From NCBI GenBank assembly GCA_001794195.1, contig MGJI01000007.1:1-32179 (forward strand): a stretch of DNA of 32,179 nucleotides, in the 5' to 3' direction. The translations under genes and the position numbers were made by a program. This document shows positions 1 to 32,179 of the stretch, piece after piece. Positions within the stretch are counted from its first letter, which is position 1. Every line of letters begins with the position of its first letter. This DNA is from Candidatus Yanofskybacteria bacterium RIFCSPHIGHO2_01_FULL_44_17 (GTDB lineage Bacteria > Patescibacteriota > Minisyncoccia > 2-02-FULL-40-12 > IGHO2-01-FULL-4-A). The notes below the pieces were generated by a model, which was given only the letters and a program-made list of their open reading frames with translations, had not been told where the DNA came from and made no database searches.

Positions 1-2
1 AG

Positions 3-1289
3 TTCGAGGATGATATCGTTGAACAGCTTGAGTGGCTGGGTCTAAAATGGGACGAATTTTATAAGCAGAGCGACCGTACTAAAATTTATTCCAAATACAT
101 TCAGAAAATCTTAGATAGCGGTAAGGTATTTTGGTGTTATCACAGCGAAGACGAGCTAGAAAAAGAACGAGAAGAACTGGCAGATGCCAAGAAGCCGCCG
201 GTGCATTGGTGTGAGCATAAAAAACAAGAAGCATTAAACACGAAGCATGAAGCAAAAAATGGAATCATAAGATTGGCAATTGATCAAAATTCAACGAGAA
301 GAATTAAATTTCAAGATATAATCCGCGGGGAGATTGAATTTGAAGAGAAGCTTCTGGGCGATATAAGTATCGCAAAAAACCTTGAAACACCGCTTTATCA
401 TTTTGCTGTAGTCATTGATGACTATGAAATGGACATTACGCACGTAATCCGTGGCGAGGACCACATCGCCAACACGGCCAAGCACATATTGATACAGGAG
501 GCGTTGGGATTTGATCAGCCGCAATATGCTCACATGCCGATGATACTTGCTCCAGACAGGTCTAAATTATCAAAGCGTCACGGTGCGACAGCTGTTGCTG
601 AATATCGTCAGCTTGGTTATCTGCCCGATGCTCTAGTGAACTATATGGCACTGCTTGGTTGGACTCCCAGAAATAGCCAGCGAGAAATAATGACCGCGAA
701 TGAGATTATCCAGCAGTTTGCTATTGAAGATATACATAAGTCGGGGGCGGTTTTTGATATTAAAAAATTGAATTGGATCAACTCACAATATATAAAAATG
801 GAGAACGATGAAGGCTTATGCAGGCTTGCCCGCCCCTTTATAGAAAAGTATTTTGGTCAGCAGGATAAAGAGCCGATGCTTAAAATTGCGCCGCTTTTGC
901 GTGAACGTCTGGAATATTTTGATCAAGTCAAAGAATTCCACTTTTTTTTCAAAGAGCCCGAGTACGATTCGAGTTTGCTTCGCTGGAAATCCAGAGGCGA
1001 TGATGAAATTCGTGAGTCTTTGCAAAAAGTTAAGAAAATAATAGAAAATTGGGACGGTGAAGACAAGTCAGTATTAAGATCGGAGCTTGATGGCTTGGGT
1101 AAGGGAACAGGAGACCCTTCGACCCGTTCGACGGGCTCAGGGCAGGATAGGGGATTAACCTATTGGCCGCTTCGCGTTGCTTTGAGTGGCGAGAAGGCGT
1201 CTCCCGACCCCGTAGAATTAGCATATATTTTGGGCAAAGAAAAAACCCTGGAGAGGGTTGATGCGGCCGTTGCTAAATTAATGAGCTAG
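3..1289 (+). CDS. gltX: Glutamyl-tRNA synthetase, 3' part (5' end outside window)
   Basis: Class I aminoacyl-tRNA synthetase that charges tRNA-Glu (or tRNA-Gln in organisms using the amidotransferase route). The reading frame is open from base 3, so the ORF-track start at 201 is an artefact and the N-terminal Rossmann half with the HIGH motif lies upstream of the window. Visible are FEDDIVEQLEWLGLKWDE, the conserved VIRGEDHIANTAKH segment, the KMSKS-type loop (DRSKLSKRHG), LLGWTPR, and the C-terminal anticodon-binding part ending with YWPLRVALSGEKASPDP. Directly before YWPLR sits an unusual segment, DPSTRSTGSGQDRG, encoded by a dispersed-repeat-like sequence (separate entry). The last 12 bases overlap the convergent hypothetical gene. 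Family assignment is firm; Glu versus Gln specificity cannot be judged. Confidence 0.95.
   Translation, partial: FEDDIVEQLEWLGLKWDEFYKQSDRTKIYSKYIQKILDSGKVFWCYHSEDELEKEREELADAKKPPVHWCEHKKQEALNTKHEAKNGIIRLAIDQNSTRRIKFQDIIRGEIEFEEKLLGDISIAKNLETPLYHFAVVIDDYEMDITHVIRGEDHIANTAKHILIQEALGFDQPQYAHMPMILAPDRSKLSKRHGATAVAEYRQLGYLPDALVNYMALLGWTPRNSQREIMTANEIIQQFAIEDIHKSGAVFDIKKLNWINSQYIKMENDEGLCRLARPFIEKYFGQQDKEPMLKIAPLLRERLEYFDQVKEFHFFFKEPEYDSSLLRWKSRGDDEIRESLQKVKKIIENWDGEDKSVLRSELDGLGKGTGDPSTRSTGSGQDRGLTYWPLRVALSGEKASPDPVELAYILGKEKTLERVDAAVAKLMS
1115..1146 (+). repeat. Short palindromic repeat inserted in frame in gltX
   Basis: The sequence reads cccttcgacccgttcgacgg followed by gctcagggcagg. It folds as nested arms ccct/aggg and cccgt/acggg. 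It encodes PSTRSTGSGQ in a stretch where GluRS proteins normally run directly into the WPLR motif. A shorter relative (ccttcaactatgctcagg on the coding strand) sits in alaS. From memory, repeats of the form ccttcgac...gctcagg are scattered in many CPR genomes; this was not searched. Confidence 0.65.
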
Positions 1290-1622
1290 AGTATGCATTC
1301 TGTTTAGTTTTTCTACTTCTTCGTGGGCGATCATTCTGGCAAACTCTTGATTTGAGATGGAGTCAGAATGTATGACGTGAATAGTGTCCTTATGCTCTGG
1401 GCGTCTGAAGTCAGATGGTCTAAGTTCCATGCCGATAACCTTGACCTTGAGCGTCTGCTCAATTTCAAATTGAAGATCAATCCAGAATGTTTCAGCTCCC
1501 GGAATTATACCATTGGTAAGATGTCCTATGTTTATTTGTGATCCGTTTTTGCGTGTTTTCATGCTATAATTCAGACCATTAACGACCAGCGGATGAAGCA
1601 AATACTTCTCTTTATCTGACAT
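1278..1622 (-). CDS. Hypothetical protein, 114 aa
   Basis: I recognise no family. The protein is soluble, with no signal peptide or membrane segment. It carries a His/Glu-rich C-terminal helix (SNQEFARMIAHEEVEKLNRM) preceded by a mixed alpha/beta region. The start is supported by a good Shine-Dalgarno (AGAGGG, 6 nt before the ATG). A possible extended -10 (TGT-TAAGAT, 1657-1662 on the minus strand) lies inside the first codons of the divergent peptidase gene. The 3' end overlaps gltX by 12 nt in convergent orientation. It is one of the few SD-led genes on the minus strand. Expression is plausible; function is unknown. Confidence 0.6.
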   Translation of the reverse strand: MSDKEKYLLHPLVVNGLNYSMKTRKNGSQINIGHLTNGIIPGAETFWIDLQFEIEQTLKVKVIGMELRPSDFRRPEHKDTIHVIHSDSISNQEFARMIAHEEVEKLNRMHTLAH

Positions 1623-1646
1623 TGTTTCCCTCTTTCAAAAAACTAA

Positions 1647-2918
1647 ATGTTATTACATCTTAACAAAAAATTTAACTTAGGTCAAGCCATACTATTTCCC
1701 TTGGTCTTAATTTTTTGTTTTTCATTTTTTGTAAACAATGCTTTTGCTCTCGATGGGACTAGCCAAAAAATCTTAGACCTGCGCAAGCAGATAGAAGAGC
1801 TTACTAAACAGGCAGAACAATACAAGGGGACGATAGCTCAAAAACAAAAACAGGCCGATACTTTAAAGAAACAGATTGATATTTTGAATGGGCAGATTAT
1901 CCAGTTGCAGCTGCGTATTAATATCACTGACCGTCAGGTTGATACCACGAAGCTTGAGATAAATAGTCTTGAGGGTGAGATTTTTGATACTTCTGAAAAA
2001 ATCAGTGAGCAAAAGCGGGCGATAGGCGAGTTGATATCGCTAGCTTATGAGCGTGACAAACTAAGTCTTTTGGCCGTCCTTTTGAAGAGTCAGCGTTTAT
2101 CTGATTTTACAGACCAGGCGCATCAAGCCGAAAGTTTAAACAATAAGCTGACCAGCTTATTGGGCGAGCTTAAAACACAAAAAGAATCTCTTGAGGGGGA
2201 TAGGCAATCGCTGGACGCTAAAAGAGTAGAGCTGGAAACGCTCAATCAAAAACAGATAAACCAAAAGAGCGTATTAAGCGGCAGTAAAACCAGTAAAGAT
2301 AATTTATTGATTCAAACCAAGGGTCAGGAGGCAAAATATCAACAACTACTCAGCGAAGTAGAAAAGAAAAAAGCGCAGTTCTTTAACGAATTGCAGCAGT
2401 TTGAGGCAGAGGCGCTTAAGTCCGGAGCGTTTATTGTTCACGTCAAAGCAGATTCAATCCCACCCAAGGGTACGAAGATTTTCCAATGGCCCTACGATGA
2501 TTATTATCTGACTCAGAGCTATGGCATGACATCTTATGCGCGTAGAGGAGCATATGGCGGCGCGCCACATAATGGCGTGGACATAGCGGCTGGCGCTGGC
2601 TCAGCTATAGGGCCGATCGGTGGCGGTGCGATATTGGCAAGTGGTTTCAACGTCGGATTCGGTAACTGGGTGGCGGTAAGGCATGACCGCAATCTGGTCA
2701 GTGTCTATGCTCATATGCGCTCGCCTTCTGGCCTTGCCAATGGTACGCCAGTGAAAGCGAATTCAATTATAGGCCATGAGGGCTCCACGGGCAACTCCAC
2801 AGGCTCTCACCTCCATCTTAGTCTATATCGCGATTTCTTCACCTACATTAATGAAAAAAATGGACAGCTTTATTTCAACTATTTTGACGGATCATTGAAC
2901 CCGATTGACTATTTATAG
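1647..2918 (+). CDS. Secreted coiled-coil M23 peptidase (EnvC/NlpD-like murein hydrolase or activator)
   Basis: Predicted exported peptidoglycan peptidase of 423 aa. An N-terminal signal peptide (about residues 1-35, ending NNAFA) is followed by about 200 residues of heptad-rich coiled coil (residues ~38-255). The C-terminal LytM/M23 domain (~285-423) has the zinc ligands intact: HNGVDIA (HxxxD), the YAHM strand and HLHLS (HxH). This layout is that of EnvC-type septal hydrolases and of Gram-positive PcsB/CwlO-like enzymes. Because the metal ligands are present, a catalytic rather than purely regulatory role is likely. No SD precedes the ATG. An extended -10 (TGC-TATAAT, 1562-1570) lies about 77 nt upstream inside the divergent gene. 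It probably acts in cell separation together with MreB and MurA encoded elsewhere in the window. Confidence 0.85.
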   Translation: MLLHLNKKFNLGQAILFPLVLIFCFSFFVNNAFALDGTSQKILDLRKQIEELTKQAEQYKGTIAQKQKQADTLKKQIDILNGQIIQLQLRINITDRQVDTTKLEINSLEGEIFDTSEKISEQKRAIGELISLAYERDKLSLLAVLLKSQRLSDFTDQAHQAESLNNKLTSLLGELKTQKESLEGDRQSLDAKRVELETLNQKQINQKSVLSGSKTSKDNLLIQTKGQEAKYQQLLSEVEKKKAQFFNELQQFEAEALKSGAFIVHVKADSIPPKGTKIFQWPYDDYYLTQSYGMTSYARRGAYGGAPHNGVDIAAGAGSAIGPIGGGAILASGFNVGFGNWVAVRHDRNLVSVYAHMRSPSGLANGTPVKANSIIGHEGSTGNSTGSHLHLSLYRDFFTYINEKNGQLYFNYFDGSLNPIDYL

Positions 2919-2933
2919 TGGCGTGTTTATAAT
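2905..2933 (+). promoter_or_regulatory. Sigma70-type promoter, TTGACT-17-TATAAT
   Basis: A -35 TTGACT (2905-2910) overlaps the last codons of the M23 gene. It is separated by 17 bp from a perfect -10 TATAAT (2928-2933). It drives the two small SD-led genes that follow. Confidence 0.8.
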
Positions 2934-2986
2934 TTAAAACAGCTCATTAAGTTTAAGCACAAGAAATTGTAAAAGGAGTTTCGGCG

Positions 2987-3067
2987 ATGGATTATTGGTT
3001 GGCCCTGGTGTTTATCTCTGGTCTTTTATACTATCTTATAAAGAGAGACGAGAATGATGATCAATAA
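2987..3067 (+). CDS. 26-aa single-pass membrane microprotein
   Basis: This gene is too short for the ORF track. ATG at 2987 is preceded by AAGGAG with 8-nt spacing, and it lies about 45 nt downstream of a consensus promoter. The translation begins MDYWLALVFISGLLYYLIKR and ends in an acidic tail (DENDDQ). It is therefore one membrane helix with a short charged cytoplasmic end. The stop codon overlaps the SD (AAGGAGG) of the next gene, consistent with a two-gene operon. The initiation signals are much stronger than those of the conserved genes here, which makes translation likely. Function unknown. Confidence 0.65.
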   Translation: MDYWLALVFISGLLYYLIKRDENDDQ

Positions 3068-3083
3068 GGAGGAGTGAATATCC

Positions 3084-3392
3084 ATGGCTGCCATCGTGAA
3101 ATTAGTCGAAAATCTCACCAGAGAATTTGATGCCGGTGACGAGCGTCTTCTGGCTTCTTACGAAGAATCGCTCGCAATTGTGCCCCTCGAACACAGAAGA
3201 GCATTTCAAATGTTTTTTCTAAGTTTCAGAATGAGCGATGACTTTGAGCGGCGGCTTGAGAGAAGTCCCGAGCTGCAATTGGCAATAAAAAGGGTTTGCG
3301 GAACATTATTGCAGAACGTCTCATCAATGATTCCAGCATTAAGCGAATTGGTCGACGATGGCCATAAAAAGTCGACAAATGTCGTGAATTAG
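3084..3392 (+). CDS. Hypothetical small soluble protein, 102 aa
   Basis: Second gene of a short operon with the 26-aa microprotein. It starts at ATG 3084 behind AAGGAGG (11-nt spacing). It is predicted largely helical and acidic (NLTREFDAGDERLLASYEES), with no membrane segment and no recognised family. An intrinsic terminator begins at the stop codon. The cassette is self-contained: promoter 2905, two ORFs, terminator 3420. The -68 aa antisense ORF in the track is a shadow. Confidence 0.65.
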   Translation: MAAIVKLVENLTREFDAGDERLLASYEESLAIVPLEHRRAFQMFFLSFRMSDDFERRLERSPELQLAIKRVCGTLLQNVSSMIPALSELVDDGHKKSTNVVN

Positions 3393-3420
3393 CCGGCGCA
3401 TATGCCGGTTTTGTTTTTTT
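3392..3420 (+). terminator. Intrinsic terminator
   Basis: Stem CCGGC/GCCGG around a gcatat loop, followed by TTTTGTTTTTTT. It starts at the stop codon of the 102-aa gene. Confidence 0.85.
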
Positions 3421-3452
3421 AAAACTGAGCACTATGGCTGAGCAGGTTTTTT

Positions 3453-3461
3453 TGTTAAAAT
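3453..3461 (+). promoter_or_regulatory. Extended -10 element placing ndh on a leaderless mRNA
   Basis: TGT-TAAAAT ends 6 nt before the ndh ATG at 3468, so the start codon would be at or next to the transcript 5' end. No convincing -35 is seen and no Shine-Dalgarno is present. Confidence 0.45.
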
Positions 3462-3467
3462 TAAAGC

Positions 3468-4790
3468 ATGATTAAAATACTAATCCTTGGCGGCGGCTTT
3501 GGGGGAGTGAGGGCGGCCTTGGATTTGGAGAAAAAACTGGGTGGCAAAAAAGATATAAAAATTAGTCTACTAGACAAGAGCGACTGCCAAATTTTTACCC
3601 CAGCGCTCTATGAGGTGGCTTCTATTTATGGTGCTGATCATCAGCACCCGTTCCATACCGAGCTTCGCAGTGTTAGCAGCATTCCGTATAGTGAAATTTT
3701 TCGCGGCAAAAAGATTGAATTAATACAGGCAGAAGTGAAAAATATTAACCTTGAGGCCAAGCATGCCCCGTTAGAGACAAGCGTAGAACATCGGCTGCTT
3801 GAGACTGATCAGAAGTCTCTAACGGGGCATGCCGTTACCGGTAATGGCTCGACAATAGACTTTGATTATCTTGTCCTGGCTCTTGGCTCTGCTGCCTCAA
3901 CCCTTGGTGTCACCGGTGCCGAGGAATATGCTTTTAAATTTAAAAATATAGACGATGGCCTTATGGTTGCTGATAAACTCGAGGAGCTTTATGCCGGTGC
4001 CGGCCAAAAGGATAGCCCTCTTCCTATTAAAATATTAATCGGCGGCGCCGGTTTTAATGGAGTGGAGCTGGCTGCGGAGCTCTCCAATTGCACAGTGCAT
4101 ATTGCTCACAAACATGCGATAACAAATAAAAACTGTACTGCCATTACGTTAATAGAGGCCGGGCCGGTAATATTGCCGATGGTTTCTGAAAAAGAGAGGA
4201 CCCTTATTACCGAGCGCTTGCATCAACTCGGTATAAATATAATGACAGGTTCGCCCGTTAAGGAGGTCGGACCGAGTTATATTAAATTAAAAGATGATCA
4301 TATTTTAAAAGGGGATTTGATCGTTTGGTCCGGCGGTCTTAAGTCCTTGGATATCTTTAAATCAACTCCTGGTCTTGACCTTGATGAACGCGGACGTATT
4401 ATTTCCAATGATTTTTTACAAGCCAGAAATCATGCCAACGTTTTCGGAGTAGGGGACAATTTAATTTTTATTGATCCGATTACAAATAATCCGATTCCGC
4501 AGATGGCTTTTGTTGCTATAGAACAGGGGATGGTAGCTGCTAAAAATATTAGGCAATTAATCCTTGGCGGTAAGTTAAAAAAATATAAACCAGGCCGCAA
4601 CAGTGTGTGGATTGCTCCTGTAGGTGGTAAATACGCCGTGGCTCACATTGGGAAGCTTAATTTTTCAGGATTTTTTGGCTACCTCGTAAGAAAGCTGGTC
4701 GATCTTAGATATTTTTTATCAGTTTTGCCGTTTTTTAAGGCTATCTGGTTTTTTTGGAGAGGAGAGAGGGCTTTTGCCAGGAATGATTAA
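3468..4790 (+). CDS. ndh: Type II NADH dehydrogenase (NDH-2) family FAD/NAD(P)-dependent oxidoreductase
   Basis: Predicted single-subunit, non-proton-pumping NADH:quinone oxidoreductase of 440 aa at the inner face of the membrane. The N-terminal FAD site is GGGFGGVRAALDLE. The NAD-binding GxGxxG is GGAGFNGVELAAEL (~residue 190). The family segments DYLVLALGS, NVFGVGDN and PQMAFVAIEQG are present. The C-terminal ~50 residues are aromatic and amphipathic (FFGYLVRKLVDLRYFLSVLPFF), typical of the NDH-2 membrane anchor. Residues ~99-122 are encoded by a 72-bp palindrome that looks like an in-frame insertion before the DFDYLVLALGS strand. No other respiratory gene is visible, so its electron acceptor is unclear. 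NDH-2 versus a related disulphide-type oxidoreductase cannot be settled here. Confidence 0.85.
   Translation: MIKILILGGGFGGVRAALDLEKKLGGKKDIKISLLDKSDCQIFTPALYEVASIYGADHQHPFHTELRSVSSIPYSEIFRGKKIELIQAEVKNINLEAKHAPLETSVEHRLLETDQKSLTGHAVTGNGSTIDFDYLVLALGSAASTLGVTGAEEYAFKFKNIDDGLMVADKLEELYAGAGQKDSPLPIKILIGGAGFNGVELAAELSNCTVHIAHKHAITNKNCTAITLIEAGPVILPMVSEKERTLITERLHQLGINIMTGSPVKEVGPSYIKLKDDHILKGDLIVWSGGLKSLDIFKSTPGLDLDERGRIISNDFLQARNHANVFGVGDNLIFIDPITNNPIPQMAFVAIEQGMVAAKNIRQLILGGKLKKYKPGRNSVWIAPVGGKYAVAHIGKLNFSGFFGYLVRKLVDLRYFLSVLPFFKAIWFFWRGERAFARND
3761..3832. repeat. 72-bp palindromic element inside ndh with perfect 18-bp inverted ends
   Basis: The left arm gcatgccccgttagagac (3761-3778) is the exact reverse complement of the right arm (3815-3832), around a 36-nt centre. 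The length of 72 bp is exactly 24 codons and leaves the frame intact. The encoded segment (HAPLETSVEHRLLETDQKSL...) separates LEAK from TGNGSTIDFDYLV, which in NDH-2 proteins are normally nearly adjacent. The core cccgttaga recurs in the infA-rpmJ palindrome. Confidence 0.85.
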
Positions 4791-4806
4791 GGTTGTGGAT
4801 AACTTT

Positions 4807-4838
4807 TTGACTAGTCTTGATCAATGTGGTGTTATAAT
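4807..4838 (+). promoter_or_regulatory. Promoter with extended -10 (TGT-TATAAT)
   Basis: A perfect TATAAT (4833-4838) is preceded by TGT, with TTGACT 20 bp upstream (4807-4812). The long spacer is compensated by the extended -10. It reads into the small exported protein gene. Confidence 0.65.
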
Positions 4839-4866
4839 AAATAGGCAGGGAAGGGAGGTGTGTAAA

Positions 4867-5256
4867 ATTAAAAAAAATATTTTAGTAATAATTCCGGTAT
4901 TGTTAATTTTAAATATCGTTGTTCCTGGCGGAGCGTTAGCATACGCAGATGATTCACCTGCAGTAAGGCCAATGCCATCCTTAATCAACCCCCTAGAGTA
5001 TCTAAATGAAAATTTGTTGTCCAAGCTGCCGGGGATCAAGAGCGAAGGCTCTGGAGCACTGCCATCGGGTCTCGGAGGCCTTCTTTCAGAGGGTGGTGGC
5101 TTGGGAGGAATAAAGTTATTAAATACATCTAGTTTGTCGACTAATGATATTCCAGGAGCTCTTAAATCAATAGCTGTTTTAGCAATCAACCTATTCCTTA
5201 TCGTAATACAAACTGTAGCCGGCGTACTCAAGGCACTATTGCCGTTCTTGCAGTGA
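4867..5256 (+). CDS. Small exported protein with C-terminal membrane segment; ATT start proposed
   Basis: The track start at 4774 lies inside ndh and upstream of this gene's own promoter, so it is wrong. Downstream of the promoter there is AAGGGAGG (4851-4858), and the best-spaced in-frame start (8 nt) is ATT at 4867. This gives (M)KKNILVIIPVLLILNIV, a textbook signal peptide cleaved near ALAYA. GTG at 4858 is the alternative but overlaps the SD itself. The mature part is Pro/Gly/Ser-rich (EGSGALPSGLGGLLSEGGG). It ends with a hydrophobic helix (AVLAINLFLIVIQTVAGVL) that may anchor it. No family recognised. Two hairpins follow the stop. Confidence 0.6.
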   Translation: MKKNILVIIPVLLILNIVVPGGALAYADDSPAVRPMPSLINPLEYLNENLLSKLPGIKSEGSGALPSGLGGLLSEGGGLGGIKLLNTSSLSTNDIPGALKSIAVLAINLFLIVIQTVAGVLKALLPFLQ

Positions 5257-5273
5257 TATTAGACACTAGTTAG

Positions 5274-5297
5274 GTCGCACAACCTACATTGTGCGAC
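5274..5297. repeat. Hairpin after the exported-protein gene
   Basis: Perfect 9-bp arms gtcgcacaa/ttgtgcgac with a 6-nt loop. No U-tract follows. It lies 2 nt from the larger palindrome and may be part of one composite element. Confidence 0.6.
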
Positions 5298-5298
5298 T

Positions 5299-5351
5299 CA
5301 TCATAAATATAAAACCGCTATCTCTCCCCTGGCGGTTTTATATTTATGATG
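5299..5351. repeat. 53-bp palindrome, possible bidirectional terminator
   Basis: Perfect 20-bp arms (catcataaatataaaaccgc and its complement) flank a 13-nt pyrimidine-rich loop. The inner aaaaccgc...gcggtttt part would work as a terminator in both directions. The right arm ends exactly at the putative -10 (TAAAAT) of the downstream nuclease gene. Confidence 0.75.
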
Positions 5352-5357
5352 TAAAAT
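5352..5357 (+). promoter_or_regulatory. Putative -10 (TAAAAT) 7 nt before the nuclease start
   Basis: TAAAAT ends 7 nt before ATG 5365, predicting a leaderless mRNA. There is no clear -35 because the palindrome occupies that region. Confidence 0.35.
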
Positions 5358-5364
5358 TAATTCA

Positions 5365-6123
5365 ATGTATTATTCTAACGCAGAAAGTTTTAAAAAGGCT
5401 ACTGGATACGAAATCGATGGCGTTTGGTATCCTCGAGTTACCTCCATTGTTTCCATTAAGGCCAAGCCGGCGCTTTATCATTTTTACGCTGGCCAAGCGA
5501 GTTTTGCTGCCGGTGAAGCCGTCAAGGCTAAGTCTGCTGAAGAGGGTACGCTATTGCATGAGACCGTTGAGGCGATACTAAAAGGCGAAGACTCCCCTAT
5601 TCCAGACTCTGTGGCACCCGCGGTCAGCGCATTTTTAGATTTCAAAAAACAAAACGAAATTATTCCGCAGCAAATCGAGGCCCGCATAATAAGCAAGAAA
5701 CATCACTACGCTGGAACCTTGGACTGTCTTGCCGAATTGAACGGTCAGCTGGGCGTACTAGATATTAAGACTTCCTATGCGATTTATCGCGACTATGGCA
5801 TACAGACGGCAGCTTATGTTGAGGCTCTGAGTGAGGCCCCTTCAATGCCTTCCTTAAAACGATGGATATTGAGGCTGGATCAGGCGAGGCATTGCATCAA
5901 GGGCTGCGGATCCAAGATGCGTGAGAAGGGCGGCAACATCAAAATACGCCCAGCCAAGGGTGTGGCGGCAGCCAGGTGCCCGCATGTTTGGGGCGACCTA
6001 CTCGGCGAAGTCGAACTTAAAGAATTACCGGGCCAAGAGCAAGACATCAAAGCCTTTCTGGCCTCTAAGGCTCTCTGGGAGTGGGAGAATGATTATTGGC
6101 TTAGACAGATTTTTAGGAAATGA
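5365..6123 (+). CDS. PD-(D/E)XK (RecB/Cas4-like) nuclease-fold protein with zinc-finger-like insert
   Basis: 252 aa. The nuclease core is visible as a GTLDCLAELNGQLGVLDIKT segment carrying the D and DxK catalytic residues. A helix follows with the IQTAAYVEAL signature typical of RecB-family nucleases, and an upstream LLHETVEAIL helix supplies the first motif. Between the last core strand (RWILRLD) and the C-terminus is a cysteine/histidine module: HCIKGCG, a basic linker, then RCPHVWG. It looks like a small metal-binding DNA-contact element. The C-terminus ends KALWEWENDYWLRQIF. It is not linked to CRISPR genes, so a repair or processing role is more likely than Cas4. No SD; probably leaderless. 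Confidence 0.75.
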   Translation: MYYSNAESFKKATGYEIDGVWYPRVTSIVSIKAKPALYHFYAGQASFAAGEAVKAKSAEEGTLLHETVEAILKGEDSPIPDSVAPAVSAFLDFKKQNEIIPQQIEARIISKKHHYAGTLDCLAELNGQLGVLDIKTSYAIYRDYGIQTAAYVEALSEAPSMPSLKRWILRLDQARHCIKGCGSKMREKGGNIKIRPAKGVAAARCPHVWGDLLGEVELKELPGQEQDIKAFLASKALWEWENDYWLRQIFRK

Positions 6124-6135
6124 CTTGTTGTTATT

Positions 6136-6495
6136 CTACTTCTGGCAGTTTCCCGCAAGGGTGTAGCCGGCCGAGATAGCAGCGGCTTCGGTGGCGAAGG
6201 TGATTTTGTTTTTTTCTGAAATCTTGGAACCGCTGGCGCACCATAAAAAGTGATAGACTTTAGAAGTACTGTTTTTGGAAGCGATGACCTGACTATTTTG
6301 TGTTTGCGTTTCAGAGTGGCCTTCGCTCAGATTGTCCGTGCTAGCTGTTTGCGGTTGGGTTATCGTGATTGGTGTTTTTTGTTGCTTGATTGCTGATATT
6401 TTACCCAGATTAAAAGCTGTAACCGAAATTAGTATTATGGCCAAGGCCAAGACTACATCTGCTTGATAAGTTTTAAGGAATTTGATAAGATTCAT
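6136..6495 (-). CDS. Membrane-anchored protein with Ada-type zinc-binding domain
   Basis: 119 aa. One N-terminal membrane helix (DVVLALAIILISVTAFNLG) is followed by a Thr/Ser/Gln-rich linker. The C-terminal domain has the pattern ASKNSTSKVYHFLWCASG...KNKITFATEAAAISAGYTLAGNC. This spacing (YH..WC ... GY..A.NC) matches the metal-binding fold related to the N-terminal Ada domain, seen as an appended module in many bacterial nucleases and surface proteins. The domain would lie outside the membrane if the anchor is N-in. The start codon is only 4 nt from the divergent rpmA start, and no SD is present, so the two genes share a very tight divergent region. Confidence 0.7.
   Translation of the reverse strand: MNLIKFLKTYQADVVLALAIILISVTAFNLGKISAIKQQKTPITITQPQTASTDNLSEGHSETQTQNSQVIASKNSTSKVYHFLWCASGSKISEKNKITFATEAAAISAGYTLAGNCQK
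6463..6491 (+). promoter_or_regulatory. rpmA promoter, TTGATA-17-TAAGAT, leaderless
   Basis: -35 TTGATA (6463-6468), 17-bp spacer, TGa-extended -10 TAAGAT (6486-6491). The rpmA ATG is 8 nt after the -10, so the mRNA would start at the start codon. Confidence 0.7.
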
Positions 6496-6499
6496 ATTT

Positions 6500-6772
6500 A
6501 TGGCGCATACAAAGGCTAAATCTACGACAAAATTAGGTCGGGACTCTGAATCTAAGCGTTTGGGCGTGAAGCTTTCTAACGGTCAAACTGCCATTCCAGG
6601 CAACATTATCATACGCCAGCGCGGCAGTAAATACTGGCCCGGCAGTGGTGTCCGCATGGGCAGTGACGATACGATATACTCTATTACAAATGGAAAAGTT
6701 CACTTCTCTACCCGTAAAAAGGGTAACTACGATGGCACCCGTCGGGTAGTTAAGATAGTCAATGTGGTGTAG
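6500..6772 (+). CDS. rpmA: 50S ribosomal protein L27
   Basis: Large-subunit protein near the peptidyl transferase centre. The ORF track adds 6 codons. The conserved start is ATG 6500, giving MAHTKAKSTTKLGRDSESKR and the L27 signatures LGVKLSNGQ, GNIIIRQRG and YWPGSGVRMG. Length is 90 aa, normal for the family. The gene stands alone without its usual partner rplU and has its own promoter and terminator. There is no Shine-Dalgarno; with the -10 only 8 nt upstream it is a strong candidate for leaderless translation. Confidence 0.95.
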   Translation: MAHTKAKSTTKLGRDSESKRLGVKLSNGQTAIPGNIIIRQRGSKYWPGSGVRMGSDDTIYSITNGKVHFSTRKKGNYDGTRRVVKIVNVV

Positions 6773-6800
6773 GCCAGTCCTTTCTAAAAAATCCAACATA

Positions 6801-6830
6801 AAACCGAGCCTTGCTCGGTTTTGTTTTTTT
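6801..6830 (+). terminator. Intrinsic terminator of rpmA
   Basis: AACCGAGC/GCTCGGTT stem with a CTT loop and a TTGTTTTTTT tail. It also serves the convergent zinc-ribbon gene through the upstream A-tract. Confidence 0.9.
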
Positions 6831-6831
6831 A

Positions 6832-7086
6832 CTAGTTATCGATCCCACCATATGGATTAATGCCAAGCCTAGCAAGAATTTTTTCTAACTCTTCTGGGAA
6901 TGAATCCTTTTTGGGCGGTTCTTCTTTATAACTGGACCATCCAGCCGGTACGGGGATGTTGAAGCGAAGGCCAGTTTTACATGAGGGGCAGGTTATTATG
7001 ACGGTTTTGCCGAAACTTTTTTCAGTAACCCTAATTTTTATTTTTTGTTTGCAATCAAGGCACAGCAGGTGTCGATATTCGCCCAT
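6832..7086 (-). CDS. Zinc-ribbon protein, 84 aa
   Basis: Two CxxC knuckles (LCLDCKQ and CPSCKTG, 21 residues apart) form a small zinc ribbon in the N-terminal half. The rest is a charged linker and a helix with the ending LARLGINPYGGIDN. No enzyme domain is attached, so it may be a nucleic-acid- or protein-binding adaptor. A TTGGTA-17-TATTAT promoter lies upstream on the minus strand. No strong SD is present. Confidence 0.65.
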   Translation of the reverse strand: MGEYRHLLCLDCKQKIKIRVTEKSFGKTVIITCPSCKTGLRFNIPVPAGWSSYKEEPPKKDSFPEELEKILARLGINPYGGIDN

Positions 7087-7123
7087 CTACTATCCGTTCA
7101 TTGATTTTTAATTTTCTGAGAAC

Positions 7124-7152
7124 ATAATAACACGAATATTGCTACGTACCAA
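7124..7152 (-). promoter_or_regulatory. Promoter for the zinc-ribbon gene
   Basis: Minus strand: -35 TTGGTA (7152-7147), 17 bp, -10 TATTAT (7129-7124) with a TGT extension. Confidence 0.55.
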
Positions 7153-7174
7153 TTAGATTATTGCGGGCGAGCGC

Positions 7175-7621
7175 TTATTTGTTGCCCAAAACAATCACAC
7201 TGATTTTGGCTTTAACCTCTGGGTGCAGTTCTATTTCAACTTCGTGTTCGCCCAGCGTCTTTAGGTGCTGCGGCAAGCTAATATATTCTTCTTTCAGATT
7301 AATCCCTCGCTCTTTTAAAGCGTGGGCTATTTTCTTCTCATTCACTGAACCATAAAGATGCCCTTCGTCATTTGCGTCCTCCTTTATATCGACGGCTAGT
7401 CCTTCGAGTTTTTTCGCTAGTTCGAGGGCCCCCTCTTTATCTGTTTCATATTGTTTCTCGCGTTTTGACCTCAACGATTCGGCAAGTTTAACCGTATCGC
7501 CTGTGGCTGCCTGAGCAAGCTTTTTGGGAAGCAAAAAGTTTCGAGCATAGCCGTCCGATACATTCTTAATGTCCCCTATCTGTGCAACACCTTTTATATT
7601 TTGTAGAAATATTACACGCAT
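7175..7621 (-). CDS. rplI: 50S ribosomal protein L9
   Basis: The true start is the internal ATG at 7621, giving MRVIFLQNIKGVAQIGDIKN, the canonical L9 N-terminus with VSDGYARNFLLPKKLA. The 30 extra residues of the track ORF come from an upstream palindrome. The result is 148 aa, normal length, with both lobes joined by the long helix. L9 is reported missing from some CPR lineages, so its presence narrows placement slightly. No SD precedes the ATG. The leader contains a 77-nt inverted repeat. It lies downstream of the S41 protease gene's own position on the strand and is separated from the zinc-ribbon gene by about 90 nt. Confidence 0.93.
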   Translation of the reverse strand: MRVIFLQNIKGVAQIGDIKNVSDGYARNFLLPKKLAQAATGDTVKLAESLRSKREKQYETDKEGALELAKKLEGLAVDIKEDANDEGHLYGSVNEKKIAHALKERGINLKEEYISLPQHLKTLGEHEVEIELHPEVKAKISVIVLGNK

Positions 7622-7661
7622 GTTTTTATTTGGAAAATGCGAGCCGCTTTGCCTTATGGCA

Positions 7662-7738
7662 CCGTCAAAAGGGTGGATTGCATGGTCATCGAGCAGTATA
7701 ATTTTATTCACTGCGAGATGAACCCACGCTTTTGACGG
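7662..7738. repeat. Palindrome in the rplI leader
   Basis: Arms ccgtcaaaag (7662-7671) and cttttgacgg (7729-7738) are exact complements. They extend inward by GTGG/CCAC after one mismatch. A second hairpin, gcagt/actgc, lies inside. It is either a dispersed palindromic element or an RNA leader structure for rplI. Confidence 0.65.
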
Positions 7739-7821
7739 AGTGCTGAATTATCGCTGGTAATTCGAATGGTGATAGAAGGCGTAGCGGCGAGCTAATTTTC
7801 TAAGTTTTTAAAAGATAGTAG

Positions 7822-9024
7822 CTAGCGTAAATTTTTTATTAATTCCCTTGCCTTATCCAATTGTGTATCCTTCTCGTTCTTGGTATCTTCCTCGCTTATC
7901 ACAACTTCGACATCCGGCTTGATGCCATTTTCATGTATCGAAGCTCCTTTGGGCGTGAACCACTTAGCAATCGTGATTTTAACTGAGGCCTTTTTGGGCA
8001 GGTCATCTACTTCTTGGACTGAGCCTTTGCCGAAGCTGGTTTCTCCTACAACCAATATGCCCCTGTTGTCTTTGAGCGCACCAGCCAGAATCTCAGAAGC
8101 CGAAGCCGAACCCTTGTTGATTAAAACAATTAATGGATAGTTTTTCAATAGGCCGTTGGGCTGGGTGCGAAATTCGTTTTCTTTTCCGTCTCCGAACCTT
8201 TCTATCGTTACAACCTTATCAGAATCCAAAAAGTACCCCGCTATATTAACCGCTGAATCCAGCAGGCCGCCAGGATTATTACGCACATCTAATATTATTT
8301 TGGTAGCTTTGGATTTTAGTATCTCCTCGGCGGCCTTTTTGAACTCGTCATCAACATTTTTGTTAAACACGAACATTTCAATGTAGGCTATGTTTTCATC
8401 TAGCATTTTCCAGTCTATGGCCGGTATCTTGATGGTATCGCGGGTCATGGTAATCTCTTTAGCTTTTTCGAGACCGTCACGAGCTATGGTGAGAGTAACG
8501 TTAGTTCCCCTGGGTCCGCGGATGGTGCCGACAGCCTCGTCTATCTTCATTCCCTCAGTCGATTTGTCATCGATTTTTAAAATTTTATCTCCGGCAAGGA
8601 GTCCGGCACGGGCGGCAGGCGTGTCTTTGATCGGTGCAATCACCGTCAGAATATTTTTGCGAAGACCTATCTCAATACCGATTCCACCGAATGAGCCGTT
8701 AATTTGCTGCTGAAACTCTTCGCTCTCTTTGGGCTTAAAGAAAACCGTATACGGATCGCCGGCTGCGTTAACCATTCCATTTATGGCGCCGTAAACTAAT
8801 TCTTGGGTATTTAGTGTGTTCCTCTCAACGTATCGGTCGTGTAATAACTCCCAGACATTCCAAAATAATGAAAAATCAACGCCATTAGGCTGGCTGGCCT
8901 CCCTGTTTATCAGATTACTTAGTACCGGCTCAGGTACTCTATAGTCCCGATAATAAAAACCTCCGGTAAAGCCCACCGCTAACATGAGGACTATTAAAAT
9001 TGGAATAAATCTTTTTTGATTCAT
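7822..9024 (-). CDS. S41 family C-terminal processing protease (CtpA/CtpB-like)
   Basis: Periplasmic-side or extracytoplasmic serine protease of 400 aa. It has an N-terminal signal anchor (RFIPILIVLMLAVGFTGGF), an S41 N-terminal helical region (YGAINGMVNAAGDPYTVFF), and a PDZ domain (~residues 105-190, GGIGIEIGL ... AGLLAGDKILKID). The catalytic domain has Ser in NKGSASASEILAG and Lys in GETSFGKGSVQ, followed by ITIAKWFTPKGASIHENGI. All catalytic residues are present. It overlaps the upstream GT2 gene by 4 nt (ATGA), so it is translationally coupled to the envelope cluster and probably trims surface or cell-wall proteins. Confidence 0.93.
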   Translation of the reverse strand: MNQKRFIPILIVLMLAVGFTGGFYYRDYRVPEPVLSNLINREASQPNGVDFSLFWNVWELLHDRYVERNTLNTQELVYGAINGMVNAAGDPYTVFFKPKESEEFQQQINGSFGGIGIEIGLRKNILTVIAPIKDTPAARAGLLAGDKILKIDDKSTEGMKIDEAVGTIRGPRGTNVTLTIARDGLEKAKEITMTRDTIKIPAIDWKMLDENIAYIEMFVFNKNVDDEFKKAAEEILKSKATKIILDVRNNPGGLLDSAVNIAGYFLDSDKVVTIERFGDGKENEFRTQPNGLLKNYPLIVLINKGSASASEILAGALKDNRGILVVGETSFGKGSVQEVDDLPKKASVKITIAKWFTPKGASIHENGIKPDVEVVISEEDTKNEKDTQLDKARELIKNLR

Positions 9025-9836
9025 GGCGAGAGCTCTATTTTACGCAAGTCTCTATATTTCCAGAAAAATTTAATTGCGCTAGAAATATGCCAGCGCGTTT
9101 TTTTATTAAAAATTGTGTCTAATATGCCCAAGCCTGAATTAGATTCACGCTGATGGTAGTGATACATAACCGCCTCAGGATAGTAGACAACCTTGTAGTC
9201 ATTATGCCAGAAGCGTCTAGCCCAATCAACATCTTCAAAATACATAAAAAAGCGTTCATCCATTCCACCTATCCTACGGATAGCATTACGGCTTAACATA
9301 ATCGCTGAGCCCATAAGCCAGTCGGGGGTTTGTATTTTTGTGGGGTCGACATCGGCCATAAGAAACTCGTTCAGCTCTTTTTTAAACCAACCGAATTTTC
9401 CAAGAAAACTTCGCCGTGCCAATATTGTTACTGGCTTGTAATAGCTGAAGAATGTTTTTTGTTGTGTGCTGTTGAGGTTTAGCATGCGAGGCCCAAGCAT
9501 GCCGACATCTTCATGCTTTTTTATGTAATTGAACATTTTGCTAATTGCGCCGTCGGTGGCTATAATATCCGGATTCAGTATAAGAATATAATCACCCTGC
9601 GAATTTTTGATGCCGATGTTTACACCCTTGGAATAGCCAAGATTTTCTTTGAAAGGAAGATATTTAATTTCAGGGTATTGCTCGCGGATTAAATCTCGCG
9701 CCCCTCTGGATATGGTCGAATCAACGACCACAACCTCATAGTTCAAATTAATCGAGGTTTCTCGTATTGATTTTAAACAAAGCTTCAGAAGCTCGGGTGT
9801 CTGATGGTGAACGATTATGATTGACAAACTTTTCAT
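9021..9836 (-). CDS. GT2 family glycosyltransferase (rhamnosyltransferase-like)
   Basis: 271 aa, GT-A fold. The N-terminal SLSIIIVHHQTPELLKLCL is followed by the nucleotide-sugar site VVVVDSTISRG. The NLGYSKGVNIGIKNSQGDYILILNPDI segment carries the DxD-like metal motif. The acceptor-side signature is MLSRNAIRRIGGMDERFFMYFEDVDWARR. The ED.D pattern is typical of dTDP-rhamnosyl and related transferases that build polysaccharide repeat units. No membrane segment. No SD. The -35 of the divergent membrane-protein gene lies within its first codons. It is coupled to the S41 gene downstream. Confidence 0.9.
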   Translation of the reverse strand: MKSLSIIIVHHQTPELLKLCLKSIRETSINLNYEVVVVDSTISRGARDLIREQYPEIKYLPFKENLGYSKGVNIGIKNSQGDYILILNPDIIATDGAISKMFNYIKKHEDVGMLGPRMLNLNSTQQKTFFSYYKPVTILARRSFLGKFGWFKKELNEFLMADVDPTKIQTPDWLMGSAIMLSRNAIRRIGGMDERFFMYFEDVDWARRFWHNDYKVVYYPEAVMYHYHQRESNSGLGILDTIFNKKTRWHISSAIKFFWKYRDLRKIELSP

Positions 9837-9849
9837 AAAGTGATAGTAT
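9821..9849 (+). promoter_or_regulatory. Promoter, TTGACA-17-TAGTAT
   Basis: A perfect -35 TTGACA (9821-9826) lies inside the first codons of the divergent GT2 gene. The -10 is TAGTAT at 17 bp, or TATAAG at 20 bp. It reads into the SD-led membrane protein gene. Confidence 0.6.
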
Positions 9850-9883
9850 AAGTAAAGATTTATTAACCTTGCCTGGAGGTTGT

Positions 9884-10282
9884 GTGATTGCTAGTTTTTT
9901 AACATTTTTTATCGGCTGCGGAATATTTTTTCTCGGTAGTTTTAAGATTGTACATGCCAAACTAAATAAAGATGGCCATACCCATACATATTGGCCGCTA
10001 TGGCTAGTAAATTCTCTAAGTGGCGCTGGCTTAGGAAGCATTATCTATTCGTCTGTTCTTTTTGTAGTTAGCCGCATAGACACTGATCCTAGCATATATT
10101 TGTTCATATATTTTTTTTCCAGCAGCGTTTTTATTTATACTCTCTTTTGCTGCAGGGCATTTGTATGTAATTTGGCAGGGTATCTTAATCAAAAAAAGGG
10201 CATACTCACTCACGCTGTTCCTTCAATGTTTTTCGGCTACATTTGTATTCGGCCCGATAAAAGACCGCTGCCCCCAGGATAG
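9884..10282 (+). CDS. Small multi-pass membrane protein (~132 aa), unknown function
   Basis: The track starts at a TTG (9869) that lies before the SD. GGAGG at 9875-9879 points instead to GTG 9884, giving VIASFLTFFIGCGIFFLGSF. About four hydrophobic helices are visible: residues ~2-20, ~45-65, ~70-95 and a weaker one near the C-terminus. They are separated by a short HAKLNKDGHTHTYWP loop. No family recognised. The stop codon lies inside the terminator hairpin. The gene is transcribed against the surrounding polysaccharide cluster and has its own promoter, SD and terminator, like the 14081 and 16299 genes. Confidence 0.65.
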   Translation: MIASFLTFFIGCGIFFLGSFKIVHAKLNKDGHTHTYWPLWLVNSLSGAGLGSIIYSSVLFVVSRIDTDPSIYLFIYFFSSSVFIYTLFCCRAFVCNLAGYLNQKKGILTHAVPSMFFGYICIRPDKRPLPPG

Positions 10283-10290
10283 GGGGTTTT
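10270..10290 (+). terminator. Intrinsic terminator overlapping the stop codon
   Basis: CCCCC/GGGGG stem with an aggata loop containing part of the stop, followed by TTTTAATTT. Confidence 0.75.
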
Positions 10291-10329
10291 AATTTACCAC
10301 GGCCCAAGCAACGAATATTTTACGAAGCA

Positions 10330-11406
10330 CTATGGTGAAGCTAAAATATTACTAAATAAATTTTTAATACCCTGATAATTTGCCTCTTTGGATAATAATA
10401 TATACTCCCCCTTTTCAGTTTTAGTTTCATATACCAAATTTTCCGTGGTAATCACATAATTTTTAATTGAAGTTTTAGTTCCGAAGTTGTTCGTTAGTGC
10501 CAGCAAGTCTTTAATGTCCCAGATTTGAAAATCAGTTCGTATATTTTCTTTCAGGCTAGACAGCAGAGATGTTATTTTGGAGGGGCTGGATAGGAGCCCC
10601 AGGGAGAGGGCCTTATTTTTTATTATAGCTATGACGTCTTGCTGTCTGCGGGCTCTGTCAAAATCGTTTGTTGAGTAGCGCGAGCGAACATAATACAACG
10701 CCTGATCTCCATTGAGGTGATTATCCCCTGCCGGCAGATAGAACTCATAGCCCCACTGATTCTTTTCTTCAAACGCTTTGGCAAGGTGTATGTCTATTCC
10801 GCCGATACTATTTACTACTTCACGGAAAGCATTAAAGTCCACTACTAAGGCATTGTCAATATAGATTCCGGTAATTCGAGAGAAAACATGTTTGGCCAAG
10901 GCTGTGCCGCCGCCGTTAGCAAGCCCGCGCTCATAGACTTCATTTACCTTCCCCTTTATTTTCAGCCCCTTATTATTAGCGGCGACCACATCCATTTCTA
11001 TATATAAATCTCGTGGCACGGAGATCAGGGCAGATTTTTTGGTAGTTTGATCCAGACTCATAATTAGTATGGTATCTGTGAGCAGGCCGCCCTCTTTTTC
11101 AACGGATGCCATATCTTCGCCGCGTATGCCCAGCAAAAGCACATCTAACCTAGCGGGCTCCATTTCAGGCATTGGATTTGTATCAGACTTGTTTAGTGGA
11201 TCCTCATTCGTATTGAATACACCAGCAACATTTTTAAACCATGAGCCATTATTTACGGAGATCGTGCTGTAGGCCATGGCGAACTGATAGGCATAGTAGA
11301 CTACGCCTAAAAACAAAAATAGAAAAATATAAAATAACGGCCTCTTGTGCCAAGGCCTTTTAGAGTTAGTGGCTAGCGGTTTGTAGTTAGTATTTAGCGG
11401 ATCCAT
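10330..11406 (-). CDS. LytR-CpsA-Psr (LCP) family glycopolymer ligase
   Basis: 358 aa. LCP proteins transfer polyprenyl-phosphate-linked glycopolymers onto peptidoglycan or surface proteins. There is a short cytoplasmic N-terminus and one membrane anchor (LFYIFLFLFLGVVYYAYQF). The extracytoplasmic LCP domain has DVLLLGIRGED, the TDTILIMSLD strand, ALISVPRDLYIEM and the RSRYSTNDFDRARRQQDVI signature with the catalytic Asp/Arg residues. The start overlaps the upstream GT2 gene by 13 nt, indicating coupling. The first residues (LNTNYKPLATNSKRP) are encoded by a tag/ttag-rich repeat-like stretch, so the true start could lie nearer the membrane helix. It fits as the final attachment step of the cluster's polymer. 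Confidence 0.92.
   Translation of the reverse strand: MDPLNTNYKPLATNSKRPWHKRPLFYIFLFLFLGVVYYAYQFAMAYSTISVNNGSWFKNVAGVFNTNEDPLNKSDTNPMPEMEPARLDVLLLGIRGEDMASVEKEGGLLTDTILIMSLDQTTKKSALISVPRDLYIEMDVVAANNKGLKIKGKVNEVYERGLANGGGTALAKHVFSRITGIYIDNALVVDFNAFREVVNSIGGIDIHLAKAFEEKNQWGYEFYLPAGDNHLNGDQALYYVRSRYSTNDFDRARRQQDVIAIIKNKALSLGLLSSPSKITSLLSSLKENIRTDFQIWDIKDLLALTNNFGTKTSIKNYVITTENLVYETKTEKGEYILLSKEANYQGIKNLFSNILASP
11365..11400. repeat. Low-complexity ttag/ctag repeat at the LCP 5' end
   Basis: gttagtggctagcggtttgt continuing agttagtatttagcgg. It is related in style to the repeats at 12616 and 14836 and is read in frame as NTNYKPLATN. Confidence 0.45.
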
Positions 11407-12437
11407 TGTCGAAAATCTTTAGCTGTAATTCGAGCTTTTTGCATAATCTCTTTCCTCCTTTTTAACATAGTTGGCAGCATTTTGGCAACCTTAAAAATTT
11501 CAAGAAACATGGGCGGTTCAAATAGTAAGAAGTAAGCCCAGAGTCTAATTTGACGCCAAAAAATATAAGGCCAATCACGCCATAAATTGACAGCGAAATC
11601 ATTTTTGATAATGGTAATTGTAGTGTTGCGCCAGTCCAGGCGGCGTTTAAACATAGGAACGGCTTTCCTAATTTTAATAAACTTTTTCCAGCCGCCAGCG
11701 ACCCCCTTAGTCGTCTTGCGGTCGTGATAGGCAATGACGCTGGGCGCGTAAACTTGTTTCCAACCGAATATCCTCATGCGCCACGGAAGATCAAGATCGT
11801 CGCCGTACCAGAAGTAGTCATGATCAACAATTTTATTGTTTTGATTTTTTAGACGGCAATCTTCGAGCGCACTTCTTCTGTAAATTGGCACCGCTCCCTC
11901 CGTCGCAAAGATTTCGCGCTGAGAATTATATTGTCCGCGATCTATCTCGCCATGCGCTATGTTCACTATTCTACGCGAGCGAAAAATCTCAAAACCTATC
12001 GTGTCCAGTGTCTCGTACTTAGTATTTTGTATAAAAGGAAATTCGTATTTATAAACCTTCGCCTGAAGTCCGCCTATAGTTTCATCTTGTTCCATAATCT
12101 CAACGGCGTTTTTGATGAAATCTTTATCCAGAACAACGTCAACCGATAAGGCCACAACATATTCACCGTGACTATATTTGAGCAGCTCTTCCTGCCCCGG
12201 CCACATGCCTAAATTTTTTTTTGATTGAATAAAATTAAACTTGAATTTCCGATTTACAATTTCCAATTTCCAGTTGTTTATTTTTTGAACGGTGTCGTCA
12301 GTCGAGGCGTTGTCCAAAATATTTACCTCGATTAATTCATGCGGGTGCGTTTGCGCTAAAACCGAATCCAGGCACTGACGAATGTCTTTTCCGCCATTAT
12401 AGACGACTAAGTTAATTGTAACTATTGAATTTGACAT
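11394..12437 (-). CDS. GT2 family glycosyltransferase
   Basis: 347 aa. GT-A signatures are VTINLVVYNGGKDIRQCLDSV, VNILDNASTDDT, and YVVALSVDVVLDKDFI with the metal-site Asp residues. A FATEGAVPIYRRSALEDC acceptor-side segment and a WYGDDLDLPWRMRIFGWK motif equivalent to ED.D follow. The C-terminal ~80 residues are basic with a hydrophobic stretch (WAYFLLFEPPMFLEIFKVAK) that may touch the membrane. It probably adds one sugar of the surface polymer. No SD. Residues ~50-70 (NWKLEIVNRKFKF) are encoded by a gaaattggaaatt-type repeat. It overlaps the LCP gene by 13 nt. Confidence 0.9.
   Translation of the reverse strand: MSNSIVTINLVVYNGGKDIRQCLDSVLAQTHPHELIEVNILDNASTDDTVQKINNWKLEIVNRKFKFNFIQSKKNLGMWPGQEELLKYSHGEYVVALSVDVVLDKDFIKNAVEIMEQDETIGGLQAKVYKYEFPFIQNTKYETLDTIGFEIFRSRRIVNIAHGEIDRGQYNSQREIFATEGAVPIYRRSALEDCRLKNQNNKIVDHDYFWYGDDLDLPWRMRIFGWKQVYAPSVIAYHDRKTTKGVAGGWKKFIKIRKAVPMFKRRLDWRNTTITIIKNDFAVNLWRDWPYIFWRQIRLWAYFLLFEPPMFLEIFKVAKMLPTMLKRRKEIMQKARITAKDFRQWIR
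12243..12276. repeat. ggaaattggaaatt-type repeat read in frame
   Basis: The coding strand carries aactggaaattggaaattgt aaatcggaaattc, encoding NWKLEIVNRKF between two conserved GT2 segments. It looks like an in-frame expansion of a simple repeat. Confidence 0.45.
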
Positions 12438-12472
12438 TCTGACTTAAATAAAGTTCTAAGTTCACATGTGGC

Positions 12473-14047
12473 CTACTCGCCGTTTTCTTTTTGAGAAAAT
12501 ATGAGGGCGACTGTCGTCACAAACAACAAAAATGCCCTCTCGTCAAAAATCGCAACATCAGTCAAAGAATAAATTAAAACCCAAGGAATAAAAAGCAGGG
12601 CTCCAGCGAAATAAATAGTTTGTAGCTTATGGTTCGTAGTTTGTAGAAAATTATTATAAACCTTTTGCAGGAGAAGCCATAAAAACCAAAGGGCAAAAAC
12701 AAGTGCGGGAATACCCATCTCAGCGGCTATGTGTAAGTAAAGATTGTGGGCAGACGATCCTGCCTTTGCACGTGCCAGATCCTCCCCCACCACGACCGGA
12801 AAATTACCAATGCCGACACCCAGTAATGGGTGTTTTTTTATTGAGCGAAGCGAGTCCTTCCAAATCTCAATTCGGCGGGCATTTGAAGTTTCCGATATAT
12901 CTATCAACGAGCGTACGCGAGCTCCTAGCAGTGCCGTATCCCCTTTTGCCATCTGGAATTGATCTGTAGCCAATATGTAATATGCTGGTCCAAAGAGTAA
13001 AAAGAATATAGTCAAATACGAAGCTAAATAGGAAAAAATATATCGACATCGCAAGTCCTTATTTAATGGCTTGCGATGTCGATATATTAAAAAACCGGCC
13101 CAGATTGTAGAGGTCGCACCCGCTGCCCAGATACCCCTGGTGCCACTCAGAATCGCCGCCAAGAAGATTATGGGTACGAAAACGACCAAGATATTAGCCC
13201 TGGTTTTTAGTATTACCTTAAGATTGTCCGAGTTTTTTTTGAAAACTCTTTCTAGGGCCAGTGCCAGAACCGTCGGTAGACCCAAAAGTAGAAATATTGG
13301 GAATGAGTGCGAGTCTGGAAAAATTGAAAACATGCGCAGGGATAGTTGGTCACCGAAATATGCAAACCACGTATTGGCTCTAATAGCGGTATCAGCCCAG
13401 GCGTTACCAAATAAATTGCGCTGAACCACTCCACCCCAGAAATCTACGAACTGAAAAATATCCATATAATAAGTCGAAATTTGTTGGAGTATTCCGATGA
13501 GGGCAACGATTATCGTGGGAATGGCAATGTTTTTAATTAATCTTTGGCTGAAATCCTGGTTTTTTTTAACTAAATCATAAATTATGACTCCAATCAGGGA
13601 TAAATTGATGAAATATACTATTCGCTTAACCGCTAGTACGGTACTATCTGCCTGAGTCGCAGAAAGGATGGCCAGTATCAAGATGCCCAAAAGTAGAATA
13701 GTAGCCTTATGATTTCGCCAGACAATCTGTAGTTTTAAAATACGATCGTATTTAAAGGCGACACGTGATAAACCCAAAAACCATTTAATGAAAATCAGGC
13801 AAGAGAGAATACGCCACATATTGAGTGAATCAAAGCCGCCTGTAATTGGTATCGCGATGAAAAACGGAATTGAACGCACAAAAAAAGCCGTCGAATCTTC
13901 AAGTGACGCCAATAACACATAGGCTGTCAGTGCCAGTGTCCAGTATGGCACAACTGTCCGCGGCAAAATCCCGGCTATAAGCAAAAAGAAAATTGCTATA
14001 TGACAAAAAAACATGGTATTGACATTTAAATTCACTTTTGTTATCAT
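12473..14047 (-). CDS. O-antigen ligase/polymerase family membrane protein (Wzy/WaaL-like)
   Basis: 524 aa with about 11-12 membrane helices. The Wzy_C/O-antigen-ligase signature is near the C-terminus: RIEIWKDSLRSIKKHPLLGVGIGNF, then SAHNLYLHIAAEMGIPALVF, with the conserved His of the ligase loop. It would polymerise undecaprenyl-linked repeat units or ligate the finished chain, acting outside the membrane. Two odd segments are present: YRHRKPLNKDLRCRYI, encoded by a 52-bp palindrome in a cytoplasmic or short external loop, and LQTTNHKLQT, encoded by a ctacaaactacg repeat. The annotated ATG (14047) overlaps the -10 of the divergent gene. ATG at 14014 (MFFCHIAIFF) is an alternative start. No SD for either. 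Confidence 0.88.
   Translation of the reverse strand: MITKVNLNVNTMFFCHIAIFFLLIAGILPRTVVPYWTLALTAYVLLASLEDSTAFFVRSIPFFIAIPITGGFDSLNMWRILSCLIFIKWFLGLSRVAFKYDRILKLQIVWRNHKATILLLGILILAILSATQADSTVLAVKRIVYFINLSLIGVIIYDLVKKNQDFSQRLIKNIAIPTIIVALIGILQQISTYYMDIFQFVDFWGGVVQRNLFGNAWADTAIRANTWFAYFGDQLSLRMFSIFPDSHSFPIFLLLGLPTVLALALERVFKKNSDNLKVILKTRANILVVFVPIIFLAAILSGTRGIWAAGATSTIWAGFLIYRHRKPLNKDLRCRYIFSYLASYLTIFFLLFGPAYYILATDQFQMAKGDTALLGARVRSLIDISETSNARRIEIWKDSLRSIKKHPLLGVGIGNFPVVVGEDLARAKAGSSAHNLYLHIAAEMGIPALVFALWFLWLLLQKVYNNFLQTTNHKLQTIYFAGALLFIPWVLIYSLTDVAIFDERAFLLFVTTVALIFSQKENGE
12616..12646. repeat. ctacaaactacgaacc-type repeat read in frame in the O-antigen polymerase gene
   Basis: The coding strand reads CTACAAACTACGAACCATAA GCTACAAACTA and encodes LQTTNHKLQT between two membrane helices. 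It resembles the repeats at 11365 and 14836. Confidence 0.5.
13037..13088. repeat. 52-bp palindrome inside the O-antigen polymerase gene
   Basis: Perfect 19-bp arms (aatatatcgacatcgcaag and its complement, 13037-13055 and 13070-13088) with a 14-nt loop. The coding frame is not broken and the region encodes a basic loop (RKPLNKDLRCR) between two membrane helices. Confidence 0.85.
14019..14047 (+). promoter_or_regulatory. Promoter, TTGACA-17-TATCAT
   Basis: Perfect -35 TTGACA (14019-14024), 17-bp spacer, -10 TATCAT (14042-14047). The -10 covers the start codon of the divergent O-antigen polymerase gene. Confidence 0.75.
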
Positions 14048-14080
14048 ATGCTAAGCATAATTTAAAACGAGGAGATTAGC

Positions 14081-14290
14081 ATGTTTGGATTGGCGATGTT
14101 TCTGCTTTGTTTGTCTAACTTGCTTTATCTAGAGGCAATATATGTAGGGCTTAATAATCTACCAAAGTCTTCTAACCTTCCTTTCTTTATAGCTGTAATG
14201 GTTGGTATATTTTCAGAAATCGGACTCCGCATAGCCACAAGGGCCGCCTGTAAAAATTTTATTAAAGACAAGCCAAATGACAAAGGTTAA
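14081..14290 (+). CDS. Small two-helix membrane protein, 69 aa
   Basis: ATG 14081 sits behind GAGGAG with 6-nt spacing and about 33 nt downstream of a consensus promoter. Two hydrophobic helices (FGLAMFLLCLSNLLYLEAIY and FFIAVMVGIFSEIGL) are joined by a short NLPKSSNLP turn, followed by a basic tail (RAACKNFIKDKPNDKG). No family recognised. It lies on the plus strand between two minus-strand polysaccharide genes and ends at an intrinsic terminator shared with the convergent GT4 gene. It is one of three such nested cassettes. Confidence 0.65.
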   Translation: MFGLAMFLLCLSNLLYLEAIYVGLNNLPKSSNLPFFIAVMVGIFSEIGLRIATRAACKNFIKDKPNDKG

Positions 14291-14295
14291 GTCCC

Positions 14296-14317
14296 AGCCG
14301 CTCAAAGAGCGGCTTTT
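14296..14317. terminator. Bidirectional terminator
   Basis: AGCCGCTC/GAGCGGCT stem with an AAA loop and a TTTT tail. The stop codon of the convergent GT4 gene is inside the hairpin. Confidence 0.8.
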
Positions 14318-15405
14318 AAAATTACTAAAAATCTATCTGTGGTTTTGGCCCAGGTGTATTTTTCAAGAATGATCTTGCTGGCGTTTTTTATTTTTTGTTG
14401 TTTTTGTTCGTTGGCCAGGGCATTTTTTATTGTAACGGCAATAGAGTTTGAGGTAAATTTATCTGTAAAAAAAGCATTATTGCCGTAAATTTCATGATTT
14501 AACTTAGACTCTGCTACCACCGCCGGTACGCCGTAGCCCAGCGCTTCAAGCGGTGGCAAGCCGAAGGCTTCTTTTGATGAAACATATAGCAGCAATTTAG
14601 CTCCGGCAAAAAGTTGATTAAGTTCTTCTTCCGGCACGTATTCCTTATAAATTATAGCCTCTCGCCCAAGTCTTTCGTTAACTTCATTTGCCAGATTTTT
14701 TAAAATTGGCGGATTGTATTTGTCCTTACCAACGGCTACGAGATTTAAATCAGGATATTGAGGTGCTAAAATTTCAAAAGCTAATATAGTTTCCCTTAGG
14801 TGACGGCGCGAAAATGCTTGGCCGACATATAATAAGTAGTTCGTAGCCGATGGCTCATAGCTAATAGCTTTCGGCGGATCAATGCCCAAGGTATTAACTT
14901 TAATACGATCGGGGCTTATTTTAAATAATTTGACCAGTTCTTGCTTGGAGGTTTCTGAGATCGCCATGATTTTGGTTGCGTGTTTGGCTGCCCACCAACC
15001 GGCAAATATTTTATAAGCAAGCTTATAGCGTAATGGGAGCGTGCCCTCGTTGATTTCATAATAAATGTCCTCTGTCAGCATCACTAGCGATTTTCCACGA
15101 AAAAGCGGTGAAAGCATGTAGTTTGGGAAAAAAACTAAATCTACTTTTTCAAACCATAATTTTATCGGCAGCCAAAAATAATAGTAAAGACTGAACGAGT
15201 TCGTACCTATGACTTTTTTTACAAAGATGGTATTGTTTAGGAACGGCAAGTCTGGAATCCGTGATTTAAAGTACAGAAAAAGTCTGAACTCATTGGTGAG
15301 TTTAGGTCTTGCCGAAATATTTTCAAGAAGTTTTTTTACGATTCTGCCGACACCCCAAGATTCGGAGCCCTCGATAGACTCACATTCGATACCTATATTA
15401 ATCAT
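14302..15405 (-). CDS. GT4 family glycosyltransferase
   Basis: 367 aa with a GT-B fold. The N-terminal domain starts INIGIECESIEGSESWGVGR. The C-terminal nucleotide-sugar domain begins near YLLYVGQAFSRRHLRETILAF and carries the GT4 signature EAFGLPPLEALGYGVPAVVAE, with the ExxxxxxxE motif (EAFGLPPLE). The linker between the domains (SYEPSATNYL) is encoded by a tagctaatag-type repeat. It overlaps the upstream GT2 gene by 8 nt. Cytoplasmic or membrane-peripheral, it adds a sugar to the lipid-linked repeat unit. Sugar specificity cannot be told. Confidence 0.9.
   Translation of the reverse strand: MINIGIECESIEGSESWGVGRIVKKLLENISARPKLTNEFRLFLYFKSRIPDLPFLNNTIFVKKVIGTNSFSLYYYFWLPIKLWFEKVDLVFFPNYMLSPLFRGKSLVMLTEDIYYEINEGTLPLRYKLAYKIFAGWWAAKHATKIMAISETSKQELVKLFKISPDRIKVNTLGIDPPKAISYEPSATNYLLYVGQAFSRRHLRETILAFEILAPQYPDLNLVAVGKDKYNPPILKNLANEVNERLGREAIIYKEYVPEEELNQLFAGAKLLLYVSSKEAFGLPPLEALGYGVPAVVAESKLNHEIYGNNAFFTDKFTSNSIAVTIKNALANEQKQQKIKNASKIILEKYTWAKTTDRFLVILKAAL
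14836..14868. repeat. gtagttcgtagcc-type repeat read in frame in the GT4 gene
   Basis: gtagttcgtagccgatggct followed by catagctaatagc encodes AISYEPSATNY in the interdomain linker. It is similar in composition to the 11365 and 12616 repeats. Confidence 0.45.
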
Positions 15406-16297
15406 TGATTTTGCCGAACTTTTCTCTATAAAAATCCACTACTCCGACCGTTATTGTTCTTGATATTTCTCGTCTCTGCGCCCAGAAAATTATCTTGACG
15501 AGTTGTTTCATTATAATAAAAAGCGACCAAAACGGCAAGGCAAACTTAATCAATAGGGGGCCGTTTTTCCAATTAAATAGATGCGCGTTGCGATAGTGGT
15601 AGCGAAGTAATAATGCTGACCCGAGAGATCCGGTTGAGGCGGAGCCGACATGCGTAACTTTAGCCTGAGGCACTATCGCTAAATTGAATCCTGCCCTACT
15701 TGCTCGCAAACAGTAGTCCGCATCTTCAAAATAAAGAAAATAGCTTTCATCTAGCAGCCCTATTTTTTCAATAACTTCTCGCTTAATGAGAATGGCGGCG
15801 CCGGTGATGTAGCGGTCAGTATCGAGTATTGAGTATTTGTTACTGGGGGTGACAACAAATGAGTGCGTTAATTCTGATTTTAGCCAGCTAATTTTACTGC
15901 CATAAATTGTGCGATTGCCCTCGTTTATCGCCGGTCCAATAATGCCAATTTTTGGATCAGACTCGGCCGCTTCAATCAGCTTGGATAGAGAACCTTTTTC
16001 AATTGCAGTATCCGGATTTAATATAAAAACATAATCTGCCCCATGCTCCAGCGCGTACTTGATTCCAACGTTGTTGCCGCCGGAATAGCCCAGATTTTTA
16101 GCGTTGGCCAGTAATTTTAAACCGGTTCTTGCCTCAATCAATGAAGATAAATTTTCAACTTTTGGACTTTTGGAATTATTGTCCACTATGACTATTTCTC
16201 GGTTTTGATAATCCAAGCCCGCAACAGAATCAAGACACTTGACAGTGTCTAACGATTTGTTATAATTAAGGATAATAAGAAAGACCCTAGGAGGCAT
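15398..16297 (-). CDS. GT2 family glycosyltransferase
   Basis: 299 aa with the classic N-terminus VFLIILNYNKSLDTVKCLDS, the IVIVDNNSKS nucleotide site, and NLGYSGGNNVGIKYALEHGADYVFILNPDT with the DxD-equivalent. The acceptor-side motif is ILIKREVIEKIGLLDESYFLYFEDADYCLR. A C-terminal hydrophobic helix (LIKFALPFWSLFIIMKQLV) suggests membrane association. The start codon abuts the SD of the divergent 92-aa gene (2 nt apart), and there is no SD of its own. Rhamnosyltransferase-like by the ED.D pattern. Confidence 0.92.
   Translation of the reverse strand: MPPRVFLIILNYNKSLDTVKCLDSVAGLDYQNREIVIVDNNSKSPKVENLSSLIEARTGLKLLANAKNLGYSGGNNVGIKYALEHGADYVFILNPDTAIEKGSLSKLIEAAESDPKIGIIGPAINEGNRTIYGSKISWLKSELTHSFVVTPSNKYSILDTDRYITGAAILIKREVIEKIGLLDESYFLYFEDADYCLRASRAGFNLAIVPQAKVTHVGSASTGSLGSALLLRYHYRNAHLFNWKNGPLLIKFALPFWSLFIIMKQLVKIIFWAQRREISRTITVGVVDFYREKFGKIND
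16239..16266 (+). promoter_or_regulatory. Near-perfect promoter, TTGACA-16-TATAAT with extended -10
   Basis: TTGACA (16239-16244), 16 bp, TGT-TATAAT (16261-16266). It lies inside the 5' end of the divergent GT2 gene and drives the 92-aa membrane protein. Confidence 0.85.
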
Positions 16298-16298
16298 T

Positions 16299-16577
16299 AT
16301 GGTTTGGTTTCTTGAAAATTGGTATTTTTTCTATATACCAGTTCATTTTGTAATCGGAGCGCTGAGTTGGGCATGGTTTAATTATAGCGTGTATAAAGCT
16401 CTTGAAGAAGAATACGGCATTGTTTCTAATATGGAGATGAATTCTTTTATCTGCAAATGTAATTTATTTATTGGCTTGATTGGCGGGCCGATTTCATTAT
16501 TTACTACGTTGATCGCTAGTGTTACGCCATATAGAACATATAGAATCAGACTGAGATACGGTCTTAAATTTTTATAA
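16299..16577 (+). CDS. Small membrane protein, 92 aa
   Basis: ATG 16299 follows AGGAGG with 4-nt spacing and a near-perfect promoter. Two hydrophobic segments are visible (WYFFYIPVHFVIGALSWAWF and CNLFIGLIGGPISLFTTLIA), separated by an acidic loop (ALEEEYGIVSNMEM) with a nearby CKC pair. The C-terminus is basic. No family recognised. The 3' end overlaps the convergent GT4 gene by 6 nt, and no clear terminator hairpin is seen. It is nested on the opposite strand within the polysaccharide cluster. Confidence 0.65.
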   Translation: MVWFLENWYFFYIPVHFVIGALSWAWFNYSVYKALEEEYGIVSNMEMNSFICKCNLFIGLIGGPISLFTTLIASVTPYRTYRIRLRYGLKFL

Positions 16578-17708
16578 TTTTTCTACAAATTCAGCGATTT
16601 GTTGTTTAAATCTTTTTGCCGAGAATTTCTCGGCTGTTTTTTTTATAATTTCCGGATTATAGTTTTGCAGATTTTGTTTTAATATTCTTGCTCCATTTGC
16701 AAGTACCTCCTCAAGCGGGTCCTCAAAGAATTCTCCATTTACGCCCGCCTGTATATATTCTAGCGCTCCGCCGCGCGCTAAAGCCAGCACTGGCTTGCCG
16801 TAGCTCATGGCTTCGATGGGTGTAATGCCAAAATCTTCTTCCTGGGGCATAATAAATGCCATGCAATTAGCATAAAATTGCCGAACTACCTCGTCAGATT
16901 GATGGCCTAATAATTTTACATTTGCTCCGGCAAGTTTTTTTAGTTTTTTAAACTCCGGCCCTCCGCCTATTATTACCAGTGGCCAGCCAAGTTTATTGAA
17001 TGCCCGAATTGCGATGTCTATATTTTTATGCTTATATAGGCGGCTAACTATAAGGAAGTAATTGTTAGGTTTTTGACTATAGATTTTAGGTAGAACTACG
17101 GGTTGATGAGTAGCGACTGACGCCAATTCTACCGGCGGATAAATAATCGTAGATTCTCGGCCGTAATATTTTTTAATGCGCTGGTGGACGTTTTCTGAAA
17201 TCGCAATAAAATGATCAACTCTAGTCGAGGCGTTACGATCCCAGATGCGCAGTAGGTGCTGCAGTATTGCGGTTAGTATTCGCGGAGTATGGCCTGACTC
17301 TTTTTTATATTCAGCGTGCCAATCCCAGAGCTGCCTGGTCGGGCTATAACAATAACAAATGTGTTTGGTTCGCGGTTTAAGTATTAAACCCTTAGAGAAA
17401 GCAACTGAAGATGAAATAACCAGATCAAACTCACTTAAGTTAATCGATTCTATGGCCATCGGCATGAGCGGTGTAAGCAATTTATGACTGCCTAAAAATT
17501 TATAAAGTCTTTGCAAATTACTCGGCCTGATAACAGCTCTCGGTAAAAACCCGTCAGTGAATTTTCTGTTGTGAAAAAGAGTATAGATCGGTGCTTCCGG
17601 GAATAGCTCATGCAACGACTTAAGAGTATTTTCCGCCCCGCCCACGCCCAAAAGCCAATCATGGACAAGAGCGATTCTGGATCGCGGGCGAGCAAATGTA
17701 TTTGACAT
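16572..17708 (-). CDS. GT4 family glycosyltransferase (mannosyltransferase-like)
   Basis: 378 aa, GT-B fold. The N-terminal domain is RIALVHDWLLGVGGAENTL with the glycine-rich acceptor loop, then CYCYSPTRQLWDW, a segment common to WbaZ-type transferases. The C-terminal domain has NYFLIVSRLYKHKNIDIAI, the GGGPEFKKLK strand and EEDFGITPIEAMSYGKPVLAL with the ExxxxxxxE motif. It is the first gene of the minus-strand cluster as visible. A TATACT box on the minus strand (17731-17726) overlaps the -10 of the divergent 104-aa gene. No SD. Confidence 0.92.
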   Translation of the reverse strand: MSNTFARPRSRIALVHDWLLGVGGAENTLKSLHELFPEAPIYTLFHNRKFTDGFLPRAVIRPSNLQRLYKFLGSHKLLTPLMPMAIESINLSEFDLVISSSVAFSKGLILKPRTKHICYCYSPTRQLWDWHAEYKKESGHTPRILTAILQHLLRIWDRNASTRVDHFIAISENVHQRIKKYYGRESTIIYPPVELASVATHQPVVLPKIYSQKPNNYFLIVSRLYKHKNIDIAIRAFNKLGWPLVIIGGGPEFKKLKKLAGANVKLLGHQSDEVVRQFYANCMAFIMPQEEDFGITPIEAMSYGKPVLALARGGALEYIQAGVNGEFFEDPLEEVLANGARILKQNLQNYNPEIIKKTAEKFSAKRFKQQIAEFVEKL

Positions 17709-17733
17709 CTATTCGATTTTAATATAGTATACT
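17702..17733 (+). promoter_or_regulatory. Divergent promoter region with palindromic -10
   Basis: Perfect -35 TTGACA (17702-17707) over the start codon of the divergent GT4 gene. The -10 is TATACT (17728-17733, 20 bp) or TATAGT (15 bp). The octamer agtatact is its own complement, so the minus strand also has TATACT, facing the GT4 gene. Confidence 0.6.
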
Positions 17734-17770
17734 AATTGTGTTCTTTGACGAGTCTAATTAAGGGGTTGAC

Positions 17771-18085
17771 ATGGCTACAAAAAGAAGTAGTATGCTATTT
17801 AACGATTTCAACGAAGAGATTTTGGGTGCATTGTATTCGTGTAAAAATATAAATACGGCCCACATAATAGATATCGAGAAAGCTTGGGCGGTCATTACCG
17901 ATTATTTAAATACAAAAGAAATAATATTTTCCCGATCAGACTTGCAATCATCTCTGAAGTATTTAATTAACAACGGACCCGTACCTATTAGACTACTTTA
18001 CAATAACCCCTCGGATATCACGGTTTATCTGGACCTCGCGGCGCTGGAGTATAAAATAGGCTACCCGCACCTAGGTTCGGCCTAA
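17771..18085 (+). CDS. Hypothetical soluble protein, 104 aa
   Basis: ATG 17771 is preceded by AAGGGG (5-nt spacing) and a promoter with a perfect -35. No signal peptide or membrane helix. Mixed helix/strand composition with an N-terminal MATKRSSMLFNDFNEEILGA, a central AWAVITDYLNTKEIIFSRSDLQ segment resembling a small helical DNA-binding or protein-binding unit, and a VYLDLAALEYKIGYPHLG ending. No family recognised. The cassette closes with a terminator, beyond which lies a copy of the large palindromic repeat. Confidence 0.6.
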   Translation: MATKRSSMLFNDFNEEILGALYSCKNINTAHIIDIEKAWAVITDYLNTKEIIFSRSDLQSSLKYLINNGPVPIRLLYNNPSDITVYLDLAALEYKIGYPHLGSA

Positions 18086-18107
18086 AATTTAACTGATAGC
18101 CATCTTC

Positions 18108-18131
18108 AAAGCGCATAAGCGCTTTTTGTTT
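18108..18131 (+). terminator. Intrinsic terminator
   Basis: AAAGCGC/GCGCTTT stem with an ATAA loop and a TTGTTTT tail, 22 nt after the stop of the 104-aa gene. Confidence 0.8.
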
Positions 18132-18173
18132 TACGGCCGCCCGCTTAAGAGATAAACTTTAGTGAGCCCATTA

Positions 18174-18346
18174 TCATTTCGAGAGTTCTGTCGAAGCCGA
18201 GCGGGCACGGTGTTGTGGTTTAATTTACGCAGAGCGAATGAAGTGAGCGGGTGGTAAATTATGCCACAACGAGCGAGGCGAGACAAAAAGTGCAGTGAAG
18301 CTTGCATCCCCGCTGGGGATGCTAAACAGAACGTCTCGAGAAATGA
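18174..18346. repeat. MITE-like palindromic element, copy A (173 bp)
   Basis: The ends are inverted (tcatttcgagag ... ctcgagaaatga). A second internal pair is gttgtggtttaatttac / gtaaattatgccacaac. A third is cgagac / gtctcg, enclosing a perfect hairpin gcatcccc-gct-ggggatgc. Copy B at 22354-22518 is nearly identical apart from a few substitutions and an 8-bp difference in the middle. It lies 21 nt beyond the mreB stop codon. ORF-track hits here are shadows. Confidence 0.88.
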
Positions 18347-18367
18347 TGAGGGGCAGACAAACAAAGT

Positions 18368-19375
18368 TTATCTTTTAGCCAGAATATTCTTTTTATAAAC
18401 CTCCAAATTATCCAGCACAATGCCCGTTCCCTTGGCTACGCAAAGCAGCGGATCGTCGGCAATCCTGGCCGCTACGCCAGTAATCCTGGTAATTAAGACA
18501 TCTATATTTTTAAGAAGTGCTCCGCCGCCGGATATGACGATGCCGCGGTCCATTATATCAGAGCAAAGCTCAGGAGGTGTTTCCTGCAAGACATTTTTAA
18601 CAGTTTGTACTATCTCGCGAAGCTGTTCCTGCATGGCTTCGGTTATTTCATTTGATGACAGCTCTATTGTCTTAGGATAACCAGTTGTCAGGTCGCGTCC
18701 TCGGACATTTATTTTTTCTTCATTAGTCTGTTTAACGGCATTGGCTATGGCTATTTTAATTAACTCCGCCGTCCTTTCCCCTATTGCTAGACCGTGTTTC
18801 TTTTTAACATATTCAACAATTGCCTGATCAATTTTATTGCCTCCGACCCTAGCCGAATCCCAGCTGACTATTCCCCCAAGGCTTATAACCGCGACATCAG
18901 AGGTGCCGCCTCCAATATTTAATATAAGGTTGCCCACCGGGCTATTGATGGGCACCTTGGCCCCTATAGCCGCTAAAACGGGCTCTTTAACCAGATAGGC
19001 AGCCTTAGCCCCGGCATTTATCGTTGCCTCTATTACGGCACGACGTTCGGTGGATGTAATACCTGCCGGTACAGAAACCAAAATTTCAGGCTTGTAAAAC
19101 CCGAATCGCCCGACGGCCTTATTAATAAAATACTTGAGCATCGCCTCAGTAATACGATAATCGGCAATAACCCCGTCGCGCAGAGGTCGGGAGACCACAA
19201 TGCTGTCCGGGGCACGACCGAGCATTTCTTTGGCGTAATTACCAACGGCGATAATTTTATTGTCCAGGATTGATATGGCGACAACCGAAGGCTCATTTAT
19301 TACAAGTCCCTTGCCGGGCACAAAAACAAGCGTATTGGTTGTTCCTAGATCAATGCCGATTTTTTTTACAAACAT
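18368..19375 (-). CDS. mreB: Rod-shape-determining actin homologue MreB
   Basis: 335 aa, full family length. MreB forms membrane-associated filaments that guide the elongation synthases. The actin-fold ATP-site motifs are phosphate-1 GIDLGTTNTLVF, phosphate-2 LNIGGGTSDVAVIS and adenosine SGGGALLKNIDVLI, plus the conserved VSVPAGITSTERRAV, EPVLAAIGA and GGNKIDQAIVEYV segments. The N-terminal FVKKIG replaces a longer amphipathic helix. No SD; a weak TATTAA box ends 7 nt before the ATG. No mreC/D or rodA neighbours are present. It is divergent from the PEGA-like gene. Confidence 0.97.
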   Translation of the reverse strand: MFVKKIGIDLGTTNTLVFVPGKGLVINEPSVVAISILDNKIIAVGNYAKEMLGRAPDSIVVSRPLRDGVIADYRITEAMLKYFINKAVGRFGFYKPEILVSVPAGITSTERRAVIEATINAGAKAAYLVKEPVLAAIGAKVPINSPVGNLILNIGGGTSDVAVISLGGIVSWDSARVGGNKIDQAIVEYVKKKHGLAIGERTAELIKIAIANAVKQTNEEKINVRGRDLTTGYPKTIELSSNEITEAMQEQLREIVQTVKNVLQETPPELCSDIMDRGIVISGGGALLKNIDVLITRITGVAARIADDPLLCVAKGTGIVLDNLEVYKKNILAKR

Positions 19376-19429
19376 AGATTTGTTAATATTTTTTACTCCG
19401 AATTCGTATATTGGCGACTTATAACAGCT

Positions 19430-19457
19430 TTGACAATATTTACAAAGTGATTAGATT
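19430..19457 (+). promoter_or_regulatory. Promoter, TTGACA-16-TAGATT
   Basis: TTGACA (19430-19435) and TAGATT (19452-19457) lie within the extra codons of the track ORF, showing that the gene begins downstream. Confidence 0.55.
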
Positions 19458-19473
19458 AGTGCACAATAACGAG

Positions 19474-20361
19474 ATGAGGAAGAAAACAAGGCGCCTATTA
19501 TTTTTTACGGCAGTTCTACTGTTTGTTGTAATCGGTTGCGGAGCCGTGCTTTTTGCATTGGGCTATAAATATGATTTTGTTCATAATAAATTTTTAAAAA
19601 TTGGTTCTTTTGAACTTAAAACTAACGTGGCCGCAGAGGTTTATGTAAATGATGTGCTTGCCGGCGAGACTTCATTTTTATCCAATTCATTTTCAAAAAG
19701 TCGTTTGTTGCCCAGAACTTACACGGTAAGAGTTCAAAATGAAAATTATCAGTCATGGCAGAAGCTGGTAAAAGTAGAAGCCGGCTTTTTCATATATTTT
19801 CCAAGGGTTGTTCTGGTGCCTAAAAATTTCAACGAAGAAATTATCGCATCCAGCTCCATCTCGCTTATTTCTGTTAAGAGGTTTGAAACCGAAAGTGGGC
19901 TGGCAATTATCGGTAATAAGCAAAAGCTTGAATCAATAGACCTGAAGACTGGGGAAGTAAAGCCTTTCAAAGAAATCGTAAAAAAAGAGACAGCGCCACT
20001 CGTTGATTCGGACGGTTCTATTATTTCACCGGATAACACAAAAACAGCTTGGGCCAACGATCACGAGGTTTGGGTCAAGTGGCTTAAGGATTCTGATTAC
20101 CAGCCGTTTAAAAAGACGGGAGAAACTGAATTCGTAATACGTTTTTCACAAAAAGCAGACGATATGCAGTGGTACAAAGACTCAAGCCATTTGATTGTAA
20201 GCTCGGGTAGTATTTTAAAGTTTGTAGAGATTGACAAGCGTGGTGGAGTTAATATCAATGATATTTCTGCCATAAGCGGTCCGTTCTACTACGACCACGG
20301 CATCGATGCGATATTTAAGTTCGAAGGTAATAGGGTGGTCAGGATTGGCCTATCTTATTAG
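19474..20361 (+). CDS. Membrane-anchored PEGA-like domain protein
   Basis: The track TTG start at 19411 precedes the promoter. ATG 19474 gives MRKKTRRLLFFTAVLLFVVI, a proper signal anchor, and a 295-aa protein. Outside the membrane, residues ~45-110 (GSFELKTNVAAEVYVNDVLAGET ... RTYTVRVQNENYQSW) have the PEGA pattern of short beta strands with a lipid- or surface-associated role. The remainder (IIGNKQKLESIDLKTGEV, TAWANDHEVWVKWL) has beta-propeller-like WD strands of low similarity. Probably a surface or cell-wall-associated structural protein. Only a weak SD (ACGAG). Confidence 0.7.
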   Translation: MRKKTRRLLFFTAVLLFVVIGCGAVLFALGYKYDFVHNKFLKIGSFELKTNVAAEVYVNDVLAGETSFLSNSFSKSRLLPRTYTVRVQNENYQSWQKLVKVEAGFFIYFPRVVLVPKNFNEEIIASSSISLISVKRFETESGLAIIGNKQKLESIDLKTGEVKPFKEIVKKETAPLVDSDGSIISPDNTKTAWANDHEVWVKWLKDSDYQPFKKTGETEFVIRFSQKADDMQWYKDSSHLIVSSGSILKFVEIDKRGGVNINDISAISGPFYYDHGIDAIFKFEGNRVVRIGLSY

Positions 20362-20436
20362 TTAGCGTTCAAAGGTTTTAAAACCATACGCCAAGTCTGC
20401 GCATCTTATATTATTATACCTTAACAAGGAGTTGCC

Positions 20437-21123
20437 ATGAAACCCAGAAGCATCATATTTGTCCGCCACGCTCAATCTATAGGTAATATAATGACACAAG
20501 ATGAACGGGCTAATTATGAAATTCCAAACCATGCCTATCCGCTTACTGACATAGGTAGGCAGCAGGCCATCCTTACTGGAAAATATCTTAAAGATGAACT
20601 AAGTCCCAAACTCCCAGATATATTTTTGACCTCCACCTTCCTCAGGACTCAGATGACGATGGATCTAATACTTAAAGAGCTGCGAGCGCCAGTAAATTTA
20701 ACCCCGATTATTGACTCGCGCCTAGATGAAAAATGGGACGGAATTTTTCACGAACTTTCCAGGGCTGACGTAGAGAGATTATACCCCGAACAGATAAAGC
20801 TGAGGAAGCTTGTGGGATATTATCACCACCGAGCGCCTGGCGGTGAGAGCTGTCCAGACGTTGAGATTAAGATAAGAAACCTTCTCTCAGATCCAATTAT
20901 CGCTGGCAAGAGGCTTTTGGCTGTTGGTCATGGCAGGTGGTTCGTTATATTCCAAAAAGTCATTCACAATTTGAGTGTTGACGAGTTTTTGCAACTCAAA
21001 GATCAGGGTTCTGAAAACTGTTCTGTCACGGAATATTTATTTGAAAATATACCCAAGTCACCAAGTGAAAGCTTTGTTCCCTGGAAGGGATATTTGGAAG
21101 AGCAAAAAACTGAACTAGCCTAA
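20437..21123 (+). CDS. Histidine phosphatase superfamily protein (phosphoglycerate mutase-like)
   Basis: 228 aa. The catalytic RHG loop is FVRHAQSIGN; the second-site segment is LTSTFLRTQMTMDLI with its Arg. The acid/base region is around LDEKWDGIFHELS and the distal His is in AVGHGRWFVIF. This is the branch-2-like fold used by broad-specificity phosphatases and cofactor-dependent mutases. The substrate is not predictable, and the lack of glycolytic neighbours makes a phosphatase as likely as a mutase. The start has a strong SD (AAGGAG), and a terminator follows the stop by 8 nt, so it forms a stand-alone unit. Confidence 0.85.
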   Translation: MKPRSIIFVRHAQSIGNIMTQDERANYEIPNHAYPLTDIGRQQAILTGKYLKDELSPKLPDIFLTSTFLRTQMTMDLILKELRAPVNLTPIIDSRLDEKWDGIFHELSRADVERLYPEQIKLRKLVGYYHHRAPGGESCPDVEIKIRNLLSDPIIAGKRLLAVGHGRWFVIFQKVIHNLSVDEFLQLKDQGSENCSVTEYLFENIPKSPSESFVPWKGYLEEQKTELA

Positions 21124-21130
21124 ATTTTTT

Positions 21131-21152
21131 GCCGACTAATAATCGGCTTTTT
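21131..21152 (+). terminator. Intrinsic terminator
   Basis: GCCGA/TCGGC stem followed by TTTTT. The -35 of the next operon begins 3 nt later. Confidence 0.8.
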
Positions 21153-21154
21153 AG

Positions 21155-21183
21155 TTGACAGTTAATTTAAAAAATGCTAATCT
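21155..21183 (+). promoter_or_regulatory. Promoter, TTGACA-17-TAATCT with TGC extension
   Basis: Perfect -35 (21155-21160), 17 bp, TGC-TAATCT (21178-21183). The ORF track mistook the -35 TTG for a start codon. Confidence 0.75.
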
Positions 21184-21217
21184 TTTGTTGATCTTTGACA
21201 AGAATTTGGAGGATTGG

Positions 21218-21628
21218 ATGTCGGCAAATGTGGTTTATATAATCACGGTAAGCATTGTTCTGATTATCGGTATTGCCTCGGCCTATCATTTTTTGCAAGC
21301 ATCACGTACAAAAAAAGAAATTGAAGAGCTTTACTCAATTCTGCGCGAACGTTCAGAAGAAATTGGAACAAAATTGTGCCAACTCCTGGTTGTTAATGGA
21401 TTGCAGTTTGAAAGATCGCAGCCAGAACCAGCCGTACATTCAATTATTGTAAGTAAAAACGGTTCTCCTGCGGCACGAGTATTGATAAATGTTGATCGAG
21501 GTTATACACCATTGGAAATTAGCTTTCCAAGTGGCCAAAATTATTACCGAGGCGTGTCGTTTGATAATTTGCCGCAAGCAGCTCTTGATTCAATTCTCGG
21601 TACTCTTAAAGAAGGAGGAAGAGCATGA
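21218..21628 (+). CDS. Unknown membrane-anchored protein, first gene of a three-gene operon
   Basis: The start is corrected from 21155 to ATG 21218, which follows GGAGG by 5 nt and lies 35 nt after the promoter. The protein has 136 aa: an N-terminal membrane helix (VVYIITVSIVLIIGIASAY), a charged coiled coil (RTKKEIEELYSILRERSEEI), then a compact cytoplasmic domain of beta strands (HSIIVSKNGSPAARVLINVD ... YRGVSFDNL). No family recognised. It overlaps the next gene by 4 nt (ATGA). Confidence 0.65.
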   Translation: MSANVVYIITVSIVLIIGIASAYHFLQASRTKKEIEELYSILRERSEEIGTKLCQLLVVNGLQFERSQPEPAVHSIIVSKNGSPAARVLINVDRGYTPLEISFPSGQNYYRGVSFDNLPQAALDSILGTLKEGGRA

Positions 21629-22104
21629 AAATGGAAACCTTGGGATCTGGCGAGACTATACTATTAATCCCAAAACACAGCCAAGAAGAATATCCAAACG
21701 AAACCGTTCCCGTCGTTGTTTTAAAAGGCTATTCAGACAGATATAATTCCGAAGTAAAAGAGATATACAGGGGCCCGCTATTTGGTGGGAATGTTGCAAG
21801 AGTAACTGGCTGCGCCTCTGCTGGCTATCTTGCTATGGCTGTCAGAGACACGACGCCTGGAAATGTATATTCTTGGTTAACCAAAGCCATCAAATCTCAA
21901 GACCACGACGGTTTAGCCGCAAAAGCCGAAGCCATAAAAACATGTGGCTTCCAAGATGTTCACGAGGATTTAAGAAATATTTGTCAGATAGTCTTACGCA
22001 GTGGCGTTATCGCTAAGGTAAGATATAACTTTATAGATAAAATAGGGTTAAAAAGATTGGAATACTGCCTTATGACGATTGCTACTGAAGGGAGACGAGC
22101 ATGA
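21625..22104 (+). CDS. Unknown soluble protein, second gene of the operon
   Basis: 159 aa. The start is supported by AAGGAGG with 6-nt spacing. Beta-rich N-terminal half (GETILLIPKHSQ, VPVVVLKGYSD, VKEIYRGPLFGG) and a helical C-terminal half with two cysteines (ETCGF-like KTCGFQDVHEDLRNIC and EYCLMTI). No catalytic motif or family recognised. It is coupled to both neighbours through ATGA overlaps, so the three products probably work together, perhaps at the membrane via the first protein. Confidence 0.65.
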   Translation: MKMETLGSGETILLIPKHSQEEYPNETVPVVVLKGYSDRYNSEVKEIYRGPLFGGNVARVTGCASAGYLAMAVRDTTPGNVYSWLTKAIKSQDHDGLAAKAEAIKTCGFQDVHEDLRNICQIVLRSGVIAKVRYNFIDKIGLKRLEYCLMTIATEGRRA

Positions 22105-22268
22105 CAGAAAAAACAAAAAGGCACACACTGAGGACTCTAAAACCGAGAAAGGCTAAAAAGAACATAATGGACGATGAGCCAATTATAATAGTAGTCGGCA
22201 GTCAACCAACTCTATTGGCGGTTGATAAAGAAGGCAAAACCCACCGAATTACAAAAAGATTTGTTTAA
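22101..22268 (+). CDS. Unknown basic small protein, 55 aa, third gene of the operon
   Basis: Missed by the ORF track. ATG 22101 overlaps the previous stop (ATGA) with GGGAG 5 nt upstream. It has a strongly basic N-terminal third (MTEKTKRHTLRTLKPRKAKK), then an acidic turn and a hydrophobic strand pair (PIIIVVGSQPTLLAVDKEGK). A nucleic-acid-binding tail is possible. A terminator follows 15 nt after the stop. Confidence 0.65.
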   Translation: MTEKTKRHTLRTLKPRKAKKNIMDDEPIIIVVGSQPTLLAVDKEGKTHRITKRFV

Positions 22269-22283
22269 TAAACAAATCCTGAC

Positions 22284-22307
22284 GCCGAGGAAACTCGGCT
22301 TTTTTTT
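22284..22307 (+). terminator. Intrinsic terminator of the three-gene operon
   Basis: GCCGAG/CTCGGC stem with a GAAA tetraloop and eight T residues. Confidence 0.92.
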
Positions 22308-22353
22308 ATGTTTTTTAATCGCAATGAGCAAAAAGATGCTAGTGAGCCCCTTG

Positions 22354-22518
22354 TCATTTCGAGAGTTCTGTCGAAGCCGAGCGGGCACGGTGTTGTGGTT
22401 TAATTTACGCAGAGCAAAACGGGTGGTAAATTATGCCACAACGAGCGAGGCGAGACAAAAAGTGCAGTGATGCTTGCATCCCCGCTGGGGATGCCAAACG
22501 GAACGTCTCGAGAAATGA
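22354..22518. repeat. MITE-like palindromic element, copy B (165 bp)
   Basis: Same structure as copy A (18174-18346), including terminal and internal inverted pairs and the ggggatgc hairpin. It is 8 bp shorter, where copy A reads gaatgaagtgag and B reads aaaa. It ends 11 nt from the rpsI stop codon, so it lies at the 3' end of the ribosomal operon and could act as its terminator or 3' mRNA structure. Confidence 0.88.
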
Positions 22519-22529
22519 TGAATGGCGAG

Positions 22530-23135
22530 CTATCTTTTGGCCCACTGCGGAGCCTTTCTGGCTTTTTTGAGACCGTATTTGCGTCTTTCCTTTTCTCGCG
22601 AATCACGAGTAAGATAGCCCGCCTTACGAAGTTTTTTTGAAAAATTAATGTCGAAAAGAGTTAATGCTCGGCTTAAACCAAGTCTAACTGCATCTGCCTG
22701 TCCATGCGCTCCCCCTCCGCTCACCTTAACCGTAGCCTTGAAACGATTAAGCGACTTTAATTTTTTTAGAGGAGCTTCGATAATGTTTTGCAACGGTATG
22801 GCCTTGAAGTATTCATAATAAGGCTTACTGTTTATAGTGATTATCGCCTTTTCTTCGGAAGGCTCTGGATCTGTTGATTTTTTGGTGTAGACACGAACTC
22901 TTGCCGTCGCTTCCTTGCGCCTGCCGACGGCTTCAAAGTACTTTTCAACCGCATCGCTAGATGCTTTTATTTCTACCGCTTGACTCGTTTCTGTTAACTC
23001 CTGAGACACTAACTCCTCCGCTGGGGTAACGGCTTGTATTATTTCTTTTGTGTCTTCAAGTTTTTTCTTAGGCTTAACTTTAGTAATCGTTGAAGCCCTC
23101 GGCTTTTTAGTTGTAGTTTTTTTTGTAACCATCAT
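22530..23135 (-). CDS. rpsI: 30S ribosomal protein S9 with long N-terminal extension
   Basis: 201 aa versus about 130 in most bacteria. The S9 core starts near residue 68 (YFEAVGRRKEATARVRV) and contains KVSGGGAHGQADAVRLGLSRAL and the C-terminal RRKYGLKKARKAPQWAKR that reaches the P-site tRNA. The first ~65 residues are Lys/Thr-rich, then acidic (TKKTTTKKPRASTITKVKPKK...). They are probably disordered and surface-exposed. The start overlaps the rplQ stop (ATGA). A second ATG follows directly. Last gene of the operon. Confidence 0.95.
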   Translation of the reverse strand: MMVTKKTTTKKPRASTITKVKPKKKLEDTKEIIQAVTPAEELVSQELTETSQAVEIKASSDAVEKYFEAVGRRKEATARVRVYTKKSTDPEPSEEKAIITINSKPYYEYFKAIPLQNIIEAPLKKLKSLNRFKATVKVSGGGAHGQADAVRLGLSRALTLFDINFSKKLRKAGYLTRDSREKERRKYGLKKARKAPQWAKR

Positions 23136-23482
23136 TGTAGGAATTCGATAGTCGCCATTTTTGACCCGTCGCTTATACGAGACGGCAAATTAATTATTCT
23201 TGTATAGCCACCGTGTCGCTCCGGGAATCTTTCAACGATCTCATTGTGCAACTTTTTAGCATATGGGCGTCCAAGTTCCGCGGAAAGAAGTTTGAATGAT
23301 GCCAAGTTTTTATCTTTAGCCTTGGTTACTAACTTCTCAATATATGGACGAAGACTTTTGGCCTTGGCTTGGGTAGTATTTATTTTAGTGTTCAAAATTA
23401 AAGCACGCGCAAGATCACGCAATAATTCTTTGCGCTGCTTAGTTTCTCTTCCGAATTTTCTATTTTTTTTACCGTGCCTCAT
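23132..23482 (-). CDS. rplQ: 50S ribosomal protein L17
   Basis: 116 aa. L17 signatures: MRHGKKNRKFGRETKQRKEL, then INTTQAKAKSLRPYIEKLVT and HGGYTRIINLPSRISDGSKM. Normal core length. The start codon directly abuts the rplM stop, and no SD is present. It sits between rplM and rpsI, whereas these two usually form a pair with rplQ next to rpoA. Confidence 0.96.
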   Translation of the reverse strand: MRHGKKNRKFGRETKQRKELLRDLARALILNTKINTTQAKAKSLRPYIEKLVTKAKDKNLASFKLLSAELGRPYAKKLHNEIVERFPERHGGYTRIINLPSRISDGSKMATIEFLQ

Positions 23483-23821
23483 CTATTTGATTTCTAAGTT
23501 TTTTATTATCTTACTTCTAAGCTTATTCGGAGCTAGCATGCGATAAACGGCCAATAAAAGAATTTTCTTGGGGTTTTTCTCAAATTCAATTCCAAGTTTT
23601 CTTGCTTTCATACCACTGGGATAGCCGGAGTAATGATAATATATCTTTTGCTCCGCCTTCTTGCCAGTGAAGCGAAGCTTGCCTATATTACTGACTATTA
23701 CTTTTTCTTGAGGCATAACGCTGGGATTATAGCTGGGATTAGTTTTGCCACGCAAAATTACGGCAATGTTACTCGCTAATCTTCCCAAGGCTTTATCTGT
23801 TGCGTCAATTTCATGTAGCAT
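23483..23821 (-). CDS. rplM: 50S ribosomal protein L13, shortened N-terminus
   Basis: 112 aa against about 142 usually. The core is clear: IDATDKALGRLASNIAVILRG, IYYHYSGYPSGMKARKL and MLAPNKLRSKIIKNLEI. The N-terminal ~15-20 residues before the D-A-T strand are missing. No upstream in-frame start restores them because only 14 nt separate the gene from rpoA. The short form is therefore likely genuine. No SD. Confidence 0.94.
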   Translation of the reverse strand: MLHEIDATDKALGRLASNIAVILRGKTNPSYNPSVMPQEKVIVSNIGKLRFTGKKAEQKIYYHYSGYPSGMKARKLGIEFEKNPKKILLLAVYRMLAPNKLRSKIIKNLEIK

Positions 23822-23835
23822 GTTTATTTTTTAAA

Positions 23836-24582
23836 TTAGTCTTCTTTTTTTTTGCGAGCTTTTTTGATCTTTACCGCACTCTTTTTGTCTTGTTCTGGTA
23901 TCTGGAGTTTGTTAATTATTGAAAAATGATCAATAAGAATCTGTGAGGCATCTCGAATAGCCTCTTCCGGACTAACGCTGCCATCTGTTTCTATATCTAA
24001 TATAATCTTGTTATAATCGGTTCGCTGGCCAACTCTGATATTCTCAACATTAAAATTAACATTTTTAATCGGCGTAAAAATGCCGTCTATGGCAATTTTG
24101 CCGACGCCTAATTTTTCTTTCTGTCGTTGTTCTACGGGAACATAGCCCACCCCCTTCTCTATTGTAATCTCCATCTGCAGCTCGGTCTTTTTGGTAGTTA
24201 TCGTGGCAATATGCTGATCCGGATTAACTATCTCTGCGTCTGCGGTTACCTCGATGCTCCCTGCCGTAACGGCGCCTTCTCCCTTGGCGTTAAGAATTAA
24301 TGTAACCGGCTCATCTTTAAAGACCTTGAACCTTATTTTTTTAAGGTTAAGAATTATTTCAATCACGTCTTCAAGCACGCCACTAACTGATGAGAACTCG
24401 TGATCGACTCCGGTAATTTTGACCGAAGTAACTGCGGCTCCGCTGAGAGAAGATATTAAAACTCTTCTGAGCGTGTTACCAATAGTAACGCCATAGCCCG
24501 GATAAAGTGGGCTAATTTCAAAAACAGCCTTATTGTTATCGGTTTTTGATATGACCTTCGGTTCTGAGGGTAGCTGTATCAT
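23836..24582 (-). CDS. rpoA: RNA polymerase alpha subunit lacking the C-terminal domain
   Basis: 248 aa, against about 315-330 in most bacteria. The N-terminal assembly domain is complete (PLYPGYGVTIGNTLRRVLIS, the insert domain with GVGYVPVEQRQKEKLGVGKI, and RVGQRTDYNKIILDIETDGS). After LQIPEQDKKS there is only a basic tail (AVKIKKARKKKED). The alpha-CTD that binds UP elements and activators is absent. That fits the window's heavy reliance on core promoter and extended -10 elements. The start region is occupied by a tandem repeat and has no SD. Confidence 0.96.
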   Translation of the reverse strand: MIQLPSEPKVISKTDNNKAVFEISPLYPGYGVTIGNTLRRVLISSLSGAAVTSVKITGVDHEFSSVSGVLEDVIEIILNLKKIRFKVFKDEPVTLILNAKGEGAVTAGSIEVTADAEIVNPDQHIATITTKKTELQMEITIEKGVGYVPVEQRQKEKLGVGKIAIDGIFTPIKNVNFNVENIRVGQRTDYNKIILDIETDGSVSPEEAIRDASQILIDHFSIINKLQIPEQDKKSAVKIKKARKKKED

Positions 24583-24587
24583 TTGCG

Positions 24588-24651
24588 TAGGTCTTAGGTT
24601 TTAGGTCTTAGGTTTTAGAAATGATCTAACACCTATTACCCAGCACCTGAC
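24588..24651. repeat. Tandem taggtcttaggttt repeat plus related segment, rpsD-rpoA gap
   Basis: taggtcttaggttt occurs twice in a row, followed by taacacctattacccagcac ctgaca. It fills nearly the whole 77-nt gap, including the place where an rpoA SD would lie. Confidence 0.75.
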
Positions 24652-24659
24652 ACTTCATT

Positions 24660-25295
24660 TTATCGTGAATAATATTCAATTAAGGAACGAATATCCTTGG
24701 CCTCCAGGCCGCTTTCTTCAATTGATGGTTGGCCAGATATTTTTATGGTAAGCAAATCTTTATCTACCTCCAGCCACTTGGGTGGAACATGGGCCTTTAT
24801 CCATTGTGGAACGGAGATTGAAAAATACGGCGACTTCATGCTGCCCTCTCTTACTTTTAGTGTATCGCCCGCTCTTACTTCGCTCGAAGGAATGTTGACC
24901 CTCTTGCCGTTTACTAATATGTGGCCGTGATTGACTACTTGTCTAGCTTGATCTCGTGATTGGGCAAGTCCTGATCTATAGATCACGTTATCCAGTCTTT
25001 TTTCCAGTTTTCTTACGAGCGTCTCGCTGGTTTCATGTTTCGATTCAACGGCGTCTTTAACCCAATTCTTAAATTGCTTCTCCATCATGCGGTAGGTGTG
25101 CCTGACCTTTTGTTTTGATTGAAGCTGTTGTCCGAATTCAGAAAGCCTTCTTTTAAATGTTTTACCGTGCACTCCTGGCGGATACATGCGCTTAACTGTG
25201 GCTGACTTAGGAGAAAGCGAACGTTCGCCCTTTAGAAAAAGCTTAACGCCTAATCGTCTCTCTATTTTTTCTTTTGGACCTCTATATCTTGCCAT
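24660..25295 (-). CDS. rpsD: 30S ribosomal protein S4
   Basis: The track start at 25355 lies inside rpsK. The conserved start is ATG 25295, four nucleotides after the rpsK stop, giving MARYRGPKEKIERRLGVKLF and 211 aa. The zinc cysteines of some S4 proteins are absent. The S4 RNA-binding domain is clear (RLDNVIYRSGLAQSRDQARQ, VVNHGHILVNGKRVNIPS). S4 initiates 30S assembly. Confidence 0.96.
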   Translation of the reverse strand: MARYRGPKEKIERRLGVKLFLKGERSLSPKSATVKRMYPPGVHGKTFKRRLSEFGQQLQSKQKVRHTYRMMEKQFKNWVKDAVESKHETSETLVRKLEKRLDNVIYRSGLAQSRDQARQVVNHGHILVNGKRVNIPSSEVRAGDTLKVREGSMKSPYFSISVPQWIKAHVPPKWLEVDKDLLTIKISGQPSIEESGLEAKDIRSLIEYYSR

Positions 25296-25299
25296 ATTG

Positions 25300-25737
25300 T
25301 TAGACCCTTCTTGGCTTTTTCGGCCGTACTCCATTATGAGCCACGGGGGTGGCATCTATTATCGCTGTTATGTTAATTCCTGTGCTTGCGATTCCACGGA
25401 TTGCTGCTTCACGCCCTGGGCCGATGCCTCGTATTGATACTTTTGCTTCCTGGAAACCAAGCTTCTTTGCTTTTTCAACGGCATCCTTACCCACTAAGGT
25501 GGCTGCATATGGCGTGGATTTACGTGCGCCTTTGAATCCCATAATACCTGCTGAAGAATAGGCGAACACATTACCATTGGAATCAGCTACGGAAACAATC
25601 GTATTGTTATAGGAGGATGAAATATAAACAACGCCCTTGAATACCTGCTTTCTTGAAGATTTCTTCGTGCTAACGGGGGCTACCTTATCTGTAGCAGTTT
25701 CTTGACTCGGATTTGTTAGTATGCGCTTTTTACCCAT
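25300..25737 (-). CDS. rpsK: 30S ribosomal protein S11
   Basis: 145 aa with a short extra basic N-terminus. Core motifs: YISSSYNNTIVSVADSNGNV, AGIMGFKGARKSTPYAA and GPGREAAIRGIASTGINITA, ending DATPVAHNGVRPKKPRRV. The start overlaps the rpsM stop by one base (TAATG), which suggests reinitiation coupling. Confidence 0.97.
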   Translation of the reverse strand: MGKKRILTNPSQETATDKVAPVSTKKSSRKQVFKGVVYISSSYNNTIVSVADSNGNVFAYSSAGIMGFKGARKSTPYAATLVGKDAVEKAKKLGFQEAKVSIRGIGPGREAAIRGIASTGINITAIIDATPVAHNGVRPKKPRRV

Positions 25738-26123
25738 TATGTTTTTTGTGACGAGGGTTTCCTACCTGAGCCCATCGTTTTTCTTACATTACCTCGCGTA
25801 GTTCTTGAATTTGTTTTAGTGCGGCCATGAATCGGCAAGCGCCTTGCATGTCGAGTCCCCTTCCAAGAACCAACCTCTTTTAGGCGCTTAATATTCTCGC
25901 CCACTTCTCTTCGTAAATCGCCTTCTACTTTATAATTCCTGGAAATGATGCTTTGTATCCGGTTTATTTCATCAGTGGTCAAATCTTTCGCTCTTTTATC
26001 TTTTGGGACGTTAGCGGATTTTAAGATTATCCTGCTATTTGCAGGCCCTACGCCATAAAGATACCCGAGAGCAAACTCTATTTTTTTATTGTCTGGAATA
26101 TTTATTCCTGAAATTCGTGCCAT
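25737..26123 (-). CDS. rpsM: 30S ribosomal protein S13
   Basis: 128 aa. S13 signatures: MARISGINIPDNKKIEFALG, YGVGPANSRIIL and the C-terminal RHARRLPIHGRTKTNSRTTR that contacts tRNA. Starts 12 nt after rpmJ; no SD. Confidence 0.97.
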   Translation of the reverse strand: MARISGINIPDNKKIEFALGYLYGVGPANSRIILKSANVPKDKRAKDLTTDEINRIQSIISRNYKVEGDLRREVGENIKRLKEVGSWKGTRHARRLPIHGRTKTNSRTTRGNVRKTMGSGRKPSSQKT

Positions 26124-26134
26124 ATCTTTAGATT

Positions 26135-26248
26135 TTAACCTTGTCTCTGTTTGTGTTTAGGATTACTGCAAATACAATACAGCTTACCCTTACGGCGCAC
26201 AAGCTTGCATTTGTTACATATTTTTTTGACAGAAGCGCGAACTTTCAT
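26135..26248 (-). CDS. rpmJ: 50S ribosomal protein L36
   Basis: Missed by the ORF track. A 37-aa protein, [20 protein letters not shown] followed by [17 protein letters not shown]. The zinc ligands are of the C-C-C-H type ([12 protein letters not shown]). The usual final C-terminal residues are intact. The start codon directly abuts the left arm of a 15-bp inverted repeat, so a hairpin could mask it. No SD. Confidence 0.95.
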
Positions 26249-26360
26249 CCCGTTAGAAGTCGCTGCTGCGCAGTTTTACTCATAGGTTACAACTGCACAA
26301 TAAGACCTCAGATTATTTACTAGCCATGACCACGAACCCGTCAGGGCGACTTCTAACGGG
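26249..26360. repeat. 112-bp palindromic element between infA and rpmJ
   Basis: Perfect 15-bp arms cccgttagaagtcgc (26249-26263) and gcgacttctaacggg (26346-26360), with an inner hairpin gcagtt/aactgc. It fills the whole gap: one arm touches the rpmJ start codon and the other ends 2 nt from the infA stop. The cccgttaga core matches the ndh palindrome. Confidence 0.85.
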
Positions 26361-26362
26361 AT

Positions 26363-26572
26363 TCATTTTCTAAAAATTATCCTGCCCTTTGTTCCATCTG
26401 GACTTAATTCAAGCGTCACCTTGTCGCCTATCATTACCTTAATATAGTTAATTCTCATTTTGCCAGCCAAATATGCCAAAATCTCTCTGCCATCGTTCAG
26501 CTTAACCTTGAATTTCGTATCAGGCAGGGCGTCTATAATCGTTCCGTCCTCTTTTTGTTTTTGGTCTGACAA
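26363..26572 (-). CDS. infA: Translation initiation factor IF-1
   Basis: 69 aa, an S1/OB-fold single domain that binds the 30S A site. The sequence EDGTIIDALPDTKFKVKLND, then REILAYLAGKMRINYIKVMIGD and VTLELSPDGTKGRIIFRK, covers the whole family. The only in-frame start that keeps the N-terminal strand is TTG at 26572, with no SD upstream. The promoter lies about 85 nt upstream, giving an untranslated leader of roughly 78 nt. First gene of the ribosomal operon in this window. Confidence 0.95.
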   Translation of the reverse strand: MSDQKQKEDGTIIDALPDTKFKVKLNDGREILAYLAGKMRINYIKVMIGDKVTLELSPDGTKGRIIFRK

Positions 26573-26656
26573 CCGTTAGTTATATGGAATGATAAAGAAA
26601 AAAACCAGATCTCGCTTGGAAATCAGGCCTATTCTAACCTTATTCCATTGTTCTAA

Positions 26657-26685
26657 AGTTTAGCAAAGGTAACTTGCAATGTCAA
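26657..26685 (-). promoter_or_regulatory. Ribosomal operon promoter, TTGACA-17-TAAACT with TGC extension
   Basis: Minus strand: perfect -35 TTGACA (26685-26680), 17-bp spacer, TGC-TAAACT (26662-26657), upstream of infA. Confidence 0.75.
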
Positions 26686-26695
26686 ATCCGGCCCC

Positions 26696-28426
26696 CTATT
26701 CATTGTCTATAATGAGTTTAATTTTAGAGACATTTCTAGGAACGCTATTGACCCAAATTGGTGAGAATTTAACTCTGGTAGATTTAATTTCTTTGATATT
26801 TTTGAAGTATTCGCGGATGGCGTCGCTATTCATACCAGGAACATCTTTCAGAATTTTTTCTTGGTTAATTTTAGCCGCTGACTGGCCGGTTACTTTAATA
26901 TCAAATGACATCGCTGAGCCATCAGAGTTATTTTGCGGGTTAAGATAGGCTATCGTCAGATTCTTTTCCAATAACTCTGAATCGCCATTTTCGGTAACAT
27001 ACTTTTTTACTAGCTCAAGGATGTCCGTCTCGCGAAAAGCCATGGTGCTGGCCGTGCCTTTAATTTTTATTTCCAAAGCTTCTGCGGCCTCACCGACCCC
27101 GGCATTAGTTACCGGTGCATCAAATTTTATCTCCGTTGAGTCAAGTATTTTCAGATCGCCTGCCTGATCCTTGAGAGAGCGCAATATGTTTTCTTTCAAT
27201 TTTATCCTTAGCTCTTCTTGAGCTTTTGTGAGGTCTTCCTCCGTAATTACCTTGGAGGGACCGATTATACCGCCAGACATTGGCTCGTTTGATTTTGCAT
27301 AAAATTCATCAAACTTTGAGCTTCCCTCAAATCCAGGGATTGTAAATGTGGCCGGATCGATATTGTACTCTGCTCCGGCCTTGTCGGCGTAAATTACTGA
27401 TTCTCTACTACCTTCTTTTAAGTTTACACCTACACCCGTGGCTGGCGGAAGTTCTATGGTTTCCGGAATTCTATAAATTAACCCCGAAGGAGATTTAAAG
27501 CGAGTAGTTGCCACCAATCTTTGAGATGACGAACTCTTATTATAGATAGTAATTCTGCCTCTAGCTTTTTGTACAACTTCTTTTGTCCCGCTGGCTGTAA
27601 AAGTTCCTGACACCTCGTCCTTAAAGCCAAATCTTTGACCGGGGATGCGGTTAAAATCAAAATTAATTTCTGTTACCGAACTTAGCGCCGAGGCTTTAAT
27701 CTGAAAGCTAAGCTCTTTCTTTTGCGGCGTTATAATAATCTGAGCGCTGCCCAAGGTGGCATATAGTATCAAGATCAGAACCATACTTGCTCCGGCTACA
27801 AAAAACATCGGTGCTCTTTTTGTTATGCCGCCGCTGCGAGTTTTTAAGATATTGCGATTTCCATTTAAACCCTTAGCGTCTGAAGATTTTTGTGAGGCCC
27901 AGACTTGGGTTATATCGTCGGCAACATCGTGCCCTTGCTCCGGTTCTCGTCTCAACTCGATACTAAATGGTTTTATCTTAGAATCTTTTATCTTGATTTG
28001 ATGTTCTGTTTCTGGCCTGAAAATATCCTTGATTACTCTTAGTTGGCCAGGCTTTTTAGTGGCAGTAAGCATCGCCCTTTCTTCATTTCCTTCTTCGCTT
28101 ATACCAATTAGCTCGCTTGCAATAACTTTGGTTATTTGTTCTGGGCTCTCCGATTGCCTTTTTTTATTTTCAGGAGCTTCCAACAATTCAAGATCGTTTT
28201 GAGCGGCGAAGCCTATTATAACCGGATCGGCCGTCATAATACTCACGCGCTTGCTAGAAGAATCGGCCTCTCGCTTGATAGCGGTGAAATACTTCTCCTG
28301 TTTGGCGAATTTTGAACCCTTAGGAAAAACAAATATTACCTCGCTGGCATCAGTATTTTTGAATAAATCAAAAACTTCATCGAAGCCGTCTGATTTCAGT
28401 ACGTGTATTATTTTAGTTGAGCCCAT
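26696..28426 (-). CDS. Baseplate J-like domain membrane protein of CPR type
   Basis: 576 aa. The cytoplasmic N-terminal ~215 residues begin with an alpha/beta segment (TKIIHVLKSDGFDEVFDLF, VIFVFPKGSKFAKQ) and a charged linker. One membrane helix follows (MFFVAGASMVLILILYATL). The outer part is ~330 residues of repeated beta units: SAQIIITPQKKELSFQIKA, GRITIYNKSSSSQRLVATTR and EYNIDPATFTIPGFEGSSKF. I associate these with proteins annotated 'baseplate J/gp47 family' in CPR genomes. That name reflects a fold, not a phage. A surface or secretion-linked structural role is a guess. Its own extended -10 lies 10 nt before the ATG, so the mRNA is near-leaderless. Confidence 0.65.
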   Translation of the reverse strand: MGSTKIIHVLKSDGFDEVFDLFKNTDASEVIFVFPKGSKFAKQEKYFTAIKREADSSSKRVSIMTADPVIIGFAAQNDLELLEAPENKKRQSESPEQITKVIASELIGISEEGNEERAMLTATKKPGQLRVIKDIFRPETEHQIKIKDSKIKPFSIELRREPEQGHDVADDITQVWASQKSSDAKGLNGNRNILKTRSGGITKRAPMFFVAGASMVLILILYATLGSAQIIITPQKKELSFQIKASALSSVTEINFDFNRIPGQRFGFKDEVSGTFTASGTKEVVQKARGRITIYNKSSSSQRLVATTRFKSPSGLIYRIPETIELPPATGVGVNLKEGSRESVIYADKAGAEYNIDPATFTIPGFEGSSKFDEFYAKSNEPMSGGIIGPSKVITEEDLTKAQEELRIKLKENILRSLKDQAGDLKILDSTEIKFDAPVTNAGVGEAAEALEIKIKGTASTMAFRETDILELVKKYVTENGDSELLEKNLTIAYLNPQNNSDGSAMSFDIKVTGQSAAKINQEKILKDVPGMNSDAIREYFKNIKEIKSTRVKFSPIWVNSVPRNVSKIKLIIDNE

Positions 28427-28436
28427 GCCTGACTTT

Positions 28437-28445
28437 ATTATACCA
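28437..28445 (-). promoter_or_regulatory. Extended -10 (TGG-TATAAT) for the baseplate-like gene
   Basis: Minus strand TGG-TATAAT, with TTGATT 19 bp upstream. Ten nucleotides separate the -10 from the ATG, leaving a leader of only a few bases. Confidence 0.65.
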
Positions 28446-28494
28446 CAAAAGCCAGGTATTTAATCAACATGGCTCACCTGTTAACTGCCGGAGA

Positions 28495-30240
28495 CTAGTC
28501 AATGGTTGCGCGTATGCGCCTTGTGCCGGCAGAAACGGCTTCTTCTTTGGTTATTTTTAACTGACCGATTGCGCCAGTATTGGTTACATGCGGGCCGCCG
28601 CAAAGTTCGCGTGAGAACGGTACTTCGGCGGGCTCAGTGCCACCAATTGTAAATATATTCACAGTTGGTGGATATTTTAATTTGAAAAATGCCAGTGCAC
28701 CTGATTTGATCGCCTCCTCATATGACATCTCTTTTTTGGTAACTGTGTAATCTTCTTTGATGGCTCCGTTCACCATGTCCTCAACTTGTTTAATTTCTTC
28801 TGGAGTCATCTTGCGCGGAAATGTAAAATCAAACCTAAGCCTCTCGGCGGTAATGTCCGACCCTGCCTGATGGACTTCTTCGCCAAGTACCTTGCGCAGT
28901 GAGGCGTGCAGCAGGTGCGTGGCTGTATGCAGTCGAGTAACTTTGGCCAGTTCTTCTTCGTTGCCAGCCTTGAGCTCGCCAGTATCCAATATTAACCCAT
29001 GTCCACCGAATTTTTTTTTCGAACCTTCTCGAGATTTGGCTTGGTGTTTTTTAAACTCTTCGTCAAAAGATTCTCTCGTCAATTCGGTAGCTTTTTTCCC
29101 AGCAATTTCTTTGACTACTTCATATGGTAAGCCGAAACTTTCATACAGTCTAAAGGCTTCTGCTGCACCTACGCTGTCCATAATATCCAGCTCCTTTAAT
29201 CCCTGCTGAAGCGTTTTTTCAAATCTTTCTCTTTCACGGTCAAATTCATAAATTATTTCATTGGCATTTAGTTTCGGATAATATTGTCCATAAATCTCAA
29301 CAATCTTAGCAAAAATGTCATGCATCAACGTTTGATCCGACTTGGACATGTAATTAATGACTCGCCGCATTAATCGTCGTAGGACATAACCCTGATCCTT
29401 GTTTGACGGCCTTACGCCGTCAGAAATTAAAAATGAGATAGATCTGGCGTGATCAGCTACTATTCTTTTTGTTCGTATATCTAATTCGAGTGGCGCGAGC
29501 TTTATTATCGGTTCGAATAGGTCAGTTTCAAAAATATTATTTTTTTTCTGCATAACCATCGCCAGGCGTTCAAGGCCCATGCCGGTATCAATACCTGGCG
29601 ATTTCAACGGCTCAACGGCTTTTGCCGTTGAGCCGTTTAGGCAATAGTACTGATTAAACACCAAGTTCCAAACTTCAACCCCATTTACGTAAATTTCCGT
29701 TGTTGGTCCGCATGGGCCTTCGTCGCCAGTCGGTCCCCAAAAGTTATCTGACCTGCCCATTATCCTGACCCCAATATTTGAATTAAGTGATTTCCATATC
29801 TTTTCTGATTCTTCGTCGGCCGGTACTTCATTTTCTCCGGCGAATACCGAAACATAATCAATTTTTAGCCCTACTTCTTTAACTATAAAATCGTGGGCGT
29901 ATTCAATGGCTTCTTTCTTCCAATAACTTGTCCTGAGCATAGTTGAAGGACCTCCGAATGAAAAATTACCCAACATTTCAAAAAAAGTCAGATGAGATTC
30001 GTCCCCTACCTCATCTATGTCTGAGGTGCGTATGCATTTTTGAATTGAAGCGACATTCAATGAACCAAAATCTTTCATGGGGTCGGCTTCGCCGGTATAG
30101 TATGGCTTGAATTGCTGCATGCCGGCGGTAGTAAAGAGCACCGACGGATCAGTCGGCAAAAGTGAAGAGGATGGAACAATCTTGTGTCCTCTGCTCTCAA
30201 AAAACTTGAGAAATTTGTCACGAGTTTCAGCGTGGGTCAT
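28495..30240 (-). CDS. alaS: Alanyl-tRNA synthetase, compact form without beta-barrel and C-Ala domains
   Basis: 581 aa against about 875. The class II catalytic core is complete: motif 1 region FTTAGMQQFKPYYTG, motif 2 RTSDIDEVGDESHLTFFEML, GPCGPTTEIY and motif 3 DTGMGLERLA. The editing domain follows after only ~40 residues, with both zinc motifs (HTATHLLH and CGGPHV) and SAGTRRIRA. The beta-barrel normally between them and the C-terminal dimerisation/C-Ala domain are absent. The protein ends with a clean TGA-type stop downstream of RRIRATID. Two in-frame repeats occur: GPSTMLRTS replaces a single residue between FSFG and the YWK helix, and a hairpin encodes part of LNGSTAKAVEPL. Translation starts 2 nt after the small membrane ORF; no SD. 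Confidence 0.93.
   Translation of the reverse strand: MTHAETRDKFLKFFESRGHKIVPSSSLLPTDPSVLFTTAGMQQFKPYYTGEADPMKDFGSLNVASIQKCIRTSDIDEVGDESHLTFFEMLGNFSFGGPSTMLRTSYWKKEAIEYAHDFIVKEVGLKIDYVSVFAGENEVPADEESEKIWKSLNSNIGVRIMGRSDNFWGPTGDEGPCGPTTEIYVNGVEVWNLVFNQYYCLNGSTAKAVEPLKSPGIDTGMGLERLAMVMQKKNNIFETDLFEPIIKLAPLELDIRTKRIVADHARSISFLISDGVRPSNKDQGYVLRRLMRRVINYMSKSDQTLMHDIFAKIVEIYGQYYPKLNANEIIYEFDRERERFEKTLQQGLKELDIMDSVGAAEAFRLYESFGLPYEVVKEIAGKKATELTRESFDEEFKKHQAKSREGSKKKFGGHGLILDTGELKAGNEEELAKVTRLHTATHLLHASLRKVLGEEVHQAGSDITAERLRFDFTFPRKMTPEEIKQVEDMVNGAIKEDYTVTKKEMSYEEAIKSGALAFFKLKYPPTVNIFTIGGTEPAEVPFSRELCGGPHVTNTGAIGQLKITKEEAVSAGTRRIRATID
29606..29637. repeat. 32-bp perfect hairpin inside alaS
   Basis: 14-bp arms aacggctcaacggc/gccgttgagccgtt with a tttt loop, encoding part of NGSTAKAVEP just before the DTGMGLERLA motif. 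The segment is about three residues longer than in E. coli AlaRS as I recall it. Confidence 0.75.
29927..29952. repeat. ccttcaac...gctcagg repeat in frame in alaS
   Basis: On the coding strand ggtccttcaactatgctcag gacaag has arms gtcct/aggac and encodes GPSTMLRTS. It is related to the gltX insert, which also encodes a PST start. Confidence 0.65.
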
Positions 30241-30242
30241 AT

Positions 30243-30404
30243 TTAAGAGCGTAGCTTTTTAATGACTCGGCGAATGAATTTAATAATAAAAAGTATGACA
30301 GCCAAAATCAAAAACAGCCACATAAGCCAGAGCGTGAGGCTTATGATTAGCCCAGCCACAAACAGTACCAAAAAAATTATAATTAATATTTCGAGTATTC
30401 CCAT
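30243..30404 (-). CDS. 53-aa hydrophobic membrane protein between tRNA-His and alaS
   Basis: Not in the ORF track. The frame is open from ATG 30404 to TAA 30243: MGILEILIIIFLVLFVAGLI, then ISLTLWLMWLFLILAVILFI and a basic tail IKFIRRVIKKLRS. This gives one long or two short membrane helices with a positive C-terminus. The A of the ATG is also the A of the tRNA-His CCA end, and no SD can exist because the upstream bases are tRNA. The stop lies 2 nt from the alaS start. Composition and position support a real gene, but the initiation route is unclear. Function unknown. Confidence 0.55.
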   Translation of the reverse strand: MGILEILIIIFLVLFVAGLIISLTLWLMWLFLILAVILFIIKFIRRVIKKLRS

Positions 30405-30478
30405 GGGGTGGCTAGAGAGAATCGAACTCTCGATACCAGGTCCACAACCTGGAGTTTTACCACTAAACTATAGCCACC
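30404..30478 (-). tRNA. tRNA-His (GUG)
   Basis: Minus strand. The acceptor is GTGGCTA/TAGCCAC with an extra G-1 opposite C73, the histidine identity pair, and CCA is encoded. The D-stem is GTTT/AAAC. The anticodon arm is CCAGG-TTGTGGA-CCTGG, giving GTG. The T-arm is GAGAG-TTCGATT-CTCTC. The promoter's -10 ends only 8 nt upstream, so transcription begins almost at the mature 5' end. Confidence 0.96.
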
Positions 30479-30486
30479 ATGTAATT

Positions 30487-30515
30487 ATTTTAACAAAATT
30501 TTGGTTTTAGGTCAA
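30487..30515 (-). promoter_or_regulatory. tRNA-His promoter, TTGACC-17-TAAAAT with TGT extension
   Basis: Minus strand -35 TTGACC (30515-30510), 17 bp, TGT-TAAAAT (30492-30487). The -35 overlaps the end of the murA terminator U-tract. It probably also transcribes the 53-aa ORF and alaS. Confidence 0.75.
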
Positions 30516-30536
30516 AAAAAGCCGCCTTTTACGGCG
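30514..30536 (-). terminator. murA terminator overlapping its stop codon
   Basis: Minus strand GCCGCC/GGCGGC-type stem with a GTAAAA loop (containing the TAA stop) and a run of seven T residues. Confidence 0.85.
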
Positions 30537-31905
30537 GCGGAAATTGTTTGGCCTCTACTTCAATTTTAGCGCCGATGGCGGCTAATTTTTCCGGAATATT
30601 TGCATATCCCCTCTCTAAATATTCAATACCGGAGATACAACTAGTTCCTTCGGCAATTAATGCCGCAATAATGTAAGCGAACCCGGCTCTAAGGTCAGGA
30701 ATGTGGATTTTTGATCCTGAAAGTTTGCTGGGGCCGCTAATCACACAACTGTGAAAATAATTTTTATCGTGGAAACGGCACGAAGCCCCCAAACAGAATG
30801 GCAGTAAATCTGTTTTAGCCCCCATCGTGTTGAGATCAGAAGTATAATCAAAACGTTTTTCGTAAACAGTCTCATGTATTACCGAAGTACCATTTGCTTG
30901 AGTGAGGGCAACCGCCAAGGGCTGTTGCCAATCTGTCATAAATCCAGGATGAACATCAGTTTCAATATGCACCGGCTGTATATTTTGTTTACTCTGGAAG
31001 AACATCATTCCGTCCGCACAGCATTCATATCCACCTCCGGCTAAACTAAATTTATCCAAAAAAGATGCCATATGCTCATCCGAGGCGTTTCTTATAAAAA
31101 TGCGGCCATTTGTAGCAAGCGCTAAGCTTGCAAAAGACGCTGCCTCTATTCTGTCTGGTATGGTATGGTGACTTGCTCCGTTCAAGCCCTCGACCCCGTT
31201 TATGGTAATGCATCGGTCGCCGTCTTTTCTGATTTTGGCGCCCATTTTTTGTAAAAAAATTATCGTGTCCCAAACTTCCGGTTCGATTGCCGCATTAAAT
31301 ATCGAGGTCACGCCTTTGGCTAAAACAGCGGCCAAGATTATATTTTCAGTCGCACCAACACTGGGATAGGGCAATACTATGTTAATTATCCCCTGTCCAG
31401 GTATGGAACTCGGCAGTACTAAACCTTTGCCAGTGGGCCCATTACCCATAGCGTCATAATCCTTATTGTCAGGAGAGCTTATTCTGGCTCCCATTGATTC
31501 GAGGGCGAGAAGGTGGAAATCTACCGGCCGGGAGCCAATTTTACAGCCACCTGGAATTGGTACGCTAGCCCGGCCGACTCTGTGCAGCAGCGGTCCAAGA
31601 AGTAAAATCGGTATTCGATTATAGCGTTGGAACCTCGGATTAACTCTTGCATATTTTATTTCCAACGTCTGGATTTTTAGGGTGTGCTCATCTAGCCACT
31701 CATAGACGCTGCCTAGCTCTCCTAGCATTTCTAGAACTTTGTCTATTTCCTTAATTTTGGGCACGTTGTTGAAAATACACGGTTCCGTAGTCAGAAGCGA
31801 TGCCACGAGCTGCTTGGTTATGGCGTTCTTGGCTCCAGTTACGCTTACTTCACCAGATAATGGAGCTTTGCCTGTTATTTTATAATATCTTCTGTCTGGA
31901 AGCAT
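30529..31905 (-). CDS. murA: UDP-N-acetylglucosamine 1-carboxyvinyltransferase
   Basis: 458 aa. First committed step of peptidoglycan synthesis: transfer of enolpyruvate from PEP to UDP-GlcNAc in the cytoplasm. Key residues are present: GAKNA (Lys/Asn of the substrate site), the catalytic Cys in PIPGGCKIGSRPVDFH (the fosfomycin-target position), the Asp of GFMTDWQQP and the Arg of IPDLRAGFAYI. It is about 40 residues longer than typical, mainly at the N-terminus and in loops. The start has a good SD (AGAGGGG), unusual among conserved genes here. The upstream promoter overlaps that of the divergent tRNA genes. Confidence 0.95.
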   Translation of the reverse strand: MLPDRRYYKITGKAPLSGEVSVTGAKNAITKQLVASLLTTEPCIFNNVPKIKEIDKVLEMLGELGSVYEWLDEHTLKIQTLEIKYARVNPRFQRYNRIPILLLGPLLHRVGRASVPIPGGCKIGSRPVDFHLLALESMGARISSPDNKDYDAMGNGPTGKGLVLPSSIPGQGIINIVLPYPSVGATENIILAAVLAKGVTSIFNAAIEPEVWDTIIFLQKMGAKIRKDGDRCITINGVEGLNGASHHTIPDRIEAASFASLALATNGRIFIRNASDEHMASFLDKFSLAGGGYECCADGMMFFQSKQNIQPVHIETDVHPGFMTDWQQPLAVALTQANGTSVIHETVYEKRFDYTSDLNTMGAKTDLLPFCLGASCRFHDKNYFHSCVISGPSKLSGSKIHIPDLRAGFAYIIAALIAEGTSCISGIEYLERGYANIPEKLAAIGAKIEVEAKQFPPP

Positions 31906-31944
31906 TTTTGCGCCCCTCTATTTTTTAATGTTCAAATTTACTGA

Positions 31945-31973
31945 ATAATATAGCTATTCCAATTTACTTTCAA
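31945..31973 (-). promoter_or_regulatory. murA promoter, TTGAAA-17-TATTAT
   Basis: Minus strand -35 TTGAAA (31973-31968), 17 bp, -10 TATTAT (31950-31945), about 40 nt upstream of the ATG. Confidence 0.6.
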
Positions 31974-31991
31974 TGGCAAAAGGGTTATAAT
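31963..31991 (+). promoter_or_regulatory. tRNA-Arg/tRNA-Pro promoter, TTTACT-17-TATAAT
   Basis: Perfect -10 TATAAT (31986-31991) with TTTACT 17 bp upstream. The tRNA starts 13 nt later. The -35 overlaps the murA -35 on the other strand. Confidence 0.7.
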
Positions 31992-32004
31992 GAGGGCTTA
32001 TATT

Positions 32005-32076
32005 CCCCTCGTAGCTTAATGGATAAAGCAGGACTCTTCTAAGGTCTTGATGGGGGTTCGATTCCCTCCGAGGGGA
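32005..32076 (+). tRNA. tRNA-Arg (UCU)
   Basis: Acceptor CCCCTCG/CGAGGGG with discriminator A. Anticodon loop CTTCTAA gives TCT. The anticodon stem GGACT/GGTCT has two G-U pairs. T-arm GGGGG-TTCGATT-CCCTC. CCA is not encoded (the next bases are CAC). Confidence 0.93.
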
Positions 32077-32089
32077 CACTTTATAAAAG

Positions 32090-32160
32090 CGGGCCGTGGT
32101 GTAACGGTAGCACGAGACGTTTGGGACGTTTTAGTCCGAGTTCGAATCTCGGCGGCCCGA
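32090..32160 (+). tRNA. tRNA-Pro (UGG)
   Basis: Acceptor CGGGCCG/CGGCCCG with C1-G72 as in bacterial tRNA-Pro, discriminator A. D-arm GTGT-AACGGT-AGCAC. Anticodon arm AGACG-TTTGGGA-CGTTT, giving TGG. T-arm CCGAG-TTCGAAT-CTCGG. CCA is not encoded. 13 nt after tRNA-Arg, so co-transcribed. Confidence 0.93.
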
Positions 32161-32179
32161 CTGACGAACGAAGGTGAGG

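Follow-up and report, generated by a model that had tools for sequence, protein, structure and literature searches.

A 24-nt dispersed repeat inserted in frame in the AlaRS gene of a Candidatus Yanofskybacteria genome

Protein-coding palindromes have been described in Rickettsia as an oddity. Specifically, the RPE families (RPE-1 to RPE-7), together with the WPE of Wolbachia, are palindromic repeats found in frame in the genes of conserved proteins; the published reports (PMC3767692, PMC2229807, PMC3733652) include tRNA pseudouridine synthase B, PheRS beta and tRNA ribosyltransferase-isomerase among the hosts, and describe the inserts as tolerated in solvent-exposed regions. The GTAG and CGTC REPs are stem-loops of 20–40 bp which, according to PMC3733652, are mostly intergenic and sometimes intragenic, tRNA synthetase genes included. 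As to REP/RAYT, PMC2817692 and PMC8266576 present short palindromes that are perhaps non-autonomous mobile DNA.

In this work we analysed a stretch of 32,179 nt (hereafter the window) from contig MGJI01000007.1 of Candidatus Yanofskybacteria bacterium RIFCSPHIGHO2_01_FULL_44_17, whose AlaRS gene carries one copy of a repeat of about 24 nt. This element resembles the RPE-like kind in two respects: it lies in frame in AlaRS, GltX, RpiB and SHMT, of which homologues without the insert exist, and one and the same repeat is found in several unrelated genes as well as between genes. However, the RPEs of the first kind span about 105–146 bp, the ATGAC motif attributed to RPE-4, RPE-6 and RPE-7 in PMC3767692 is absent from the consensus of our element, and the core of the latter, unlike RPE and WPE, is found in many phyla. 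With respect to the GTAG and CGTC REPs, neither tag is present at either end, on either strand, of the consensus YCCTTCGACNNGCTCAGGRCAAGC, and genes are not avoided; the CGTC families, according to PMC3733652, likewise lack an association with transposase genes. The likeness to REP/RAYT lies in the short, perhaps non-autonomous mobile palindrome, but here there is no link with Y1 transposase genes. In addition, the cyanobacterial small dispersed repeats (SDR) of Elhai and colleagues (2008) are reportedly mobile, 21–27 nt long and located also within genes; we liken them to the element by size and genic location.

In the open-access literature searched, we found no description of the element sequence, of its peptide forms, or of a palindromic repeat of this type in Patescibacteria or Parcubacteria, and no paper that combines REP-associated tyrosine transposases with Patescibacteria. 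The element belongs with the protein-coding palindromic repeats, but it is shorter, without GTAG or CGTC tags and without a linked Y1 gene. The presence of the AlaRS insert, together with that of the same repeat in many core genes of relatives, suggests a spreading DNA element that is tolerated by proteins. We consider it probable that the AlaRS segment GPSTMLRTS is a recent copy of this dispersed repeat of about 24 nt, which enters genes as readily as the intergenic DNA of the lineage.

The insert in the AlaRS gene

The alaS gene of the window (28495–30240, minus strand) encodes an AlaRS of 581 aa and is the sole AlaRS match in a genome of 674 kb with 96.5% completeness. The initial annotation proposed that this protein had gained about eight residues, read as GPSTMLRTS, at a point where NFSFGDYFK would be expected. 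By aligning it with the AlaRS of relatives, we found the insert, in the context FEMLGNFSFGG-PSTMLRTS-YWKKEAI, to be unique among the 30 proteins: PSTMLRTS is absent from all the other 29, in which FSFG(G/N/D/Q/E), or a close variant, continues directly into Y(W/F/L/G)K. In place of the expected FSFGDYFK, the relatives mostly read FSFGGYWK or FSFGGYFK. The first G of GPSTMLRTS is native, so that the gain does amount to eight residues, but these are PSTMLRTS. What would have spoken against an insertion, an ancient AlaRS feature common to many relatives and unlike other repeats in its nucleotides, was seen neither in this alignment nor in the genome searches described below.

At the nucleotide level, the 24-nt insert (29926–29949, minus strand) consists of the codons CCT TCA ACT ATG CTC AGG ACA AGT between the flanks GGA GGT and TAT TGG, and in a codon-level comparison the codons around it agree with the empty site of the relatives. 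When the junction was searched for in 379 genomes of the phylum, allowing one mismatch, the element was found at the AlaRS site in none of the 378 others; three further single-mismatch matches turned out to be unrelated sequences. Since the insert is preceded by GT and ends in GT, its placement can slide by 2 nt (29926–29951). This GT is the longest direct repeat flanking the insert, no longer duplication being present, and the letters would also allow a 22-nt element with a target duplication of 2 nt on its flanks. The segment is confirmed as a real insertion of repeat DNA.

To place the insert in the protein, we used the closest solved relative, the Methylomonas AlaRS (9JC7). In this structure, as reported in PMC12143591, Phe89 of motif 2 stacks on the ATP adenine and Arg68, also of motif 2, contacts the alpha-phosphate. 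In the alignment, the insert comes after the residue matching Gly98 of 9JC7, nine residues past Phe89, which places it immediately C-terminal to motif 2, close to the active site and outside the ATP-binding residues. The proposal of an insertion within the conserved class II core thus holds as regards the core of an essential enzyme, but the insert is located just after motif 2, not inside it. A single-sequence AlphaFold2 model had a mean pLDDT of 35 and was set aside.

The motif 2 Arg (R71) and Phe (F87), GIDTGMGLERLA, HTATHLLH and CGGPH are all intact in the protein. Taking into account these preserved class II and editing motifs and the single AlaRS match in the genome, the insert-bearing AlaRS is presumably the working enzyme of this genome. 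It would remain active because the insert would form a loop that protrudes after motif 2, ahead of the helix that follows, and the insert is probably neutral. The 30 aligned AlaRS span 546–627 aa, and that of the window stops after the editing domain; the C-Ala domain is seemingly missing from the AlaRS of this lineage.

The repeat family and its distribution

The initial annotation called for a genome-wide search for similar sequences and stated that the same repeat type occurs in gltX. Searched for as an exact 20-mer with up to three mismatches, the sequence was found only at the AlaRS locus within the window's own genome, while relaxed patterns (CCTTCGAC, a short loop and GCTCAGG) revealed a family. 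Its exact members amount to 194 copies in 40 of 58 related genomes, against one for the reversed-pattern control, with 0 to 16 copies per genome and none in 18 of the 58. Of these exact copies, 144 were placed on genomes, a set in which G016, G050, G051, G052 and G055, for example, are not represented. In 143 distinct contexts the consensus is the 24-nt YCCTTCGACNNGCTCAGGRCAAGC, beyond which the flanks show no strong bias. The loop measures 2 nt in 97 of these copies and 3 nt in 34, the latter making a unit of 25 nt. The window copy, TCCTTCAACTATGCTCAGGACAAGT (29926–29950, minus strand), is one of these 3-nt loop variants, and in addition differs from the consensus by two transitions.

A scoring profile built on 144 related copies gave 28.3 at the AlaRS site, while the maxima of 20 shuffled windows used as background ranged from 7.9 to 16.6; chance is therefore excluded. 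The same profile and the alignment identified a copy in gltX, the second host gene of the window (3–1289, plus strand, with the 5' end outside the window), which bears out the statement on this gene. Specifically, two overlapping matches, scoring 30.2 and 29.4, make up a copy at 1115–1147 (plus strand) that contains an inner 9-nt repeat (TTCGACCCG/TTCGACGGG) and encodes PSTRSTGSGQ. The protein has about 11 extra residues compared to GltX of the same genus, and the copy is absent from the 29 other aligned GltX. An old AlaRS loop, a protein-level feature, a chance match or an assembly artefact would be an extremely unlikely explanation of the segment: no point in support of these readings was found, and an old loop or chance is contradicted by the absence from 29 of 29 other AlaRS and from 378 of 378 other genomes, by a profile score far above the shuffles, and by the occurrence of the element elsewhere, both in other genes and in other genomes. 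The dispersed repeat inserted in frame, as first proposed, is instead what both the AlaRS alignment and the 194 exact copies of the family indicate.

The segment had also been described as palindromic. In the family the palindrome shows as covariation of the outer pair, not as a strong hairpin in the window copy: the latter is a partial palindrome only, with 5-bp arms (GTCCT/AGGAC) and an asymmetric core. Folded as RNA, this one copy does not surpass shuffled sequences (z 0.41), and folded as DNA it does so only modestly (z −1.56 on one strand and −1.76 on the other); a strong hairpin in the single copy is unsupported. Across the 143 copies, the first base can pair with the base after AGG (positions −1/+1) in 85%, compared to 52% in shuffled sets, none of 2000 shuffles reaching 85%; the pair is mainly C-G (77 copies) or T-A (43). 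The inner core being fixed by the search pattern, compensatory changes are readable at the outer pair alone, and its covariation is a sign of pairing at the nucleic-acid level.

Beyond the lineage, a 17-nt core was found, among the matches listed, in Bacteroidota, Actinomycetota, sphingomonads, other Proteobacteria, Chloroflexota, Acidobacteriota and Cyanobacteria, and also in candidate phyla such as Staskawiczbacteria and Liptonbacteria, the phylum names being those to which we take the genera to belong. This search has 15 fixed bases and some single matches may be due to chance; it shows breadth, not frequency. The tails following the core, compared by eye in 73 of the 80 loci listed, differ: RCARGC is the form seen here, many sphingomonads and some Chloroflexota have RYGAACGG, and several Bacteroidota have RTGAC. 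Extended by RCARGC to its full 23 nt, the element was present in 23 of the 379 genomes searched in the phylum, against 0 for the control.

A core common to several phyla is what would be seen if the element were a functional DNA site under selection (for uptake, segregation, recombination or as an RNA signal), with its presence in genes being incidental. We consider this very unlikely, given that the copy number is low and uneven (0 to 16, none in 18 of 58 genomes), that both orientations are used, and that empty sites are filled by insertion, not by point mutation.

Host genes, reading frames and recurrence within protein families

Inside ORFs of at least 150 aa we found 104 of the 144 placed copies. 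In the loci that were fetched, the corresponding figure is 93 of 133 copies, compared to 74.4% of random points in the same loci; the in-ORF share is near that of random points and thus shows no avoidance of genes, in contrast to classical extragenic palindromes. The host ORFs, 100 in number, match 99 Pfam families. Host names were assigned with NCBIfam for 30 of the 100 ORFs, at E 1e-10 or better, five of the 30 remaining without a hit. Among these scanned ORFs, the hosts include DnaG, DnaB, PolA, PolX, RecR, Tgt, MiaA, TsaE, an RluA-family enzyme, RsmH, TrpRS, a PheS-like protein, an IleRS-like fragment, GatB (in three genomes), DnaK, TypA, MurE and ribonucleotide reductase.

Five of the six frames of the element are free of stops, and the sixth contains TGA. 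Their use is unequal (48, 23, 10, 10 and 6 of 97, counted without the methionine aminopeptidase copies and the tandem array of L124 described below), and the residues that precede copies in the helix-forming frames are more helix-prone than those preceding copies in the PST frame (p = 0.003). Both the unequal use and the helix preference are expected if selection filters the inserted peptides. The usual length, a multiple of three, combined with five open frames, would often add about eight residues and leave the gene unbroken, and the surviving copies would be those tolerated by the host protein.

Within one protein family, AlaRS itself, 7 of the 30 genes, including that of the window, hold ten copies, which are spread over four regions and show three different pairings of frame with orientation. 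The copy behind motif 2 is found in the window only; copies lie after VSVF in L021 and L032, after EIYVN in L021, L032 and L033, and in the editing-domain TIG...FSREL loop, ahead of FSREL/FSKEL, in L022 (opposite strand), L026, L028 and L032. These copies are translated as PSTSSGQ, ALRQAQG or PELVEG, which are different frames or strands of one DNA sequence. The use of other sites, frames and orientations in the six other AlaRS genes indicates that what inserts is a piece of DNA and not a protein segment. Exact copies in AlaRS number six against 0.45 expected (P = 8e-6), an excess that may reflect tolerant loops rather than targeting. The same TIG...FSREL loop of the window AlaRS contains a further match on the antisense strand (28621–28644, plus), encoding GTEPAEV with a score of 18.3, which is a probable decayed second copy of the element in alaS. 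Two matches stand outside the ten: that of L027 (PSNKDQ) is native sequence, and that of L042 is too decayed to call.

A comparable situation was observed in RpiB, in which one site is occupied in both orientations in several genomes, reading ALRQAQ (L373), TLRLAQ (L374) or ALSLSK (L382, L385), and the RpiB of the window's own genome (L376) has a decayed-looking version at the same site. The net gain is just four residues (+12 nt) in L373, L374 and L385, while one AlaRS site gained 30 nt. Compared to solved structures, SHMT has eight extra residues, TrmD 15, and PGK, HisRS and FolD four or five. To account for the net gains that differ from 24 nt, one has to invoke indels after the insertion, imprecise ends or replacement of part of the site.

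The exact core was also noted in three methionine aminopeptidase genes (L084, L296 and L363), where it is read PELVEG. The protein of L084 shows no change in length compared to the solved structure, and the three cases are probably native matches (or replacement), L296 and L363 being judged by the same local sequence. The RecG-like copy of L017 also looks native and was left out of the insertions. Separately, the same family is hit at the same position in different genomes in three sets (L313/L321/L358, L104/L335 and L283/L341); these shared positions may be either inherited or repeatedly inserted.

Movement of the element and its significance

The element would be selfish or neutral, not useful, and would be copied as a single-stranded hairpin in the manner of REPs, through either a trans-acting enzyme or template switching. 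Such a single-stranded hairpin intermediate is, in our judgement, the most likely one.

As for the enzyme, candidates are the Y1 (RAYT/IS200-like) transposases encoded in these genomes, which would make the element a strict-sense REP. Its short, imperfect palindrome with a covarying foot and the lack of a long target duplication fit this idea, as does the occurrence of Y1_Tnp genes in 31 of the 58 genomes, the window's own included. We examined 45 Y1 transposase loci, which amount to about 138 kb and include three that were retrieved twice: no flanking repeats were found, and the loci together contained a single copy, with one mismatch. Moreover, at least five copies occur in 8 of the 27 genomes without a Y1 match, the number of elements and that of Y1 genes do not correlate (Spearman 0.20, p = 0.14), and the consensus lacks a GTAG or CGTC tag. 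On the basis of the 45 loci and the copy-number test, the Y1 transposase is ruled out as a flanking partner, and its role as the mover of a strict-sense REP is unlikely.

A spread without any dedicated transposase, through template switching during replication or through the integration of short single strands primed by the palindrome, appears doubtful, though slightly less so than the Y1 reading. It would also yield tandem arrays and partial replacements, and it agrees with the variable net gains, the inner 9-nt duplication of the gltX copy and the absence of a linked gene. Arrays with a 24-nt spacing were seen in G004, G172 and the cyanobacterial contig L133. However, a 17-nt core with distinct tails across phyla has the appearance of a sequence that is recognised, rather than of an accident during replication. 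One array, at L124 669–782 (G004), contains five tandem 24-nt copies within one ORF, in frame as repeated ALSLSKEP. This ORF resembles NAD-dependent DNA ligase, a family matched by one of the 100 ORFs; the assignment was made by reading the sequence.

Returning to the preferred reading, a mobile repeat tolerated by the proteins it enters, its consequences can be outlined at two levels. In the small-genome relatives, a repeat even shorter than those described recurs in proteins of replication, repair and translation, and one copy sits at the margin of the AlaRS catalytic core. It provides many natural insertion experiments in essential enzymes, independent insertions into a single site in more than one frame, and a marker that can be counted when asking how such small elements move although no transposase is evident. 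Caution is also called for in annotation, as peptides such as PSTSSGQ, ALRQAQG and ALSLSKG, when met in unrelated proteins, represent translated repeats and not domains. More broadly, and as a tentative proposal, the element may be a mobile unit of DNA found throughout the bacteria, exactly eight codons long and open in five of six frames, that acts as a general source of eight-residue inserts in essential proteins and spreads by an undescribed mechanism with no linked transposase. If so, it would supply ready-made inserts, PSTSSGQA in loops and ALRQAQG/ALSLSKG at helix ends, with a core common to phyla and tails specific to lineages, and we would know of no shorter protein-coding mobile repeat.

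Finally, another repeat, intergenic and about 190 nt long, occurs in the window at 18160–18354 and 22340–22526, with 92–96% identity. A search of eight relatives found none, and a third copy (87%) is located on another contig of the genome (C21:17083–17271); this repeat is possibly a MITE.
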